From Archangium gephyra (GTDB taxonomy: Bacteria; Myxococcota; Myxococcia; Myxococcales; Myxococcaceae): a stretch of DNA of 64,000 bases. The stretch is taken from contig NZ_CP011509.1 in NCBI RefSeq assembly GCF_001027285.1, positions 11,184,501 through 11,248,500 on the forward strand. Direction: 5' to 3'. Under the pieces are notes generated by a model that was not told the origin of the DNA, searched no databases, and saw only the letters and a program-made list of their open reading frames with translations. Position 1 is the stretch's first letter; each line of letters starts with the position of its first letter. A program made the position numbers and the translations under genes. Shown piece after piece: positions 1 through 64,000 of the stretch.

Positions 1-124
1 TCGTCTTCCCGGCCCCGTTGAGCCCCAGGAAGCCGATGACCTCGCCCGGGTTGATGGTGAAGGAGACATCCCGGATCGCCGCATGCTCTCCGTAGTACTT
101 CGTGAGCCCTTCGACCTGGATCAT
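1..124 (-). CDS. ABC transporter ATP-binding protein, N-terminal fragment
   Basis: Only the first 41 codons are in the window; the gene continues off the left edge. Read leftward from the ATG at 124 the protein begins MIQVEGLTKYYGEHAAIRDV and reaches a Walker A motif, GLNGAGKT, at residues 34-41. The opening strand, the aromatic A-loop position (KYYG) and the P-loop spacing are those of an ABC-transporter nucleotide-binding subunit, most like DrrA/CcmA-type exporters, which commonly carry GLNGAGKT. The transported substrate cannot be told from this fragment. The gene points away from its neighbour at 398, so 125-397 is a divergent promoter region in which I recognise no specific site. Confidence 0.9.
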   Translation of the reverse strand, partial: MIQVEGLTKYYGEHAAIRDVSFTINPGEVIGFLGLNGAGKT

Positions 125-397
125 CCCGGTGCCTCTCCACCCTGAGAAATACAGTCTTTCCTGATTAGCGGATTACGCTATTTTGTCAATCGTGCCCCCG
201 CGTCTGACCAGGGGTGTGTCCGCACCGTCCACATCCGTCACGCCCTCGGGTGCTGTCCGCCTCCCGGGCGCGCTCTTCACGAACTTGTCCAACTGTTGGA
301 CAACTTTGGCGAGACCGTGCCCGGAGGGGGCCCTCCTGCTCCCGAACCGAGGACAGACCCCTACACGGACTTTCTTCGGATGCCCTAAGGTCCGGGC

Positions 398-1543
398 ATG
401 GCGAAAGATCGACCCTCCACGAGGAAGATCGCCGAGGCCATCGCGCGGCGCGCCGGCAACGAGGAGCTCACGCGGCTTCTCGTCGAGGAGCTGCCCGGCT
501 CGGAGCTGGCCTCGCTGCTGCTGCACGTGATGCGCGAGCGCAGCCGCTCGGTGACGTGGGCGGACGCGCTGCGCTTCGTGGAGCGCAACGGCCTGGTGCG
601 GGCCGACACCGCGGATGCCCGTGTCCTGACGGAGCTGGACGCGCGGTCCTTCGCCGCGGCGGAGGGCTTCGATGCGGTGGAGCTCTCTCCGGTGGCGCCC
701 TTTGGCGTGAATGCACTGACGGGCATCGACCAGAACAACGTGCTGACGGCCACCCGCGGCACCGAGGTGTTGGCGGATCCCACCATCGCCATGGCGTTGG
801 AGTGCGCGAGCCGGCGCAAGCGGGAGGGCCGCGCCGGGGTGGTGCGATTGGCGGCCAGCCACCGGCTCATCCGCATGCAGCCGTTCGATGACCCGAGCTT
901 CTCGCGCCACTTCCGCCTCTTCGCGCTGGTGACGGCGGGCCGGGACACCGGGGACGAGCGCTTCGAGCAGGAGGCCCTGCGCGAGCAGCTCTCCGTCTGG
1001 CTGACCCTGTTGACGAACCTGCGCGCCGCGGGCTGGGAGATTCCCGGCGTGCGCATCGAGCTGAGCGACACCCGCGTCATGCGCACGCTGCTGACATCCG
1101 CGGGCGTGCCGCTGGAGTCCCTGCGCGGGCACGTCAGCCCCATGAAGTTCGACGAGGAGCTGAAAAGGCGCGGGCTGAAGCTCCCCGGGGCCGTGGACGA
1201 GCCCCTGAAGGTGCTGGACGGAGAGCATCGGCGCCTGGGCGAGCGGATGGAGCGCCTGCGCACCGGGGTGCTGGAGCCACTGGCCGCGCGCTTTCCCGGC
1301 ACGGAGGGGCGCTTCGACTTCTCACGGCTCCACGGCGTCAACTACTACGAGGGGCCCACCGTCCACGTCGTGCTGCGCCACCCGGATGGCCGAGAGCTGC
1401 CGGTAGGAGATGGGGGCTTCACGACCTGGACACAGTCCCTGCTCAATGACCGCAAGGAGCGGCTGCTGACCGGTGCCCTGGGCACTGAGTTCCTCTACCG
1501 CGTGTTCCGCCCGGGAACCCAGCCGCTCCGCCAGCCAGACTAG
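398..1543 (+). CDS. Class II aminoacyl-tRNA-synthetase-like protein (HisS/HisZ-type core), function unknown
   Basis: A 381-residue soluble protein with no signal peptide. Residues 97-140 (SPVAPFGVNALTGIDQNNVL, then ATRGTEVLADPT and an ALEC segment) resemble the motif-2 region of histidyl-tRNA-synthetase-like class II folds, where a conserved Arg (here R120) lies next to a Thr/Glu pair. The end contains GDGGFTTWTQSLLNDRKERL, which could be the motif-3-like part with a late Arg. There is no anticodon-binding domain, so a tRNA-charging role is unlikely; HisZ-like regulatory paralogues and amide-forming synthetase relatives are the alternatives. No his genes lie nearby. The family call rests on motif resemblance only. 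The ATG at 398 was taken because the coding bias starts there; no strong ribosome binding site is seen. Confidence 0.6.
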   Translation: MAKDRPSTRKIAEAIARRAGNEELTRLLVEELPGSELASLLLHVMRERSRSVTWADALRFVERNGLVRADTADARVLTELDARSFAAAEGFDAVELSPVAPFGVNALTGIDQNNVLTATRGTEVLADPTIAMALECASRRKREGRAGVVRLAASHRLIRMQPFDDPSFSRHFRLFALVTAGRDTGDERFEQEALREQLSVWLTLLTNLRAAGWEIPGVRIELSDTRVMRTLLTSAGVPLESLRGHVSPMKFDEELKRRGLKLPGAVDEPLKVLDGEHRRLGERMERLRTGVLEPLAARFPGTEGRFDFSRLHGVNYYEGPTVHVVLRHPDGRELPVGDGGFTTWTQSLLNDRKERLLTGALGTEFLYRVFRPGTQPLRQPD

Positions 1544-1737
1544 CCCCTCGCTCCCCCCACCAGGGTCAACACACGCGGCCCGGGGCTCGCGGGTCTCGCG
1601 AGGTTCTCGTTGAAGGCAAACCGGATTCGTTTCATGGTTTCCCTCACCGGCCGATGGCGGCGGCACGAGGCAGACCTCGGCGCGCCCGCCCACGAGGACC
1701 GGGAACGCGATGTGAAGTCCCCAAGGGGTGAACAACC

Positions 1738-2400
1738 ATGGCGATGAAGAAGGCCACGAAGAAGGCAGCGGAGAAGATTCGGACGGCGGCCAAGAAGGTG
1801 GCCGGCAAGGTGACCAGCAAGGTGGCGGCGGTCAAGAAGGCGGCGGCCAAGAAGGCTCCCGCGAAGAAGGCCAAGGCCCAGCCGATTCCGAAGGGCTACC
1901 ACATCGTCACGCCGAGCCTGGTGGTGAAGGGCGCGAAGGAGGCCCTCGAGTTCTACAAGAAGGCCTTCGGCGCCAAGGAAGTGGGCAAGGCGATGACGAC
2001 GCCGGACGGGAAGATCCTCCACGGAGAGTTCCGCATCGGCGACTCCATCGTGATGTACTCGGACGAGTTCCCCGACATGGGCTCCCGCTCGCCCCTGAGC
2101 GTCGGCGGCGTCTCGTCGAGCCTGCTCATCTACACGCGGGACGCGGACTCGCTCTTCAACCAGGCGGTGGCCTCGGGCGCGAAGGTCGCCATGCCCATCG
2201 GCGACATGTTCTGGGGCGATCGCTACGGCATCGTCACCGATCCCTTCGGCCACCAGTGGCAGATCGCCACCCACAAGGAGGACCTCACCCCGAAGGAGAT
2301 GGCCCGCCGCGCCGCGTCCGCCATGAGCGGCCCGCCTCCGGCTCCTCCGGCGGAGTCCGCTCCGGCGCAGCAGACGCCTCCGGCGACGCAGCCGGCCTGA
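1738..2400 (+). CDS. VOC-family (PhnB/glyoxalase-like) protein with lysine-rich histone-like N-terminal tail
   Basis: A 220-residue protein in three parts. Residues 3-48 are almost entirely Lys, Ala, Val and Thr in AKK/KKA repeats, as in histone H1-like tails. Residues 52-190 form a vicinal-oxygen-chelate domain of the PhnB type: a first half with TPSLVVKGAKEALEFYKKAF and LHGEF, and a second ending in DPFGHQWQIATH. Residues 190-220 are a Pro/Ala-rich tail. VOC proteins include glyoxalases, dioxygenases and antibiotic-binding proteins; the substrate here cannot be assigned. The basic tail suggests nucleic-acid or other polyanion binding (inference). An AAGGGG-like site precedes the ATG by about 11 bases. 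The gene is convergent with the hydroxylase-like gene at 2452, with a hairpin between them. Confidence 0.85.
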   Translation: MAMKKATKKAAEKIRTAAKKVAGKVTSKVAAVKKAAAKKAPAKKAKAQPIPKGYHIVTPSLVVKGAKEALEFYKKAFGAKEVGKAMTTPDGKILHGEFRIGDSIVMYSDEFPDMGSRSPLSVGGVSSSLLIYTRDADSLFNQAVASGAKVAMPIGDMFWGDRYGIVTDPFGHQWQIATHKEDLTPKEMARRAASAMSGPPPAPPAESAPAQQTPPATQPA

Positions 2401-2422
2401 CGCCTCCCCCAAGTCCCCGAGG

Positions 2423-2446
2423 CCCTCTCCCCTTCCCGGGAGAGGG
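2423..2446. terminator. Inverted repeat between convergent genes, possible bidirectional terminator
   Basis: CCCTCTCC at 2423-2430 pairs perfectly with GGAGAGGG at 2439-2446 across an 8-base loop. It lies in the 51-bp gap between two convergent genes. There is no clear U-tract on either strand, so it may instead be one member of the dispersed GC-rich repeat family also seen at 15,219-15,239 and twice inside the membrane-protein gene near 52.7 kb. Confidence 0.5.
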
Positions 2447-2451
2447 TTCTC

Positions 2452-2949
2452 TCAGGCGGCGGGGACCCGGGCCTCGGCCAGGGCGGGCGTCCCCAGGTAC
2501 TTGCGGCGCGTTCCCAGCACGTAGTCGAAGAGCGGGTACGTCACGCACCAGTTGGCGTTCTGGTCCTTCCCCATGTGGTGGTCGTAGTGCCACGGCAGGT
2601 GCTCGCGCGCCCAGTTCTCGTCCAGGTGCGCCCGCCGATGCACCACGTAGTACAGCACCGTCGAGGCCCACACCGAGGCCACGAACCCCGGCGCCCACTT
2701 GAGCAGGGGAAGGTGGCCCACCACGATGGCCGCCAGCCCCAGCACCTCCTTGCTCTGCGGCGACCAGCTCCACAACGGCCCGTGGTACTGCGCGTCCACC
2801 ATCTCGTGACGCCGCGAGCGCCGGTGGTGCTCGTGCCAGTGGAAGCTCCAGAAGCTCTTGTGTCTCTTGCCCAGCCCGTGCAGCACGTACCGGTGCAGCA
2901 GCCACTCCCCGAAGTTGGAATACACCAGGCCCAGTGGAATACCGATCAT
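2452..2949 (-). CDS. Fatty acid hydroxylase / sterol desaturase superfamily membrane protein
   Basis: A 165-residue protein with the histidine clusters of membrane di-iron hydroxylases: HRYVLH at 19-24, HWHEHH at 37-42, HRRAH at 104-108 and HYDHH at 121-125. Hydrophobic stretches at about 3-18 and 68-105 fit membrane insertion. Such enzymes use O2 and two irons to hydroxylate or desaturate lipid chains; the substrate is not evident. It is short for the family, and the first helix may be abbreviated, but an AGGAG-like site nine bases before the ATG at 2949 supports this start. It is divergent from the lytic transglycosylase at 3049. Confidence 0.85.
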   Translation of the reverse strand: MIGIPLGLVYSNFGEWLLHRYVLHGLGKRHKSFWSFHWHEHHRRSRRHEMVDAQYHGPLWSWSPQSKEVLGLAAIVVGHLPLLKWAPGFVASVWASTVLYYVVHRRAHLDENWAREHLPWHYDHHMGKDQNANWCVTYPLFDYVLGTRRKYLGTPALAEARVPAA

Positions 2950-3048
2950 CTCGCCTGCTCCTCGCGAGACGCCCCGGGCCCCCGCGGCGTCCCGCCTGAA
3001 ATGCTGCTCATCCGTTCATCAAAGAAATAATGACCATCCCGCCGCGCT

Positions 3049-3855
3049 GTGTCGGGTGTACGCGAGGACGAGGACGTCGGCCCGCCCAGGGCACAGGCCC
3101 GCCCGCCGGAAGTTGGACGGGAGGCCCGGCCGCCCGTAAGGAAGGAGGCCGTGCGGCGGAGACGGGACAGCGGCGGGTTTCCTTGGGTGAGGGTGGCGCT
3201 GTGCGCCCTGCTTCCGCTCGTGCTGCTCAACCTGGCGGTGGCCTTCTTCGGCGACACCACCGTGTCTCCCCTCTCCCTGTCCTTCCTGGAGCAGAAGGCC
3301 CACGCGCTCGCCGCCTATGCGCGCCACCGGTCCTCGTGCCTGTGGGAGGGCCACCCGGAGCTCGCCCCTCTCATCCGCGACACCGAGCGCCGCCACCGCC
3401 TCCCCACCGGCCTGCTGGAGGCGCTCGTCGAGGTGGAGTCCAACACCCAGCCGCACCGCATCTCCCCCGCGGGCGCCATGGGCCCCGGCCAGCTCATGCC
3501 CTCCACCGCGAGCCTCCTGCGCGTGGAGGATCCCTTCGACCCGGCGCCCGCCCTCGATGGCAGTGCGCGCTACCTCGCCGAGCAGATGGAGCGCTACCGG
3601 GGCAACGTGCGGCTCGCCGTGGCCGCCTACAACGCGGGGCCCGGCAATGTGCACGGCCGCGTCCCTCGCAACGGGGAGACGGAGTTCTACGTGGACCGGG
3701 TCCTCACCCATTACGAGCGCTTCCGTCCCCGTCCTCCTCCCCGCCCCGCGAAGTCCGCTCCCGCGGCGAAGCCCACTCCCGCCGCGAAGCGTCAGGCCCG
3801 TCCGGTGAGCACCACCCCTCGCCATCCGCCCGTTGACCGACCCTCCGCCGGATGA
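3049..3855 (+). CDS. Membrane-anchored lytic transglycosylase (SLT domain)
   Basis: A 268-residue protein. The basic, Arg-rich N-terminus (1-45) is followed by one membrane segment at about 48-66 (VRVALCALLPLVLLNLAVAF), giving an N-in anchor with the rest in the periplasm. Residues 105-225 are a Slt/MltC-type lysozyme-like domain: LLEALVEVESNTQPHRIS holds the catalytic Glu in the ES context (EVES), followed by GAMGPGQLMP and AVAAYNAGPGNV. Such enzymes cleave peptidoglycan to 1,6-anhydro-muropeptides. The C-terminal 35 residues are Pro/Ala/Lys-rich. The start is a GTG at 3049; no strong ribosome binding site distinguishes it from nearby codons. The stop is 58 bp before the chosen start of the vWA gene, so the two may be co-transcribed. 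Confidence 0.9.
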   Translation: MSGVREDEDVGPPRAQARPPEVGREARPPVRKEAVRRRRDSGGFPWVRVALCALLPLVLLNLAVAFFGDTTVSPLSLSFLEQKAHALAAYARHRSSCLWEGHPELAPLIRDTERRHRLPTGLLEALVEVESNTQPHRISPAGAMGPGQLMPSTASLLRVEDPFDPAPALDGSARYLAEQMERYRGNVRLAVAAYNAGPGNVHGRVPRNGETEFYVDRVLTHYERFRPRPPPRPAKSAPAAKPTPAAKRQARPVSTTPRHPPVDRPSAG

Positions 3856-3913
3856 CCGACCTCCGCCGGATGACGGACGCGCGAGCCCGGGAGAACGTGC
3901 GATTCCCGCTCGC

Positions 3914-5584
3914 ATGAAACGACTCGCCGGCCTGTCGAAGCTCGCCTTCATCACCCTGGGCGTCCTCGCCCTCGTGGTGGCCTCCCTCTCCGTGTTCGGC
4001 AACAACATCCGCAAGCTCTTCGGCGCACAGGCGGAAGCGCTCGTCGGCCAGGAGTACACCGCGAACGGCGGCACCACGGCGCACCGGCAACTCCAGCGCA
4101 AGTCACTGAAGACCTTCGGGATGAACGACGAAGGGGGCTCGTCCGCGGCCCCGTCCATCACGGTGGCATCGGCCCCACCTCCGGCCCCGCCCCGCCCCGA
4201 GCCCGTCTCCACCGGCAACACCCACGCCTCGCAGCGACCCAACCCCTTCACGCTCACGAGCGAGGATCGCTTCTCCACCTTCGCCGTGGACGTGGACACG
4301 GCCTCCTACACCCTCTTCCGCCGCCAGGTCTCCGAGGGCGGCTTGCCCGCGCGGGACTCCATCCGCGTGGAGGAGTGGGTGAACTACTTCCGCTACCGCT
4401 ACCCCGCTCCCGAGGAGGGAGACTTCCGGGTGGACCTCGAGGGCGCGCCCTCGCCCTTCACCCCCGGCCGCCACCTCGTCAAGGTGGGCCTGCAGGGCCG
4501 CAACATCGCCAAGAGCCAGCGCAAGCCCACCCACCTCGTGTTCCTCGTGGACACCAGCGGCTCCATGGGCCAGCCGGACAAGCTGCCGCTCGCGCAGACC
4601 GCCATGAAGCTGATGGTGGACGGGCTCAACGAGGCGGACACCGTGGCGCTCGTCACCTACGCCGGCAGCGTGCGCGACGTGCTGCCCCCCACCTCCGCCG
4701 TCCAGCGCGACACGCTCTTCGCCGCCATCGACTCACTCACCAGCGGCGGCGGCACCGCCATGGGTGACGGCCTGGAGCTCGCCTACCGCCACGCCGCGAA
4801 GAAGGCCGGCCCCCAGAGCGTCTCGCGCGTCGTCGTCCTCACCGACGGCGACACCAACCTCGGCCGCGACCTCACCGCCGACGCCATGCTCGCCAGCGTC
4901 CAGGGCTACGTGCAGGAGGGCGTTACCCTGTCCACCATCGGCCTGGGCATGGGCAACTACCGCGATGACCTGATGGAGCGGCTGGCCAACAAGGGCAACG
5001 GCAACTGCTTCTACATCGACAGCGAGCGCGAGGCCCGCCGCGTCTTCCAGGAGCGGCTCGCCGGCACGCTGGAGGTCATCGCCCAGGACGTGAAGGTGCA
5101 GGTGGAGTTCGACCCCGCCACCGTGCGCGGCTACCGGCTGCTGGGCTACGAGAACCGCGCCATCGCCGACCGCGACTTCCGCGACGACAAGGTGGACGCG
5201 GGCGAGATTGGCGCCGGCCACACCGTCACCGCCCTCTACGAGGTGGAGCTCGCCGGCGAGGGCGCGAACGTGGCCACCGTGCGCGTGCGCGCCAAGCGGC
5301 CCGGGGGCGTGGAGGCCGCCGAGCAGCGCTTCTCCCTGGAGCGCTCGGGGCTGCACGGCGCGCTGCGCGACGCGTCCGCCAACCTGCGCTTCGCCGCCGC
5401 CGTGGCCGGTACCGCCGACATCCTCCGGGGCGCGCCCCAGGCCGGGGACTGGAGCCTGGCCACCGCCGAGTCGCTCGCCGAGGGCGCCGTGGAGGGCATG
5501 AGCGACCGCGCCGAGTTCCTCGGCCTGCTGCGCCTGGTGCGCGTGCGCCACGCCCGGTCCGTGGCCAGCGGTGGCCCCTACTAG
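3914..5584 (+). CDS. von Willebrand factor type A domain protein, YfbK family
   Basis: A 556-residue envelope protein from the ATG at 3914. A membrane segment at about 9-28 is followed by a Pro/Ser-rich linker (75-110), then the YfbK-type N-terminal domain (TFAVDVDTASYTLFRR and VEEWVNYF). The vWA domain spans about 205-390 with an intact MIDAS: DTSGS at 213-217, T281 in the GGGTAMGDG loop, and D311 in LTDGD. The C-terminal part matches the domain that follows vWA in YfbK proteins (VKVQVEFDPATVRGYRLLGYENR). The family has no firm biochemical role; a metal-dependent protein-binding function is expected. A TTG start at 3833 would add 27 residues and overlap the preceding gene; the ATG directly before the anchor is preferred. 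The stop shares the bases CTAG with the stop of the convergent NagB gene. Confidence 0.9.
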   Translation: MKRLAGLSKLAFITLGVLALVVASLSVFGNNIRKLFGAQAEALVGQEYTANGGTTAHRQLQRKSLKTFGMNDEGGSSAAPSITVASAPPPAPPRPEPVSTGNTHASQRPNPFTLTSEDRFSTFAVDVDTASYTLFRRQVSEGGLPARDSIRVEEWVNYFRYRYPAPEEGDFRVDLEGAPSPFTPGRHLVKVGLQGRNIAKSQRKPTHLVFLVDTSGSMGQPDKLPLAQTAMKLMVDGLNEADTVALVTYAGSVRDVLPPTSAVQRDTLFAAIDSLTSGGGTAMGDGLELAYRHAAKKAGPQSVSRVVVLTDGDTNLGRDLTADAMLASVQGYVQEGVTLSTIGLGMGNYRDDLMERLANKGNGNCFYIDSEREARRVFQERLAGTLEVIAQDVKVQVEFDPATVRGYRLLGYENRAIADRDFRDDKVDAGEIGAGHTVTALYEVELAGEGANVATVRVRAKRPGGVEAAEQRFSLERSGLHGALRDASANLRFAAAVAGTADILRGAPQAGDWSLATAESLAEGAVEGMSDRAEFLGLLRLVRVRHARSVASGGPY

Positions 5585-6336
5585 CGCGAGCCGTCCAGGC
5601 CCCGTCCGGCCTCGGCGTCCACCCAGACCTCCACGTTGCCGTGGAGTTGGAGGAACGAGGCCGGGCACACCGGGGTGATGGGACCGCGCACCATGGCCGT
5701 CACCGCCGCCGCCTTGTTCACCCCGAAGGCCAGGAGGATGACGCGGCGCGCCTGAATCAGCGCCGCCATGCCCAGGGTGAGCGCCGCCAGGGGGACCTTC
5801 CAGACGTCATCCCCGAAGAGCGAGGCCACCGCCTGGCGGGATTCCCGGGACAGCCGTGCCCGGTGGCTGCCCGCCTGGAGACTCTCCCCCGGCTCGAGGA
5901 AAGCCACATGCCCATTGGGCCCGATGCCCAGCAGCAGCAGGTCCAGCCCTCCCGCCGTCGCCAGCTCGAGGTCATAGCGGACGCATTCCCGCTCGGCCCG
6001 CTCCGCGCTCCCGTCGAAGAAGTGGATGCGCTCGGGTGCCAGGTTGACGTGCTGGAAGAAGTGCCGCTCCATGTACGCCCGGTAGCTGCTGGGGTCGTCC
6101 GGCGCCAGCCCGAGGAACTCGTCCAGGTTGAAGGTGGTCACCCGCGAGAAGTCCACCTGCCCGCGCCGGTGCAGCGCCACCAGCTCCCGGTACACGTTGA
6201 GCGGTGTACGTCCCGTGGGCAGCCCGAGGACCAGGGAGGGCTTCTCCCGGATCGCGGCGGCGACGAGGGCCGCGCAGGCGGCGGCGGCTTCCGACTCCGA
6301 GGCGAAGACGCGGACGTTCAAGGCATCGGCCAGCAT
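5581..6336 (-). CDS. nagB: Glucosamine-6-phosphate deaminase (NagB family)
   Basis: A 251-residue cytoplasmic enzyme of the GlcN6P deaminase/6-phosphogluconolactonase fold. It would convert glucosamine 6-phosphate to fructose 6-phosphate plus ammonia, feeding amino-sugar carbon into glycolysis. Visible motifs: the phosphate loop LGLPTGRTP (37-45), FNLDEF with the catalytic Asp (D72), and the active-site GIGPNGHVAFLEPG with H143 and E148, which match the Escherichia coli NagB positions. N141 replaces the second Asp, a substitution also found in Bacillus-type NagB. The ATG at 6336 was chosen; a TTG at 6321 or an ATG near 6381 are alternatives. It is divergent from phosphofructokinase, which uses its product, a suggestive metabolic pairing. 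Confidence 0.88.
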   Translation of the reverse strand: MLADALNVRVFASESEAAAACAALVAAAIREKPSLVLGLPTGRTPLNVYRELVALHRRGQVDFSRVTTFNLDEFLGLAPDDPSSYRAYMERHFFQHVNLAPERIHFFDGSAERAERECVRYDLELATAGGLDLLLLGIGPNGHVAFLEPGESLQAGSHRARLSRESRQAVASLFGDDVWKVPLAALTLGMAALIQARRVILLAFGVNKAAAVTAMVRGPITPVCPASFLQLHGNVEVWVDAEAGRGLDGSR

Positions 6337-6527
6337 AGCCAAGCCAGGGCTCCCGACAAAGCAACACGTCACCTGTTGCATCGCCCCCGGGCGTGGAGGC
6401 CACGCGGGTAGGGCCCACGGCCCGGGGGGGCCCTGCCCGCCCGCCCCCGCTCCAACCGTTGGCCAGGCCCCGCTGATCGGACGCCACCGTGGCTGGCGGG
6501 CGGTTTGCGCCAACTTCGCGCATGAAT

Positions 6528-6540
6528 CACCTTCAAGGTG
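6528..6540. promoter_or_regulatory. 13-bp palindrome upstream of phosphofructokinase gene
   Basis: CACCTT, a central C, then AAGGTG form a perfect inverted repeat ending 18 bp before the pfk ATG, in the 222-bp divergent nagB-pfk interval. It is too far upstream to serve as the ribosome binding site (an AGAAGGG-like site lies closer). It could be an operator, but a chance palindrome of this size is quite possible in such GC-rich DNA. Confidence 0.3.
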
Positions 6541-6558
6541 GGTTAGAAGGGCTACCTC

Positions 6559-7596
6559 ATGAAAGTCGCCGTCCTTACAGGCGGGGGTGACTGCCCCGGC
6601 CTCAACGCGGTCATCCGCGCCGTCGTCCGCCGCGCCACCTCGCATGGCTTCGAGATGATGGGCCTGCGCGATGGGTGGAAGGGTCTTCTCGAAGACAACC
6701 ACTTCCGCCTCACGCGCGAGACCACCTCCGGCATCCTCCACCGGGGAGGCACCATCCTGGGCACCTCCCGCGTCAACCCCTTCAAGGTCGAGAACGGCCT
6801 GGAGAAGGTCAAGCGCGCCATCGAGCGCCATGACATCCACGCCGTCATCGCCATTGGCGGTGAGGGCACGCTCTCGGCCGCCACGCGCATGGCCAAGGAG
6901 GGCCTGCGCATCGTCGGCGTGCCCAAGACGATCGACAACGATCTCAACGGCACGGACTTCACCTTCGGCTTCGACACGGCGGTGACCATCGCCACCGAGG
7001 CCATTGATCGGCTGCACTCCACCGCCGAGTCGCACAAGCGCGTCATCGTGTGCGAGGTGATGGGCCGGCACGTGGGATGGATCGCCACCTACGCGGGCAT
7101 GGCCGGCGGCGCGGACGTGATTCTGGTGCCCGAGGTCCCCGCGGACCTGGTGCGGGTGGCCGAGCACATCAAGCACCGGCACTCCACCGGGCGCTCCTTC
7201 TCCATCGTGGTGGTGGCCGAGGGCACGCGCATCAAGGCGGGCGAGGACCAGCAGGAGCACCTGGTCACCTCGGGCGCGCTGGACGAGGCGGGCCGGCCCC
7301 GGCTCGGTGGCGTGGGTGCCATCGTGGCCAATGAGATCGAACGGCGCACGGGCTACGAGACACGCGTGTCGGTGCTGGGCCACATCCAGCGCGGCGGCGC
7401 CCCCACGGCACATGACCGCGTGCTGGCCACGCGCTTCGGCGTGCACGCGTGCGACATGGTGGCCCGGGGTGAGTTCGGCAAGATGGCCGCGCTCCGGGGC
7501 AATGAGATCATCAGCGTGGACCTGTCGGATGCCACCCGGGAGCTCAAGAAGGTGCCCCAGGAGTTCTTCGAGGTCGCCCAGGTCTTCTTCGGTTAG
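6559..7596 (+). CDS. pfkA: 6-phosphofructokinase (PfkA superfamily, group III / mixed-substrate type)
   Basis: A 345-residue glycolytic enzyme phosphorylating fructose 6-phosphate to fructose 1,6-bisphosphate. Motifs: N-terminal GGGDCPGLNAV (8-18), GGEGT (100-104), PKTIDND (122-128, catalytic Asp D126), MGR (168-170) and PEVP (191-194). The residue after GGE is Gly rather than Asp, which favours ATP over pyrophosphate. Lys in PKTIDND (K123) is the residue seen in PPi-using and actinobacterial group III enzymes instead of the Gly of E. coli PfkA. ATP as donor is therefore likely but not certain. In Myxococcus xanthus pfk is co-transcribed with the kinase gene pkn4; here the next gene is xdhC, so that linkage is absent. 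Confidence 0.93.
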   Translation: MKVAVLTGGGDCPGLNAVIRAVVRRATSHGFEMMGLRDGWKGLLEDNHFRLTRETTSGILHRGGTILGTSRVNPFKVENGLEKVKRAIERHDIHAVIAIGGEGTLSAATRMAKEGLRIVGVPKTIDNDLNGTDFTFGFDTAVTIATEAIDRLHSTAESHKRVIVCEVMGRHVGWIATYAGMAGGADVILVPEVPADLVRVAEHIKHRHSTGRSFSIVVVAEGTRIKAGEDQQEHLVTSGALDEAGRPRLGGVGAIVANEIERRTGYETRVSVLGHIQRGGAPTAHDRVLATRFGVHACDMVARGEFGKMAALRGNEIISVDLSDATRELKKVPQEFFEVAQVFFG

Positions 7597-7625
7597 CCCG
7601 GGGCGGGGGTAGAGTGTCCCCTGCC

Positions 7626-8396
7626 ATGGACCTTTACGCGGAGATGGCGGCCCTGGTCGCCGAGGGCCGTCCGTTCGTACTGGCCACCGTCATCGAGAGC
7701 GCCGGCAGCACGCCGCAGAAGCCGGGCTCGAAGATGGTGGTGCTCGGGGACGGAGGCCTGCGGGGCACCGTGGGCGGTGGCGCCATCGAGCATCAGATCA
7801 TCCAGGCCGCGCGGGCCCTGCTGGAGTCCGCCGAGAGCACGCGCGTCATCGAGACGCACCTCACGCACGAGCTGGGCATGTGCTGTGGGGGCCGGATGAA
7901 GGTGTTCCTGGAGAAGCACGGGGCGCCGCCGAGGCTCACGGTGTTCGGCGCGGGGCACGTGGCGCGCGAGCTGGCGCTGCTGGCCCACCGGGTGGGCTTC
8001 CGGGTGACGGTGGTGGACGCCCGGCCCGAGTGGGCCACCCCCGAGCGCTTCCCCGGTATCGAATTGGTGCTGAAGGACCCCGCCGATTACGCGCGGACGC
8101 TGAGCGGCGGCACCGGACACTGCTTCTGCATCACCACGCACGACCACCCGCTGGACCAGGCGGTGGTGGAGGCGCTGCTGGACAAGCCCTCGGCCTACCT
8201 GGGGGTGATTGGGAGCCGGCGCAAGGCGGAGCGCTTCCGGATGAGGCTGAAGGCCGCGGGCTTCTCCGACGAGGCGGTGGCCCGGCTGCGCTCGCCCATG
8301 GGCGTGGAGATTGGCGCGCTCACCCCGGAGGAGATCGCCGTGTCCATCGTGGGGGAGCTCATCCGGGTGCGGCGCCTGGGTGCCTCGCCGGAGTAA
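7626..8396 (+). CDS. xdhC: XdhC/CoxI family protein
   Basis: A 256-residue protein with the two XdhC domains. The N-terminal half contains ESAGSTPQKPGSKMVV, GTVGGGAIEH and a CC pair in GMCCGGRM (C86, C87), which in XdhC helps bind or sulphurate the molybdenum cofactor. The C-terminal half is a Rossmann-like domain beginning VFGAGHVA (107-113), then DARPEWA and LGVIGSRRK. XdhC proteins deliver modified Mo cofactor to xanthine dehydrogenase-type enzymes, but no xdhA/xdhB or CO-dehydrogenase-type genes are in the window, so the client is unknown. A GTG at 7614 is an alternative start. It is 30 bp after pfk and 9 bp before the next gene, probably one transcript. Confidence 0.9.
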   Translation: MDLYAEMAALVAEGRPFVLATVIESAGSTPQKPGSKMVVLGDGGLRGTVGGGAIEHQIIQAARALLESAESTRVIETHLTHELGMCCGGRMKVFLEKHGAPPRLTVFGAGHVARELALLAHRVGFRVTVVDARPEWATPERFPGIELVLKDPADYARTLSGGTGHCFCITTHDHPLDQAVVEALLDKPSAYLGVIGSRRKAERFRMRLKAAGFSDEAVARLRSPMGVEIGALTPEEIAVSIVGELIRVRRLGASPE

Positions 8397-8405
8397 AGAG
8401 GGCCC

Positions 8406-9200
8406 ATGACGCTGAAGGTGATGACGCTCAACGTCCTCTTCGGAGGGCAGGATCGCTTCGAGTCCCTCCTCGCCCTGGTGGCGCGGGAGAGTCCGGACCT
8501 GCTGGTGCTGCAGGAGTGCCTGGGTTGGGACGATGGCGAGCGCCTGCGTCAGGTGGCCGCCACGCTGGGCCCCGAGGGCGCCGTCCACGCCCACCTGGGC
8601 TCCGCCCGCCCGCGAGGCAGCGGCAACTGCTACCACGTGGCCGTCCTCAGCCGCATGGCCCCGCGCTCCATCCGGGTGCACAACAACCCGCACTTCATCG
8701 GCCATGCGCTGGTGCAGTGCGAGTTCGACACCCGCGAGGGCCCGCTGACGTTCTTCGGGACGCACTACGACGCGCACTACGAGACGCTCCGCTTCGTCGA
8801 GGCGCGCTACCTGCGCTCGCTGCTGGACCCCGCCGCCTTCCGCGAGGGCCTCTACCTGCTGGCGGGGGATCTCAACTCGCTGTCACGCAAGGACCCGTAC
8901 CCCGTGGACCTCGCCGACCAGCTGCGCCTGGCGGGCGTGGACAAGTACGGCCACCCACCGCGCTTCGACGTCATCGATGACGTGGAGGCCTTCGGCTGGG
9001 TGGACACCCTGCGCCACCGGCCCGCCTCGCCCGCGTGGGTGACCGCGCGCCGCGTCCGCAACGGCGTGACGATCGATTACCGCACGGACTACATCTTCGC
9101 CTCGCTCCGGATGGCCGAGCGGCTCATCCACACCGAGGTCATCGACGTGGGCGAGGCCACCGACCACAACGCGGTGGTGGCCACCTTCCGCACCCATTGA
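8406..9200 (+). CDS. Endonuclease/exonuclease/phosphatase (EEP) fold hydrolase
   Basis: A 264-residue protein with the EEP metallo-hydrolase signature: MTLNVLF at 6-12 (Asn), LQEC with the metal-binding Glu (E37), THYDAHYETL, AGDLNS (Asp/Asn pair), TDYIFAS near residue 225, and a C-terminal TDHNAVVA with the catalytic His. This superfamily contains DNases, inositol-phosphate phosphatases and sphingomyelinases; the short loops and lack of a signal peptide suggest a cytoplasmic phosphodiesterase or phosphatase, but the substrate is unknown. It starts 9 bp after xdhC and is followed by a convergent lipoprotein gene 32 bp away. Confidence 0.85.
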   Translation: MTLKVMTLNVLFGGQDRFESLLALVARESPDLLVLQECLGWDDGERLRQVAATLGPEGAVHAHLGSARPRGSGNCYHVAVLSRMAPRSIRVHNNPHFIGHALVQCEFDTREGPLTFFGTHYDAHYETLRFVEARYLRSLLDPAAFREGLYLLAGDLNSLSRKDPYPVDLADQLRLAGVDKYGHPPRFDVIDDVEAFGWVDTLRHRPASPAWVTARRVRNGVTIDYRTDYIFASLRMAERLIHTEVIDVGEATDHNAVVATFRTH

Positions 9201-9232
9201 CTCCAGGCGGGCCCGCGAGGGGACTTCGTCCC

Positions 9233-9976
9233 TCACGGGGCGGCGAACACCACGGGCACCCGGCCAGACGACCTAGTCCGCGTGAAGCTGCAATCGGAGA
9301 AGTCGCAGCGCGTGATGCCCGGGTCGTAATCCCCCTCGAGCGCGATGAAGCCCTCACCCGCGGGGACCTCGGCGGGAACCGTGATGGAGAGGCGATTACC
9401 GTCCCGGACGTAGCCGTGGTTGAAGTGGAAGTTCTGCTCTCCACTGAAGAACGACAGCGACTCGAAGCTCGGAGGGTTGTCGAGGAACGCGGCGGCCGTA
9501 TCAGTGGCCGGCGAGCGCTCCACCACCACCGTCTGCCCGGGGTGCAGGACGCCATCCTCGGGGGAGACGACGCGGATGGACATCGGCGCGAACACGTTCT
9601 GGAACTCCACGACGCGCTCGAGGCCCAGGTCGAAGAGGCGGAAGGTGATCTTCTCGCTGTCCGCCGGGGCTACCCCCGTGAACCAGATGGGTTCACAGTT
9701 ATTGCTGAAGGGCTTCTTGAACTTGCTCCCCCGGCCCCGGATGTCCGCCGGCTTCCCGTTCACGGTGGCCTGCGCCGTCATGGACAGCACCGAGCAGTCA
9801 CCTTCAGGGTGGGCCTCGAAGTCGGACGCGTAGATGCTCACGCTGAAGCGCACCAGGCCGTCACCGGCGTCCTCCGCGGAGTACACGGTGAAAAAGCTGG
9901 TCCTGTTGTCGTCCGCCAGGTCACCGCAGCCCACCGCCATCGCGAGCACACCACCGAGCATCAGCTGTCGAATCAT
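9233..9976 (-). CDS. Hypothetical lipoprotein
   Basis: A 247-residue protein starting MIRQLMLGGVLAMAVGC: a basic n-region, a hydrophobic core and a lipobox-like end before the Cys, so probably a lipid-anchored periplasmic or outer-membrane protein. The mature part has several Cys that could form disulphides (EGDCSVL, NNCEP, RCDFSDC) and is rich in predicted beta strand (RVVSPEDGVLHPGQTVVVE, reminiscent of Ig-like cell-surface domains). I do not recognise the family. An ATG at 9988 is an alternative start adding four residues. The 235 bp upstream contain nested inverted repeats at 10,070-10,096. Confidence 0.75.
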   Translation of the reverse strand: MIRQLMLGGVLAMAVGCGDLADDNRTSFFTVYSAEDAGDGLVRFSVSIYASDFEAHPEGDCSVLSMTAQATVNGKPADIRGRGSKFKKPFSNNCEPIWFTGVAPADSEKITFRLFDLGLERVVEFQNVFAPMSIRVVSPEDGVLHPGQTVVVERSPATDTAAAFLDNPPSFESLSFFSGEQNFHFNHGYVRDGNRLSITVPAEVPAGEGFIALEGDYDPGITRCDFSDCSFTRTRSSGRVPVVFAAP

Positions 9977-10069
9977 TCCGTTCACCATGGCCGGGTTGCG
10001 TAGCATCGAACATGCCAGGGGCTCGCCCGAGGGGCGGAATGGACGCTCGCCGCTGCTCTGTAGCGGGAT

Positions 10070-10096
10070 GTGCATGCCCTCATGCACCGGGGTGCA
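10070..10096. promoter_or_regulatory. Nested inverted repeats between Roco gene and lipoprotein gene
   Basis: GTGCATG (10,070-10,076) pairs with CATGCAC (10,081-10,087) around CCCT. Overlapping it, TGCACC (10,083-10,088) pairs with GGTGCA (10,091-10,096) around GG. The two hairpins share bases and are mutually exclusive. They lie downstream of the Roco stop and about 95 bp upstream of the lipoprotein start on the same strand. No U-tract follows, so an operator or RNA switch-like element is as likely as a terminator. Confidence 0.4.
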
Positions 10097-10211
10097 CACC
10101 CCTGCGCATACTTCGAGTGTCCCCGGCCAGCACAACACCCCGCTCAGGAACAGTAGACGCCCCTCCACGAGAGCTGCTCCAGGCCTTCGACACCGTCGAG
10201 CGGGGGCGCTC

Positions 10212-12986
10212 CTACAAACGCTGCCGCCCTTTTCGGAGCTCCAGGATCTTGCGCTCAATGCCCTCTGAAACGTCGCGCCAGGCGGAGTCCTCGTTCGGCC
10301 ACAACGTCACGGCGAGCCCGTTCTTGGGGAGGGCCTGGAGCTTCGCGAACGGCGCGCTCTTCCAGTTCACATCCCGTAGAATGACGGGGATGACCACGGC
10401 GGTCCCCGCCTCGTGCCGCGCCAGGGCCGAGGTCATCTCGACATCGTAGCAATAGTCCGAGGCCAGGAAGTCCGCGCTCACCAGCAGCAGGATGATGTCG
10501 GCTCTTTCGAACTGGCTGGAGAGCTGCTCCTTCCACTCCTCGCCGGGTCCGATCATCCGCTCATGCCAGGTGGTGAGCAGCCCCTGACGTTGGAGCAGCG
10601 TGAGGTGCGGCTCCAGCCTGCTCCGCAGTGCCTCGTCCTTCTGGGAGTAGCTGTAGAAGAGATGCACGGGAGCGTCGAGCTGGCTCAGGTGCACCCACGA
10701 CATGGTCCGCACCAGGGAACTCTTGCCACCCAGCATACCGGGAGCATTGATGAGAAATGGATCCAGATGCTCCTTGGCATGGATCGGCAGATTCACACCA
10801 TTCAGGAGCTCTTTCACCTGGAGCTTTTCGACGCGGTTGCCAACCACCTTCGGGAGCTCGGTCTGCTCGTTCGCCTCGAATATCAGCAACTCCGCGTAGG
10901 GGATGACGACTTCGGGGTGTCCGGGAACGGGCACCATCTCTTGTGGGTCCAGCTTCGGGATGTCTCGGTGGATGCGCTCGAAATCCGAGCGGATGATCGC
11001 CAGCAATCGCCGCCGTCCCTCGACCGGGCCCGTCACGGAGATGAGCACCTTCTTTTCGGCGGGATCCGCCTTGACGAGGGCCCGGTTCCCCTCGAACCGG
11101 AGAATCACCCCTGTGCGCCAACGCGGCAGCTCTTCGCTCATCGCATGGGTGCGCACGATGAACCGGGGAAGCAGCCCCTCGGGAATCACGGGGTAATGGT
11201 ATTGGAAGTTGAGACATTCCTCGGGCCGGAAGTCGGCGGCCTCCGCCGGCTCCTGTTTGTCCAGCAACTCCGGAACGAGGTAGCGCGCATCATTGTCCGG
11301 GAAGGCGAAACACAGCTCGAACTTCTTCATCAGGTCGAGCAAGAAGCGGTACATCGCAGGAGGGTATTTCTTGGGCTCGAGAATCCGAGCCACATCCCTC
11401 AACCCCAGAACACCGCGCTGCTCCGCCAACAACTGCGAACTCAAGAGCTTGTAGATCCCATTGGTCACCCAATGTGGATTGAGCACATGGGTGTCCTGAA
11501 GCCGTGGGTCATCCTTATAATTGAGCGCGACCCCAAGCTGATGGAGGTGCACCGCCAACGACTCCTGCGCACCGGGCTCCGTCTCGCCATGCTTCTGACA
11601 GAACTTCTGGAACTCGGCGAAGGAGAGATAATTCTTCCGGGATTCCGACAGCTTGTCCTTGATCTCGAACCAACTGGCGGGGAACGCCACGCGAAGATTT
11701 TCGAGCCGGCTGGCCTCGTGCAGGATTGCTTCACGCAGGTCGTCAATGCCGGTACGGTCCGCACAATCCGTACGAATGAAGCCACGAATGCCCGGGTACT
11801 TGGCCTGTAACGCACGGCGATTGACATCGAACGAATGCTCGTGGGCCTTGTTGAGGACGATCAACACGGGAGAACCCTCCCCGAAGCTTTCGATCATTCT
11901 CAACCAGTAATCCGCGTCCTGATCTTCTGTTCCTTCACGGCCACTGAGGACGAGCAGGTACAGACTGCGCTGCGTCAGGAAGAACTGATGGGTTGCGTGG
12001 AGGATCTCCTGTCCGCCGAAATCCCAGAGATGGAGCCTTGCATCCTCATTGTTCAGGCGAACCGGCCAGGGGGAGATCTGGATGCCCTCCGTCTTGGCTT
12101 CACCCAGCTTGAACTTGTCATGGAGCAGGCGGTTGACCAGCGACGTCTTTCCCACACCCCCGCGTCCCACGAGGATCAGCTTCGCTTCATTGAGAGGCCG
12201 CCGCGCCTTCTTGATGCGGAAATAGAACTCCAGGATCAAATCAGGTGAAGCTGGCGTCAACCTGTTCAACAAGACTTCCGCATAGGTCGGGCCGAGGAGT
12301 TCCGGTGGCAACTTGAGTGCCGGATTGCCATGCAAGAACAGCTGCCCCAACCCCTTCAACTTCCTCAGGCTCTCTGGAAGCTTCGTCAAACTGTTGTTCG
12401 AGAGCACCAGAGTCTTGAGGGCTGACAACTGCCCCATGGATTCCGGTAGTGATTTCAGCTCATTGCCTTCAACCTGGAGATGTTCCAGCTTCTCGAGCCG
12501 CCCAATGGATTCTGGCAGCACGGTCAGGAGGTTCCCTGTAATCCAGAGTCCTTCCAGCGATTTCAAGTCACCGATCCGCTCAGGCAACACGGCCAATCCG
12601 TTGACCGAGGCGGAGAGGGTGCGCAACTGTGTCAGCCGGCAGATGGAATCAGGCAAAGCAGTCAGCCTGGTCCTGGTCAGCTCAAGCCCCACCAGTTGCT
12701 CGAGCTGCCCCATGGACTCAGGAAGCGCGGCCAGCGGATTGGCGCCGGCCGATAGCGATGTCAACTCCGTCAGTCCGCCGATCCAATCCGGTAACGTGGT
12801 CAGATTGTTGTTGGAGACATTCAGGGTGTACAAATGCGTTAGTCGGCCTATGGAGGCGGGAAGCGCATCGAGCCCCAGACCCGAAAGATCCAGGGAGCGC
12901 GCCCTCCGCCGTGCCGCTTGCCGGATGAGTTCTTCACAAATCTCTTGTGGCGTCTGGCCAGCTGGCTTCCGAGGCATGTGAACCAT
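10212..12986 (-). CDS. LRR-Roc-COR-TIR protein (bacterial Roco GTPase with TIR effector domain)
   Basis: A 924-residue cytoplasmic multidomain protein. Residues 30-235 hold about nine leucine-rich repeats of the L..LP.SIG.L type. A Roc GTPase domain follows (about 266-425): P-loop GRGGVGKTS at 274-282, DFGGQE at 322-327, and NKAH at 379-382 in place of NKxD. A COR-like region occupies roughly 435-710, including HVLNPHWVTNGIYKLL and YLVPELL, typical of Roco proteins. The C-terminus (773-915) is a TIR_2 domain: HLFYSYSQKDE, then DYCYDVEM where E850 is at the position of the NAD-hydrolase glutamate. LRRs would sense a ligand, Roc-COR act as a GTP-controlled dimer switch, and TIR signal or degrade NAD+ (inference). 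The GTP-specificity Asp is replaced by His. Base composition is somewhat less GC-rich than its neighbours. ATG at 12977 is an alternative start. Confidence 0.92.
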   Translation of the reverse strand: MVHMPRKPAGQTPQEICEELIRQAARRRARSLDLSGLGLDALPASIGRLTHLYTLNVSNNNLTTLPDWIGGLTELTSLSAGANPLAALPESMGQLEQLVGLELTRTRLTALPDSICRLTQLRTLSASVNGLAVLPERIGDLKSLEGLWITGNLLTVLPESIGRLEKLEHLQVEGNELKSLPESMGQLSALKTLVLSNNSLTKLPESLRKLKGLGQLFLHGNPALKLPPELLGPTYAEVLLNRLTPASPDLILEFYFRIKKARRPLNEAKLILVGRGGVGKTSLVNRLLHDKFKLGEAKTEGIQISPWPVRLNNEDARLHLWDFGGQEILHATHQFFLTQRSLYLLVLSGREGTEDQDADYWLRMIESFGEGSPVLIVLNKAHEHSFDVNRRALQAKYPGIRGFIRTDCADRTGIDDLREAILHEASRLENLRVAFPASWFEIKDKLSESRKNYLSFAEFQKFCQKHGETEPGAQESLAVHLHQLGVALNYKDDPRLQDTHVLNPHWVTNGIYKLLSSQLLAEQRGVLGLRDVARILEPKKYPPAMYRFLLDLMKKFELCFAFPDNDARYLVPELLDKQEPAEAADFRPEECLNFQYHYPVIPEGLLPRFIVRTHAMSEELPRWRTGVILRFEGNRALVKADPAEKKVLISVTGPVEGRRRLLAIIRSDFERIHRDIPKLDPQEMVPVPGHPEVVIPYAELLIFEANEQTELPKVVGNRVEKLQVKELLNGVNLPIHAKEHLDPFLINAPGMLGGKSSLVRTMSWVHLSQLDAPVHLFYSYSQKDEALRSRLEPHLTLLQRQGLLTTWHERMIGPGEEWKEQLSSQFERADIILLLVSADFLASDYCYDVEMTSALARHEAGTAVVIPVILRDVNWKSAPFAKLQALPKNGLAVTLWPNEDSAWRDVSEGIERKILELRKGRQRL

Positions 12987-13113
12987 CTAGCCCGTCCAAA
13001 TGGCCCTGCAAAGAAGACGACACGGGCGCCTCTTCCCCCAGTGTCCACGGACCACTCCCTGCTACAAGCCCACTACCCGCGCCACGTTTGGCGCGGCGTG
13101 CCTGGAGGAGAAC

Positions 13114-13950
13114 ATGGTGGTGCTCACGGATGAGGGTTCTCGCGCGGAGATCGTCCCCGAGCGGGGAGCACTCGTCAGCCGCTTCATCGTCGAGGGCGAG
13201 CCCATCCTCTTCCTCGACGAGAGCACCCTGGCGGACCCCACGAAGAACGTGCGCGGCGGCATCCCCGTGCTCTTCCCCGCCCCCGGCGTCCTCCCCGGCA
13301 ACAAGTACACGGCGGATGGCCGCGAGTACCCCATGCGCCGCCATGGCTTCGCCCGCGACCTGCCCTGGGAGGTGCGCAGCCAGGAGACTTCACGCGTGGT
13401 ACTCGCGCTCGGACACTCGGAGCAGACCCTGCGCGAGTTCCCCTGGCGCTTCGAGGCTCGCCTCGCCGTGACGCTCCTCGGCTCCGCGCTCCACCTGTCC
13501 TTCAGCGCCGAGAACCGCGACTCGCGGCCCATGCCCCTGCACCTCGGCTACCACCCGTACTTCCACGTCCCCCAAGCCAACAAGGTCTCCGCCAGCGTCG
13601 AGACCGATGCCTCCCGCGCCTGGGACAACCGCAAGGGCGCTCATGTCGCCCTCACCGGACTGGAGCTCACCGGGCCCGAGGTGGACATGCACCTGCTCGA
13701 CCACTCGCTGCACGGCACCACCCTGGAGCGCGGGCCCGGCCTGCGCCCGGTGGAGCTCGCCTGGAGCCCCTCCTTCACCACCCTGGTGGTGTGGACGCTC
13801 GAGGGCCGTGACTTCGTCTGCGTGGAACCCTGGACCGCCCCCGGTGGCGCCCTCCAGACCCACCAGGGGCTGCTCACCGTCGCCCCTGGAGACACCTTCG
13901 CCTCCGAGTTCGAGATCAGCGTCGAGCCAATGGCCCGCTTCGTCCGCTAA
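13114..13950 (+). CDS. Aldose 1-epimerase family protein (galactose mutarotase-like fold)
   Basis: A 278-residue protein. A GGAGGAG site seven bases before the ATG at 13,114 decides this start over earlier in-frame codons. Features of the mutarotase/YeaD family: an early FLDE segment, GGIPVLFPAPG, a MRRHGFARD motif carrying the His/Gly/Phe/Arg conserved in hexose-6-phosphate mutarotases, MPLHLGYHPYF with the second His, and a late CVEPWTAP containing the catalytic-type Glu. It would interconvert alpha and beta anomers of a sugar or sugar phosphate. The RHGFARD form resembles D-hexose-6-phosphate mutarotases (YeaD) more than GalM. It is 9 bp upstream of threonine synthase and probably co-transcribed with it, though no metabolic link is obvious. 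Confidence 0.87.
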   Translation: MVVLTDEGSRAEIVPERGALVSRFIVEGEPILFLDESTLADPTKNVRGGIPVLFPAPGVLPGNKYTADGREYPMRRHGFARDLPWEVRSQETSRVVLALGHSEQTLREFPWRFEARLAVTLLGSALHLSFSAENRDSRPMPLHLGYHPYFHVPQANKVSASVETDASRAWDNRKGAHVALTGLELTGPEVDMHLLDHSLHGTTLERGPGLRPVELAWSPSFTTLVVWTLEGRDFVCVEPWTAPGGALQTHQGLLTVAPGDTFASEFEISVEPMARFVR

Positions 13951-13959
13951 AAGGCCGCC

Positions 13960-15165
13960 ATGTCCTTCCTCTCCCATCTCGAGTGCTCGCGCTGCCGCAA
14001 GACGCATGACGCGGACCGGGTCCAGAACCTGTGCGACTGTGGCGGCCCGCTGCTCGTGCGCTATGACCTGAAGGCCGTTGCCAAGGCTGTGCGCCCCGCC
14101 GACCTCGCCGGCCGTGTCTCCTCGCTGTGGCGCTACCGCGAGGTCCTGCCCCTCCGCGATGACAAGAACATCGTCACGCTCGGCGAAGGCATGACGCCAC
14201 TGTTTCCCCTGCCGCGCCTGGGTAAGGAGATCGGCCTGCCCGACCTGTGGCTGAAGGACGAGGGGTTGAATCCCACCGCCTCCTTCAAGGCCCGCGGCGC
14301 CGCCACCGGTGTCAGCCGCGCCCTCGAGCTGGGCATCAAGGCGCTCGCCATGCCCACCAACGGCAATGCCGGCGGCGCCTGGGCCAGCTACGGCGCTCGC
14401 GCCGGGATGTCCGTGACACTCGTCATGCCCACCGACGCTCCCGCCATGAGTGTGTTGGAGGCCACCGCCGTCGGCGCCAACGCGTACATGGTGAAGGGGC
14501 AGATTACCGATGCTGGCGCCATCGTCGGCCGCTCGGCCAAGGCCCATGGCTGGTTCGAGGCCGCCACCCTCAAGGAGCCGTACCGCATCGAGGGCAAGAA
14601 GACGATGGGGTACGAGATCGCCGAGCAGCTCGGATGGACCCTGCCCGACGTCATCCTGTACCCCACCGGCGGCGGCGTGGGCATCATCGGCATCTACAAG
14701 GCCCTGTTGGAGATGCGCGAGATGGGCTGGCTCCCCGAGAACGTCCGCTTCCCCAAGCTCGTCGCCGTCCAGGCCGAGGGCTGCCAGCCCATCGTGAAGG
14801 CCTTCCGCGAGGGCAAGGACGTCTCCGAGAAGTGGGAGAACGCGTCGACTGTTGCCCAGGGGATCCGCGTGCCCAAGGCGCTCGGCGACTTCCTCGTGCT
14901 CCAGGCCGTTCGCGAGACGGGTGGCACCTGCGTGGCCGTGCCGGATGCGGACACGATGTGGGGCTTGGAGCGCATCAGCCGCACGGAGGGAGCGTTCATC
15001 TGCCCCGAGGGCGCGGCGCTCGTGGGGGCCGCGCGGATGCTGCTGCGCGATGGGTGGCTCGAGGCCGGTCAGCGTGTGCTGCTGCTCAATACCGGCGCCG
15101 GTATCAAGTACCCGGATGTCATGAGCCCGAAGCTGCCCGTGCTCGAGTTGAACGCCACTCTGTGA
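13960..15165 (+). CDS. thrC: Threonine synthase
   Basis: A 401-residue PLP enzyme converting O-phosphohomoserine to threonine. The N-terminus has paired cysteines (C9, C12, C25, C27) forming a zinc-ribbon-like cap found in many bacterial and archaeal ThrC proteins. The PLP lysine is K110 in NPTASFKARG; PTNGNAGGAWASYG is the Asn-bearing substrate loop, and PTGGGVGIIG is the glycine-rich phosphate-binding loop for PLP. Length and motif order match the shorter, non-yeast-type threonine synthases. Cysteate or threonine deaminase-like relatives are less likely because of the zinc-ribbon start. It ends about 75 bp before a convergent gene, with a strong hairpin between. Confidence 0.93.
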   Translation: MSFLSHLECSRCRKTHDADRVQNLCDCGGPLLVRYDLKAVAKAVRPADLAGRVSSLWRYREVLPLRDDKNIVTLGEGMTPLFPLPRLGKEIGLPDLWLKDEGLNPTASFKARGAATGVSRALELGIKALAMPTNGNAGGAWASYGARAGMSVTLVMPTDAPAMSVLEATAVGANAYMVKGQITDAGAIVGRSAKAHGWFEAATLKEPYRIEGKKTMGYEIAEQLGWTLPDVILYPTGGGVGIIGIYKALLEMREMGWLPENVRFPKLVAVQAEGCQPIVKAFREGKDVSEKWENASTVAQGIRVPKALGDFLVLQAVRETGGTCVAVPDADTMWGLERISRTEGAFICPEGAALVGAARMLLRDGWLEAGQRVLLLNTGAGIKYPDVMSPKLPVLELNATL

Positions 15166-15218
15166 TTCGTGGCGTGGGCCACGGGCTCAACCTGGGGCCC
15201 GTGGCACCCTCACCCCGT

Positions 15219-15239
15219 CCCTCTCCCGAGGGGAGAGGG
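15219..15239. terminator. Perfect 9-bp hairpin between convergent genes
   Basis: CCCTCTCCC (15,219-15,227), loop GAG, GGGAGAGGG (15,231-15,239). It lies between the thrC stop and the stop of the VanX-like gene and is preceded by CCCTCACCCCG, making it a full copy of the dispersed repeat found in coding DNA near 52.7 kb. A bidirectional terminator role is plausible; neither strand has a good U-tract. Confidence 0.55.
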
Positions 15240-15240
15240 G

Positions 15241-15870
15241 TTATTTGGGCTCCGGGGCCGGAGTGGCGGCCTCGGACTCCTTCGTGAATGGCACGTCCAG
15301 CACCGGCAGCTTCGTCGCTCCCGGCAGATCGTAGTGCCACCACTCCATCGGGTTCCTCTTGAAGCCCGCTCCCTCCATCGCCTTCCGGAGGATCTCCCGG
15401 TGCTTCCGCGACGTCTCCGTCCCTCCCTGGTAGCTGTGGTGCGCCTTCGGCTCGAATGAGTCGAACTCCGTCGGCATCTCCACTTCCGTCCCGTCCATCG
15501 TCGTCAGCGTCAGGTCCACCGCCGCCCCACGGTTGTGGTTGCCCCCCTTCTTCGGGTTCGCCACGTAGCCGGGCTTCGGGAGGATCTTCCACATCTGCCA
15601 CTGCACCGCGATCGGCCGGTAGCAGTCGTACACCTTCAGCCGGTACCCCTGCGCGCGCAGCGTCTCCGCCGCCTTCGCCAGCCGCTCGGCCGCGTCGTGC
15701 CGCAGCATGCAGCGCGCTCCGTCCGGGTACACCTTCTGCTTCAGGAAGTTGTCCGGCGTGGCGTACTTCATGTCCACCACCAGGTCCTTCACCACCTCGG
15801 TGGCGTCCACCACCGGCGCGTTCCCCGCCGCCAGCCACAGCCCCATCGCCACGCTTGCCACTCCCGACAT
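15241..15870 (-). CDS. D-alanyl-D-alanine dipeptidase (VanX/DdpX family), exported
   Basis: A 209-residue protein with a short hydrophobic N-terminal signal (about 1-17). It carries the M15D zinc-peptidase signature: the zinc ligands H112 and D119 in NHNRGAAVD, catalytic E176 and zinc ligand H179 in EWWHYD, and the Arg-containing DCYRP (R85). These enzymes split D-Ala-D-Ala. In the cytoplasm this gives vancomycin resistance; exported forms recycle wall-derived dipeptide, and a VanX-like protein is also known in Myxococcus. No vanH or vanA is nearby, so recycling or predation-related use is more likely than glycopeptide resistance (inference). The start is one base after the queC stop, so translation is probably coupled. 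Confidence 0.9.
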   Translation of the reverse strand: MSGVASVAMGLWLAAGNAPVVDATEVVKDLVVDMKYATPDNFLKQKVYPDGARCMLRHDAAERLAKAAETLRAQGYRLKVYDCYRPIAVQWQMWKILPKPGYVANPKKGGNHNRGAAVDLTLTTMDGTEVEMPTEFDSFEPKAHHSYQGGTETSRKHREILRKAMEGAGFKRNPMEWWHYDLPGATKLPVLDVPFTKESEAATPAPEPK

Positions 15871-15871
15871 C

Positions 15872-16576
15872 TCAGGCTCCCTTCACGTAGGACGTGGGGT
15901 CCGCGACCCCCGCCTGCTCGAATCCCCGGCGCCGCAGCACGCAGCTGTCACACCGCCCACACGCCCTCCCCTCCCCGTCCGGGTCGTAGCACGAGTGCGT
16001 CATCGAATAGTCCACCCCCAGCTTCACCCCCGCCCGGATGATGTCCGCCTTCGTCATCCCCGACAGCGGCGCCCTCACCTCGAAGCGCGTCCCCTCCACT
16101 CCCGCCTTCGTCGCCAGCGTCGCCATCTGCTCGAACGCCCGGATGAACTCGGGCCGGCAGTCCGGATACCCGCTGTAGTCCACCGCGTTCACGCCAATGT
16201 AGATGACGCTCGCCTCCACCACCTCCGCCAGCCCCAGCGCCAACGACAGGAACAGCGCGTTGCGCGCCGGCACGTAGGTGATGGGAATGCCGTGCGACAG
16301 CTCGTCCTCGGGCCGGTCCTTGGGCACGTCGATGTCCGCCGTCAGGGCCGAGCCGCCCACCTGCCGCAGGTCCACCGTCACCACCCGGAAGTCCTTCACG
16401 CCCATGGCCTGTGTCACCCGGCGCGCCCGATCCAGCTCCACCGAGTGCCGCTGCCCGTAGGACACCGCGAGGCACACCGGCTCGAAGCCGTCCGCCTTCG
16501 CCATCGCCAGCACCGTCGTCGAGTCCAGCCCGCCCGACAGCAGTACCACCGCCTTCTTCTTGTTATTGCCCGCCAT
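15872..16576 (-). CDS. queC: 7-cyano-7-deazaguanine synthase
   Basis: A 234-residue enzyme that makes preQ0 from 7-carboxy-7-deazaguanine, ammonia and ATP in queuosine biosynthesis. SGGLDS at 14-19 is the PP-loop; [12 protein letters not shown] and [18 protein letters not shown] are QueC hallmarks. The C-terminus has a four-Cys zinc site in the stretch TKADIIRAG to [18 protein letters not shown]. The ATG at 16,576 gives the usual N-terminus; an ATG at 16,603 would add nine residues. Its start overlaps the end of the preceding lipoprotein gene by 14 bp. No queD, queE or queF is in the window, so QueC is split from the rest of its pathway. Confidence 0.93.
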
Positions 16577-17183
16577 TGAAGCGTCGCTTCCCTTCCAGGC
16601 CATACACCGCCGTGCACGACACCGTGCACTTGCACTGCGCGCTCTTCCCCGGGAGGAAGGTCACCCTCAGCTCACCACAGGCCCTCTCGGCGTCATAGCC
16701 ATTCGCCGTGGGGCCCGGCACCGAGCCATCCGGCAGGCCCCCATCCGGCATGTTGCCGCACCGGCTCCCGATCGCCCGGTCCTGGCTGTCGCTCAGCACC
16801 ACCACCGACATCGTCTCGTCCAACTGCGCGCCCTCGCAGCCCTCGCCACAGCTCGCGAGCTGGGCCGACGCCCGGTGGACCGTCGTGTAGCGCTGCGTCG
16901 GCGCATCGAACGTCGCCGTGCGCGAGAAGCCCTCGATGGTGAACCACACCCCCGCGTCCGTGCTGTCCCGCGAGAAGACGCCCGAGAAGTCGAAGCCGCC
17001 GTCCACCAACCGGTTGAAGTCGCCTCCGTCCGGTTTGCAGTCCGTCCGCGCCCAGTTGGCCTGGGCATGGAAGTCGAACATGCCGATGGTCAGGTCCCCC
17101 GGGTACACCGTCTCGGACACGCACGCGGCGGCCAGGGCGACAACGGGGAGCGACACGAGCAGCAGCCGTCTTGTGGCGAGCAT
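16563..17183 (-). CDS. Hypothetical lipoprotein
   Basis: A 206-residue protein beginning [21 protein letters not shown], a lipoprotein signal with lipobox LAAAC (Cys about residue 21). The mature part has no recognised domain. It contains many cysteines, including CGEGCEGA near the middle and CKCTVSC near the end, which suggest a disulphide-stabilised periplasmic or surface protein. Gly/Pro-rich stretches ([13 protein letters not shown]) look like linkers. It starts 15 bp after the giant TPR gene and its last codons overlap queC, so it is inside a four-gene leftward operon. No strong ribosome binding site is visible. Confidence 0.75.
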
Positions 17184-17197
17184 AGAGTCTCGAAAGG

Positions 17198-20100
17198 TTA
17201 CACGGTCTCCAGGGCCGCGAGGGCCACCGCGCGGAACGCCGTGCTGGTCCGCAGCACCGTGCCCACGTCCACCTTGGACGGGTCGGAGCCGCGCACCTCG
17301 GGCGACAGGTGCGCCAGCACACGCGACGCGGCGAGCGACGTGGGCACCGCGCGGAACGCCGCCACCGCCGCCTCGTCGAAGCCCTCCACCGCACCGGGCC
17401 GGCTCAGCGCCTCGCCCTTCTCACCCAGGCACAGCGCCAGCGCGCACAGGTAGCCCAACTCCAGCGGGCCGAAGCACGCCAGCGTCCCCGCGCCCAGCAC
17501 CAGCTCGTCCGGAGCGGCGAGGTACGCCTCCACTCCGCCCGCCGGGTTCAGGAAGACACGCACCGCGCCCGCCCCCAGCTCCTTCAGCGTGGGCCTCAGG
17601 GCCGCGTGCAGGCGGGGCATGCTCTCGTCCGTCACCGGTACCGCGTCCGGAGGCAGTGCGTGGCGGAAACCCTCGGGCAGCGCCACCGGGGAGAGCGTCG
17701 CCGCCGAGGCACTCGCCGTGCTGGAAACGAGCGCCGCGCCGAAGCCGTCCACGCGCGCCACCTCCATCGCCACGTCATCGCAGGCCGCCAACGCCTCGGC
17801 GTACAGCGTCCACCCGTCCGCGTCCACCGGCTGCTGCCGCAGGAGCTCGGGCCAGAGGTGGATGGCCAGCGCCGCGCCCTCGTACGTGGGCGACAGCCGC
17901 TCCGCCACCAGGCGCTTCGCCTGCATCGACAGCTGGCCGGCCTGGAAGAGCCGCTCGGCCAGGCGCACCGCGAACACCACCAGCTGCCCGTCCAGGTACT
18001 GGCGGAGGATGTCCTCCAACTGCGCCGGATCCTCCGTGAGGCGCTCGCGCAACTGCAGCGCCTCGCCCGTGAGGCCCTGCGCCTCGGCGATCCGCGCGCG
18101 CCGCTCCAGCCGCTCCGGCGTCTCCGGCAACAGCTTGAGCTGCTCGGCCGCCTCGGACAGCCGGCCCAGCGCCTCGTACGCCTCCGCGAGCCGCTCGCGC
18201 CACAGGCCCATCGCCGCCGGGCCCGCGAGAATGGCCGCCAGCTGCTCGGCCACCACCACGAAGCGCGCGTGGTTCTTCGTCTCGTCGTAGATGGGGAGCA
18301 GGAACTCCAGCGCGCGCACCGTGCCCGGCGCGTCCTCGAGTGCCTTCTCGAAGGCCTCCAGCGCGCGCGGCTTGTCGCCCGCCCACATCAGCATGTCGCC
18401 ATGCTCCACGTGGAGGCTGGCACGCAACTTGGGGTCCGTCTCCAACAGGATGAGCAGGCCCAGCGTGTCCGCCGCGTCCGTGGAGAAGCCCGCGTCCCGC
18501 TGCAGCCGGAAGCGCTCGCGCAGCAGCTTGCCCCGCCGCTCCGCCCAGTTGTCCGCCGCCTCCTCCAGCGCCGCGATGCGCTCCTCCAGCGGCAGCGCCC
18601 GGATGTGCGTGAGCACCGCCTCGGACAGCGCCTCGGGGTAGCTCCCCAGGCCCGAGAGCAGGCCCTTCAGGCGCTCGGTGAAGCCCGGCACCGTCGCGAG
18701 CCACTCCATCGCGCGCAGGCGGGACTCGGCCGAGGCTCCGTCCGCGCGCAGCACCTCGCCCCGCAGCTCCGTGGCCAGCGCCACGTCCCACTGCGTGAGC
18801 AGCTCCGCCAGCCGCAGCAGCCCGTCCCAGTCGCCCTCGGCGCGCAGGCCAGTGGCCAGGTCCGTAACGTGCGAGGCATCCGCGTCCGGCTTCGACACCA
18901 GCGCCCAGAGCGCCTCGCGGATCCGGGCCGCGTCTCCCGCACGCTCGGCCAGCGCCAGGGCCCCCGTGAGGTCTCCCGACTCGAGCGCCGGCCCGAAGCC
19001 CACCTCGACGGCACGCGCGGGCGCGTCCAGCCGCTGGAAGCGCTCGGCCAGCTCCGCCGGGCCCAACGTGTCCGGGGCCTCCGAGGCCACCCGCTCGAGC
19101 ACCTCGAGCGCCTCGGCATTCTCGCCCGCGGACTCCCACAGGTCCGCCGCCTCCAGCAGCAGCGCCGGACGCTGGGCGGAATACGCCAGACGCGCCGCCT
19201 GCAACAGCGACTGCGCCGCGCGTCCGGGCTCTTCCGCCACCCGGTGCAGGGCCGCCACCCACTTCAGCGACTCCACGTCGGGCTCGAGCGAGACGGCTTC
19301 ACGGGCCGCGCGCAGTGCATCCGGGATGCGGCCCGCGGCCTCGAACTCGCGCGACGCGGCCAGCAGCAGCTCCCGGCGCTCCGCGTTGGAGAGCAGCTCC
19401 GCCCGGGCCAGACGCACCTCGGCCAGCCGGCCCGGCTCCGTGGTGAGCAGCGGCTCCAGGGCCTCCAGCGCCTCGGCATAGCCCGCGCCGGACGTGCCCC
19501 GGGCCACCACCGCCTCCAGCATCTCACGGGCGAGCGGCTCACGGCCGGCGGCACTGGCCAGCGACGCCAGCTCCAGCCTCAGCAGGGAGGCCTCGTCCGC
19601 GTCCTCCGTGGCGGGCACCAGCCGCTCCAGCGTCTCCAGCAGCGCGGCCGAATCGCCCCGCTTGCGCAGGCCCGCCACCCGGGCCTTGAGCGCGGCCACG
19701 TTGGCCGGGTCCGCCTCGGCGGCGCGCTCCCGGAGGGCCTCGGCGCGCTGCGGATCGTCGAGCTGTTCCGCGGCGACCTCGGCGGCGGCCAGCAGCAACT
19801 CCGCGGCGCGAGAGCCACCGGCGGCCTGGGCACCCGCCTCGTAGACGGCGAGCAGGTCCGCGGGACGGCGCAAGGCACGCAGGCCCACCACCGCCCGGTC
19901 GATGATGCTCGCATCCGCGGGACGCAGGCGCGCCAGGTGCAGCAGCGCGTCGATGGAGTCCTTCGGGTCCTCGAAGAGGTCCGCCGCGCGGCGGTACAGC
20001 ACCTCGGCGGTAGCCGCGTCCGCCTTGCGCGCGAGCTTCAGGGAGGCGCGGTACAGCCCCTTGGAGTCCCCCGTCTTGCCGTACACCTCGGCGAGCAGCG

Positions 20101-23100
20101 ACAGGGCCTCCTGGCCCCGCGCGCCCTCGGGCTCCAGCGCCACCACGGCCTCGAAGGACTCCGCGGCATCGCGGTACGCACCCGAGGCCAGCGAGGCATG
20201 GCCGAGCCGCAGGTGCGTGCGCACGCGCACCGGCACGGGCAGCGACTCGCCTCCCGCGGCGAGCAGACGCCGGTCATAGGGCTGGGCCGCGCCCGGGCCC
20301 CCACCCTCGGCGGCCAGCTCCGCGCGCGTGGCGAGCGCGTCCACGTCGTTGCCCGCCTTGGACAGGTAGTCGTCGAAGGCCTGGGCGGCGAGCAGCACCT
20401 CTCCCGCCTTCAGCAGGGTGTCCGCGCGCTCGCGCAGCAGCGGCAGGGCCTGCTCGGGCGGCACGGCGGCGGCACGCAGGGAGAGCAACTCCGCCAGCCG
20501 GCGCACGTCCCCGGCGGCCCGGGCGCGCAGCACGTGGAAGGCCTCGGCGCTGGAGGGAGCCAGCTCGAAGGCCTGGTCCTCGCACAGCAGCGCGCGCTCC
20601 AGCGCCCCGGCCTCGCGGAAGGCCCTGGCGGCGGCGAGGTAGCTCTCCGCGGCCTGCGCGGGCGGCTGCTTCTGGGCCCGGCGCAACAGCAGCGCTGCGA
20701 GCGCCTGGGTGTCGCCCGTCTCCGTCAGCCACGCGCGGTGGCGCGAGTACAGCGGCTCCTGGAAGGGGTCCGCCTCCAGCAGCAGGGCGTCGAACTCGGC
20801 GGCGTCCGCCTCGCGCCCCATCCCGTGGAGCACGTCCGCCACCTGGCGCGTGAGGCCCAGGTCATCCGGCAGCGCGGAGCGCGCGGCGAGCAGCGCGATG
20901 ATGGCGGCCTCCGGACGTCCCGCGCGCTCCCGGTACAGGGTGGCGGCACGCAGCAGCAGCAGCGCACGGCGGGCGGCGTCCTGCTCGAAGGAAGCGGACT
21001 CCTCGAACCAGGCGGCCAGCTCGGCCACCCGGCCCTCGCGCTCCAGCAGCTCGCACAGGAGCGTCTCGGCCTCCTGGAGGGAGCGGTCCAGCCCGAGCGC
21101 CTCGCGCAGGAAGCCCTCGGCCTTCTCCGAGTCACCCAGGACGCCGAGGTACAGCTTCGCCAGCCGCAGCAGCGACGGGGCCTTCTCGCGCGTGCCGGAC
21201 AGCAGCGGCAGGGCGCGCTCCAGCCAGCGGGCCTCGGCGGCGGTGTCGCCCCGGCGCACGGCCAGCTCGATGCCCATGCGCGCCGTGTCCAGCTGCTCGG
21301 ACAGCGTGAAGGCCCGCTCCAGCGCCACCTCGGCGGCGGGCAGGTCCAGCTTCGCGTCGCGCAGCATCTCCGCGCGGTGACGCTCGCAGTCGGCGGCCTC
21401 GTCGTTCCGCTCCGCCTTCTCCAGGAGGAAGCGCAGCGCCTCCAGCGAGCGCAGGGACTCGTCCACCCGGCCCGCTTCCTCGGCCAGCAGCGCGTGCTCC
21501 GAGCAGGCCGAGATGGCTCCGTCCAGGTCTCCCGCCTCCTGGCTGAGCGCGGCCACCAGCTGGAGCTGGGCCATCAGCTCGGGGACGCGGCCCGCGTTGC
21601 GGTAGAGCGTGGCGAGCGACTCGTGCAGCGGCAGCGGCTCCTCCGCCATCTCCGCCGCGCGCACCAGCAGCGAGGCGGCGAGGGTGGAGTCGGCCAGCGA
21701 GTCCCGGGCGCGCTCGGACAGCGACACGAGGCGCTCCGCCGTCTTCTCCGAGGGCGGCAGGGCGCGCGCGTGGGCGACGAGCACGTCGAAGGCGGCGCGG
21801 GGCTCGTCCTTCTCCAGCAGCGCGGCGAGCCGGTGCACCGCCACTTCATTCAGCGGAATCTCCGCGAGCAGCCGCTTGTACGCGGACACCGCGCGGCGCG
21901 AATCCCCGAGCTTCTCGGCGAGTGCCCCCAGGCGCAGCCAGGCCTTCTCGGCGCGCTCGGGCTCGGAGGAGAAGTCCGCGGCGGCGGCGAGCTGCTCCTG
22001 CAGGGGCAGCGCTTCCTTCACGTCGCCTTGCAGGAAGAGGAGCTCGGCCAGCTCGGCGAGCTGCGCATCCCGCGCGGGCACCAGCGCATGGGCACGGCGG
22101 GCGAACTCCAGGGCCCGGGCCATGTCCCCGGCGGCGCGCGCATGCACGGCGCCCTCGCGCAGGAGGGTGGCAGCCTCGGCCGGAGGCAGGTGGCTGGTGC
22201 CGACGTCGAGCAGCTTCGCGGCCTCGGCGGAGTCACCCCGGCCAGCGACGAGGGCCACCAGCCGGCGGCGCACGTCGATGTTCTCGGGAGCCAGGCGCAC
22301 CGCCTGCCGCAGCGCGGCCTCGGCGGCCTCGGGCTGCTCCAGGCGCTCCAGGTGGAGGGTGCCCAGCTCGGCGTAGAGGGTGGCGGCCTCGGGAGGAGGC
22401 GCGTGCGAGGCCTCGGCGGCGAGCAGGCCCGCGAGGCGCGTCCAGTCCTCCTGGTCCCGCAGCACGCGCTGGAGCGCGGCGGTGGCCCCCGCATGGCGCG
22501 GAGCAAGGGAGAGCGCCGCCTCCAGGCTGTCCGCGGCCTCGGCGAGCTTGCCGGTCTTCTCGAGCAGGCTCGCCCGCGCCAGCTGCGCCTCCACGCGGCG
22601 AGGCAGCGGGCCCTGACGCGCGGCCTCGGCGAGCGCCTCCGCCTCGGCGTCCGGCATCCCATCGCGGCGCGCGAGCGTGGCGAGGGCGAAGAAGGCATCA
22701 CTGCGCTCGGCCGGAGACAGCGGCAGCGCCACGGCGGCGAGCAGGGCCTCGCGAGCCGGGGCGCGCGCGTCCTTCTCCACCAGCACGGTGGCGATGGAGA
22801 GCAGGCGCGTGCGGGCGCGCTCGGCGAGCTCCGGCTCGGAGGCCACCACCTGGCGCCAGGCCTCCAGCTCGTCCACGTCGTCACCGGCCTCGCGGGCGAG
22901 CGCGGCGATGGCGAGCCACAGGGGCGCGGGCCGGTGGGAGAGCTTCGTGGCGGCGAGGAAGTCGTCGCGCGCGGACTGGGAGCGGCCGGCGTTGCGGTGG
23001 AGCGCGGCGCGGCGGGCGAGCAGCTCGGCGCGAGAATCCCCCGCGGCGGAAGTGATGAGGGTGCCCAGCAGGGCGAGGCGCTCGGCCTCCTCCTGGGCGG

Positions 23101-26100
23101 TGCCGGTGCCCGGCGGGGGCAGCAGCTCCAGCAGGCCCTGGGTGGCCCAGGTGTCGTGGGGCTCCTCGGCGAGAATGCTGCGCAGGGCGTCGGCGGCCTC
23201 GGCGGGGCGGCCCAGGGCGAGGCACAGCTCGGCCAGCTCGCGGCGCGCGGAGCGGCGGGCGTCTCCGGAGAGGCGCGGCCACAGCGTGGCGAGCAGGTCC
23301 GCCAGCGCCTCGCGCGCCCCGGCCTTGCGGTGGAGGCCGGCGAGCTCCACCTGGGCCTCGAGGTCCTCGGGAGCCAGGGTGCAGTACTGCGCGAGCAGAC
23401 GGCGGGCGGAGTCCGGGCGTCCGGCGCGCACGGCGGCGGCGGCGGCACGGCGGGTGAGCTCCAGCAGCTCGTCCTCGCGGGGCGCGTCCGGGTCCACCGC
23501 GGGCAGGGCCAGCACCGCCTCGAAGTCCTCGAGGGCGGCGCGGGGGTCCGCCTGCATGCGCAGCTCGCCGCGGCGCATGCGCGCGGGAGCGAAGGAGGCC
23601 TCGCGCTCCAGGGCCTCGGCGAGGAAGGCCTCCTCGCGGCTGGTGCCCATGGCGAGCACGGAGGCGCGGTAGAGGAGCTTCGCGCCCGCGCGGGCATCCG
23701 TCACGAGCGCGGCCTTGCGCGCGAAGAGGCGGGCGGCCTCCAGTTTCTCGCCACGCTCCAGCTCCAGCTCGGCGAGCGCGTCGAGGGCCTCGGCGGCCAG
23801 CGGGCCGGAGGGGCTCGCGTCGAGGGCGGCGGACAGGCGCAGGAGGGCGGGGCCCTTCTCCCCGCGCTCCAGGAGGACGCGGGCGCTCTGCAGGAAGAGG
23901 GGCGCGGCCTCGGCGGCGCGCTCGGCGGCGACGAGGGCCTGGGCACGCGAGGCCCACAGCTCGGCCAGCTCACGCGTCTCACCGGCCTCGGTGTAGAGGG
24001 CCTCCAGCCGGGAGGCGAGCGCATCATCCAGGCGGCGCAGCGGGAAGGCCTGGGCGTAGGCGGCGATGGCGGCCTCGCGGTCTCCCATCAATTCGCATGC
24101 GCGGCCCAGGCGCGAGCGGACATCCGCGAGGCGCTCGGGGGCGGTGGTGCGCGGCAGCGAGGACAGCAACGACTCCAACGCGCGCCGGGCGTGCTCGGGG
24201 CGCTCGCAGCGCAGCGAGAGCTCCGCCAGCTCCAGCAGCACGGCCTGCTCCGGAGACAGACGCGCGGCCTTCTCCAGGGCCACCAGCGCTTCGCCCAGAC
24301 GGCCCAGCCGGGCCTCCAGCACGTTGGCCAGCTCGCGCAATGCCGCCGCGGCGAGCCGCTTGTCGCCCTGGGCCTCGGCCACGCGCGCCCGCTCTTCCAG
24401 GGCAGTGGCCAGGCCCGCCATGTCCGAGCGCTTGCGCTGGAGGGCGCACAGCTCGCCCAGGGTGGGCAGGTCATCCGGCTCCGCCTTCAGCACCTCCTGG
24501 AGGGCGGTGGCGGCGAGGTCCAAATCGAAGGCCAGGTCGCGCGCGGCGACGGAGAGGCGGCGGTACTTCTGCGCGCGCTCCTTGGGCTCGGGGGTGAGGC
24601 GCGCGAGGGCGGAGAGGCAGCGGGTGAGCAGCCCGCCATCGCGGCGCGCCTCGGCGAGCGCCAGCATGGACTCCAGCGCTGGCTTGTGGTCGGGGTCGGC
24701 CTCGAGCGCCGAGGTGAGGAGGCGCTCGGCCTTCTCGGGCTGCTGCAGGCGGCCGCGGTACAGCTCTCCGGCCTCGGCCCAGAGGGCGGCGCGGCGGCCG
24801 GGCTCCTCGTGGACGGCGGCGGCCTTCTCCAGCGCCTCGGCGAGTTCCTGGGTGCGGCCGGTGGCGCGGAAGTAGGGAATCAGCTCGTCGAGCGCGGAGG
24901 TGTCGCGCGGGTCCAACGCGAGCGCGGCCTCCAGGTGCTCGCGGGCGCGGGCGGGGTCGCCGAGCTTCGTGCGGTACAGGCGCGCCAGGGCGTGGTGGCT
25001 CTGGTGCGCGGCCTGGCGGATGGACTCGGAGCGCGGCGCGGGGCCGGCCAGCTCCAGCGCCTGCTGGTAGCCCGCGAGGGCCTCCTGCAGCTTGCCCAGC
25101 TTCTCGGCCACGCGGGCGGTGGAGAAGAGAGGCTCGGGCTCACCGGGCAGCAGCGACGCGGCCTCGCGGAAGCGCAGCAGCGCGTTGTCCGGCTGCTGGA
25201 GGCCCTCTTCCCAGATGCGGCCGGCGAGGAGGTTGGCGCGGCCCACGCGGTCCAGCTCGTGGCGGGCCATGGCCACCTCGCGCAGGCGGTCCAGGGCCTT
25301 GAGGGCGCGCAGGTGCTCGCCGCCGCGGTGGCACAGCTCCCCCAGCAGCAGCAGGGCATCCGGCTGGTCCGGCGCGAGGCGCAGCGCGGCCTCGCAGTGC
25401 AGGCGGGCACCGGCGACATCGTCCTCCGTCTGGGCGCACAGCCGCGCGAGGTGCACGTGGGCATCCGCGGCCTCGGCGGGGTCTCTGGCGAGCGCGGCGA
25501 TGCGGCGGTAGGCGCGCACGGCACCGGCGCGGTCGCGGCTCTGGTCCGAGGCGCGTGCGAGGGCCTTGAGGGAAGGCAGGTGGTCCGGCTTGAGGCCGAG
25601 CACCTCATGGAGGGCCTTCACGGCCACCTGGGGCGCGTGGTCCCGCGCGGCACGGGCGGCGGCCTCGGCGGAGAAGAAGGCGGCGGCCTCCTCGGAGGCG
25701 CGGCGCGCGAGGGTGCACAGGGCGAGGTAGCGCTCGGCGGCGCGGGCGTGCTCGTTGCGGCGCTCGCGCACCACGGCCTCGCCCCAGAGGGCGGCGGGGC
25801 TCTTCTCGCGGCGGCGCAGCAGCGTGGCGGCCACGTCCAGGGCCAGGTCGTGCGCCTGCGGGTCCGCCACGAGGAGCGACAGCAGACGCTCGGCGGCGAA
25901 GGGGTGGGCGTCCTGGGCGTCACCGGCCTGCAGGTACGCGTCGCGGGCCTCGGCGAGCTTGCCCTGGGCGAGCAGCGCCTCGGCGTCGGCGAAGGCACGG
26001 GAGCCCTCGAGGGCCAGCAGCAGCTCCTCGTCGGGCGGAGCCGGAGGCGGCAGGCCACCGGAGGAGAAACGCAGGCGCAGGCCCGCGCTGCTCACCTCGG

Positions 26101-26740
26101 CGGAGGACAGGCGCGCGGTGTCCAGCACGGGCATCTTGAAGCCCCGGCTGACGGCGGCCTTCTGGCAGAGCGCGGGCAGCACGCGCGTGGAGAAACCGGT
26201 GGCGCCGCGCACCTCCACCTCGGGCAGCAGGCCCAGCTCGGCCACGGTGGCGGCGAGGAGGCCGGGCACCTGCACCGACGGCGTGGAGGCGAAGCCGTAC
26301 AGGCGCACGTCGTAGAGGTAGAGGGCGAGCCGCTCGCCATCCGCGTCGAAGGCCACCTTGAAGGTGAGCGGGGTGCGCTCCGGGGCCTGGAGGAAGGCCT
26401 GGCCCTCGAGGTAGCCGGGGCGGAAGTGCAGCTTGAGGCCCTCGAGGCCGGCCACGCGTCCGGCCAGCTCCGTCACCTTGCGCGCCACCAGCTCCGCGTC
26501 GACGTGCAGCTCCAGGAAGCCGAAGAGGAGCTTCTTGCGCTGGTAGCGCGAGGCGCCCGCGCTGACGTTGAAGGGGAAGGTGACGTCGGGAATCTGCAGC
26601 GCGAAGTCGGCGATGGACAAGCCGGGCGCCAGCTCGAGGGGCGGAAACCCCACGAAGGCGCGCCTGTCCAACAGGCGCAGCTCGGGGGCGGCGGCTTGCG
26701 CTTCGGACGCGGGCTTGGGGGAGTCGCTGTCGGTGGCCAT
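17198..26740 (-). CDS. Giant tetratricopeptide-repeat protein (about 3180 residues)
   Basis: One uninterrupted 9.5-kb reading frame, about 15% of the window. From the ATG at 26,740 (MATDSDSPKPASE) the first ~250 residues form a beta-rich domain (LSIADFALQIPDVTFPFNVS; LKLHFRPGYLEGQAFL) that faintly resembles lipid-binding DUF2993/LmeA-like folds; this is tentative. The rest is essentially continuous TPR/SEL1-like helical repeat with the W/Y-L-G-A-Y-A pattern (for example VHLARLCAQTEDDVAGARLHCEAALRL). A distinct ~150-residue C-terminal segment contains FLNPAGGVEAYLAAPDELVLG. No signal peptide or membrane segment is seen. Such a solenoid would be a large protein scaffold; partner and process are unknown. 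It heads the operon with a lipoprotein, queC and the VanX-like gene. A complementary-strand frame nearly as long is only a codon-bias shadow. Confidence 0.88.
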   Translation of the reverse strand: MATDSDSPKPASEAQAAAPELRLLDRRAFVGFPPLELAPGLSIADFALQIPDVTFPFNVSAGASRYQRKKLLFGFLELHVDAELVARKVTELAGRVAGLEGLKLHFRPGYLEGQAFLQAPERTPLTFKVAFDADGERLALYLYDVRLYGFASTPSVQVPGLLAATVAELGLLPEVEVRGATGFSTRVLPALCQKAAVSRGFKMPVLDTARLSSAEVSSAGLRLRFSSGGLPPPAPPDEELLLALEGSRAFADAEALLAQGKLAEARDAYLQAGDAQDAHPFAAERLLSLLVADPQAHDLALDVAATLLRRREKSPAALWGEAVVRERRNEHARAAERYLALCTLARRASEEAAAFFSAEAAARAARDHAPQVAVKALHEVLGLKPDHLPSLKALARASDQSRDRAGAVRAYRRIAALARDPAEAADAHVHLARLCAQTEDDVAGARLHCEAALRLAPDQPDALLLLGELCHRGGEHLRALKALDRLREVAMARHELDRVGRANLLAGRIWEEGLQQPDNALLRFREAASLLPGEPEPLFSTARVAEKLGKLQEALAGYQQALELAGPAPRSESIRQAAHQSHHALARLYRTKLGDPARAREHLEAALALDPRDTSALDELIPYFRATGRTQELAEALEKAAAVHEEPGRRAALWAEAGELYRGRLQQPEKAERLLTSALEADPDHKPALESMLALAEARRDGGLLTRCLSALARLTPEPKERAQKYRRLSVAARDLAFDLDLAATALQEVLKAEPDDLPTLGELCALQRKRSDMAGLATALEERARVAEAQGDKRLAAAALRELANVLEARLGRLGEALVALEKAARLSPEQAVLLELAELSLRCERPEHARRALESLLSSLPRTTAPERLADVRSRLGRACELMGDREAAIAAYAQAFPLRRLDDALASRLEALYTEAGETRELAELWASRAQALVAAERAAEAAPLFLQSARVLLERGEKGPALLRLSAALDASPSGPLAAEALDALAELELERGEKLEAARLFARKAALVTDARAGAKLLYRASVLAMGTSREEAFLAEALEREASFAPARMRRGELRMQADPRAALEDFEAVLALPAVDPDAPREDELLELTRRAAAAAVRAGRPDSARRLLAQYCTLAPEDLEAQVELAGLHRKAGAREALADLLATLWPRLSGDARRSARRELAELCLALGRPAEAADALRSILAEEPHDTWATQGLLELLPPPGTGTAQEEAERLALLGTLITSAAGDSRAELLARRAALHRNAGRSQSARDDFLAATKLSHRPAPLWLAIAALAREAGDDVDELEAWRQVVASEPELAERARTRLLSIATVLVEKDARAPAREALLAAVALPLSPAERSDAFFALATLARRDGMPDAEAEALAEAARQGPLPRRVEAQLARASLLEKTGKLAEAADSLEAALSLAPRHAGATAALQRVLRDQEDWTRLAGLLAAEASHAPPPEAATLYAELGTLHLERLEQPEAAEAALRQAVRLAPENIDVRRRLVALVAGRGDSAEAAKLLDVGTSHLPPAEAATLLREGAVHARAAGDMARALEFARRAHALVPARDAQLAELAELLFLQGDVKEALPLQEQLAAAADFSSEPERAEKAWLRLGALAEKLGDSRRAVSAYKRLLAEIPLNEVAVHRLAALLEKDEPRAAFDVLVAHARALPPSEKTAERLVSLSERARDSLADSTLAASLLVRAAEMAEEPLPLHESLATLYRNAGRVPELMAQLQLVAALSQEAGDLDGAISACSEHALLAEEAGRVDESLRSLEALRFLLEKAERNDEAADCERHRAEMLRDAKLDLPAAEVALERAFTLSEQLDTARMGIELAVRRGDTAAEARWLERALPLLSGTREKAPSLLRLAKLYLGVLGDSEKAEGFLREALGLDRSLQEAETLLCELLEREGRVAELAAWFEESASFEQDAARRALLLLRAATLYRERAGRPEAAIIALLAARSALPDDLGLTRQVADVLHGMGREADAAEFDALLLEADPFQEPLYSRHRAWLTETGDTQALAALLLRRAQKQPPAQAAESYLAAARAFREAGALERALLCEDQAFELAPSSAEAFHVLRARAAGDVRRLAELLSLRAAAVPPEQALPLLRERADTLLKAGEVLLAAQAFDDYLSKAGNDVDALATRAELAAEGGGPGAAQPYDRRLLAAGGESLPVPVRVRTHLRLGHASLASGAYRDAAESFEAVVALEPEGARGQEALSLLAEVYGKTGDSKGLYRASLKLARKADAATAEVLYRRAADLFEDPKDSIDALLHLARLRPADASIIDRAVVGLRALRRPADLLAVYEAGAQAAGGSRAAELLLAAAEVAAEQLDDPQRAEALRERAAEADPANVAALKARVAGLRKRGDSAALLETLERLVPATEDADEASLLRLELASLASAAGREPLAREMLEAVVARGTSGAGYAEALEALEPLLTTEPGRLAEVRLARAELLSNAERRELLLAASREFEAAGRIPDALRAAREAVSLEPDVESLKWVAALHRVAEEPGRAAQSLLQAARLAYSAQRPALLLEAADLWESAGENAEALEVLERVASEAPDTLGPAELAERFQRLDAPARAVEVGFGPALESGDLTGALALAERAGDAARIREALWALVSKPDADASHVTDLATGLRAEGDWDGLLRLAELLTQWDVALATELRGEVLRADGASAESRLRAMEWLATVPGFTERLKGLLSGLGSYPEALSEAVLTHIRALPLEERIAALEEAADNWAERRGKLLRERFRLQRDAGFSTDAADTLGLLILLETDPKLRASLHVEHGDMLMWAGDKPRALEAFEKALEDAPGTVRALEFLLPIYDETKNHARFVVVAEQLAAILAGPAAMGLWRERLAEAYEALGRLSEAAEQLKLLPETPERLERRARIAEAQGLTGEALQLRERLTEDPAQLEDILRQYLDGQLVVFAVRLAERLFQAGQLSMQAKRLVAERLSPTYEGAALAIHLWPELLRQQPVDADGWTLYAEALAACDDVAMEVARVDGFGAALVSSTASASAATLSPVALPEGFRHALPPDAVPVTDESMPRLHAALRPTLKELGAGAVRVFLNPAGGVEAYLAAPDELVLGAGTLACFGPLELGYLCALALCLGEKGEALSRPGAVEGFDEAAVAAFRAVPTSLAASRVLAHLSPEVRGSDPSKVDVGTVLRTSTAFRAVALAALETV

Positions 26741-26988
26741 CGGGGGGCTGCTGTCGAGCACGGGAAGGTACCACGTGCTCCAACCCCCCGGAATTTTTGC
26801 TGTTCCCCCGGCCGGAGGGCAGGCAACGGGCCCTCCACGTCCGCTCGCGAGCTGTGCCAGAGTCCGGGCTCCCAGGAGAAGGAGGAGGTCTCGCGCGAGG
26901 CGCTCCAGAATACCCGGCACCTCTACCTCAAGGTATTCCTCCGCTAAACCCCCTCTCCTCAACCCCCTCTCCAAGGAGTCTCCGCACG

Positions 26989-27393
26989 ATGAGCTCGACG
27001 GTTTCGACGTTCCTGATGTTCGAAGGCAAGAAGGCCGAGGAGGCGATGACGTTCTACGTGTCGCTCTTCAAGGACGCGAGTGTCACCCACATCCAGCGCT
27101 ATGGCCCGGGTGAGCCCGGCGCCGAGGGCTCGGTGGTGCAGGCGGCCTTCACCCTCAACGGCCAGCGCTTCATGTGCATCGACAGCAGCATGAAGCACGG
27201 GTTCACCTTCACGCCCGCCACGTCCATCTTCGTCACGAGTGATTCGGAGGCGGAGATCGACCTGCTGGCCGCGAAGCTGGGCGAGGGAGGACAGGTGATG
27301 ATGCCGCTGGGCGAGTACCCGTTCAGCCGGAAGTTCACCTGGCTCGCCGACCGGTACGGGGTGTCGTGGCAGCTCAGCCTGAAGACGGCGTGA
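26989..27393 (+). CDS. VOC-family protein, PhnB / 3-demethylubiquinone methyltransferase-like
   Basis: A 134-residue cytoplasmic protein with the compact VOC fold of the so-called 3-demethylubiquinone-9 3-methyltransferase family: an initial TFLMFEGKKAEEAMTFYVSLF, then QAAFTLNGQRFMCIDS, and an ending DRYGVSWQLSL. Members often act as uncharacterised dioxygenase or lyase-like enzymes, and the methyltransferase name is historical. An AAGGAG site (26,973-26,978) sits ten bases before the ATG at 26,989. It is unlike the tailed VOC protein at 1738, which has a different core and extra ends. It is divergent from the giant TPR gene and convergent with the PilZ gene. Confidence 0.87.
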   Translation: MSSTVSTFLMFEGKKAEEAMTFYVSLFKDASVTHIQRYGPGEPGAEGSVVQAAFTLNGQRFMCIDSSMKHGFTFTPATSIFVTSDSEAEIDLLAAKLGEGGQVMMPLGEYPFSRKFTWLADRYGVSWQLSLKTA

Positions 27394-27405
27394 GCGGAGC
27401 CGGCC

Positions 27406-28020
27406 TCACGCCTGTCCCAGCCAGGGGCGCAGCAGGGTCTCCGCCCGCGCCCTGTCCGTGAACAGCAGCGCCAGCCCCACCACCGCCCCCGGGCCCTCCT
27501 GGGGCGGGAACACCTGGGCCACCTGCGCCTCCAGCTCCACCACCTGCCCGGAGAACTCCAGCACCAGGCTCAGCACGACGTGCATGTCCCGGGGCAGCTG
27601 CTGGGTGGTGGAGACGAAGGCCGCTCCCATGCGGAACTCCCGCTCATAGGCCTGCTGGAAGGCGGCGCGCGTGCGGTAGTTCAGCTCGAAGTGCGGGACG
27701 CGCAGCTCCTGGTCCAGCGCCGAGGTGAGCACCTCCCGCGGCGAGAGCAGCCGCACCCCGAAACCTCCTCGCTCGAGGGTGCGCAGCTCGGCGGGCACCA
27801 GCTTGTGCCGGCGCACCTCGCCCTCGAAGAACACGCAGCGCTCCGGCTCCACGAAGAGCTGGATGTGCAGCCGGGTGTCCAGCCGGGGCAGTGACGAGGA
27901 GATGATGAACAGCCCCGTCGTCGACACATCGCCCGTGAATCCGGACTGGGTGAGCTCCCGCTCCCCGTACTTCACCATCAACCGGCGCTTGATCCGGCGT
28001 TGCTGGCGCTTATCGGCCAT
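27406..28020 (-). CDS. PilZ-domain protein
   Basis: A 204-residue cytoplasmic protein. The N-terminal ~100 residues fit a PilZ domain: a basic QQRRIKRRLMV motif supplies the Arg residues that bind c-di-GMP, followed by GDVSTTGLFI, matching the D/NxSxxG element, then the barrel strands LHIQLFVEP and FFEGEVRRHKL. A second, divergent PilZ-like half begins around residue 105 (FRMGAAFVSTTQQLPRDMHVVLSLVL). c-di-GMP binding is plausible because both motifs are intact; in myxobacteria such proteins affect motility and polysaccharide, but the target is unknown. It is divergent from the kinase gene at 28,336. Confidence 0.85.
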   Translation of the reverse strand: MADKRQQRRIKRRLMVKYGERELTQSGFTGDVSTTGLFIISSSLPRLDTRLHIQLFVEPERCVFFEGEVRRHKLVPAELRTLERGGFGVRLLSPREVLTSALDQELRVPHFELNYRTRAAFQQAYEREFRMGAAFVSTTQQLPRDMHVVLSLVLEFSGQVVELEAQVAQVFPPQEGPGAVVGLALLFTDRARAETLLRPWLGQA

Positions 28021-28335
28021 GGCCGCACTTCACCCCCCTGGCCCACTCCCCATGACGCTCGACCAGGGAAGGGCTCTTTCTTTGGCAGGCACCCTACCAC
28101 GCTCCCCGCCGTGCTCCCGGAGCGCGGGGGAGCAGCCCGCCCGCCTGGCCCACGCCCCTCCCCTTCCCGCCGCACCGCGGCATGTGAGGTTCACGCAGAG
28201 TCCTCCACACGACCTTTCAGGACAGGCCCACGCGAGTTTTCCTGTTCCGCTGCTCGGGGGGCAGGTAGATGAGCGTGCCCGCTTCACGCAAGGCCCCTGC
28301 CCGCGACCCCCGTTTCCGGCGAAGATGCAGCGCCC
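28021..28335. other. 315-bp divergent intergenic region
   Basis: The interval lies between the PilZ gene (leftward) and the kinase-cyclase gene (rightward) and must hold both promoters. I see no convincing open frame with coding bias, no strong inverted repeat and no RNA gene. A somewhat lower-GC patch around 28,190-28,250 (containing TTTTCCTGTTCC) is the likeliest promoter area. Confidence 0.5.
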
Positions 28336-30975
28336 GTGATCGATACCGGTACCCTTGTCCTCGATGGCCGCTTCCGTGTGCTCCAGCTCCTCGGTGCAGG
28401 CGGCATGGGCGAGGTGTATCTCGGTGAGCAGGTGTCGCTGGGGCGCCGGGTGGCCATCAAGGTCCTGCACGCGGACCTGATGGTGCACCCGAGCATGATC
28501 GAGCGCTTCAAGCGCGAGGCGCGCCTGCTGTCCGCGGTGGAGCACCCGGCCGTCGTGCACGTCATCGACTACGGCCAGGCGGAAGTGGGCGCGTGCCTGG
28601 TGATGGAGTACGTGGAGGGCGAGAACCTCTATGACGTGCTGCAGCTGGGGGCCATGGCGCCGTCGCGCGCGCTGCCGCTGATGTACCAGCTCGCCGAGGG
28701 CCTGGCGGCCATCCACGACAAGGGCATCATCCACCGCGACCTCAAGCCGGAGAACGTGCTGCTCACCAAGGGGCTGCGCGGAGAGCAGGCGCGGCTGCTG
28801 GACTTCGGCATCGCCCGGCTGGTGGAGCCGGACGCGACGGGCAGCAACCTCAGCCAGGTGGGGCTGGTGGTGGGCACGCCGGAGTACCTGTCGCCGGAGC
28901 AGGCCGTGGGCGCGCCGGTGGATCCACGCAGTGACCTCTACTCCTTCGGAGTGCTCGCCTACCGGATGCTCTCGGGCCAGCTGCCCTTCCCCGGGCCCGG
29001 GCCCACGCAGTACGTCGCCCAGCACGCCGCCGCGACGCCCATGCACCTCATCGAGGCCGCGCCCACGCTCGCCGGCCAACCCGCGCTCGTCGCGCTGGTG
29101 ATGCAGCTGATGCAGAAGACGCCCGCCCAGCGCATGCCGAGCGCCCACGCGCTGGTGGATGCACTCGGCGCGCTGGCCGCCGCCGGAGCCCAGGGCGCGG
29201 TGGGCATGCCCCTGGCGATGGCGGTGGGGACGGCCTCGCCGAGCATCTCCGCCTTCCTCGTCCCCGACACCTCCGCCCAGGGCGGCAGCGGAACGGCCGC
29301 CTTCGCCGCGCCCCAGCCCTCGTCCCCGGAGAAGCCGGCCGAGTCCCCGGCCTCGGGTACCTCCGCCTTCGGACCGCCCTCCCCCGCCCCGGTGGCGGCG
29401 CCCGTGAGCGGTGGCCGCTCTCCCTCCCAGGCACCCACCCGCGCGGACCGCAGCATGCCGCTGCCCGAGGGGGCCTCCTCGCCCTCGCGCGCGCCCACCC
29501 GGCCCTCCCAGTCCGCCCTGGCCGCCGTGGTGTACGAGAAGCACGTGGTGCGCGCCGGCACCGTCGTCCCCGCTCCGAAGCCCGCGGGCACGGTGGCCCC
29601 CATCGGCAGCGGGACGCTCTCGGGCAGCAAACCGCAGAACCTCACGGTGATGCTCACCGACCTGGAGGGCTACACCGAGCGCACCTCGCGGCAGACGCAC
29701 GAGCAGAACGCGCGGATGCTGGAGACGCACGACGGGCTGCTGCTGCCGCTGGTGCGCCAGTACGGCGGGCGCCTGGTGCAGAAGCGGGGCGACTCGCTGC
29801 TCGTCACCTTCTCCTCGCCCACCCACGCGGTGCTGTGCGGCATGGCCATGCAGGACCGGCTGTGGCGGCACAACCAGACGTGCGGCCCGGACGAGCACCT
29901 GCCCGTGCGCATCTGCCTCCACACGGGCGAGGTGCTCGTCACACGCGACGCGGTGCTCGGCGAGCCGGTGGAGGTGGTGAAGGCCGTGGAGCAGGCGGCC
30001 CAGGCCGGCGAGGTCATCTTCACCGAGTCGGTGAACCTGGCGCGCAACCGGGTGGAGGGCGACGCCGAGCCCTGTGGCAGCGTGCCCATGCCGGGCAATG
30101 GCGAGCCGCTGCGCATCCACCGCTGCCGCCGCTCCCCGGAGGGCCTGCCCTTCGGTGGCCAGGACGAGGTGTCCCTCACCCCGCCCATCGAGGAGCAGCT
30201 GGGCCCGGTGATGAAGCCGGTGCGGGTGGTGGTGGAGCTGGCGCGCACGGCGGCCGAGCGCACCGTGACGTTCGTGCGGGCCTGGCCCCGCCAGACGGCC
30301 GTCGTGGGCCTGGGGCTGGTGCTGGGCATGAGCCTGGGCGCATACGAGGTGTCGCGCCGCAATGACCCGGTGTACCAGGCCCGCGAGCTGATGGAGGCGA
30401 ACCAGCTGGCGGACGCGCTCAAGCGCCTGACGGACCTGCCGGCGGAGGCGAAGAAGGACGCGGCGGTGATTCAGCTGCGCGCGCGGGTGCTGCACGGCCT
30501 GGAGAAGCACGAGGAGGAGCACACGGTGCTCGCCGGGCTGGACGCTCCGGCGCGCGAGAGCCTCGAGACGCCCGTGCTGGACGGGCTGGCCGAGGACTTC
30601 GGCGAGGACGAGGCCGACAAGGGCCTGCGCAAGCTGATGTCCTCGCTCTCCAAGGAGCAGGTGAAGAAGCACTTCGAGGAGCTGGCGGACGAGGAGCCCA
30701 CCACGCCGAGGCAGTGGGGCGCGCTGCGCTACCTGGAGGCGGTGCAGTCCACCGATGGGCTGGACCTGGTGAAGCTGTACACGCGCTCGCTCGAGTCGAA
30801 GAGCTGCGGCGTGCGCGCGCGCTCGGCGCGGCGGCTGGCGGGCCTGGGAGATCCGAAGGCCGTGCCCGCCCTGGAGCAGCTGAGCAAGCTGCCCAAGGAC
30901 AAGGCCGTGCTCGGCTCGAAGAACTGCGGCCAGGACGAGGCGAAGGACGCCCTCGCGACGCTGTCGAAGAAGTGA
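28336..30975 (+). CDS. Serine/threonine protein kinase fused to class III cyclase-like domain, membrane anchored
   Basis: An 879-residue protein starting with GTG at 28,336. Residues 13-280 are a complete Hanks-type kinase: GAGGMGEVY glycine loop, VAIK (K42), HRDLKPEN (D135), DFG (D156) and GTPEYLSPEQ activation segment. A Pro/Ser/Ala-rich linker (about 285-430) leads to a class III nucleotide-cyclase domain (435-600) that keeps both metal Asp residues, D442 in LTDLEG and D486 in RGDSLL. The transition-state Asn and Arg positions appear to be E546 and A550, so catalysis is doubtful. One membrane helix lies at about 654-670, and the C-terminal ~200 residues are helical, with a HEAT-like segment (RSARRLAGLGDPKAVPALEQL), and probably periplasmic. 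It may phosphorylate partners in response to an envelope cue (inference). Confidence 0.92.
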   Translation: MIDTGTLVLDGRFRVLQLLGAGGMGEVYLGEQVSLGRRVAIKVLHADLMVHPSMIERFKREARLLSAVEHPAVVHVIDYGQAEVGACLVMEYVEGENLYDVLQLGAMAPSRALPLMYQLAEGLAAIHDKGIIHRDLKPENVLLTKGLRGEQARLLDFGIARLVEPDATGSNLSQVGLVVGTPEYLSPEQAVGAPVDPRSDLYSFGVLAYRMLSGQLPFPGPGPTQYVAQHAAATPMHLIEAAPTLAGQPALVALVMQLMQKTPAQRMPSAHALVDALGALAAAGAQGAVGMPLAMAVGTASPSISAFLVPDTSAQGGSGTAAFAAPQPSSPEKPAESPASGTSAFGPPSPAPVAAPVSGGRSPSQAPTRADRSMPLPEGASSPSRAPTRPSQSALAAVVYEKHVVRAGTVVPAPKPAGTVAPIGSGTLSGSKPQNLTVMLTDLEGYTERTSRQTHEQNARMLETHDGLLLPLVRQYGGRLVQKRGDSLLVTFSSPTHAVLCGMAMQDRLWRHNQTCGPDEHLPVRICLHTGEVLVTRDAVLGEPVEVVKAVEQAAQAGEVIFTESVNLARNRVEGDAEPCGSVPMPGNGEPLRIHRCRRSPEGLPFGGQDEVSLTPPIEEQLGPVMKPVRVVVELARTAAERTVTFVRAWPRQTAVVGLGLVLGMSLGAYEVSRRNDPVYQARELMEANQLADALKRLTDLPAEAKKDAAVIQLRARVLHGLEKHEEEHTVLAGLDAPARESLETPVLDGLAEDFGEDEADKGLRKLMSSLSKEQVKKHFEELADEEPTTPRQWGALRYLEAVQSTDGLDLVKLYTRSLESKSCGVRARSARRLAGLGDPKAVPALEQLSKLPKDKAVLGSKNCGQDEAKDALATLSKK

Positions 30976-30999
30976 GCGTCCCCGGGGCGTCAGCCCCTC

Positions 31000-31425
31000 T
31001 CAATCATCGTCGTGCTTGGAGTGGCCCTTCTTCTTCCCGCGGCCACGGCCATGCCCACGGCCGTCATCGTCGTCATCCCAGTCGTCCCGGTCCCTGTCCC
31101 GGTCCCTGTCCCGGTCCTTGATCTTCTCGTCGATGCGCAGGAGCTCGCCGGTATAGGCGTGGTAGTCGAGGTGCAGGTGGCCCCGGGCACCTGGAGCGAA
31201 GGCGTGGAACTTCACCTTCCACACGTCCTTGCCCGTGAGGTGGGCCTCCTTGAGCTCGCACCGCAAGCCTCGCGAGCGGCACTCCGAGAGGCCCCGAGAC
31301 ACGGCCTCGTCGTACGACATGGCCCGGGGAGGCGGCGGACGCGGCTCGTACCGAGGGGGGTGGTACCCGCGCACGATGCAGCCGGGTGCCAGACAGAGCA
31401 ATCCGAGGAGCAGAACGGTTCGCAT
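31000..31425 (-). CDS. Small lipoprotein with charged low-complexity C-terminus
   Basis: A 141-residue protein beginning MRTVLLLGLLCLAPGC, a lipoprotein signal (Cys16). A Pro/Arg-rich segment follows (PPRYEPRPPPPR), then a folded part (about 36-98) with AVSRGLSECRSRGLRC and KVKFHAFAPGARGHLHLDYHAYTGEL that resembles PepSY-like propeptide or inhibitor domains weakly. The last 40 residues are extremely charged: Asp-Arg repeats, an Asp run, then Gly-Arg and Lys/His. The Asp-Arg part is encoded by short tandem DNA repeats at about 31,079-31,118. No function can be assigned. It is convergent with the kinase-cyclase gene, with a 24-bp gap. Confidence 0.72.
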   Translation of the reverse strand: MRTVLLLGLLCLAPGCIVRGYHPPRYEPRPPPPRAMSYDEAVSRGLSECRSRGLRCELKEAHLTGKDVWKVKFHAFAPGARGHLHLDYHAYTGELLRIDEKIKDRDRDRDRDRDDWDDDDDGRGHGRGRGKKKGHSKHDDD

Positions 31426-31486
31426 GCCCCTCCTGACGCACGACGGGCGCTTCGCTTCAAACCCACACGGGCGCCACGCTTCCTAC

Positions 31487-32278
31487 CTACAGCACCGTGG
31501 GGGAGGCGAAGCCGACGAAGAGCTCGCCGGTGAGCCAGGCGCGCTGGCCTCGGGCAGCGGCACGCAGGAAGTCATTGAGGACGGGCCCGCTCTGGCCCGC
31601 GCGGTGGGTGCGCGGAAAGAGGAGGTTCATGCGCGAGCGGGCGATGCCCTTGCTGCCCCGGTGGATGAAGGTGATGGTGCCATCCAGCTCCACGGTCTCG
31701 ACGACGGCGATGTGGGTCATCCCATCGTTGCGCTTGCCGTCGCGGTTGCGGTCGTAGGTCTCCTGGAAGAAGACGAGGTCACCGGGACGGGGACGGCGCT
31801 GGTGGAGGGCGCCCCGGTCCTGGGCACGGCGGTAGATGGCGGTGACGGCGTTCTCGCCGTTGAGGAAGCCATGGTTGACCAGGTCGATGCCGGCCTTGAG
31901 GTAGGCGAGCCGCACGAAGCCGGAGCAGTCGTCCGGGACGCTGCGGTCCACGCGGCCGAGCTGCTTCACCCCCACGAGCTGCACCGCGCGCTCGACGATG
32001 AGGGCCGCGGCGCGCGAGGACGTCCCCGCGAACCCCAGGCGCGAGGCCCGCAGGCTGGAGGCGCCGGACACGAGCCGCGCGACCTCCACCGTGGTGCTCA
32101 GCGCCCGCGCCACCTCTTCCGTCGACGCGGCGCTGGACTCCTCCGCTTCGGCCCGGGGAGCTTCCTCGGAGACGGCGGGAGCGGGCGGCACCGGAGCCGG
32201 GCCGGCCGGACGGAGCGCGGGCACGGAGCCGGCGCAGGCGACGAGGAGACACACCGGAACGAGGAGCACACAGCGCAT
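31487..32278 (-). CDS. NlpC/P60-family lipoprotein (putative cell-wall peptidase)
   Basis: A 263-residue protein with a lipoprotein signal MRCVLLVPVCLLVAC (Cys15) and an Ala/Pro/Glu-rich linker to about residue 55. The C-terminal 170 residues form an NlpC/P60-like papain-fold domain: catalytic C118 in DDCSGFVR, the RPGDLVFF turn, H189 in THIAVVE, and a possible third residue H206 in FIHRGSKG. These enzymes cut peptide cross-links in peptidoglycan. Lipidation puts it in the inner or outer membrane facing the wall. A gap of about 60 bp separates it from the next small lipoprotein gene on the same strand. Confidence 0.87.
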   Translation of the reverse strand: MRCVLLVPVCLLVACAGSVPALRPAGPAPVPPAPAVSEEAPRAEAEESSAASTEEVARALSTTVEVARLVSGASSLRASRLGFAGTSSRAAALIVERAVQLVGVKQLGRVDRSVPDDCSGFVRLAYLKAGIDLVNHGFLNGENAVTAIYRRAQDRGALHQRRPRPGDLVFFQETYDRNRDGKRNDGMTHIAVVETVELDGTITFIHRGSKGIARSRMNLLFPRTHRAGQSGPVLNDFLRAAARGQRAWLTGELFVGFASPTVL

Positions 32279-32375
32279 ACGGAGTTCCCTGGCTGACGAA
32301 GGGGGGGCACATTATCCACCTCCGCCCCCGCCTGCATCCTCTCCGTCCAGGCGTGTGTGCCTGACTGCCCGGCCC

Positions 32376-33974
32376 TCAGCCCGCCTGGAGCCGCGACGGC
32401 AGCCGGAAGGTGAAGGCACTTCCCTTCCCCAGCTCGCTCTCCACCGAGAGATCCCCTCCGGCCTCCTGGAGGATGGTGCGCACCACCGGCAGGCCCAGGC
32501 CCGTCCCCCGGCCCGGAGGCTTGGTGGTGAACCACGGCTCGAAGATGGCGGTGAGCTTCTCCTGGGGAATGCCCACCCCGGTGTCCTCCACCCGGCAGCA
32601 GACGAAGCCCGACGCACGGTCCTCGAAGAGCCGCACCCGCACCTCCGCGGGCCGGTCGCGCACCACCTCCACCGCATCGGCGGCGTTGCTCACCAGGTTG
32701 AGCAGCACCTGCTCCACCCGTGTCCGGCTCGCGTCGATCCACAAGGGGGACTCGGGCACCGAGGCGGACACCTTCAAGTGCTTGGTGATGCCCGCCGTGC
32801 GCAGCATGGCCAGCGCGCCCGCCACCAGCTCCCGCAGGTCCATCCGCTCCACCGTCGAGCGCCCCGGCCGGCCCAGGTCCATCAGGTGCCGGCCATGCGT
32901 GGCCACGTGCTCGCACGCCCAGCCCAGCTCCTCGAGCTCCTCGGCGTCGGGCGGCACGCCCCGCTGGGCGCAGTCGCGGAAGGAGCTCCTCAGGCTGTTG
33001 AGCACGGTGGAGATGTTGCGCAGCTCGTGCCCCACCCCGGCCGCCAGCGTGCCCAGCGTCGCCAGCCGCTCCACCTGCAGCAACTGGTTGCGCGTGCGCT
33101 CCAGCTCCGCCTCCAGCATCTCGTGGTAGCGCACGCGCTCGGTGACATCCAGCGCGAGGCCCGTGACGCCCGTGAGCGTGCCCGCCTCGTCGAACACCGG
33201 CGAGTAGCGCGTCTCGTAGTGGATGCCCTCGAACGAGATGTAGCCGGTGAAGGACTCCCCGGCCAGCGCCCGCCGCGTCTGCGCGAGGATCTCCGGGTGG
33301 CCGGCGTAGACGTCGAAGATGGAGTGGCCCACCAACCACCCCGGTTCGAAGCCCAGCGTGACCAGCGCGCCCCCATCCGAGAAGGTGAAGATGCCCGCCG
33401 CGTCCAGCCCCCAGAGGGTCATCTGCGCGCCGCGGACCGCCGTGCGCAGCCGCAGCTCGCTGAGATCCAGGGCGCGCTGCATGGACTCGCGCTCCACCAC
33501 CTGCGCCTTCAGCATGCGATTGGCCGCCTCGCCCGCGGTGAGCGCCACCTGGAGGCGCTCCTGCGTCTCGCGCTGCTCGGTGACGTCGATGAGGATGCCG
33601 AGCACGCCGAAGACGAAGCCCCGCTCGTCCCGCAGGGGCACCTTGCTCGTCTGGGTCCACCGGCGCGCGCCATCACTGTCGCGCACGGGCTCCTCGCACT
33701 CGGGGAGCGGCTGCCCCGACTCCATCACCTGCTTGTCGCAGGCGCGGTAGAAGTCCACGTCCTCCTTGCGCCAGGGCAGCTCGTGGTCGGAGAGCCCCAC
33801 CACCGCGCCGGGGTCCGCGTGGCCGGCGATCCTCGCGAACGCGAGGTTGCACCCGAGGTAGCGCAGGTCTCGGCCCTTCCAGAAGATTGGGTAAGGCAGT
33901 GCGTCGAGGATGTGCCGGAACAGCTCGGCCTCCTGCCGCACGGGTGCCTGGACGATGGCTTCGAGCGCCCGCAT
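32376..33974 (-). CDS. PAS-PAS sensor histidine kinase (cytoplasmic)
   Basis: A 532-residue protein. A GGAGGACC site immediately upstream supports the ATG at 33,974. The order is PAS (about 13-135, FRHILDALPYPIFWKG to GVLGILIDVTEQ), PAS (about 172-282, ending LALDVTERVRYHEMLE), a HisKA-like helix with the phospho-acceptor H316 in GVGHELRN, then HATPase_c with NLVSNAADAV, VEDTGVGIP and GRGTGLGLPVV. There are no membrane segments, so it senses an internal signal. The HELRN rather than HELRTP form is common in kinases of the atypical myxobacterial type. No response regulator is adjacent, so the partner is probably encoded elsewhere. It is divergent from the second histidine kinase; they share a 179-bp control region. 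Confidence 0.92.
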   Translation of the reverse strand: MRALEAIVQAPVRQEAELFRHILDALPYPIFWKGRDLRYLGCNLAFARIAGHADPGAVVGLSDHELPWRKEDVDFYRACDKQVMESGQPLPECEEPVRDSDGARRWTQTSKVPLRDERGFVFGVLGILIDVTEQRETQERLQVALTAGEAANRMLKAQVVERESMQRALDLSELRLRTAVRGAQMTLWGLDAAGIFTFSDGGALVTLGFEPGWLVGHSIFDVYAGHPEILAQTRRALAGESFTGYISFEGIHYETRYSPVFDEAGTLTGVTGLALDVTERVRYHEMLEAELERTRNQLLQVERLATLGTLAAGVGHELRNISTVLNSLRSSFRDCAQRGVPPDAEELEELGWACEHVATHGRHLMDLGRPGRSTVERMDLRELVAGALAMLRTAGITKHLKVSASVPESPLWIDASRTRVEQVLLNLVSNAADAVEVVRDRPAEVRVRLFEDRASGFVCCRVEDTGVGIPQEKLTAIFEPWFTTKPPGRGTGLGLPVVRTILQEAGGDLSVESELGKGSAFTFRLPSRLQAG

Positions 33975-34153
33975 GGGTCCTCCCCCCCTGTCCCCACGAG
34001 AAGCAGGGTCTTCTGGAAGATACAGGCCCACCGGAAAGCGTCGGCGAGGCACGGCCCGAGGTGTTCGCCGCTGGACGTCCGGAAGCCAGACCCTGCACGA
34101 ACCTTGGACGGGCCCCGAGGCCCGGCGAAGGTAGGGTCCGGAGAGGAGGACGT

Positions 34154-35854
34154 GTGAATCGCCTCGTCGTTGGCCTGCTCGCGGGTGCACTCGGAGGGGT
34201 GGCGGGAGTCTGGCTCGCCCGGCGGGTGGCGCGACGCGACGAGCCGGGCGGCTCGGCCTTCCTGCGCGCGGAGGTGGGTGCCGCGCTCGCCCACCCGGGC
34301 ACGCTCCAGGAGATGCTGCAGCCGTGCGCGGAGGCGATGGTGCGCCACCTCGGAGGCGCCTTCGCGCGAATCTGGGTGCTGCCTCCCGGCGCCCAGGTCC
34401 TGGAGCTGCGGGCGAGCGCCGGGCTCTACACCCACCTGAACGGGGAGCACGCGCGCATCCCGCTGGGCCAGCTGAAGATCGGACAGATCGCCCAGACAGC
34501 CACGCCCGTGCTCACCAACGACGTGCGCGACGATCCGCGAATCCCCAACCAGGAGTGGGCGATGCGCGAGGGTCTGGTGGCCTTCGCGGGCTACCCGCTG
34601 CTGGCCGACGGTCACGTGGTGGGGGTGATGGCGATGTTCGCGCGCCACGCGCTGGACAACGACACGCTGGAGGCGCTGGGCTCGGTGGCGGACGCAATGG
34701 CCCAGGGCATCGGGCGCAAGTACGCCGAGGAGCGGCTGCGCCAGAGCGAGGAGCGCTTCCGGCTGCTGCTCGACTCCACCGGCGAGGCCATCTACGGACT
34801 GGATCTGGAAGGGCGGTGCACCTTCGCCAACCGCACCTGCGCGCGGCTGCTGGGCTACCCGGACGCCTCGGCGCTCATCGGGCTGCAGATGCACGACACC
34901 ATCCATCACAGCCACGAGGACGGCAGTCCCTATCCCCGCGCGGAGTGCCTCGTCTACGAGGCCACCAACCGGGAGGGCTTCCACGACGACGAGGAGTGGC
35001 TGTGGCGCGCGGACGGTACGGGCTTTCCGGCGGAGGTCTGGTCCTATCCCCTCTGGCGGGGCGAGGAGCGGCTGGGCGCGGTGGTCACCTTCGTGGACAT
35101 CACCTGGCGCCGCGAGGCGGAGGCGGAACGCGCCCGGCTGCTGCGCGAGACGCAGGAGGCGGTACGGGCCCGGGACGAGTTCCTGGCCATCGCCTCGCAC
35201 GAGCTGCGCACGCCCCTCACGCCCTTGCGGCTGGCCCTGCAGAGCGCCCAGCGGCTGCTTCAGGGCGGGCAGCCCGCCTCCGCGGAGCTGCTGTCCCGGC
35301 TGGCGGTGACGGATCGGCAGGTGGTGCGCCTCACGCGGCTGGTGGAGAGCATGCTGGACCTGTCCCGGCTGACGCGCGGCACGCTCCAGCTCGACACGGC
35401 TCCGTGTGACCTGGCGGTGCTGGTGCGCGAGGTGCTGGAGCGCTCGCGCGAGGTGCTGGCACAGGCGGAGTGCACGCTGGACGCACAGGTGGAAGGGCCA
35501 CTGCCGGTGCTCGGCGACCGGCTGCGGCTGGAGCAGGTGTTGGAGAACCTGCTGTCCAACGCGATGAAGTACGGGGCGGGCTGTCCGGTGCACGTCCGCT
35601 GCCGGGCCGAGCAGGGCCGCGCACTGCTGAGCGTGGAGGACGAGGGCATCGGCATCTCGCCGGAGGACCAGCAGCGCATCTTCGGGCGCTTCGAGCGCGC
35701 CGCGTCGGTGCGGCACTATGGCGGCTTCGGGCTCGGGCTCTACATCCTGAGGGAGATCGTCGAGGTGCACGGCGGCAACGTGTCGGTGGAGAGCCAGCCT
35801 GGACAGGGGGCCCGCTTCACCGTGACGCTGCCGCTGCTGGACGCCCCGGGGTGA
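34154..35854 (+). CDS. GAF-PAS sensor histidine kinase, membrane anchored
   Basis: A 566-residue protein from a GTG at 34,154 that follows a strong GAGGAGG-like site. One N-terminal membrane helix (4-21) precedes a GAF domain (about 48-190, with VLTNDVRDDPRIP and GYPLLADGHVVGVMAMF), a PAS domain (about 200-320, FRLLLDSTGEAIYGLD), a HisKA domain with H349 in ASHELRTPLTPL, and HATPase_c (NLLSNAMKYG, VEDEGIGISPEDQQRIFGRF, GGFGLGLYI). The kinase half is canonical. There is no receiver domain and no adjacent regulator gene. Its stop is three bases from the stop of the convergent SGNH hydrolase gene. Confidence 0.92.
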   Translation: MNRLVVGLLAGALGGVAGVWLARRVARRDEPGGSAFLRAEVGAALAHPGTLQEMLQPCAEAMVRHLGGAFARIWVLPPGAQVLELRASAGLYTHLNGEHARIPLGQLKIGQIAQTATPVLTNDVRDDPRIPNQEWAMREGLVAFAGYPLLADGHVVGVMAMFARHALDNDTLEALGSVADAMAQGIGRKYAEERLRQSEERFRLLLDSTGEAIYGLDLEGRCTFANRTCARLLGYPDASALIGLQMHDTIHHSHEDGSPYPRAECLVYEATNREGFHDDEEWLWRADGTGFPAEVWSYPLWRGEERLGAVVTFVDITWRREAEAERARLLRETQEAVRARDEFLAIASHELRTPLTPLRLALQSAQRLLQGGQPASAELLSRLAVTDRQVVRLTRLVESMLDLSRLTRGTLQLDTAPCDLAVLVREVLERSREVLAQAECTLDAQVEGPLPVLGDRLRLEQVLENLLSNAMKYGAGCPVHVRCRAEQGRALLSVEDEGIGISPEDQQRIFGRFERAASVRHYGGFGLGLYILREIVEVHGGNVSVESQPGQGARFTVTLPLLDAPG

Positions 35855-35857
35855 GGC

Positions 35858-37117
35858 TCACGGGGCCCGCGGAGGTTGCACGCCATTGGCGCGCAGCACG
35901 CGCACCACCTCGTCGGCCATGACGCGATGGCCGGCCGCGCTCGGGTGGATGCCATCCACGTCCAGACCGTCGAGGAAGTGGTGCACGTTGTCCGGCGCGC
36001 GCGTCACCGCCTCGAAGTCGATGATGTCCGGCTGCCGGTGCTCGCGAATCCAGGCGTTCATCACCAGGCGGCTCGACTTCACCTGCTCGTACTTGCCGTT
36101 GTTGGCGTACTCCTTGGGCAGCAGGGTCCCGGTCCAGGTGCGGCAGAAGGGCTTCAGCCGCTCCGTGAGTTGGACCAGGTTCGCCAGCAGCTTGCTGTCC
36201 GGGGCGCCACTCAGGTCATTGGTGCCCAGCAGGACGATGCAGTCGGTGATGCCCGACAGGATGAGCGCCTCTCCGTCCAACAGCCGCAGCCCATCGTAGA
36301 AGCCCTGGCCGGAGACACCGGCGTTGACGATGGGCACGCCGAGCTGAGCACCGGCCTGGAAGGCCCAGGTGTCGCGGAGGTCGTCGTGGCCGTCGATGTA
36401 GCCCTCGGTGATGCTGTCGCCCAGGGCGACGAAGGCCCGCGCGGGAGGGCCCTCGACCTCCACGGTGGCCAGTCCCACCGGAACGGCCCAGGGCGTGCCG
36501 CCCAGCGGCCCCTGCACGGTGGCCCAGGCACCCGGGCGCATGGCGCTGCCGGGGAGCAGTTCGATGGCACTCGCCGCCAGCGTGCCCTCCACCTCGAAGG
36601 ACACGGCCAGCTCGTCACCGAACTGGAGGGGAAGGGACACGGGGTCGGACACCACGCGCGTCCGCGTCGCCACGGAGAGGCCCGGCGCGCCGGAGAACGT
36701 CACGGGCACTGGCGCGGACTCCAGTGCGCCCTCGCTACCGGCGAGAGCGACGGTGACCCGCCGCAACGCGAGGGGCCCGTCTCCCGAGCGGAAGGCGAGC
36801 CGAACCCGCTGCCCCGCCCGGTTCACCGGCACCCGCAGCCGGAACGTGGTGAGGCCACCCACGGCGTGGGACCAGCGCAGGGCCAGGTGGAAGCCCGGTT
36901 GGAACAGGGGAGCCACCGGCCGGGGCTGGCCCGGGTCGCGCCCATCGCGCACGGGAGCCACCTCGAGCCCACCGGCCGGTAGCGCCTCGGAGGAGGAAGC
37001 CGGAGCGGAGTCCTCCGGTGGGAAGAAGGTTTCCTCCTCGTGCCCAACGGGACCACACCGGAGCATCAGCAGTGCTCCCAGACCCACCCGCAGTGCCACG
37101 CGTCTCCGGCTTCGCAT
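35858..37117 (-). CDS. SGNH/GDSL hydrolase, exported
   Basis: A 419-residue protein with an N-terminal signal (about 1-20: RVALRVGLGALLML followed by RCG). The Cys is not in a standard lipobox, so lipidation is uncertain. Residues 55-200 are a beta-rich accessory region; the SGNH fold occupies about 215-415 with block I ALGDSITEGY (catalytic Ser), block III LLGTNDLSG, and block V DGIHPSAAGH (catalytic Asp/His). These are esterases or deacetylases, often acting on sugars or lipids. A GGAGGAG site eight bases before the ATG at 37,117 fixes the start. It is 63 bp downstream of the NHL-repeat lipoprotein, on the same strand, and could share its transcript. Confidence 0.88.
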   Translation of the reverse strand: MRSRRRVALRVGLGALLMLRCGPVGHEEETFFPPEDSAPASSSEALPAGGLEVAPVRDGRDPGQPRPVAPLFQPGFHLALRWSHAVGGLTTFRLRVPVNRAGQRVRLAFRSGDGPLALRRVTVALAGSEGALESAPVPVTFSGAPGLSVATRTRVVSDPVSLPLQFGDELAVSFEVEGTLAASAIELLPGSAMRPGAWATVQGPLGGTPWAVPVGLATVEVEGPPARAFVALGDSITEGYIDGHDDLRDTWAFQAGAQLGVPIVNAGVSGQGFYDGLRLLDGEALILSGITDCIVLLGTNDLSGAPDSKLLANLVQLTERLKPFCRTWTGTLLPKEYANNGKYEQVKSSRLVMNAWIREHRQPDIIDFEAVTRAPDNVHHFLDGLDVDGIHPSAAGHRVMADEVVRVLRANGVQPPRAP

Positions 37118-37180
37118 CCACTCCTCCCTCTCCAGAGGGAGGCATTGCACCTCGCGGACCAGCGCCCCGCGCCTCACCCG

Positions 37181-39853
37181 CTACGGGATGATGACGCGGA
37201 TGGCGTGGTTGAACGAGTCGCTCACGTAGAGGTTCCCGTGGACATCGGTGGCGAGCCCCGTGGGAGCGACGATGTCCGCCACGTCTCCGGAGCCGAGGTT
37301 CGTCCCGAGCTTCCCCGAGCCCGCGACGGTGACGACCCGCGAGGACGAGGCCTCGGCGCCGGGCAGCACCTTGCGGATGCGGAAGTTGCCCGTGTCGGCG
37401 ATGACCAACCTGCCGTCCACGGCCACCGACATGCCCATCTGGCCGCGGAACCGGGCGGCGGTCCCCTCTCCATCCGCGAAGCCAAACACATACCCCTCGC
37501 GCCGGCCGGCGACGGTCTCCACCTTGTACGGCGCCGTGAGCGAGACGCGGCGCACGAGCTGGTTGCCCGCCTCGAACACATACAACGCCCCGTCCTGGCC
37601 GATCACGAGCGCGGTGGGGTTGTTGAAGCTGGCCTTGGTGCCGTTCTCGTCCACCCGGCCACCCGCGCCACTGCCGGCGAGCGTCACGACCTCGGACCTG
37701 TCGGCGCGCAGCATGCGGATGCGATTGCCCACCTGGTCGGCGATATAGAGGTTGCCGGCGGAGTCCACCGCGAGCGACATGGGCCGGTTGAAGCGAGCCT
37801 TCCCCGGGACGCCATCGGCGAAGCCCGAGCGGGAGACGATTCCCGCCACGGTCCTCACCTTCCAGCCCTCCGCTTCCTTCTCGAGGACGCGGATGACGTG
37901 GTTCTCGGAGTCCGCCACGTAGATCTCTCCGGCCAGTCCCACCGCCACCGCCGTGGGGTAGCGGAACATGGCCTGCGCCCCCGCGCCGTCCCGGTAGCCG
38001 AGCTCGCCATTGCCCGCCAGGGTGAGGACGGTGGGCGTGGGCCCCGGCTGGATGAGACGGATGCGGTTGTTGCCGGTATCCGCCACCACCACCTCGCCCG
38101 TGGGCGTGACGGCCAGGCCGGTGGGCGCCTTGAACAAAGCTTCCGCCGCGGAACCATCCTGGAAGCCGGAGCGGCCCGCCTGCCCGGCGAAGGCCTCCAC
38201 GCGCTGCACCCACTGGCCCTCCGGCGGGGACACCACGGGCCCCGGAGCCGTCACGGGCTCACGCGCCGGCGGACGCACCCGGTGCGTCAACGCCTTGTCC
38301 AACACGTTGATCGTCATGCGCGCCACGCGGGGATCCCTCAGCTCTGGATCCGTCCCCAGCCCGAGCCCCCAGCAGATGGAGCCCGCGGAGAACACCAGCC
38401 GGCCCGAGGGCAGCGTCCGGTCCACCGCGGTGGAGTAGGACGGAACGCCCTCGCCGCTCACCACCGGGCTCGTCATGCTGACGTGGAGGCCCGCGGGAGC
38501 ACCCGGCAGCTCCGGGAAGTGCTTGTCGTATTCATAGCCCAGCAGCCCCTGCAGCAAGGTGCCCTGGGTCAGCCCCGTGCCCTCGAAGAGCCAGTGCGAG
38601 GCGTCGGTCACCACCATGGGGAACATGACGAGCTGCCAGCCCTCGTACATGCCACCGAAGAGGTTGCTCTCCGGACGGGGGTTCGGCGGATCCCGGAAGC
38701 GCACCGTCGAGCCCTGCTGGGGATCCAGGTCCGACTCGTTCTTGTAGCAGACCATGTTGCGCAGCCCGCCCCGCGCGTCCTTCTCGAAGCGCACGCGCCA
38801 GTAGCCGCCGTTGCCGCCGAAGTAGACCAGACTCGTCTTCCCGTCGGGGCGCTGGATGGCCGCGTCCAGCTGGTCGCGCTCCTGCTCCGGCCAGTACTCG
38901 TCCTGGGCCGCGCTGACGAAGGTGCCAATGCCCTCGACGAAGTTGGAGAAACGCACGAAGTCCAGCTGCGTGCCGTAGGTGACGTCGTAGCCATGCTTCT
39001 CCATCAACTGGATGAAGTTGATGTCGAGGAAGAACGTCTTCCCGGCCCCGTTGGAGTCCTTGTACGGGCGGTTGAAGGACACCTCGCGCGCGCGGCCAAA
39101 CGGCGTGGTCCACGCGGCGTCGAAGTAGAGGCTCGTGCCGCCCCAGGTGTTGTAGGCCTGATAGGTGGTGAAGTTGGGCGTGTAGAGGATGTCCGCCGCG
39201 CGCCGGTCCCGGATGACGAAGGGGACGAAGCGCATCGTCCCATCGGCCCGGGTGAGCTTCACCACGTAGAGCCCCGAGCGCCACGCGGGATCGACGGGGA
39301 TGGAGAAGGTATCGGTCCAGTCACACTCGATGCGCGCCGTCGTCACGTGACGCTCGCACGTGGCCTGCTCGCGCGTCTGCCAGGGACCGCCGCTCCACAC
39401 CTTGCGAGCCCCCGTGCCACCGTAATAGCCCATCCGGAACAGCTCGGCGGTGATGGTGGTCTCCGTGCGGGTGGAGACCTTCACCCCCACGCTCTCGCCC
39501 GCCTCGGCGGACTCGGTGGAGGTATAGGCCTCGAGCTGCCCCTCGGCAGCCGCCGCGCCACCACGCCAGCGAGGATCGCCCGGTTGCCTGTTCTCCTCGG
39601 GAATGGGATTGGGCCGCGGCTCGCGCTGGATCAGCACGGGGCCCGGAGGCTCGCAGTCGGAAGTGCACCCACCACCTCCTCCGCCGCCGCCCTCACCCCC
39701 TCCGCCTTCGCCTTCGCCACCGCCTCCACCACCATGGTGGCCGGGCTGGGGATCCTCGATCGAGTCCAGCGAGGTGTCATGGCATCCGCCCCAGAGCACT
39801 CCCGCCAACACCAGGGTGCCCACCCACAAGCCCATCCCACGCCCGACGCGCAT
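37181..39853 (-). CDS. Large lipoprotein: N,N-dimethylformamidase beta-subunit-like domain plus NHL repeats
   Basis: An 890-residue exported protein. The signal MRVGRGMGLWVGTLVLAGVLWGGC probably ends at a lipid-modified Cys24. A striking Gly/Glu linker follows (about 38-64) and ends at CTSDCEPPGP. Residues 100-500 match the N,N-dimethylformamidase large-subunit-like domain: MGYYGGTGARKVW, YTPNFTTYQAYNTWGGTSLY, and FSAGSICWGLGLG near its end, all common in secreted bacterial homologues. From about residue 560 there are roughly five NHL beta-propeller blades (for example PTGLAVTPTGEVVVADTGNN and NRIRLI), ending LYVSDSFNHAIRVIIP. The enzymatic role is unproved; DMFase itself hydrolyses formamide bonds. 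A terminator for the upstream gene lies just before this gene. Confidence 0.87.
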   Translation of the reverse strand: MRVGRGMGLWVGTLVLAGVLWGGCHDTSLDSIEDPQPGHHGGGGGGEGEGGGGEGGGGGGGGCTSDCEPPGPVLIQREPRPNPIPEENRQPGDPRWRGGAAAAEGQLEAYTSTESAEAGESVGVKVSTRTETTITAELFRMGYYGGTGARKVWSGGPWQTREQATCERHVTTARIECDWTDTFSIPVDPAWRSGLYVVKLTRADGTMRFVPFVIRDRRAADILYTPNFTTYQAYNTWGGTSLYFDAAWTTPFGRAREVSFNRPYKDSNGAGKTFFLDINFIQLMEKHGYDVTYGTQLDFVRFSNFVEGIGTFVSAAQDEYWPEQERDQLDAAIQRPDGKTSLVYFGGNGGYWRVRFEKDARGGLRNMVCYKNESDLDPQQGSTVRFRDPPNPRPESNLFGGMYEGWQLVMFPMVVTDASHWLFEGTGLTQGTLLQGLLGYEYDKHFPELPGAPAGLHVSMTSPVVSGEGVPSYSTAVDRTLPSGRLVFSAGSICWGLGLGTDPELRDPRVARMTINVLDKALTHRVRPPAREPVTAPGPVVSPPEGQWVQRVEAFAGQAGRSGFQDGSAAEALFKAPTGLAVTPTGEVVVADTGNNRIRLIQPGPTPTVLTLAGNGELGYRDGAGAQAMFRYPTAVAVGLAGEIYVADSENHVIRVLEKEAEGWKVRTVAGIVSRSGFADGVPGKARFNRPMSLAVDSAGNLYIADQVGNRIRMLRADRSEVVTLAGSGAGGRVDENGTKASFNNPTALVIGQDGALYVFEAGNQLVRRVSLTAPYKVETVAGRREGYVFGFADGEGTAARFRGQMGMSVAVDGRLVIADTGNFRIRKVLPGAEASSSRVVTVAGSGKLGTNLGSGDVADIVAPTGLATDVHGNLYVSDSFNHAIRVIIP

Positions 39854-39970
39854 GACCTGCCCCCACCCCGCCATCCAACAGTCCACTCCGGCCCACGGAG
39901 AACCCATGCAAGGAAAGTTCCGTGCACCGGGAAAACCCGTGCTGTCGCGAGATGCGAAGGTGGCGTGAGA

Positions 39971-40008
39971 AAGAAAGACGCCCGCCACCCCAGGATGGGT
40001 AGCGGGCG
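39971..40008 (-). terminator. Rho-independent terminator of the upstream beta-helix gene
   Basis: Read leftward: CGCCCGC (40,008-40,002) pairs with GCGGGCG (39,985-39,979), and inside it ACCC (40,000-39,997) pairs with GGGT (39,990-39,987), with one mismatch between the stems and a six-base loop. It is followed directly by TCTTTCTTTCTC on the leftward strand. It lies 25 bp beyond the stop of the beta-helix gene at 40,033 and is one of the best terminator candidates in the window. Confidence 0.75.
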
Positions 40009-40032
40009 CCTCACCCAGGGAAAACGGTTTCC

Positions 40033-41634
40033 CTATCGGGAAGAAACGGTCGCGGTGCACCCGGACTCGATGGCGCCGATGTCCGGAGCGGTCCCGCAGA
40101 ACGAGAGGCCCACGTTCTCGCCGCGGTCGATGGCGGCCGAGGCGGGCGCCAGGGTGGTGCTGTCGAGCAACGTGCTGGACTCGAGGGAATTGGCGTCGAA
40201 GCCCTTGGCCTTCCACTGGGACAGGGTCGAGCCATTGAAGGTGGCCCCGGGCCGGTAGAGGTTGCTGCCCAGCTTCAACCCCGGCGCCTGGGTGCCCAGC
40301 TTCAGGGCGTAGGCGGCGTCGATGATGTTGTTCTTCACCACCAGGTTCTCGGTGGGCCCGCCGTCCCCGTTGCCCACGCTGAGCGCCGGGCCCTGCAGCC
40401 GGGTGAAGGTGTTGTTGTACACCTGCGTCCCCGTGGAGACCGCCAGGTGCAGGCCTCCGCCCGTCATCCCGTCCAGGGTCAGCATGTCCCGGATGCGGTT
40501 GCGGCGGATGACGATGCCCGAGGGGTAGGGGCCCACGCGGTTGCCACCCACGCCGATGGCCAGGCCCGCGTCGTAGAAGTCGTTGTCCTCGATGAGGACG
40601 TTCTTCGCCGACATGTGCACCACCATGGTGCCATTGCCTCCCAGGGTCGGGTGGCGCCGGGCGAGGTGCAGCTTGTTGCGGCGGACGGTGACGTTGTAGC
40701 AGGTCTTGATGTCCAACGACTGCTCGATGTTGCCGTACAGGTCGTTGCCCTCGATGAGGAGGCCATCGGCCGGAGCGGCGGAGCTGGTGCCATCCTCGCT
40801 GTAGCACTGGATGGAGTCACCCGAGTTGTCGTGGATGACATTGCCGCGCAGGGTGAGGTTGCGCGCCGTGGGCTGGATGACCACGCCGTGCGCGTCCTGC
40901 CCACTGACGGCGATGTGGTGGATGTGATTGTTCTCGAGCGTGGCCCCGGTGGCGCTGGAGTGGAAGCTCACGCCGGCCCCGTACTGGCCGTGGTGGATCT
41001 CCGAGTTGGAGAGCTTCGTCCCCAGCAGGTTGCCGGTGAAGGCCACGCCCAGGGCCTTGCGGTTCTGGATGTCGAGGTTGAAACCACTGATGAGCCAGTA
41101 CGGCTTCTCCACCACCAGGAGGGCCCCGGTCACCGAGCCCAGGACGATGCGGGGATTGCCCTCGCCCTGGAGCGTGATGGGCGCGTCGGCGGTGCCGCTG
41201 CGCACGGAGCCGGAGATGAGCACGCGCTCGGTATAGGTGCCGGAGCGCACGCGGATGAGCTCGCCCGGGCCCGCCAGGGTGATGGCACGGCTGATGGTGC
41301 GCAGGGGCGCCGTCTCCGAGCCGCCGGCCGTGTCACTGCCCGTGGTGCTCACCACCCACACCCGCTTGTACGTGGGCGTGGTGACCGGCGACTCCGAGGT
41401 GGTGGAGCCACCCGGCTGCGGGGCCGGCGCGGGAGGTCCCGTGTCCTCGTCCGAGGCGGGAGTGCCCGGCGTCTCCGCGGCGGTGCCCGGAATCTCGGGG
41501 GCGGGCGTCACCCCGGAGGGAGCCTGGGACTCGCTCCCCTGGGCTCCACCCCTCTGGCCGGGTGAACCACAGGCAGTCACCAGACAGGCCAACAGGGATG
41601 AAAAAAACGCGGAGCGCTTGTTGAAGGTTCTCAC
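40033..41634 (-). CDS. Parallel beta-helix (pectate-lyase-fold) lipoprotein, paralogue A
   Basis: A 533-residue protein from a GTG at 41,634, nine bases after an AGGAGG site. The signal MRTFNKRSAFFSSLLACLVTAC is a lipoprotein type (lipobox VTAC). A Pro/Gly/Thr-rich linker (about 23-90) leads to VVSTTGSDTAGGSETAPLRTISRA, typical of DUF1565/pectate-lyase folds, then a right-handed beta-helix with many N-x-I/V-x-x-N turns (LENNHIHHI, VRRNKLHLA, IEDNDFYDAG, VKNNIIDAA). It ends DIGAIESGC. Such folds are found in polysaccharide lyases, epimerases and sugar-binding proteins; no catalytic set is confidently visible. It is closely similar to the protein at 43,011, and a GT4 gene lies between them. A good terminator follows. 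Confidence 0.9.
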   Translation of the reverse strand: MRTFNKRSAFFSSLLACLVTACGSPGQRGGAQGSESQAPSGVTPAPEIPGTAAETPGTPASDEDTGPPAPAPQPGGSTTSESPVTTPTYKRVWVVSTTGSDTAGGSETAPLRTISRAITLAGPGELIRVRSGTYTERVLISGSVRSGTADAPITLQGEGNPRIVLGSVTGALLVVEKPYWLISGFNLDIQNRKALGVAFTGNLLGTKLSNSEIHHGQYGAGVSFHSSATGATLENNHIHHIAVSGQDAHGVVIQPTARNLTLRGNVIHDNSGDSIQCYSEDGTSSAAPADGLLIEGNDLYGNIEQSLDIKTCYNVTVRRNKLHLARRHPTLGGNGTMVVHMSAKNVLIEDNDFYDAGLAIGVGGNRVGPYPSGIVIRRNRIRDMLTLDGMTGGGLHLAVSTGTQVYNNTFTRLQGPALSVGNGDGGPTENLVVKNNIIDAAYALKLGTQAPGLKLGSNLYRPGATFNGSTLSQWKAKGFDANSLESSTLLDSTTLAPASAAIDRGENVGLSFCGTAPDIGAIESGCTATVSSR

Positions 41635-41740
41635 CGTGAACACCCTCCTGGTTCGGGGTGTTCTGGACAGTGGTCTTCCCTTCCCTATTCCTGGCTGGAG
41701 CCTGCCTGCTCCCCCTGTGCCCGCTCGCCCGGCTGCTCCT

Positions 41741-42931
41741 TCAGGAGGCGTGCGGACCGGCCTGATACGACGCGCGCGGCTCGGGCCCGGTCTCCGGCAG
41801 AGGCGGAGCGGCGGTGAGCCGCACGGGAGCGAGAGAGGCCTGGCCCGCGGCTTCCTCGCACCAGTCCAGGTGGCGCCGCACGGTGTGGGAGAGCTCGAAG
41901 GACGCACAGGCCCGCTCACGCGCGGCCTCACCGAGCTGACGCCTCAATACCGGGTCGCCCAGCAGGCGCTCGAGCGCGGCGGCGAAACCGGCCTCGTCCC
42001 CGGGCTCCACCAGCAGACCGGTCCGGCCGTGCTGGATGAGCTCGGGGATGCCGCCGATCCGTGAGGCCACCACGGCGCAGCCGCAGGCCATGGCCTCCGC
42101 GACGGTGAGACCGAAGGCCTCCGCCAGCGCGGGCTGGATGCAGATGTCCGACGTGCCGAGCAGCTCCTGCACGTCGTTGCGCAGCCCCAGGAACTCCGTC
42201 TGGTGCTCCAGGCCCAGCCGCGCCGCGAGCGCGCGCAGGGACGGCTGCGCCGGACCATCTCCGACGACGCGCAGGCGCACCCGGGGCGAGCGCAGACGCC
42301 CGAGCGCCCCCAGCAGGTGGTGCACGCCCTTGTTCTCCACGAGGTTGGCCACGGTGATGAGCTCCACCGGCCCCCCCGGCTGCGAGCGCGGGTGGGGATG
42401 GAAGCGCCGGGTGTCCACGCCATTGAAGATGGTGCGCGAGCGGTGGGGATGGAGCCCGAAACGCCGGCCCTCCTTGATGCGCACGTGCTCGGAGACACCC
42501 GCCAGGCTGTGCACGCGGACCATGGTGGCCTGGTTCACCACCCAGCGCAGGCTCCGGCGCACCACGTCCTCGTCCTCGTCGATGTGGTCCGAGTGGGCCG
42601 TGTACAGCACCTGGGTGGGCCACGTCGCGTAGGCCGCCATCGCGATGCGGCTGCGCGGGGCCAGGAAGTTGAGGTGGATGACGTCATGGCCGGCCAGGCG
42701 CCGGGTCATGGAGAGCAACCCCGAGCGCTCGAACTCGACCAGGTCCTCCACCCGCGTGCCGCAGGCCTTCAGCTCCGAGACGATGGACGGAAGCATGGGC
42801 TCGCGCAGCCAGGCATCCACCTGGTGACCGCGCCGCGCGGCCTCCCGGCAGAAGGCGATGATCCAGTCCTCCAGCGAGCCCTGCTTGCGTGGAGCCAGGC
42901 TCATCAGCAGTGCGATGCGAAGCCCCTTCAT
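41741..42931 (-). CDS. GT4-family glycosyltransferase
   Basis: A 396-residue protein of the GT-B fold. KGLRIALLMSLAPRKQGSLEDWIIAF opens the N-terminal Rossmann domain, with RIKEGRRFGL and TIFNGVDTRRFHP in the inter-domain region. The donor-binding domain contains LITVANLVENKGVHHLLGAL, then EAFGLTVAEAMACGCAVVAS with the two Glu residues of the retaining EX7E motif, and GRTGLLVEPGD. It would transfer a sugar from a nucleotide donor to a surface-polysaccharide or lipid acceptor. The ATG at 42,931 was chosen because GGGGAG lies upstream; an ATG at 42,952 adds seven residues. The C-terminal 40 residues are Pro/Ala-rich. It sits between the two beta-helix paralogues, leftward like them. Confidence 0.88.
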   Translation of the reverse strand: MKGLRIALLMSLAPRKQGSLEDWIIAFCREAARRGHQVDAWLREPMLPSIVSELKACGTRVEDLVEFERSGLLSMTRRLAGHDVIHLNFLAPRSRIAMAAYATWPTQVLYTAHSDHIDEDEDVVRRSLRWVVNQATMVRVHSLAGVSEHVRIKEGRRFGLHPHRSRTIFNGVDTRRFHPHPRSQPGGPVELITVANLVENKGVHHLLGALGRLRSPRVRLRVVGDGPAQPSLRALAARLGLEHQTEFLGLRNDVQELLGTSDICIQPALAEAFGLTVAEAMACGCAVVASRIGGIPELIQHGRTGLLVEPGDEAGFAAALERLLGDPVLRRQLGEAARERACASFELSHTVRRHLDWCEEAAGQASLAPVRLTAAPPLPETGPEPRASYQAGPHAS

Positions 42932-43010
42932 CCCGGACAGCCCACTCCCCATTCCCTTGTGATGAGGTCAGGACCGGCGCTTCGCAAGGTCTACCGGTGA
43001 AAGCCGTACA

Positions 43011-44543
43011 TCAACACCCGGACTCCACCGCGCCAATGTCCGGTCCCGCACCACAAGACGTGTCGAGCTCCAGGCGCTCGGCGCGGTCGACGGCCGCGGG
43101 TCCGGGCGACAGCGTCTCCGGGTCGATCGGCGCCGCTTCTTCCCGCGAGGTGCGGTCCTGGCCCCGCGCCTGCCATTGAGAGAGATTGAGGGCCGCGCCC
43201 TCCTCGAGGAAGGTGGCTCCGGGCCGGTAGAGATTGCTGCCCGTCGTCAGCCCGGGCACCTGGTCGCCCACCTCCATCGCCTGGTCCGCGTCGATGATGT
43301 TGTTCTTCAGGACCAGCCCCTGCGTGGGCCCCCCATCGCCGCGGCCGAGGATGAGCGCAGGACCCGGCAGCCGGGTGAAGGTGTTGTTCACCACCTGGGT
43401 CCCCGTGGAGACAGCCAGTTGCAGGCCTCCGCCCGTCATGCCGCCCTCGGTGAGCATGTCGCGGATGAGGTTGCGCCGGATGACGATGCCCGAGGGCATG
43501 GGGCCGTAGCGGTTTCCCCCGATGCCGATGGCGAGACCCGCGTCGTAGAAGTCATTCTCCTCGATGAGGACGTCCCGGGCCGACATGTGCACCACCAGGG
43601 CGCCATTGCCTCCGAGCCTCGGATGGCGGCGGGCCTTGTGCAGCTTGTTGCGGCGGATGGTGACGTTGTAGCAGGTCTTGATGTCGATGGACTGCTCGAT
43701 GTTGCCGTAGAGATCGTTGCCCTCGATGAGCAGCCCATCCGCGGGAGCGCCGGGCACGGAGCCATCCGGGCTGTAGCACTGGATGGAGTCCCCCGAATTG
43801 TCATGAATGACATTGTCGCGCACGGTGATGTTGCGCACCGTGGGTTGGATGAGCACCCCATGCCCATCCTTGTTCGCGACGAAGATGTGGTGGATGTGGT
43901 TGTTCTCGAGGGTGGCCCCGTGAGCTCCATTGTGGAAACTGATGCCGGCGCCGTACCGGGCGTGGTGGATCTCCGAGCCGGAGAGCACGGTGCCCTCGGT
44001 GTTCCCGCTGAAGACCACGGCGAAGGCGGGGCGGTTCTGCGCGTCGATGTCGAAGCCGCGGATGCGCCAGTGGGGCCGCTCCACGACGACGAGCGCGCCC
44101 TGCTGGGCGCCCGGGAGGATGCGCGGCAGTTCCACGCCCTCGAGCGTGATGGGGGCCTCGGCGGTGCCGGCGCGGACGGAGCCGGTGATGAGCACGCGCT
44201 CGGCGTAGGAGCCGGCGAGCACCCGGATGCGATCGCCCGGCCCGGCGAGGGAGAGGGCCTTGGTGAGGGTCCGCACGGGGGCCGGCTCCGTACCGGCCGC
44301 CGCGTCATTGCCCGTGGGGCTCACCACCCACTCATGCGCGTAGGCGGGCGGTTCTGGCGTCCGGGCCGGTCCCTGCGCGGGAGGCGAGGGGGCGGCCGGC
44401 CGCTCGTCCGGCGGAGTGAAACCCGGAGAGACCGCGTCCACGGCGCTGGCGGGGCGCTGGGGTCCCGACGAGCTGCCCCCCCCACACGCGGAGGCCAGCA
44501 GGACCGAGGTGAGCAGCGGGAGGGTGGTCAATCGGAGACGCAT
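43011..44543 (-). CDS. Parallel beta-helix (pectate-lyase-fold) lipoprotein, paralogue B
   Basis: A 510-residue protein with a lipoprotein signal MRLRLTTLPLLTSVLLASAC (lipobox ASAC). After a Pro/Ala-rich linker it has WVVSPTGNDAAAGTEPAPVR and a right-handed beta-helix almost collinear with paralogue A: LENNHIHHIFV, VIHDNSGDSIQCYS, GNIEQSIDIKTCYNVTIRRN, and DIGAVESGC at the end. Both share the invariant stretch NDLYGNIEQS and a GGNR site. By eye more than half of the core residues are identical, so the pair arose by duplication. The signals and linkers differ and have diverged faster. It is divergent from the O-antigen polymerase-like gene at 44,800. Confidence 0.9.
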   Translation of the reverse strand: MRLRLTTLPLLTSVLLASACGGGSSSGPQRPASAVDAVSPGFTPPDERPAAPSPPAQGPARTPEPPAYAHEWVVSPTGNDAAAGTEPAPVRTLTKALSLAGPGDRIRVLAGSYAERVLITGSVRAGTAEAPITLEGVELPRILPGAQQGALVVVERPHWRIRGFDIDAQNRPAFAVVFSGNTEGTVLSGSEIHHARYGAGISFHNGAHGATLENNHIHHIFVANKDGHGVLIQPTVRNITVRDNVIHDNSGDSIQCYSPDGSVPGAPADGLLIEGNDLYGNIEQSIDIKTCYNVTIRRNKLHKARRHPRLGGNGALVVHMSARDVLIEENDFYDAGLAIGIGGNRYGPMPSGIVIRRNLIRDMLTEGGMTGGGLQLAVSTGTQVVNNTFTRLPGPALILGRGDGGPTQGLVLKNNIIDADQAMEVGDQVPGLTTGSNLYRPGATFLEEGAALNLSQWQARGQDRTSREEAAPIDPETLSPGPAAVDRAERLELDTSCGAGPDIGAVESGC

Positions 44544-44799
44544 GCGGTCGGCCCTGTCGGAAAGCGGAAACGGAGTGAGTAGGGACAGCAGGGCGGCGCG
44601 GATGATTCCGGCGGAAGACGGAGGCCCAGGGGCGTGGCGGGAGGCTGTCAGCCGGCATGCCTCGAGCCGGGAATGAAAGGTGCCGGAGGAGGAATCACCT
44701 TTTGGACGGGGAAGTCCGGAGGTGATGGTGCTCGCCGCGCGGAGTGCACAACGTGGGCGCGCGGTGCCAGCGAGCCGGCTCGAGGGGGTAGGTCCGGGG

Positions 44800-46122
44800 A
44801 TGGGAATGGGAAGCAAGGCGGTGCGGAGCCAGGATCGCTGGGCCTTTGGCTTCCTGCTCGCGTTCCTGGCCGCCATCTACATCAGCCCGGGTGAGTGGAT
44901 TCCGGGGCTGGCCCGGTTCCGCCCGGCCCTGCTGCTGTCGGCGCTGTCCACCGGCCTGATGCTGCTCGGGCGCATGGGCCGCCGCGAGAAGCTCTGGGTG
45001 GACGGGCAGCGCGGAGGGCTGCTGCTCACCTTCTGTGGCCTGGTGTTCGCCTCGCTGAGCTGGTCGCTGTACCGGGACGCCACGGAGTTCGCCGCGGTGG
45101 AGCTGCTCAAGTGGGTGCTCGTCTACCTGACGCTGGTGAACCTGGTGACGACGGAGCGGCGGCTGTTGTGGGCCTGCCTCGCGCTCATCGTGGGCTCGCT
45201 CTTCACCTCGCGGGGCGTCATCGCCTGGCACCAGGCGGGAGTGGACCTGGTGGAGGGCTACCGCGCGCGCTGGGTGGGCGTGTACGCGGATCCCAACCGC
45301 ATGGCGATGAGCGTGGGCATCATCGTGCCCCTGGCGGTGGCCTTCCTCGTGCGCAAGCAGAGCACCTGGCTGGTGCGGCTCACGTGCGGCCTCGCGGCGG
45401 CGCTGGCCATCACCGCCATGGTGCTGAGCTACTCGCGCGGCGGCTTCCTCGGACTGGTGGCCGCCGCGGTCACGTGGGTGCTGCTGGAGCGCGACCTGAA
45501 GCGCACGCTGGTGGTGGTGGCGGCGGCCGGGGCCATGCTGGTGCTCTCCCCGCAGAGTTTCTGGAACCGCACGCGCACGGTGGGCACCTATGAGGCGGAT
45601 GCCTCGGCCATGAGCCGCGTGGAGGCCTGGACGGTGGCCTCCCGGGTGAGCGTGGAGCACCCGCTGCTGGGCGTGGGCGCGGGCACCTTCCCCTATGCGT
45701 GGCGGCTGTATGGGCCTCCGGGCGCGTCGCGGGTGTATGCCGCGCACAACGTCTTCCTCCAGGTCATCTCCGATCTGGGCTTCGTGGGGCTGGGGCTCTT
45801 CCTGGCCTTCATCGGAGCGGCGCTCGGGCCGCTGTGGACGCTCGCGCGGGACAGGGAGCGCGGCTGGCTGGTGCGGGCGCTGGCCGCGGCGGTGGTGGGC
45901 CACCTGGTGTCCTGCCTCTTCGCGGGCTTCCTCGTGGCCGTGCACTTCTACGTGCTCTTCGGGCTCGCGGCCTGCGCGGACCGGCTGGCCCGCGCCGCGC
46001 AACGGGTGCCCGAGGAGGGGGCGTCCGGCCTGGCCCCGGTGCCCTCCCCCGCCGAGATGCCCCCAGACTGGACGCCCGGTGAGGAGCTGGCGTCCGGAAG
46101 GATCTCCGGCCGTCACCGGTGA
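44800..46122 (+). CDS. O-antigen ligase/polymerase family (Wzy/WaaL-like) membrane protein
   Basis: A 440-residue integral membrane protein with about ten hydrophobic segments (for example WAFGFLLAFLAAIYISPG, LLLTFCGLVFASLSWSL, MSVGIIVPLAVAFLV). The largest periplasmic loop around residues 250-330 holds SYSRGGFLGLV and later HNVFLQVISDLGFVGLGLF, the Arg- and His-bearing segments conserved in the Wzy_C/O-antigen ligase family. These enzymes polymerise or ligate lipid-linked glycan repeat units. GAGGGGG about 13 bases upstream supports the ATG at 44,800 over an in-frame ATG at 44,680. Next to a GT4 enzyme it suggests a surface polysaccharide locus, though a flippase and priming transferase are not visible. 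Confidence 0.87.
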   Translation: MGMGSKAVRSQDRWAFGFLLAFLAAIYISPGEWIPGLARFRPALLLSALSTGLMLLGRMGRREKLWVDGQRGGLLLTFCGLVFASLSWSLYRDATEFAAVELLKWVLVYLTLVNLVTTERRLLWACLALIVGSLFTSRGVIAWHQAGVDLVEGYRARWVGVYADPNRMAMSVGIIVPLAVAFLVRKQSTWLVRLTCGLAAALAITAMVLSYSRGGFLGLVAAAVTWVLLERDLKRTLVVVAAAGAMLVLSPQSFWNRTRTVGTYEADASAMSRVEAWTVASRVSVEHPLLGVGAGTFPYAWRLYGPPGASRVYAAHNVFLQVISDLGFVGLGLFLAFIGAALGPLWTLARDRERGWLVRALAAAVVGHLVSCLFAGFLVAVHFYVLFGLAACADRLARAAQRVPEEGASGLAPVPSPAEMPPDWTPGEELASGRISGRHR

Positions 46123-46168
46123 CGTCTGGCATCCTCCGTCTATCGAGTCACCTGGAGGAGAGCGCCCG

Positions 46169-47584
46169 ATGATCGCCACCACACCCGGGCTCCATGCCGT
46201 GGAGCTCGCCGGCCCGCGCACGACGCCGCTGCTCGGGGTCACCGGCAACTACATCCGCTTCGTCGCGGATCAGCTGACGTGGCTCGAGAAGCTGAGCAGC
46301 TACGGCCCGCTGGTCCCCCTGGCGCGGGGGAACACCCAGCACCTCTTCATCTTCCACCCCGACTACAACATGCAGGTGCTGAGCAACCCGGCGCTCTTCC
46401 GCGCCCTGGAGCTCTGGCGCACGGGGCCCGAGGACTCGTCGCTGCGCAGGCTGTGGACGGGGCTGGTCTCCATCAACGGCGAGGTGCACCGGCAGCACCG
46501 CCGGATGATGATGCCCTCCTTCCACAAGAAGAAGGTGGAGAGCTACCGCGACGCCATGGTGGCGTGCATCGGCCGGATGCTGAGCGGCTGGAAGCCGGGC
46601 GAGGTGCGGGACATCTTCCTGGAGATGCGGCAGGTGACGCTGCTCATCGTCACCCAGGTGCTCTTCGGGCTGGAGGATGACCGGGAGACGCTGCGGATGG
46701 GGATGCTGATGGCGGAGTGGCTGGAGCGCTACGCCTCGCCCGCCGTCCACCTCCTGCCGTGGGACAAGCCCGGGCTGCCCTTCCGCCGCCTGATGAACGT
46801 CTCCGAGCGGGGCGAGGCCGCCATCCGGGCGCTCATCGCCCGCAAGCGCGCCCAGGGCGCGGATGGGGACGACGTGCTCTCCATGCTGCTGCACGCGCGC
46901 GACGAGGAGGGGGGCTCGATGTCCGACGCGGAGCTGGTCGGCCAGACCAACATCCTCTTCGTCGCCGGCCACGAGACGACCACCAACAGCCTCACCTGGA
47001 CGCTCTTCCTGCTCGACCAGCACCCGGAGGTGCACGCGGCCCTGGTGGAGGAGCTGGAGGGAGAGCTGAAGGGCGCGCCGCCCACCATCGAGCAGCTCGA
47101 GCGGCTTCCGCTGTTGGACCGGGTGGTGAAGGAGAGCATGCGCCTCATGCCGCCCGTGACGACGGCCTTCCGCACCAGCACCGCGCCCTTCGAGATGGGC
47201 GGCCACCGCTTCGAGGCGGAGACGCAGCTGTACTACAGCCCGTACATCACCCACCGGCTGCCGGAGCTCTACCCGGAGCCCAAGCGCTTCCTCCCGGAGC
47301 GCTGGTTGAAGGCCGAGCCGCCGGTGTACGGCTACATCCCCTTCAGCAACGGGCCGCGCCGGTGCATTGGCTCCACCCTGGCGCTGCTGGAGATGAAGCT
47401 GCTGCTCTCCATGCTGCTGCCGCGCTTCCGGCTCTCGCTGCCGCCGGGCACACGCGTGGAGCCGATGGTGCGGGCCACGATGCGGCCCAAGGGCGGACTG
47501 CCCATGCGCATCCACACGCAGGACAAGCACTTCGAACGCCCGGAGGTACGAGGCCGCATTCGCGACCTCGTGGCCCTGTCGTGA
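46169..47584 (+). CDS. Cytochrome P450
   Basis: A 471-residue soluble heme monooxygenase. An I-helix oxygen-activation motif AGHETT lies at 266-271, the K-helix ESMR at 322-325, a PERW-type segment (FLPERWL) at about 374-380, and the heme loop FSNGPRRCIG with thiolate ligand C399. GGAGGAG lies nine bases before the ATG. The sequence resembles the CYP4/CYP102-like bacterial P450s with long-chain substrates, but the substrate is not predictable. It starts 46 bp after the polymerase-like gene and could share its transcript. No ferredoxin or reductase gene is adjacent, so redox partners are elsewhere. Convergent with the large membrane-protein gene, 10 bp apart. Confidence 0.95.
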   Translation: MIATTPGLHAVELAGPRTTPLLGVTGNYIRFVADQLTWLEKLSSYGPLVPLARGNTQHLFIFHPDYNMQVLSNPALFRALELWRTGPEDSSLRRLWTGLVSINGEVHRQHRRMMMPSFHKKKVESYRDAMVACIGRMLSGWKPGEVRDIFLEMRQVTLLIVTQVLFGLEDDRETLRMGMLMAEWLERYASPAVHLLPWDKPGLPFRRLMNVSERGEAAIRALIARKRAQGADGDDVLSMLLHARDEEGGSMSDAELVGQTNILFVAGHETTTNSLTWTLFLLDQHPEVHAALVEELEGELKGAPPTIEQLERLPLLDRVVKESMRLMPPVTTAFRTSTAPFEMGGHRFEAETQLYYSPYITHRLPELYPEPKRFLPERWLKAEPPVYGYIPFSNGPRRCIGSTLALLEMKLLLSMLLPRFRLSLPPGTRVEPMVRATMRPKGGLPMRIHTQDKHFERPEVRGRIRDLVALS

Positions 47585-47594
47585 GGCCCGCGCC

Positions 47595-50500
47595 CTACCC
47601 CTCCCAGGTGTCCATCATCGCGCGCACCCGCTCGTAGCGCTCCAGCAGCTCGGCGCGCTTGGCGGTGAAGAGCACCATGAAGCCCACCACGCCCACGCCG
47701 AGCAGCGAGAGGAAGGCGGCGCCCATGCGGTGGTCCCGGATGCCGAAGCGCGCCAGGTTGGCCAGCACGCACGTCACCAGGAAGGCACTGCCCAGGTACA
47801 CGTAGGAGCGGATGCGCAGCGCCATGCCGGCCGCCACGCCCACCAGGCACAGCAGGACGCACAGCAGCATGGACCCGCCGTCCTGGAACATGAGCGGCTT
47901 CCACGCCCCGGCCACGTAGACGAGCGTGATGGCCAGCGCGCGCAGCTTCGCCCGCATGTCCGGCTCCAGCGCCTCGTGGAAGACGCGCAACAGCACCAGC
48001 AGCGAGAGGCCCGCGGGGATGACGTAGTACTGCGGCTCGCCGGCGCCCGTGCCCATCCACACGACGAAGAGCGCCGCGTTGAAGGCGCCCACCGAGACGA
48101 GCGAGGACATGCCCCGCTGCGAGGGGTGCGCGGCGAGCGCGGCGAAGTGGGCGGCGTAGCCCACCAGCAGGGCCGCCACGTACAACGGCTGGCCCCACGG
48201 CGCGGTGAGCAGACCCACCATGGGGAAGAGGTAGGCCGCCCACAGCGCGGGCCGGCGGAAGGCGGGCAGCCCCGAGCCCTCGCGCATGGCGAAGACGTAG
48301 AGGCCGGAGAAGAGCGCACCACCCACCAGCGCCACGAGGCTGTCCGCCGTGCCCAGGCCCGAGGCCAGCGCGTGCAGGCGCACCGACAGGTAGCCGAGCA
48401 CCACCGTCCACACGGCGAGGAAGGCGGACGTCTCGTCCTCCTCGCGCACGGCCCGGCGCACCAGCGCGAAGAAGAGCACCGCCAGGCACGCGCAGTCGAC
48501 GAGCGCCGCCACCACCACCCCGGCCGCCCCGGGCACCAGCACCAGGCCGCCGAGCACCTCCACCAGGGCCACCACCGCGAAGGAGTGCCCCACGCCCCGG
48601 CGGATGCGGTCGCTCGCGAGGAACAGGGCCGTCGTGGCCAGCAGCGCGCTGATCGCCCCGAAGAACGGGAGGATGAACTCCGCGCCCCTGCCGGTGGAGA
48701 ACAGCGCGCCCACGTGCGCGAGCAGCGCGTGCAGCCCCACCAGAGAGGCCACCCAGCCCACCACGGCACGCTCGGGGCGCCGGTACACCACCGCCCAGGC
48801 CGTGGTGATGCCGGAGAGCAGGCACACCGCCGTGCCCGGGTGCTTCAGGTCCCGGAGGCCGAGGACGGACAGCAGCGCCAGCACCCACCCCGCATGGTGC
48901 AGCGCGGCGCCCACGGCCACGTCCCGCTCATCCAGCCAGGTGCCGGCCATGCACAGCAGGAGCCCCGTGACGCTCACCACCGCGGGCGCCCAGAGTGGGG
49001 GCACCGCCGCGACGAGCACGCCCGCGAGCAGCGCGGCGGCCACGTTGGCCATCTCCCGCTCGCGCGACACCATCAGCACCAGCGAGGCGAGCCCGGCCAG
49101 CAGCGCCACCGGAAGCGGCAGCGCGCCCGGCCCCAGGTCCAACAGGTGCACCACCACGGGCACCGCCGTGGTGAGGGCACCGGCCGTCCACAGCGGCTCG
49201 CTCCACGTGTCGGGCAGTCCCGGCGACAGACGCGCGGCCAGCCGCGTCACCGCGCGCTGGATGCCTCCCACCTGACACAGGGCGGACAGCACGGCCGCGC
49301 CGAGCGCCACCGCCGCGAAGGCCAGTGCCGCTTCCGGACGCCACTCGAGGAAGGCGTGCTCCGCCGTCCTACCCAGCGAGGCTCCGGCGAGCACGAGCAC
49401 GGAGGCCGTCAGCATCCAGCGCCGCGAGAGGAGGAAGGCCCCCACCAGCAGCACCCCGGCCAGCAGGGCGATGGCTCCCGGCGTGGCCGCGTTCAGCAGC
49501 AGGCGCCACCCGCAGAGCGCGAGCGCTCCCACCACGGTGACGGTCCGCAGCGACGTGTCCGGCGGAGCTCGGAAGAAGGCCCACAGCGCGCCGGGCGTGT
49601 GGTGCGTGAGGAAGCCGAGCACCAGCAGCAGGACGATGACGCCCAGGTGGAGGGGGAAGCAGAAGAGCAGCAGGCCCACCCCGAGGCCCACGCGCACCGA
49701 GGGCCTCGGCCCGGGCAGCAGCACGAGGGAGGCGGCGAGAGGCGCGAGCACCCAGGGCTCGGCATGGGTCTGGGGCACCAGCACCACGCCCACCAGCGTC
49801 AGCGCGCCCTGCATCCACAGGGACAGCTCGCGCACCGGCTTCTCCTCGGACATGCCGAGCAGGAGGAGCCGGGCGGCCGGCAGGTGCTCCGCGGCGCGCA
49901 CCACCGCGAGCGCGAACAGCGGCAGCGCGGCGGCCCAGGGCAGGGACAGGTGCGTTTCGAGGACGAGGAAGAGCGAGAGCAGTGGCGCGAGCCCCGCGAA
50001 GAAGGGCTGGCGGTTGGCGCGCGTCCACACCAGGGGCAGCAGCACCGTGCCCGCGAGCACCGCCTGGGACATGCCCCTGCGAGCATCCACGCACGCGAGG
50101 AGCAGGAAGCCCAGGGCGCAGAGCGTCGCCGCGAGCGAGAAGCGGCGCTCCCCGGCCAGGAAGCGGAAGGCCGTACGGTGCGACTCGAGCAGGGCCAGGA
50201 GGCTCAGCAGCGTGGCCAGCACCAGCGAGTGCCAGGCCTGGGTGGACAGGAAGACGAAGACGGCGGCCCACAGGGACGTGGTGACGACACTGACGGACGG
50301 GTGCAGCGCGCGCGCGGTGAGGAGGGCCACGAGCGCGGCGCCGAGCGAGAGAGGATACGGCTGCTCCCCGCGCGCCGCGGCCACCACCACCACGGGGTAG
50401 AGGAGCGCGACGAGGCCCGCGGTGACGGTGCTGGCACTGCGCCCCCAGCGCGCGGTGGCCACCGAGGCCCCGAGGGACCAGGGGACGAAGAGGGCCACGG

Positions 50501-53093
50501 ACAGGGCCGGCGTCATCCACGGCCAGACGGAGCAGGCGCCCACCTGGGGCAGCAGCGCGAAGCCGGCGAGGATGACGGCGAGGGGACGGACCTCGGGCAG
50601 GGTGCGCGAGGCCACGGCCACGGCGGCGGCGGCCAGGAGCACGGTGACGCCGAACCAGGGCACCTGGAGGGAGAGGCCCCAGAGGAACGCCAGGAGGGCA
50701 TAGGCGACGCCAGGCCAGCCGAGCAGCCGCGCACGGCCACCGAGTCCACCGAGGGCGGCGAGCCCCAGCGCCGAGACGGCGAGGGCCAGGGGCACCCACG
50801 ACGGGCCGGCGAGACTGGCGAGCTTGGGCACCACGGCGGCGGCGCCGAAGGCCGCGACGGCGAGCAGGGCGGGGTTGGCGAGGTTCCACGCGACGAGGAG
50901 CGCGGCGGCGCCACAGAGCACCATGCCCGTCAGCGCGGAGACACGGGCGTCCGCGCCGAGACTGAACACGAAGCCGAGGGCGGAGAGCCAGGCCACGGCG
51001 GTGCTGAAGGCGAGACACGTGCGGCGGGTGCAGACGAGCGACAGCGCGGCGAACGCGAGCGCCACCGTACCGCACACGAGCGAGGCCCCCACGGCGCCGA
51101 AGAGGGAGTAGGCGGAGAGGGGGAGGAAGAAGGTGAGCGCGGCCCCGACGATGGACAGGTAGAGGCGCTCGAGGAGCAGACCGGTGGCCACGCAGACGCA
51201 GATGAGGCCGAGCGTGGTCCAGAAGGCCGGGCGCAGATCCGAGCCCATGTGGCCGAGGAGGACGAAGAGCGGGCTGGCGACGGCGGTGGCGCGCAGGAGG
51301 ACCTCGGAGCACTCCGCGTCACGGGCCGAGGAGGTGCGCTCGGCACGGGAGCGCAACCACCCGGCGAGCACGGCGCCCGCGAGGACGAAGGGCACGGCGG
51401 TGAGCGCCCCGTAGTGGAACGGGAGCTTGCCGGCCACGGGGTAGCCGAGCGAGGCCTTGAGCGAGTCGATCAGCGCCTTCACGGCGCCGGGGATGAGCTG
51501 GCCGGCGGAGGCATACGAGAAGTAGGCGCCGGCATAGGCGAGGTACACCCAGCGCACGCGGGGCAGCTCGCCGCGGGAGAGGCCGAAGACGGTCCAGGTG
51601 AAGACGGCGGCGGAGAGGAAGAAGGAGGGAGGGGCGCCGGTGGCGGCGAGCGCGAGGCAGCCCACCTGGAGCGAGGCGATGCCCACCGAGAGCGAGTCCG
51701 CGGCCTCCTCGGGAGGCAGGCGGCGGAAGCCGAGGCAGGTGGCGAACAGGAAGGCGAGGAGTGGGGCGTAGCTGCCGAAGGAGGGGGCCACATCGGCGGC
51801 GGCGAGGGCCAGGTGCAGACGGATGGCGTAGAGCAGCAGCAGGTAGAAGGGCGCGGCGAGGACGAAGGCGAGGGCCTTGTTGCCGCGGGGCTCGGGGACG
51901 GGCCTGCGCGAGAGGACGAAGAAGAAGGCGCAGGGCAGCACGTCCAACCAGAACGCGAGGGCGCTCCGGGCGAAGAGCGGCGCGAGCCCCATCATCAACG
52001 TGGTGCAGAGCAACGCGCGCTGGATGAGGGGACGAGAAGGAGCGTCGAAGGACTCGGCGGGCTTGCGGACGAGGGCGGCGGCACCGACGGACCAGCCGAG
52101 GAGCAACGGCAGCAGGAGCGCGAGCGGTACACCGTCGAGGTGGAGACCGCCGAGAGGCCCGAGGGCGATACCGGCGAGGGGCGCGACAGCGGCGCCGATG
52201 AGGCCGAGGATGCGGCCGGCGCCGGAGAGGGCCTCGCGACGGGCGAGGAGGGAGCCGCAGATGGAGAAGGCGGCGGAGTAGCCCGCGGTCATGCCGAAGA
52301 CGACGAGCGAGCGGGTGAAGGAGGTGAGGCCGGCCCAGCTATCGAAGGCGAGGTAGAGGGAGCCGGCGACGATGAGGAAGGCGCCGATGAACCAGCCGAT
52401 GCTCTCATAGAGGAAGGGGCGCCAGACGGTGTCCCAGGTCGAAGCCTCCTCGACGATGCGAGCGGTGACGGTGCGAACGGGAGGAGGATCGAAGAGGGGC
52501 TCGGTGACAACGGGAGGAAGCCGGGCCAACACCTCCTCGCGAGCCTCTTCCGCCCCCTCGTCCTCGTCCCCCTCGTCCTCGTCCTCGTCCCCCTCGTCCC
52601 CCTCCTTTCCCCCGCGCCCCTCCTCTCCCTCGCCCTCCGGGAGAGGGTCGGGGTGAGGGTGCCGGGCCTCCCGGGTTGAATCCGCGTCAACGCCCTCTCC
52701 CTCTGGGAGAGGGTCGGGGTGAGGGTCTACGGAGGCGAGCACCGGCTCCGTCACAGGCGAGGCGAGGACAACCTCCGGAGCCGCCGCCACCTCCGGAGCC
52801 CCCACGCGCTCCCCCACGGGCTGAGCGGGAGCAGCCTCCGTGCGGGAAGCTGCGGGAGCATCGGCGAGGACGGAGAGGAGGATCCGCACCTGGCGCTCGT
52901 AGCGCTGGGTGAGATAGCTCCGGGCGCCCTTGGGGACGTAGGTGGCGTCCCAGAGTTGCAACTCACCGAGGAGGAACTGGACGTGGGCGAGCTCCTGCTC
53001 CAGGGCCTGGCGAGGGCGCGGAGACATGGAATTGCCGCACGCGGCGCAGCGCAGGCCGCCGAGGCGCTCCTGGCGGCAGGACGAGCAGTACAT
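47595..53093 (-). CDS. Very large polytopic membrane protein with N-terminal zinc ribbon (1832 residues)
   Basis: Starts MYCSSCRQERLGGLRCAACG: two CxxC pairs (C3/C6, C16/C19) form a zinc-ribbon head. A helical region (30-75) is followed by a low-complexity acidic linker (about 80-190) containing two copies of PHPDPLPEGEG and an Asp/Glu run. From residue ~230 to the C-terminus there are dozens of closely spaced hydrophobic helices with short loops, giving perhaps 45-50 membrane spans. This arrangement is reminiscent of the uncharacterised DUF2339-type bacterial membrane proteins, which are smaller. No transporter, glycosyltransferase or enzyme signature is recognised. Transcription runs toward the P450 gene. 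No good ribosome binding site was found, but the frame has no plausible earlier start. Confidence 0.85.
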   Translation of the reverse strand: MYCSSCRQERLGGLRCAACGNSMSPRPRQALEQELAHVQFLLGELQLWDATYVPKGARSYLTQRYERQVRILLSVLADAPAASRTEAAPAQPVGERVGAPEVAAAPEVVLASPVTEPVLASVDPHPDPLPEGEGVDADSTREARHPHPDPLPEGEGEEGRGGKEGDEGDEDEDEGDEDEGAEEAREEVLARLPPVVTEPLFDPPPVRTVTARIVEEASTWDTVWRPFLYESIGWFIGAFLIVAGSLYLAFDSWAGLTSFTRSLVVFGMTAGYSAAFSICGSLLARREALSGAGRILGLIGAAVAPLAGIALGPLGGLHLDGVPLALLLPLLLGWSVGAAALVRKPAESFDAPSRPLIQRALLCTTLMMGLAPLFARSALAFWLDVLPCAFFFVLSRRPVPEPRGNKALAFVLAAPFYLLLLYAIRLHLALAAADVAPSFGSYAPLLAFLFATCLGFRRLPPEEAADSLSVGIASLQVGCLALAATGAPPSFFLSAAVFTWTVFGLSRGELPRVRWVYLAYAGAYFSYASAGQLIPGAVKALIDSLKASLGYPVAGKLPFHYGALTAVPFVLAGAVLAGWLRSRAERTSSARDAECSEVLLRATAVASPLFVLLGHMGSDLRPAFWTTLGLICVCVATGLLLERLYLSIVGAALTFFLPLSAYSLFGAVGASLVCGTVALAFAALSLVCTRRTCLAFSTAVAWLSALGFVFSLGADARVSALTGMVLCGAAALLVAWNLANPALLAVAAFGAAAVVPKLASLAGPSWVPLALAVSALGLAALGGLGGRARLLGWPGVAYALLAFLWGLSLQVPWFGVTVLLAAAAVAVASRTLPEVRPLAVILAGFALLPQVGACSVWPWMTPALSVALFVPWSLGASVATARWGRSASTVTAGLVALLYPVVVVAAARGEQPYPLSLGAALVALLTARALHPSVSVVTTSLWAAVFVFLSTQAWHSLVLATLLSLLALLESHRTAFRFLAGERRFSLAATLCALGFLLLACVDARRGMSQAVLAGTVLLPLVWTRANRQPFFAGLAPLLSLFLVLETHLSLPWAAALPLFALAVVRAAEHLPAARLLLLGMSEEKPVRELSLWMQGALTLVGVVLVPQTHAEPWVLAPLAASLVLLPGPRPSVRVGLGVGLLLFCFPLHLGVIVLLLVLGFLTHHTPGALWAFFRAPPDTSLRTVTVVGALALCGWRLLLNAATPGAIALLAGVLLVGAFLLSRRWMLTASVLVLAGASLGRTAEHAFLEWRPEAALAFAAVALGAAVLSALCQVGGIQRAVTRLAARLSPGLPDTWSEPLWTAGALTTAVPVVVHLLDLGPGALPLPVALLAGLASLVLMVSREREMANVAAALLAGVLVAAVPPLWAPAVVSVTGLLLCMAGTWLDERDVAVGAALHHAGWVLALLSVLGLRDLKHPGTAVCLLSGITTAWAVVYRRPERAVVGWVASLVGLHALLAHVGALFSTGRGAEFILPFFGAISALLATTALFLASDRIRRGVGHSFAVVALVEVLGGLVLVPGAAGVVVAALVDCACLAVLFFALVRRAVREEDETSAFLAVWTVVLGYLSVRLHALASGLGTADSLVALVGGALFSGLYVFAMREGSGLPAFRRPALWAAYLFPMVGLLTAPWGQPLYVAALLVGYAAHFAALAAHPSQRGMSSLVSVGAFNAALFVVWMGTGAGEPQYYVIPAGLSLLVLLRVFHEALEPDMRAKLRALAITLVYVAGAWKPLMFQDGGSMLLCVLLCLVGVAAGMALRIRSYVYLGSAFLVTCVLANLARFGIRDHRMGAAFLSLLGVGVVGFMVLFTAKRAELLERYERVRAMMDTWEG
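52626..52658. repeat. Dispersed GC-rich repeat inside coding sequence, copy 2
   Basis: Encodes PHPDPLPEGEG (residues 146-156) on the leftward strand. It matches copy 1 at 52,692-52,724 with the same reading frame and orientation, and its arms (a Ccctc...GGGAGAGGG-type hairpin) resemble the intergenic repeats at 15,207-15,240 and 2423-2446. The copies are about 66 bp apart. Confidence 0.75.
52692..52724. repeat. Dispersed GC-rich repeat inside coding sequence, copy 1
   Basis: Encodes PHPDPLPEGEG (residues 124-134) on the leftward strand. On the forward strand it has an internal inverted repeat CCCTCTCCC / GGGAGAGGG-like and then GGTCGGGGTGAGGG. It is in the acidic linker of the large membrane protein, where insertion would be tolerated. 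Confidence 0.75.
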
Positions 53094-53250
53094 GGTGGGT
53101 CGACCCCTCTACAACGACCATGCCGGGCGTGAAGCCCAGGGAAATGAGGAACTTGAGGCGTGGGGTGCTACCCGCCTGACGCAGTGCGCCCGTGCCCATG
53201 TGCAGCGTACTGCACAAGGGGACGAGAGCGCACGGGGGGCCCTGGGGCCC

Positions 53251-54201
53251 TCAGTCCCGCCAGGGCTCGGTCTGGAGGACACACAGCGGCCCATCGCCGC
53301 ACTGCACGAGCAGGACGCCACTCTCATGGCGTACCAGTACGGAGCCAGGAGTGCCCGGCACACTGGCACCGGAGTCCACGAGCCGGGTGCTCAGCACCCG
53401 CATGCGCTGGCCCTGGAGGGTGGTGAACGCGGCACCTTCGCGGCCGCCCCGGCAGGGGGCCATGCGGCAGGCACGGACCTGGAGGTGGACCGCACGCGCG
53501 GGCTGGGTCCAGTCGATCTCCCGGTAGGAGTCCTCGAAGAGGCCCGCGTAGCTGCCCTGCTCGGAGGACTGGGGCTCTCCGGGCTCGCCCCAGGCCACGC
53601 GGCTGAGGACGTCCGGCAGCAGCTCACCGGCCAGCACCATCACCTTCTGGAGGATGGCCTCCACGGTGTCCGTATCGTGGAGGGGCCTGCGGCCCTGAGC
53701 GAGCACCGGCCCGGTGTCGAAGTCCGCATCCATGCGGTGGAACGTCAGGCCGACTTCCGGCTCCTGGCGGCGCAGCGTCCAGCCGAGGGGATTGGGGCCA
53801 CGGTGGCGCGGCAGCAGCGAGGGGTGCACGTTCACGGTGCCCAGAGGGGGCACGGAGAACGCCTCGGGAGGGATGCGCCAGGGGAAGAAGAAGCTGAGGA
53901 CGAAATCCGGCCGCGCCGCCGCGAGCAGAGGAGCGAGGTGGGCGCGCTGACTGGCGATGAGCACGTCGGTGCCGGGAGGAGCGGCGCGGACGAGCTGATG
54001 CATGACGGACCAGCCCTGCTCGTCCTGGGGCCGGGGGCCGCCCTGCCCCGCGGGGAGCACCAGCGCCACCAGCTCGTGTCCCCGGGCGCGCAGCAGGTTT
54101 CCGAAGCAGGTCACCACATCCGGAGATACGGTGAGCAGCGCGATGCGCCACCCGTGGTAGCTGACGGGAAAGCTGACGGGCGAAGAGGAGCTGAGCGGCA
54201 T
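53251..54201 (-). CDS. Formyltransferase-fold protein (methionyl-tRNA formyltransferase-like)
   Basis: A 316-residue protein with the formyl_transf_N fold. The catalytic triad is in place: N124 and H126 in GTVNVHPSLLPRHRG and D162 in DADFDTGPVL. The C-terminal ~100 residues (SYAGLFEDSYREIDWTQPARAVHLQVRAC) resemble the formyltransferase C domain found in Fmt and ArnA-like enzymes. It would use 10-formyl-THF to formylate an amine, but the N-terminus lacks the classic MRIVFMGTP, and a serine-rich head precedes WRIALLTVS. It may therefore be a paralogue acting on a sugar or aminoacyl group rather than the housekeeping Fmt; the acceptor cannot be determined. Its upstream region contains the left copy of the argB repeat. 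Confidence 0.85.
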   Translation of the reverse strand: MPLSSSSPVSFPVSYHGWRIALLTVSPDVVTCFGNLLRARGHELVALVLPAGQGGPRPQDEQGWSVMHQLVRAAPPGTDVLIASQRAHLAPLLAAARPDFVLSFFFPWRIPPEAFSVPPLGTVNVHPSLLPRHRGPNPLGWTLRRQEPEVGLTFHRMDADFDTGPVLAQGRRPLHDTDTVEAILQKVMVLAGELLPDVLSRVAWGEPGEPQSSEQGSYAGLFEDSYREIDWTQPARAVHLQVRACRMAPCRGGREGAAFTTLQGQRMRVLSTRLVDSGASVPGTPGSVLVRHESGVLLVQCGDGPLCVLQTEPWRD

Positions 54202-54230
54202 GACCTGAGCCTATCCGCTCCCGCGGCCAC

Positions 54231-54669
54231 GCGCCCGAGCCCCGCGGACACACAGGGGCACGGGCGCGCCCAGCCACTACCTGCGCAGGAACGCGGTGCC
54301 CTGACTGCCGGCCTTCTCGGCCTCGCGCAACACGGCTCGTTGGGCGAGATGCCCACGATGTGGATGGCCTCGATGCCCTCCTCCAACATCTCCAGGCTCT
54401 CCTCCACCTTGGGAATCATGCCGCCCTGAATCACGCCGGAGGCAATCTTGGCGCGGGCCTCGGCGGGAGTCAGCGTGGGCAGGCGGGTGGACGGATCGTC
54501 CTTGTTGGCGAGCACGCCGGGCACGTTGGACACGAGGAACAGCTTGGCCGCCCCGAGCTTCGCGGCCACGCGGGTAGCCACCGTGTCCGCGTTGACGTTG
54601 AACACGTTGCCCTGCGCATCACCCGACAGCGAGCCGAGCACCGGGACGAAACCCGCGTCCGAGACGCGC
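54231..54669. repeat. Left copy of 439-bp direct repeat (argB 3' end plus flank)
   Basis: Aligns base for base with 58,160-58,598 with seven substitutions, one extra base near 54,254 and one missing base near 54,336. It runs from 46 bp beyond the argB stop (on the leftward strand) to within argB. Homology stops abruptly at both edges, at GCGCCCGAGC on the left and GAGACGCGC on the right. It is inferred to be the old chromosomal 3' end displaced by the insertion. Confidence 0.9.
54277..54669 (-). pseudogene. argB: Truncated, frameshifted argB remnant
   Basis: A 5'-truncated copy of the acetylglutamate kinase gene, equivalent to the last ~131 codons of the intact argB at 58,205. The frame is readable as GSLSGDAQGNVFNVNADTVA through HIVGISPN, then a single-base deletion near 54,336 shifts it, so the natural C-terminus is lost. 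The deleted base and several substitutions mark it as non-functional. It is missing the whole N-terminal carbamate-kinase-like half, including the KIGGE and HGGGPQ motifs. Confidence 0.88.
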
Positions 54670-54936
54670 GTAGCGCTGCCGTCAGCTTCCTAATGAGCCA
54701 GTTGATAGTCAAGAAACGCTCGCAAAGAAGCGTTCTGAATCCCTCTAAGCGCCCATCAGGATCGCCAACCCCACTTCGGGCTTATCAGCCCTCTCAAGAA
54801 TTTTGGCTGGTGCACGGCAAATTCTTCGACATCGCGCCTAACACTCACTATCGTCGAGCCCCATCAAGCTGGAGGGAGCACGGCTATTCGTGACTCTTCC
54901 TCTTAACTACGGATACCGCAAACGCGGAGTTGGTGC

Positions 54937-55359
54937 ATGGAGAAGCAGACGCAGACCTCGCCAGTCGATGCGAGCCTTTCAGAGCAGAACCTCATCTGGG
55001 GGCTTCTTCTGTCCATGCGGATTGAAGGGTTCCAAGAAATTGAGATCTCGAACGGACTCTTTCACAAGGCGTTCGCACGTCTCCTGGATGAACATGGTGG
55101 GCAGGTGGAGCAGTTGCTTGGGTTCGTGCCAGTAGCGAACCCTCTTTTTGGCGAATTTCCTTCTGTGAACGAGGCGCTCGACGAAGCTCATCGTGCTGGG
55201 ATTGTCGGATTCCACAATCCAACATACCGCCGGATGACACTAGAGTTATCTCGGGAATCAGCGCAGCGACTACTTGGCCGCTTTGGCCAAAGCAGTATCA
55301 TCTATCAGAGTCTCGCCCACTCGTTTGCTGAATACTACAGCAAGCTCACGAACAAATAA
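54937..55359 (+). CDS. Island gene 1: hypothetical 140-residue protein
   Basis: A small, probably soluble, mostly helical protein with no signal or membrane segment. Residues 16-62 (EQNLIWGLLLSMRIEGFQEIEISNGLFHKAFARLLDE) read as two helices of a compact bundle; the C-terminal half has FHNPTYRRMTLELSRESAQRLLGRF and a final helix. I recognise no family. A CGGAG site 11 bases upstream supports the ATG at 54,937. Its stop is 24 bp before the HD-fusion gene on the same strand, so the two form an operon, making it a likely partner, regulator or sensor of that enzyme (inference). The 267 bp upstream, from 54,670, must hold the promoter; a short inverted repeat there is AACGCT (54,715-54,720) and AGCGTT (54,729-54,734). 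Confidence 0.8.
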   Translation: MEKQTQTSPVDASLSEQNLIWGLLLSMRIEGFQEIEISNGLFHKAFARLLDEHGGQVEQLLGFVPVANPLFGEFPSVNEALDEAHRAGIVGFHNPTYRRMTLELSRESAQRLLGRFGQSSIIYQSLAHSFAEYYSKLTNK

Positions 55360-55383
55360 ATACAACAAACGGAGCGCATTGCC

Positions 55384-58044
55384 ATGCAGGTGAGGGGGGA
55401 ACTTCAGCGTGCGGCCCCTGAGCTGATGAAGTCCATAGAAGCGTTTGTGTCCGAACGGACGAAAGACGCCCGCGACACCAGCTCGAAATCGATCAACGAC
55501 CCGGTCTGGAAAACCATCAGTCTTTACCGCTGGGAGGTCGCCCTACTCGACTCAGCAATGCTCCAGCGGCTTCGCCGCATTCGGCAGCTCGGTGTCGTAG
55601 AGTTGGTCTTCCCGGGAGCAGGCTACTCCCGCTTCGAACATTCAGTCGGCTGCGTTCACGTCATGCAGCTGCTCATTGATGCGCTACGTCGTGGCGGTAC
55701 AGAAGTCACGAAGGACGAACAGTATTTATTGCGACTTGCGGCGTTACTGCATGACGTAGGGCATTGTGCCTTCAGCCATGTCAGCGAGAAATACTATCAG
55801 GACTTTGAGGTCGGACCAAAGACGACCTTCACCGCACTGCGCCAGACGCTCGCACAGAAATTTGGAAATCGCCCTGCGGCAAGCGAAGTTTTGTCCGCCG
55901 CCATTGTATCAAGCGAGGCATTCGAGCGATATCTCCAAGCCATCCAGATTCCGCTTGAATCGCGTACAATGCGCCGCGGCGAAGCTGCCGATTGGATCGC
56001 CAAATTGATCCTCGGGAGTTATCCTGACCCATCGCGACCGTACCTTACGCAACTGCTGACAGGCCCCTTCGACGCAGACAAACTCGACTACATGCCACGA
56101 GATTGCCTGCTCTCCGGCATCCCGTTACCTGTAGACGTACCACGGCTTATCGACAAATTGCGCGTGGTACAAGTTACCGTGGGGCAGCTATCGGGCTCCA
56201 TGCAAAAGCGCTTTCACCTCCCTCGCGAAAAGCCAGTCACGGTATTAGGAGCTGCGTTTTCGGGAACACGCGCCATCGAAGAAATGCTCATCGCTCGAGC
56301 ATTACTGTACGACAAGCTATACTACCATACAAAGGTGCGAGCGGCAGAAGGACTGGTGAACCGCGCCATTGAAAGACTACTCGACGGCCGACCTGACCTG
56401 AAGACGCCTGGAGCGTTCCTGCAACTCGATGAACAGGAGTTGCAACTGCTCGGTGCACCTTCATTAATCTATGCCGGACGCCAAACCGTCGTACCACGGG
56501 CGGAGGCGCTATTCACGCAATATCGTGAGCGACGCCTGCCACAACGCGCGCTGTGTTTCGCCAAAACGCTGATAATTGGCCCTACAGAACATAAGGAGCG
56601 TTGGGCCGAACTCCATCAAGATTGCCGAAGTTGGGGGCCGCGAAAAAATTTAGAGACCGAAATCCGGGAACTAGCTAAGCAGCTTTGTGCCGTCGCCAAC
56701 ACAGGCATCCAGGTCGATGATGATGATATATTCATTACGTACCCGGAGTCCGCGCGAATGCACACCTCGGTTGACACGTTTGTCGTGTCCGAGGACGGAC
56801 AAGTAACTTCCTTCCATACGCCTCGACAGGGAGAGTTGTCGTCCGACGAGGCCGTCACACTACAGCAACTCTTCGCTGTTGACCGTTGGGTCGACACTTA
56901 CGAGACGAATAAAGCCTTCGGTTTCGTCCTCTGCAAGCCGGATGTTCGACCTCAGGTACATGTCGCCACGGAGATTGTATTCGCGAAACGGTACAACTTG
57001 CAGTTCAACGACGGCCGATTCCGCCTCTGCAAGCTTTCGGAGGAGGAAATCAACGCGGTCGAGCGGCTGGCACTTGAGCATGGATTGTTTAAAGAGACAC
57101 CTCAACTGCGGCCACTGTCCGATTTCCTACGTAACTCCGATACACGAAGTCGTATCGATCGACTCGCAGAACGGCTGTCAGAAGTCGAAACTGACGAAGA
57201 AGCCTCACGCCCATCAGCACTGCGCATCCTCACTTGGCTCCACCAACTGCCTGACGGACTCCAGCAAGCAGCGCTGCCAGCGCTGGAACGCATCCGGTTG
57301 TTCCGGCGGCAGGACTTCGTGAAGGATATAGAGGCTGCACGACGAACCCCAGCAGTAGCGTCGCTTTCCCGGCCTGTGTGGGTTCCCCTGGGCGGCCCGA
57401 AGGATAGCGCCGCACGCTGGGGTTACTACATGCATGACGAGGCATTGAAGAGCCCAGGCAGTGATGTGAGTGCGATTGAGGTCAAACCAATCGAAGCAGC
57501 TTTGCGGGTCAAGAACGCGCCTCTAGTATTCTTCGACGATTGCTTCTACAGCGGAGGACAAGTCGAAACTGTCTTTGCCCAATGGTTGGGTGAAGCGGGG
57601 AAGATCGACGAAGAGCACGTTGACCCACTTCCCGCCGACCTCCGCGATGAACTGCGCCGCCGAGACTGCGTCCTCGTGTATGCGCTCGGTAGGGAAGATA
57701 GAAAGCAAGAGCTTACTGAGCGCCTACAGAAACTCGGGCTGCAAGTTAAGGACATTGTGGTGGTTGAGTCCCTCTCCGAAGATGGATTGGCGAGCACAAT
57801 GCCGGAGGAACAGATTGAGCCCCTGCGCAAACACCTACGGCATGTAGGCGAGTCTCTATTGCGGAGTACGAAGCCAACCTGGGATGAGCAACGTATACAA
57901 GAGCGCGCCCTCGGTTACGGCAATGGTGGTCACCTTGTGGCATTCCAAATGAACGTGCCGACTTTTACGGTCACAGCGCTCTGGTCCCGCGGCGACTATG
58001 AGGGACGACCATGGCTTCCACTACTGCCGCGAAGGTCGAAATAG
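55384..58044 (+). CDS. Island gene 2: HD phosphohydrolase (SAMHD1/dGTPase-like) fused to phosphoribosyltransferase-like domain
   Basis: An 886-residue cytoplasmic protein. The N-terminal ~330 residues are a SAMHD1/YwfO-type HD domain: AMLQRLRRIRQLGVVELVFPGA, SRFEHSVG with H86, LLHDVGHCAFSH with H123 and D124, and DADKLDYMPRDC with D232, giving the full H..HD..D metal set. The DADKLDY/RDC segment mirrors that of SAMHD1 (DVDKWDYFARDC). A middle region (about 330-660) of unknown fold follows. The C-terminal ~170 residues contain PLVFFDDCFYSGGQ (713-726), matching the PRPP-loop hhhhDDxxxSGGx of type I phosphoribosyltransferases, and end LPLLPRRSK. HD enzymes of this class remove triphosphate from dNTPs. 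Together the domains suggest nucleotide or PRPP-directed chemistry. An ACGGAG site ten bases before the ATG supports this start. Confidence 0.85.
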   Translation: MQVRGELQRAAPELMKSIEAFVSERTKDARDTSSKSINDPVWKTISLYRWEVALLDSAMLQRLRRIRQLGVVELVFPGAGYSRFEHSVGCVHVMQLLIDALRRGGTEVTKDEQYLLRLAALLHDVGHCAFSHVSEKYYQDFEVGPKTTFTALRQTLAQKFGNRPAASEVLSAAIVSSEAFERYLQAIQIPLESRTMRRGEAADWIAKLILGSYPDPSRPYLTQLLTGPFDADKLDYMPRDCLLSGIPLPVDVPRLIDKLRVVQVTVGQLSGSMQKRFHLPREKPVTVLGAAFSGTRAIEEMLIARALLYDKLYYHTKVRAAEGLVNRAIERLLDGRPDLKTPGAFLQLDEQELQLLGAPSLIYAGRQTVVPRAEALFTQYRERRLPQRALCFAKTLIIGPTEHKERWAELHQDCRSWGPRKNLETEIRELAKQLCAVANTGIQVDDDDIFITYPESARMHTSVDTFVVSEDGQVTSFHTPRQGELSSDEAVTLQQLFAVDRWVDTYETNKAFGFVLCKPDVRPQVHVATEIVFAKRYNLQFNDGRFRLCKLSEEEINAVERLALEHGLFKETPQLRPLSDFLRNSDTRSRIDRLAERLSEVETDEEASRPSALRILTWLHQLPDGLQQAALPALERIRLFRRQDFVKDIEAARRTPAVASLSRPVWVPLGGPKDSAARWGYYMHDEALKSPGSDVSAIEVKPIEAALRVKNAPLVFFDDCFYSGGQVETVFAQWLGEAGKIDEEHVDPLPADLRDELRRRDCVLVYALGREDRKQELTERLQKLGLQVKDIVVVESLSEDGLASTMPEEQIEPLRKHLRHVGESLLRSTKPTWDEQRIQERALGYGNGGHLVAFQMNVPTFTVTALWSRGDYEGRPWLPLLPRRSK

Positions 58045-58131
58045 TACCGTTCGCATGACGCGACGCATGGATGTCGTGCAGTAGGCGCTCTGACAATATA
58101 GCCAAAGCGCTCCCCAACGCGGCCTTGAAGG

Positions 58132-58154
58132 TTCAGGCAGACAACATGCCTGAA
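58132..58154. other. Perfect 8-bp inverted repeat at the right end of the island
   Basis: TTCAGGCA (58,132-58,139), loop GACAACA, TGCCTGAA (58,147-58,154). It lies 88 bp after the HD-fusion stop and 5 bp before the argB direct repeat. There is no U-tract, so it may be a terminator stem, a recombination-site arm, or both. Confidence 0.55.
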
Positions 58155-58159
58155 GCAAT

Positions 58160-58598
58160 GCGCCCGAGCCCCGCGGACACACGGGGCACGGGCGCGCCCA
58201 GCCACTACCCGCGCAGGAACGCGGTGCCCTGACTGCCGGCCTTCTCGGCCTCGCGCAGCACGGCGTCGTTGGGCGAGATGCCCACGATGTGGATGGCCTC
58301 GATGCCCTCCTCCAACATCTCCAGGCTCTCCTCCACCTTGGGAATCATGCCGCCCTGAATCACGCCGGAGGCAATCTTCGCGCGGGCCTCGGCGGGAGTC
58401 AGCGTGGGCAGCCGGGTAGACGGATCGTCCTTGTTGGCGAGCACGCCGGGCACGTTGGACACGAGGAACAGCTTGGCCGCCCCGAGCTTCGCGGCCACGC
58501 GGGTGGCCACCGTGTCCGCGTTGACGTTGAACACATTGCCCTGCGCATCACCCGACAGCGAGCCGAGCACCGGGACGAAACCCGCGTCCGAGACGCGC
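58160..58598. repeat. Right copy of 439-bp direct repeat (argB 3' end plus flank)
   Basis: The copy joined to the rest of argB. It contains the 3' 393 bp of argB, its stop at 58,205-58,207 and 45 bp beyond. All codons are intact here, unlike the left copy. In the insertion model this is the element-borne replacement end that keeps argB functional. Confidence 0.9.
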
Positions 58599-59053
58599 TG
58601 GAAGGCCTCGGTGTTCACGCCGGTGACATCGCCCACGAGTCCCAGGTCCACGGGGTCCGGGCCCGCGCCGCTCATCACCTTGGGAGGCCGGCGCTTCGCG
58701 TCGATGAGCCCGGCGGACATGCCGGTGGTGCACAGCGCGGGCACGCCCGCGATGCGGAAGGCCGAGGCCACGTCCACGGACACCTGGCCCGCGAGCGTCA
58801 TCTTCATCACCTCGAGGGTGGCCTCGTCGGTGTAGCGGCGGCCCGCCACCATCTTCGGCTGCAGGCCCAGCCGCTTCTGCATCTCCGTGGCCTGGGGCCC
58901 GCCACCGTGGATGACGGCCACGCGCACGCCCGCGTCGAGGAAGGCGCGCACGGCGGCGCCCACGCTCGCGGCGAGCTTCGGCTTGTCCATGGCCAGCTCG
59001 CCGCCAATCTTCACGACGAACCAGCGCCCGCGGAAGTCGGAGAGTCCGCTCAC
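58205..59053 (-). CDS. argB: Acetylglutamate kinase
   Basis: A 282-residue enzyme phosphorylating N-acetyl-L-glutamate with ATP, the second step of arginine biosynthesis. The amino-acid-kinase fold shows KIGGE (15-19, catalytic Lys), HGGGPQ (49-54), GRRYTDE (71-77) and, in the C-terminal half, VLGSLSGDAQGNVFNVNAD and GGMIPKV. It lacks the N-terminal helix typical of arginine-inhibited hexameric enzymes, so feedback control by arginine is uncertain. The GTG at 59,053 overlaps the argC stop (GTGA), a typical coupled start; a GTG two codons upstream is an alternative. Its last 131 codons are duplicated at 54,277-54,669, and the island begins 46 bp beyond its stop. Confidence 0.95.
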   Translation of the reverse strand: MSGLSDFRGRWFVVKIGGELAMDKPKLAASVGAAVRAFLDAGVRVAVIHGGGPQATEMQKRLGLQPKMVAGRRYTDEATLEVMKMTLAGQVSVDVASAFRIAGVPALCTTGMSAGLIDAKRRPPKVMSGAGPDPVDLGLVGDVTGVNTEAFQRVSDAGFVPVLGSLSGDAQGNVFNVNADTVATRVAAKLGAAKLFLVSNVPGVLANKDDPSTRLPTLTPAEARAKIASGVIQGGMIPKVEESLEMLEEGIEAIHIVGISPNDAVLREAEKAGSQGTAFLRG

Positions 59054-60114
59054 GGCCACAGCCCCGGCTCGGCGAGCGTGAGGCGCTCGTCCCAGCCCAT
59101 CATGAGGTTGAAGCTCTGGATGGCCTGGCCCGCGCCGCCCTTCACCAGGTTGTCGAGCGCCGAGAAGCACACCACGCGCCGGGTATTGCCCGTCACGGGG
59201 CCGAGCGTGAAGCCCACCTCCACGTAGTTGCTGCCGGACACGCCCACCACCTCGGGCTGGCGGCCGCCGCTCACAATGCGGATGAAGGGCTCGTTGCCAA
59301 ACGCCGTCTTCCACGCGGCGGTGAGCTGCTCCTGCGTGACGGAGGCGGGCACCTCGGCGAACGAGGTGGAGAAGATGCCGCGCGGCAGCGGCGCCGACAC
59401 GGGCACGAACTCCAGCGACATGTCCTCCTTGCCTCCCGCGATGCGCAGCGTCTGGAGGATCTCGGGGATGTGCTGGTGCTCGAGCGGCTTGTACGTGCGC
59501 AGGTTGGCCGCGCGCAGCGGGTGGTGCGTGGTGATCTGCGGGTTGGCGCCGCTGCCCGAGGAGCCCGTGGCGGCCACGGTGTGGATGGGGCCGGTGAGCA
59601 GGCCCGCCTTGGCCAGCGGCAGCAGGCCGAGCGCGATGGTGGTGGCGAAGCAGCCGGGGCTGGCGATGTAGCGCGCCTTGCGGATGGCCTCGCGGTTGAG
59701 CTCCGGCATGCCGTAGGTGAAGGAGCCGTCGGTGAGCATCTGCGGCGCCGGGTGGTCCACGCCGTAGTACTTCGCGTAGGCGGCCGCGTCGCGCAGGCGG
59801 AAGTCGCCGGACAGGTCCACGATGCGCACGCCCGTGTTGAGGATGTCCAGCACCACCTTGGCGGTGGTCTTGTGGGGCATGGCCAGGAAGGCCACGTCCG
59901 CGCCGGCCACGGCCTGGGCGGGGGGCATCTCCTGGAAGGAGAGGTCCGTGAGCCCGGCGAGGTTGAAGTGGACGTCGCCCACCTTCTTGCCGATGTTGTC
60001 CACCGCCGTGACGCGGACCACGTCCACGTTGGGGTTGAAGAGGAGCCGGCGGAGGATCTCGGCTCCGCCGTAACCGGTACCGCCGATGAGGACTGCCTTG
60101 ACCTTGTTGGCCAT
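59050..60114 (-). CDS. argC: N-acetyl-gamma-glutamyl-phosphate reductase
   Basis: A 354-residue enzyme reducing N-acetylglutamyl phosphate with NADPH to the semialdehyde, the third arginine-pathway step. The Rossmann start is VLIGGTGYGGAEILR; the active-site thiol is C156 in SPGCFATT; GSSGSGANPQ and HRH-type EHQHIPEI carry substrate-site residues. The ATG at 60,114 was preferred over 60,120 because a GGAG site nine bases upstream gives better spacing. argC and argB form a two-gene leftward unit with overlapping ends. No argJ or argD is adjacent, so the pathway genes are scattered. A divergent GNAT gene starts about 210 bp upstream. Confidence 0.95.
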   Translation of the reverse strand: MANKVKAVLIGGTGYGGAEILRRLLFNPNVDVVRVTAVDNIGKKVGDVHFNLAGLTDLSFQEMPPAQAVAGADVAFLAMPHKTTAKVVLDILNTGVRIVDLSGDFRLRDAAAYAKYYGVDHPAPQMLTDGSFTYGMPELNREAIRKARYIASPGCFATTIALGLLPLAKAGLLTGPIHTVAATGSSGSGANPQITTHHPLRAANLRTYKPLEHQHIPEILQTLRIAGGKEDMSLEFVPVSAPLPRGIFSTSFAEVPASVTQEQLTAAWKTAFGNEPFIRIVSGGRQPEVVGVSGSNYVEVGFTLGPVTGNTRRVVCFSALDNLVKGGAGQAIQSFNLMMGWDERLTLAEPGLWP

Positions 60115-60325
60115 GTGCATTGTCTCCAGGAGGGACTTCCCGGGCGGGTGTATAGGGGCGCCCCGGCCGGGAAATCCACCTCACCGAACCGCTGACGCGA
60201 CGGGCCATGCGCAGCTGTCAGCTCCCCTACTCCGCCCCGCGGGCGCACACACCGGGGGTATGAGCCGTCCGAAGCGCCGCTCGGTGCTGGCCTCGGGGCG
60301 GAGGCTGTGGAACGTTGGGCCTCCC

Positions 60326-60820
60326 ATGAGCACGGAACTGAAGCTGCGCCCCATCGAGCCGCGCGACGACACGGCGGTGGCGGCGATCATCCGAAAGGTC
60401 ATGCCCGAGTTCGGCGCGAGCGGCCCGGGCTTCGCCATCCACGACCCCGAAGTGAACGGCATGAGCGCGGCCTACGGGCGCCCGGGTTGCGCCTACTGGG
60501 TGGTGGAGGACGAGGCCGGCCGCGTCCTGGGTGGAGGCGGCATCGCCCCCCTGGACGGAGGCGAGCCCGGCGTCTGCGAGCTGCGGAAGATGTACTTCCT
60601 GCCCGAGGTGCGCGGGCGCGGCGTGGGCGAGCGGCTGCTGCGCCAGTGCCTCACGTTCGCCCGCGAGAAGGGCTACCGCACGTGCTACCTGGAGACGCTC
60701 GAGGGGATGAAGCAGGCGCAGAAGCTGTACCAGCGCCTGGGCTTCCAGCCCCTGTGCGCGCCCATGGGCGCCACGGGCCACTTCGGCTGCGATCGCTGGT
60801 ACGCGCTCGAGCTGCGCTGA
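60326..60820 (+). CDS. GNAT-family N-acetyltransferase
   Basis: A 164-residue cytoplasmic protein with a complete GNAT fold: starting strand LKLRPIEPRDD, CAYWVVEDEAGRVLGGGGIAPL, then the acetyl-CoA pyrophosphate-binding loop RGRGVG (96-101) after LPEVR, and the last helix-strand pair LYQRLGFQPLCAPMG. Acetylation target is unknown; amino-acid, antibiotic or protein targets are all possible. The position next to argC is suggestive because some small GNAT proteins are ArgA-like acetylglutamate synthases, but this protein lacks the features needed to call it one. The ATG at 60,326 is chosen because in-frame upstream sequence is not conserved-looking. Confidence 0.88.
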   Translation: MSTELKLRPIEPRDDTAVAAIIRKVMPEFGASGPGFAIHDPEVNGMSAAYGRPGCAYWVVEDEAGRVLGGGGIAPLDGGEPGVCELRKMYFLPEVRGRGVGERLLRQCLTFAREKGYRTCYLETLEGMKQAQKLYQRLGFQPLCAPMGATGHFGCDRWYALELR

Positions 60821-60826
60821 GCCGCC

Positions 60827-61390
60827 TCACCCTCGCGTCGCCGCGGCTCCCCGGACGCGGCGGCAGAGGGCCGAAGCCGCCAGGAAGCCGTAGCTGAAGC
60901 CCTTGCGGAAGACCTTCGTGTAGAACCGGCCCACCCCGGGCACGGCGGCGATCATGTCGCCCAGGCTCCACATCTCCTCGTGCGTGTGGACCACGGGCTT
61001 GAGCTCGCTCACCGTGGAGCCCACGAGGGAGAACTCGTAGACGAGGATCGTCCGCAGCGGGTAGGTGTACAGCCAGCTGAACTGCCTCAGGTTCATGATT
61101 CCATCGACGATCGCCCGGCCTCCCCGGCCGCCCTCCTCCAGCTGGACGTTGATCTGGAAGATGTCGAAGTCGAAGGAGAACATGCAGTGGAAGCCGGCCG
61201 CGCCGCGCCGGTAGGTCTCGCGGCCGGTCCCTTGCTGCCAGGGGTCCTTGAAGGTGATGTCCTCCCCGATGAAGGGCAGGACCTCGTCTTCCAGCACCTG
61301 GGGAGGAACGCTCGTGTCGTAGAGCACCTCGGTCATCCGCCGGAAGCGCGTCTCCAGCCGTTGGATGAGCTCCCGCTCCGCGTTTCCCAT
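60827..61390 (-). CDS. NTF2-like/SnoaL-type fold protein, function unknown
   Basis: A 187-residue cytoplasmic protein. The core (about 20-130) has LYDTSVPPQVLEDEVLPFIGEDITFKDPW and a set of beta strands (FDFDIFQINVQLEEG, AIVDGIMNLRQFSWLYTYPL) like the cone-shaped NTF2/SnoaL fold used by ketosteroid isomerases and the plant DUF2358-like proteins. The last 40 residues are hydrophobic and basic (VGRFYTKVFRKGFSYGFLAASAL), a possible membrane-associating tail. The ATG at 61,390 fits best; an ATG at 61,435 would add 15 residues of poor coding quality. It is convergent with the GNAT gene with a 6-bp gap. It is downstream of and on the same strand as the aldo/keto reductase (110-bp gap). Confidence 0.7.
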   Translation of the reverse strand: MGNAERELIQRLETRFRRMTEVLYDTSVPPQVLEDEVLPFIGEDITFKDPWQQGTGRETYRRGAAGFHCMFSFDFDIFQINVQLEEGGRGGRAIVDGIMNLRQFSWLYTYPLRTILVYEFSLVGSTVSELKPVVHTHEEMWSLGDMIAAVPGVGRFYTKVFRKGFSYGFLAASALCRRVRGAAATRG

Positions 61391-61500
61391 GGGGTTGCCT
61401 GCCCGCTCCCTGTCTCTCACGCCGCCATCAAGCACGCAGACAGGGTAGGCATCGTGACAACCCCCGGGAAGCCGGGCCCGGATTCCAGGCCCTCGTCCGC

Positions 61501-62469
61501 TCAGAGGAACTGCCGCGACAGCTCATCGATGCGGCGCAGCTCGTCGGACGAGAGGGTGAACTCCCCCGCCCCGACGTTCTCCTCGGCGTGGCGCCGCTTC
61601 GTCGCTCCCGGGATGACCACCACCGAGTCCCCGTGGAAGTGGATCAACCAGTTGAGGGCCACCTGTGAGGGCGTGACGCCATGAGCGGTGGCGATCTTCC
61701 GCAGCTCCTCGATGAGCGGGCGGCTGCGCTCGAGCCCCTTGGCGCGGAAGTTCGGCAGGAACTTGCGCGGGCCCACGCGGGTGCGGACGAGCGTCGGGTC
61801 CTCGTGGAACTTGCCCGACAGCAGGCCCTGCGCCAGCGGTGAGTACGCGATGATGGTGATGCCGAGCTCCTTCGCCGCGGCGAGCACTCCGTTCGATTCG
61901 ATGCGCCGGTCCAGCAGGCTGTACTGCATCTGATTGGACACGAGCGGGACGCCCCGGCGGGCCAGCACGTCGTGGAACGCCCGCATCCGCTTCGCGGAGA
62001 AGTTGCTCACCCCCACCGTGCGGATCTTCCCGGCCTGGACCAGGTCCGCCATCGCGTTGGCCTGGGCCGCGACCGAGGCGAGCGTGAAGGGCTGGTGGAT
62101 CTGATGCAGGTCGATTCCAAAGGGACTCAGGTGCGTGAGCCGGTCGCCAATCGTGTTGACGATGCTGGAGGCGCCGCGAAACGGATACGGAAACCACTTC
62201 GTGGCGACGACGACGTCACCGGGCTTCTTCCCCAGCCGTGTGAGGGCATTGGAGAGGGCCCGCTCCGAGCGGCCGTCCCCATAGGCCTCGGCGGTGTCGA
62301 ACCAGTTGATGCCTCCGCGCAGGGACGCGTCGACGATCTCCTCCACCGTCTGGGTGGGCAGGGCCTCCCAGAAACCACCCGCCAGGCCCGAGCCCTCGGA
62401 GAACTGCCAGCACCCCAATCCAATGGCGGAGAGCTCGATGTCCGACCGCCCCAGTCTTCGCTGTTTCAC
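61501..62469 (-). CDS. Aldo/keto reductase
   Basis: A 322-residue NADPH-dependent oxidoreductase of the AKR (beta/alpha)8 barrel. The catalytic tetrad is visible: D58 in NWFDTAEAYG, Y63 in the same motif, K91 in VVATKW and H125 in DLHQIHQP. The coenzyme-binding end has VVIPGATKRRHAEEN. Substrates are aldehydes or ketones; the sequence is of the general AKR12/13-like group with the signature GVSNFSAKRM. A GTG at 62,469 is preceded by AGGAGGAAACAACG, an unusually good ribosome binding site, so this start is firm. It is divergent from the porin gene with 172 bp between. Confidence 0.93.
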   Translation of the reverse strand: MKQRRLGRSDIELSAIGLGCWQFSEGSGLAGGFWEALPTQTVEEIVDASLRGGINWFDTAEAYGDGRSERALSNALTRLGKKPGDVVVATKWFPYPFRGASSIVNTIGDRLTHLSPFGIDLHQIHQPFTLASVAAQANAMADLVQAGKIRTVGVSNFSAKRMRAFHDVLARRGVPLVSNQMQYSLLDRRIESNGVLAAAKELGITIIAYSPLAQGLLSGKFHEDPTLVRTRVGPRKFLPNFRAKGLERSRPLIEELRKIATAHGVTPSQVALNWLIHFHGDSVVVIPGATKRRHAEENVGAGEFTLSSDELRRIDELSRQFL

Positions 62470-62641
62470 CGTTGTTTCCTCCTGGTGTCCGCACGTCTTG
62501 CAACACGAACAAGGCACCCATGTGACGTCCCTGCAACAGTGATTCTCCAGATTGCGCTGTCCCGTCCAATTCGGTACCGAGCACGTCACAACCGCCTGGG
62601 AGCGCTTCCGCTCTCGCAGGCACGGAAGCATTCAAGCCCCC

Positions 62642-63964
62642 ATGTCTTCTTCCTACCGCCCCGTCTTCCAGGCCCTGCTGTCGGGTGCCACCCTGCTGCT
62701 GTCCCCCCTGTCGCTGGCCCAGCAGGACCAGGCCACCCAGCCGCCCGCCACCGAGCCCACGCCCGAGGCCACGCCCGCGCCCGCCGCCACGACGCCCGCA
62801 CCCGAGGCGGCTCTCCCTCCCGAGGCCAAGAAGGAGAAGGAGAAGGAGAAGGAGACGCCCTGGTACGAGCGCATCAAGCTCCGGGGCTACACGCAGTTCC
62901 GCTACAACCGGCTCCCGAGCTTCCAGCGCAACGACGACCTCATCAACGAGCAGGGCGACCGATTCCTCGGGAAGAACAACAGCTTCGGCATCCGGCGGGC
63001 GCGGCTCATCATCTCCGGCGACGTCCACGAGCGCGTCTCCGTCTACCTGCAGCCCGACTTCGCCTCGGTCATCGGAGAGCAGTTCAACGTGGCCATCCTG
63101 CGGGACTGGTACGCCGACATCTTCCTCGACGCGAAGAAGGAGTTCCGGCTGCGCGTGGGCCAGTCGAAGGTGCCGTTCGGCTTCGAGAACCTCCAGTCGA
63201 GCTCGAACCGCGCCGCCTTCGACCGCAACGACGCCCTCAACAGCGCGTTCCGGGACGAGCGCGAGCTGGGCGTGTTCTTCTACTGGGCGCCCGAGGAGAT
63301 CCGCCAGCGCTTCGCGGACCTGGCCAACAGCAAGCTCAAGGGCTCGGGTGACTACGGCGTGGTGGGCCTCGGCGTCTTCAACGGCCAGGGCGCCAACCGC
63401 CCCGAGCGCAACGACAACCTGCACGCCGTGGCCCGCTTCACCTGGCCCTTCCTGTTCGGCAAGCAGTACGTCGAGGCCGGCGTGCAGGGCTACTACGGCC
63501 GCTTCAACGCCGCCACCGGCACCGGGTACAGCCTCCGTGGCGGGAACGACATGGTGGATGCCCGCGCCGCCGCCACCCTCGTCATCTACCCGCAGCCCAT
63601 CGGCTTCGTCGCCGAGTACAACGTGGGCCGCGGCCCGTCCCTCGGCGAGGGAGACGAGAACACCCTCGTCGCCAGCCGCCCGCTGCACGGGGGCTACGCG
63701 CAGCTCATGTACCGGGTGGACAACGTGCTCGGCGGCTCGCTCCTGCCCTACGTGCGAGGCACCCTCTTCCAGGGCGGCAAGAAGGCCGAGACGAACGCCC
63801 CCCGCTACGACGTGCGTGAGCTGGAGCTGGGCGTGGAGTGGCAGATCCTCAAGGCCCTGGAGGTGACGGGGGCCTACGTCCTCGCGGACCGCACCTCCTC
63901 GCGCGCCCCCTACGAGCAGGAGCAGGGGCACGTGACGCGCATCCAGGTCCAGGTGAACTACTGA
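62642..63964 (+). CDS. Phosphate-selective porin O/P-family outer-membrane protein
   Basis: A 440-residue protein with a signal peptide (about 1-27, LLSGATLLLSPLSLAQQD) and a Pro/Thr/Glu-rich linker with a Lys/Glu run (30-75). The rest is a beta-barrel typical of OprP/OprO: KLRGYTQFRYNRLPS, GIRRARLIISGDVHERVSVYLQPD, RLRVGQSKVPFGFENLQSS, and a terminal aromatic-ended strand HVTRIQVQVNY. The YTQFR and RRAR segments at the start are family hallmarks. It would form a trimeric channel for phosphate, polyphosphate or another anion. No pho-box was identified upstream. The last 36 bp of the window after its stop hold no recognisable feature. Confidence 0.9.
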   Translation: MSSSYRPVFQALLSGATLLLSPLSLAQQDQATQPPATEPTPEATPAPAATTPAPEAALPPEAKKEKEKEKETPWYERIKLRGYTQFRYNRLPSFQRNDDLINEQGDRFLGKNNSFGIRRARLIISGDVHERVSVYLQPDFASVIGEQFNVAILRDWYADIFLDAKKEFRLRVGQSKVPFGFENLQSSSNRAAFDRNDALNSAFRDERELGVFFYWAPEEIRQRFADLANSKLKGSGDYGVVGLGVFNGQGANRPERNDNLHAVARFTWPFLFGKQYVEAGVQGYYGRFNAATGTGYSLRGGNDMVDARAAATLVIYPQPIGFVAEYNVGRGPSLGEGDENTLVASRPLHGGYAQLMYRVDNVLGGSLLPYVRGTLFQGGKKAETNAPRYDVRELELGVEWQILKALEVTGAYVLADRTSSRAPYEQEQGHVTRIQVQVNY

Positions 63965-64000
63965 CGGACGCCCATCCCCGGTCCCTCGCCAGGCCGCCTG

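What the first reader, a model, noticed from the sequence alone, without database searches (positions are those of the whole stretch)
54937..55359. Unrecognised 140-residue partner encoded 24 bp upstream of the HD fusion
Two-gene defence modules commonly pair an effector enzyme with a small sensor, regulator or antitoxin. The tight spacing and shared low-GC composition indicate co-inheritance. Its sequence gives no family by eye.
Basis: inference. Interest (0 to 1): 0.6.

Follow-up and report, generated by a model that had tools for sequence, protein, structure and literature searches.

The report
Small obligate partner of defence enzyme
A small acidic protein from a family not yet described nearly always sits beside a large bacterial enzyme that joins a SAMHD1-like nucleotide-cleaving core to exchangeable, probably toxic end domains, which suggests a so far unnamed immune module.

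Summary
The ORF is real: a profile of 27 relatives, without it and its nearest homologue, hits one place in the 12.49 Mb genome, this ORF, E 1.5e-11. It lies 24 bp before an 886-aa protein, a SAMHD1-like HD core plus PRTase-CE. Both sit in a 3.5 kb low-GC insert between two 98%-identical 440-bp copies of the argB 3' end.

Leave-one-out profiles find a partner beside 31 of 33 HD ORFs of 500 aa or more; of 54 shorter ones 5 have it, all cut or split members of the long kind. No lone copy appeared in 986 sampled genomes. The effector is exchanged (PRTase-CE or a PD-(D/E)xK-like motif) while the partner stays, so it goes with the HD core.

No Pfam, NCBIfam or PADLOC family matches 29 members. The model (pLDDT 91.5) is a winged helix with two more helices, mostly acidic, with a near-invariant Asn-Pro in the wing.

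Best reading: dedicated regulatory subunit of an HD-effector anti-phage module. Binding, direction of control and immunity are inferred. New variant of a known kind.

The parts
54937..55359 (+). Partner gene, 140 aa; predicted winged helix plus two C-terminal helices
   Evidence: leave-out profile E 1.5e-11, only hit in genome; pLDDT 91.5
54926..54929 (+). GGAG, probable ribosome-binding site of the partner, 7 nt before ATG
   Evidence: Read directly
55216..55221 (+). Codons of Asn94-Pro95 in the wing (NP-x-aromatic motif), conserved at 90% or more in the family
   Evidence: wing position
55384..58044 (+). HD-PRTase fusion, 886 aa
55371..55374 (+). GGAG, probable ribosome-binding site of the HD fusion, 9 nt before ATG
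   Evidence: Read directly
55630..55968 (+). HD domain (residues 83-195) in a SAMHD1-like core
   Evidence: Pfam HD 1.9e-8; phmmer to SAMHD1-type and other HD chains, E 3.9e-15 to 2.8e-25; Foldseek 5.6e-18; residue columns
57232..58032 (+). PRTase-CE domain (residues 617-883), with FFDDCFYSGGQ loop
   Evidence: Pfam 2.3e-21; PADLOC PRTase_III-A 3.4e-10
54231..54670 (.). Left copy of a direct repeat: truncated 3' part of argB and bases after it (argB named by eye; it runs on the - strand)
   Evidence: 431 of 440 alignment columns identical to the right copy
58160..58599 (.). Right copy of the direct repeat, within the complete argB and the bases after it
54671..58159 (.). Low-GC insert that holds the two-gene module
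   Evidence: no Rfam match at E <= 1 in 54200-58700

Best explanation
The 140-aa protein is the dedicated regulatory subunit of a mobile HD-effector immune module. SHOWN: it belongs to a family found beside HD proteins that carry a C-terminal effector, in the order partner-then-HD on one strand in 34 of 36 relatives, and it stays when the effector is exchanged. INFERRED: it docks on the shared SAMHD1-like HD core as an acidic winged helix, using the conserved Asn-Pro wing. It holds the C-terminal domain (PRTase-CE here, a PD-(D/E)xK-like domain in relatives) silent, or relays a phage cue to it. Release after infection, or a change of nucleotide bound in the HD core, would let the effector act and stop the infected cell.
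For: Leave-one-out profiles find the partner beside 31 of 33 HD ORFs of 500 aa or more and 5 of 54 shorter ones; the five are cut or split members of the long kind, so 36 of 38 against 0 of 49. Further controls: 0 partner hits at 34 more HD loci, which end 232-311 residues after the core's DxD motif, and at 6 plasmid HD genes of 455-510 aa. No second or lone copy in 27 carrier genomes or in 397, 195 and 394 sampled genomes. Partner present in 14 of 15 PRTase-CE loci and 18 of 18 nuclease-motif loci (my count). Partner and HD-core distances correlate (Spearman 0.72, n = 33, 0 of 5000 permutations as high). Winged-helix fold; net charge positive in 3 of 33, mean -5.2; third helix positive in 5 of 33, unlike a classical DNA reader. 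Eleven loci carry a separate divergent regulator-like gene, so the partner need not be the repressor. Mobile setting: plasmids, among phage tail genes in L032 and L033, an insert here. The HD fusion weakly resembles an NCBIfam anti-phage PRTase (E 0.0094, 15.2 bits, cut-off 250).
Against: No contact, toxicity or phage protection was tested. L062 has the HD-PRTase and no partner, in the locus and in its genome, so the partner is not strictly needed, or that copy is dead or its genome incomplete. L085 and L092 show that core, partner and effector can part. The distance correlation shows co-inheritance, not binding, and is not corrected for kinship. In L055 and L060 the partner is divergent, so co-transcription is not required. 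Defence is argued from domains and mobile context.
Confidence: 0.6

Rival explanations
1. Autorepressor: the winged helix binds operator DNA and only controls transcription of the pair.
For: Winged-helix model with structural neighbours that include DNA binders such as BusR and RTP; gene is upstream; weak Crp-HTH match, E 0.026, below cut-off.
Against: Acidic protein in 29 of 33 members (negative net charge) and a third helix that is positive in only 5 of 33; best conservation is Asn-Pro in the wing, not the third helix; 11 loci have another divergent regulator-like gene.
Confidence: 0.2
2. Classical antitoxin: the partner blocks a toxin that is active by default, so the pair is a type II toxin-antitoxin system used for stability or abortive infection.
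For: Small acidic protein encoded upstream of a larger enzyme; carried on plasmids; a chain of the DarTG toxin-antitoxin complex is among the middling structural matches (Z 6.4).
Against: HD-PRTase L062 exists without it; no family match in PADLOC, Pfam or NCBIfam. A special case of the best explanation, not fully separable from it.
Confidence: 0.3
3. The partner belongs to the PRTase, as the winged-helix protein of type III-A retrons does, and this is a retron that has lost its reverse transcriptase.
For: PRTase-CE matches PADLOC PRTase_III-A; type III-A1 retrons typically carry PRTase and winged-helix effector genes (PMC12548924, passages read).
Against: The partner is kept in 18 of 18 loci with a nuclease motif in place of the PRTase; no Rfam match at E <= 1; no PADLOC match for 29 members.
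Confidence: 0.07
4. Passive neighbour: two unrelated genes carried together by chance or shared transfer.
For: Low GC shared by the whole insert would arise for any neighbours.
Against: 36 of 38 against 0 of 49 loci, including two divergent arrangements, from several phyla.
Confidence: 0.03

Closest known systems
Type III-A retron effector pair (PRTase + winged-helix protein)
   Same: PRTase domain related to PRTase_III-A models next to a small winged-helix protein
   Different: No reverse transcriptase and no Rfam-recognised RNA in the insert; PRTase fused to a SAMHD1-like HD core; partner also goes with HD proteins that carry a nuclease motif
SAMHD1 / bacterial SAMHD1-like dNTPases (e.g. E. 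faecalis HD protein, 2o6i/4lrl)
   Same: HD core by sequence and predicted fold; HD residues kept
   Different: Extra C-terminal effector domain and an adjacent partner; 49 short HD ORFs and 40 further HD controls have no partner
PRTase-CE (Pfam PF24390)
   Same: C-terminal domain at E 2.3e-21
   Different: That entry covers the domain only; the partner family has no match in Pfam
Winged-helix chains of immune or chromosome machines: Wadjet JetABC, Lamassu LmuABC, MukE (subunit roles recalled)
   Same: Middling structural similarity, VIA-align Z 6.2-6.5
   Different: Z values tied with many other winged helices; no SMC-type ATPase here; no sequence relation found
Defence modules with exchangeable effector on a common core (general kind, recalled)
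   Same: Common core plus partner, different C-terminal effectors
   Different: The core is a SAMHD1-like HD domain; no such system found in the ten paper searches made

Membership tests
Winged-helix fold | Order H-strand-H-H-strand-wing-strand | tested here: met
   Model order H16-29 E34-36 H38-61 H75-86 E90-92 E99-102, then H106-114 and H119-138, pLDDT 91.5; 179 of 1000 chains with Z >= 5, and many of the 50 listed rows are winged-helix proteins as I know them. No Z of 8 or more and no Foldseek E <= 0.001, so no closer family is assigned.
DNA-binding winged-helix regulator | Basic recognition helix / DNA contact | tested here: inconclusive
   Third helix net-positive in 5 of 33 members, window -2; protein net charge positive in 3 of 33. 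Charge argues against it; binding not testable here.
SAMHD1-like HD phosphohydrolase (the neighbour's core) | H...HD...D metal site and core fold | tested here: met
   Pfam HD 1.9e-8; SAMHD1-type PDB hits; Foldseek 5.6e-18, TM 0.74 by target length. R83, H86, H123 and D124 in 23 of 23 rows; H127, H132, D230 and D232 in 22 of 23, the exception being the contig-end fragment L048. Mapping to SAMHD1 numbering is recalled.
SAMHD1-like HD phosphohydrolase (the neighbour's core) | dNTP triphosphohydrolase activity | not testable with these tools
   Needs an enzyme assay
PRTase-CE | Match above Pfam gathering score | tested here: met
   77.2 bits against cut-off 27; 15 of 23 rows of A9 match at E <= 0.001
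Type III-A retron | Reverse transcriptase gene and retron ncRNA next to the effector pair | tested here: not met
   The insert holds the two genes and no third ORF of note; no Rfam match at E <= 1
Type III-A retron | Winged-helix protein homologous to this partner | tested here: inconclusive
   0 of 29 partners match any PADLOC model at E <= 0.01; whether PADLOC holds a model for that protein was not checked
Type II toxin-antitoxin | Toxicity of one protein neutralised by the other | not testable with these tools
   Bench test needed
Anti-phage defence system | Measured protection from phage | not testable with these tools
   Only context: plasmids, tail-gene clusters, insert

The most novel reading that the evidence does not exclude
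An undescribed immune platform: a bacterial SAMHD1-like HD core works as a nucleotide-responsive switch, gated by an acidic winged-helix subunit of a new family through its Asn-Pro wing, and it drives interchangeable C-terminal killers (PRTase or nuclease). SAMHD1-type proteins would then be scaffolds for effector immunity in bacteria, not only dNTP hydrolases.
Probability: 0.35. Interest if true: 0.75.

Novelty: new variant of a known kind. Interest (0 to 1): 0.6.

Why it matters
SAMHD1 is best known as a human restriction factor that depletes dNTPs (recalled). A bacterial SAMHD1-like core that keeps one partner while exchanging its C-terminal effector would link that enzyme family to modular prokaryotic immunity and give a testable system for how the core is switched. 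The partner is a clear protein family, present in several phyla (record titles), with no match in the three curated libraries searched.

Tried and rejected
Single-sequence searches with the partner found no relative: genome contigs, plasmids, phages, viral contigs (19), 95 other genomes of its family (15). The way in was the HD protein, then its N-terminal alignment. In one search, 92 of 96 family genomes match, but only G000 over the full length; 29 of the other HD loci (L003-L031) were checked and end 232-311 residues after the DxD motif, with no partner. Of 40 plasmid records, I opened 11: H1-H4 have the pair; H6, H10, H15, H16, H18, H23 and H34 are HD proteins of 431-510 aa without it; 29 were not opened. 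The 11 phage records were not opened. Structure search of the partner against viral models and a profile search of PDB sequences gave no usable hit. Orc1, MukE, Jet and Lmu matches were not taken as kinship because unrelated winged helices tie with them. Paper searches: 'PRTase-CE' 0 papers; combinations of PRTase, HD domain, retron, SAMHD1 and defence terms gave nothing that I recognised as this pair. Seen of papers: PMC12548924, six passages; PMC13092281, one figure-legend passage; PMC7824862 and PMC5512222, passages; the rest as search listings. The 2020 J Bacteriol paper that I recall as naming the CE domains is not held, so its content is unchecked. Script errors; 74 and 76 were redone; 92 was not, so genes in L168-L170 were not listed. 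The regex labels L053, L061 and L070 'none/truncated'; I count L053 as PRTase-CE (one search counts 15 rows; which rows is my reading) and L061 and L070 as nuclease-like by eye. L037, L048, L050, L059, L085 and L092 are in neither class. The 'PRTloop' that one search prints for L032, L060 and L064 is a wrong stretch.

Full report
OBSERVATION. The ORF 54937-55359 is as described: 140 codons, ATG to TAA, 24 bp before the 886-aa HD fusion at 55384-58044. GGAG motifs precede both starts. Both genes have GC3 near 0.59 while three flanking genes have 0.88-0.98.

NEIGHBOUR. The large protein carries Pfam HD (1.9e-8), HD_assoc_2 (1.1e-7) and PRTase-CE (2.3e-21). Its core resembles SAMHD1-type structures by sequence. 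Its AlphaFold model (mean pLDDT 85.9, pTM 0.72) matches them by fold (Foldseek 5.6e-18). Of the HD site residues, R83, H86, H123 and D124 are kept in 23 of 23 aligned members, and H127, H132, D230 and D232 in 22; the exception is L048, a contig-end fragment. A weak NCBIfam match is to a phosphoribosyltransferase-like anti-phage protein, 15.2 bits against a cut-off of 250.

SETTING. The two genes fill a 3.5 kb low-GC insert between two copies of the argB 3' end (gene named by eye): 54231-54670 and 58160-58599, 431 of 440 alignment columns identical. The left copy is a fragment; the right one belongs to the complete gene. A single crossover by a circle that carried an argB fragment would give this layout (inference). 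In the five other genomes of the genus that are held, this insert is absent from the 10.5-11.5 kb stretch read beside argB, the distance between the nearest aligned flanks is 1.3 to 7.8 kb, and no argB duplicate is seen there.

FINDING RELATIVES. The partner alone finds nothing. Relatives of the HD protein came from plasmids and viral contigs. In six of the first seven loci opened (L032-L037) an ORF of 134-149 aa lay just upstream, with a shared NP-x-aromatic motif; the seventh, L038, is a stand-alone HD gene without it. An alignment of HD N-termini scanned over one genome for each of 84,980 species gave 185 confirmed stretches, of which the tool kept the best 80. That scan needs a short exact motif first, so it is not a full census.

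CO-OCCURRENCE. I examined 87 loci (7 earlier plus 80). For each locus that had a partner in my list, a profile was built without it and run on the ORFs within 2 kb of the HD gene; the others were searched with the full profile (E-values set for 1000 sequences). Of 33 HD ORFs of 500 aa or more, 31 had a partner at E <= 6e-4; the misses are L062 and L085. Of 54 shorter HD ORFs, 5 had one: L037, L048, L050, L059 and L061. L037 ends at an IS6 element, L048 and L050 run to the contig end, L059 and L061 are split over two ORFs. I counted these five with the family, giving 36 of 38 against 0 of 49. Among the 49, L081, L087 and L094 hold under 450 bp upstream, and L068, L069, L098 and L115 are cut at the contig end. 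L036 and L057 are near-identical, and the set is not corrected for kinship.

FURTHER CONTROLS. Thirty-four other HD loci (L003-L031, L038, L044-L047) end 232-311 residues after the core's DxD motif, so they have no effector domain of this size, and none holds a partner by the full profile. The same is true of six more plasmid HD genes of 455-510 aa, L171-L176.

INDEPENDENT TEST OF THE WINDOW. Profile A7 (27 partners, without the window and without L048) gave one hit at E <= 1 in the 12.49 Mb genome: this ORF, E 1.5e-11.

ALONE OR NOT. Profile A6 holds 29 of the 37 partners, the eight left out being L036, L037, L041, L054, L057, L059, L061 and L066. Of 28 handles given, 27 genomes were searched (L093 was not held): 25 have exactly one copy, at the HD locus, and G108 (L062) and G117 (L085) have none. 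Of the 25 copies 23 are in the profile, so the news is mainly the lack of second copies. In 397 genomes of the order of Bradyrhizobium there were 2 hits, in 394 of the class of Microbacterium 2, in 195 of the window's phylum 1; all five are known HD loci. Limit: at most 10 or 21 candidates a genome were scored, so divergent lone copies could be missed.

EFFECTOR EXCHANGE. PRTase-CE is found in 15 of 23 rows of A9. A motif of the PD-(D/E)xK kind (D, then ENK or ELK, in most with Q.RRY after it) is seen in 18 loci: sixteen by regex, L070 and L061 by eye. Six of the 39 loci, window included, were not classed. The nuclease label rests on the motif: no Pfam nuclease matched the nine of these 18 that were scanned. 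The partner is present in 14 of 15 and 18 of 18. It is therefore tied to the HD part, not to one effector. Partner and HD-core distance matrices correlate at Spearman 0.72 (n = 33, with L048, L057, L059 and L086 left out; 0 of 5000 permutations as high), which shows travel as a unit and not contact.

ORDER OF GENES. In 34 of 36 relatives the partner is upstream on the same strand, with a gap of -29 to 65 nt; starts were chosen by me. In L055 and L060 it is divergent.

WHAT THE PARTNER IS. None of 29 members matches Pfam, NCBIfam or PADLOC at E <= 0.01; in PHROGs one member each weakly matches two unnamed families. The model (33 rows, pLDDT 91.5, pTM 0.83) has the winged-helix order and two further helices. 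Matches are spread over many winged helices, best Z 7.5 and none at 8 or more, so only the fold is assigned. Asn94-Pro95, the only columns conserved at 90% or more in A8, lie between the two wing strands. Members are mostly acidic (mean net charge -5.2; 3 of 33 positive), and the third helix is positive in 5 of 33. This suits a protein-binding winged helix better than a DNA reader; it is an inference from charge.

A THIRD GENE IN SOME LOCI. Eleven of the 39 family loci, ten of the nuclease branch and the truncated L037, carry a divergent gene just upstream with a MerR-like start by eye (ten at E below 1e-30, L054 at 0.0014; five of the eleven formed the profile). The window has none in 52001-60000. 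Transcription control there can fall to that gene.

MECHANISM. Shown: co-inheritance, effector exchange, predicted fold, conserved HD site. Inferred: binding to the HD core, gating of the effector, response to infection, cell arrest. Defence is supported by context only: plasmids and a place among tail genes in two phage-like contigs, L032 and L033. L062 is the main counter-example.

NOVELTY. The domains are known (HD, PRTase-CE) and a PRTase plus winged-helix pair is known from type III-A retrons (PMC12548924). This system fails the retron definition. The partner family and the HD-core association were not found in the libraries or in the ten paper searches made here; the library lacks most subscription papers, so this is no proof of absence in print.

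Noticed in passing
54231-54670 and 58160-58599: The insert is flanked by a 440-bp direct repeat, 98% identical, made of the argB 3' end and the bases after it; the left copy is a fragment. No integrase-like gene was seen within the insert.
   Followed up: partly
L166-L170 (beside argB in five congeners): The distance between the nearest aligned flanks beside argB varies from 1.3 to 7.8 kb in the five other genomes of the genus, so the spot may be a hotspot. L166 and L167 share several genes; L166 also holds a uracil-DNA-glycosylase-like gene by eye. L168-L170 were not read.
   Followed up: partly
L032:2249-10276 and L033:1486-8385: In two phage-like contigs the pair sits between a tail protein gene (minor tail protein family in L032, major tail protein in L033) and tail chaperone or tail protein and tape-measure genes. 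L033 has a short tape-measure-like gene and looks like a gene transfer agent by eye.
   Followed up: partly
L033:2056-2469, L035:4038-4478, L036:3981-4448, L041:595-1035 and seven more loci: A divergent MerR-like small gene stands just upstream of the partner in 11 of 39 family loci, ten of them of the nuclease branch.
   Followed up: partly
L092:5520-9986: An HD protein of this family without a C-terminal effector is followed by an OLD-like ATPase gene and an HNH-like gene (by eye), perhaps an effector supplied in trans.
   Followed up: no
L085:1475-3151: An HD relative of 558 aa has neither a recognisable effector nor a partner, as if the two were lost together.
   Followed up: no
L171, L172, L174: Another HD gene on three alphaproteobacterial plasmids follows the same three genes each time: radical SAM protein, 3'-5' exonuclease, AAA family ATPase.
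   Followed up: no
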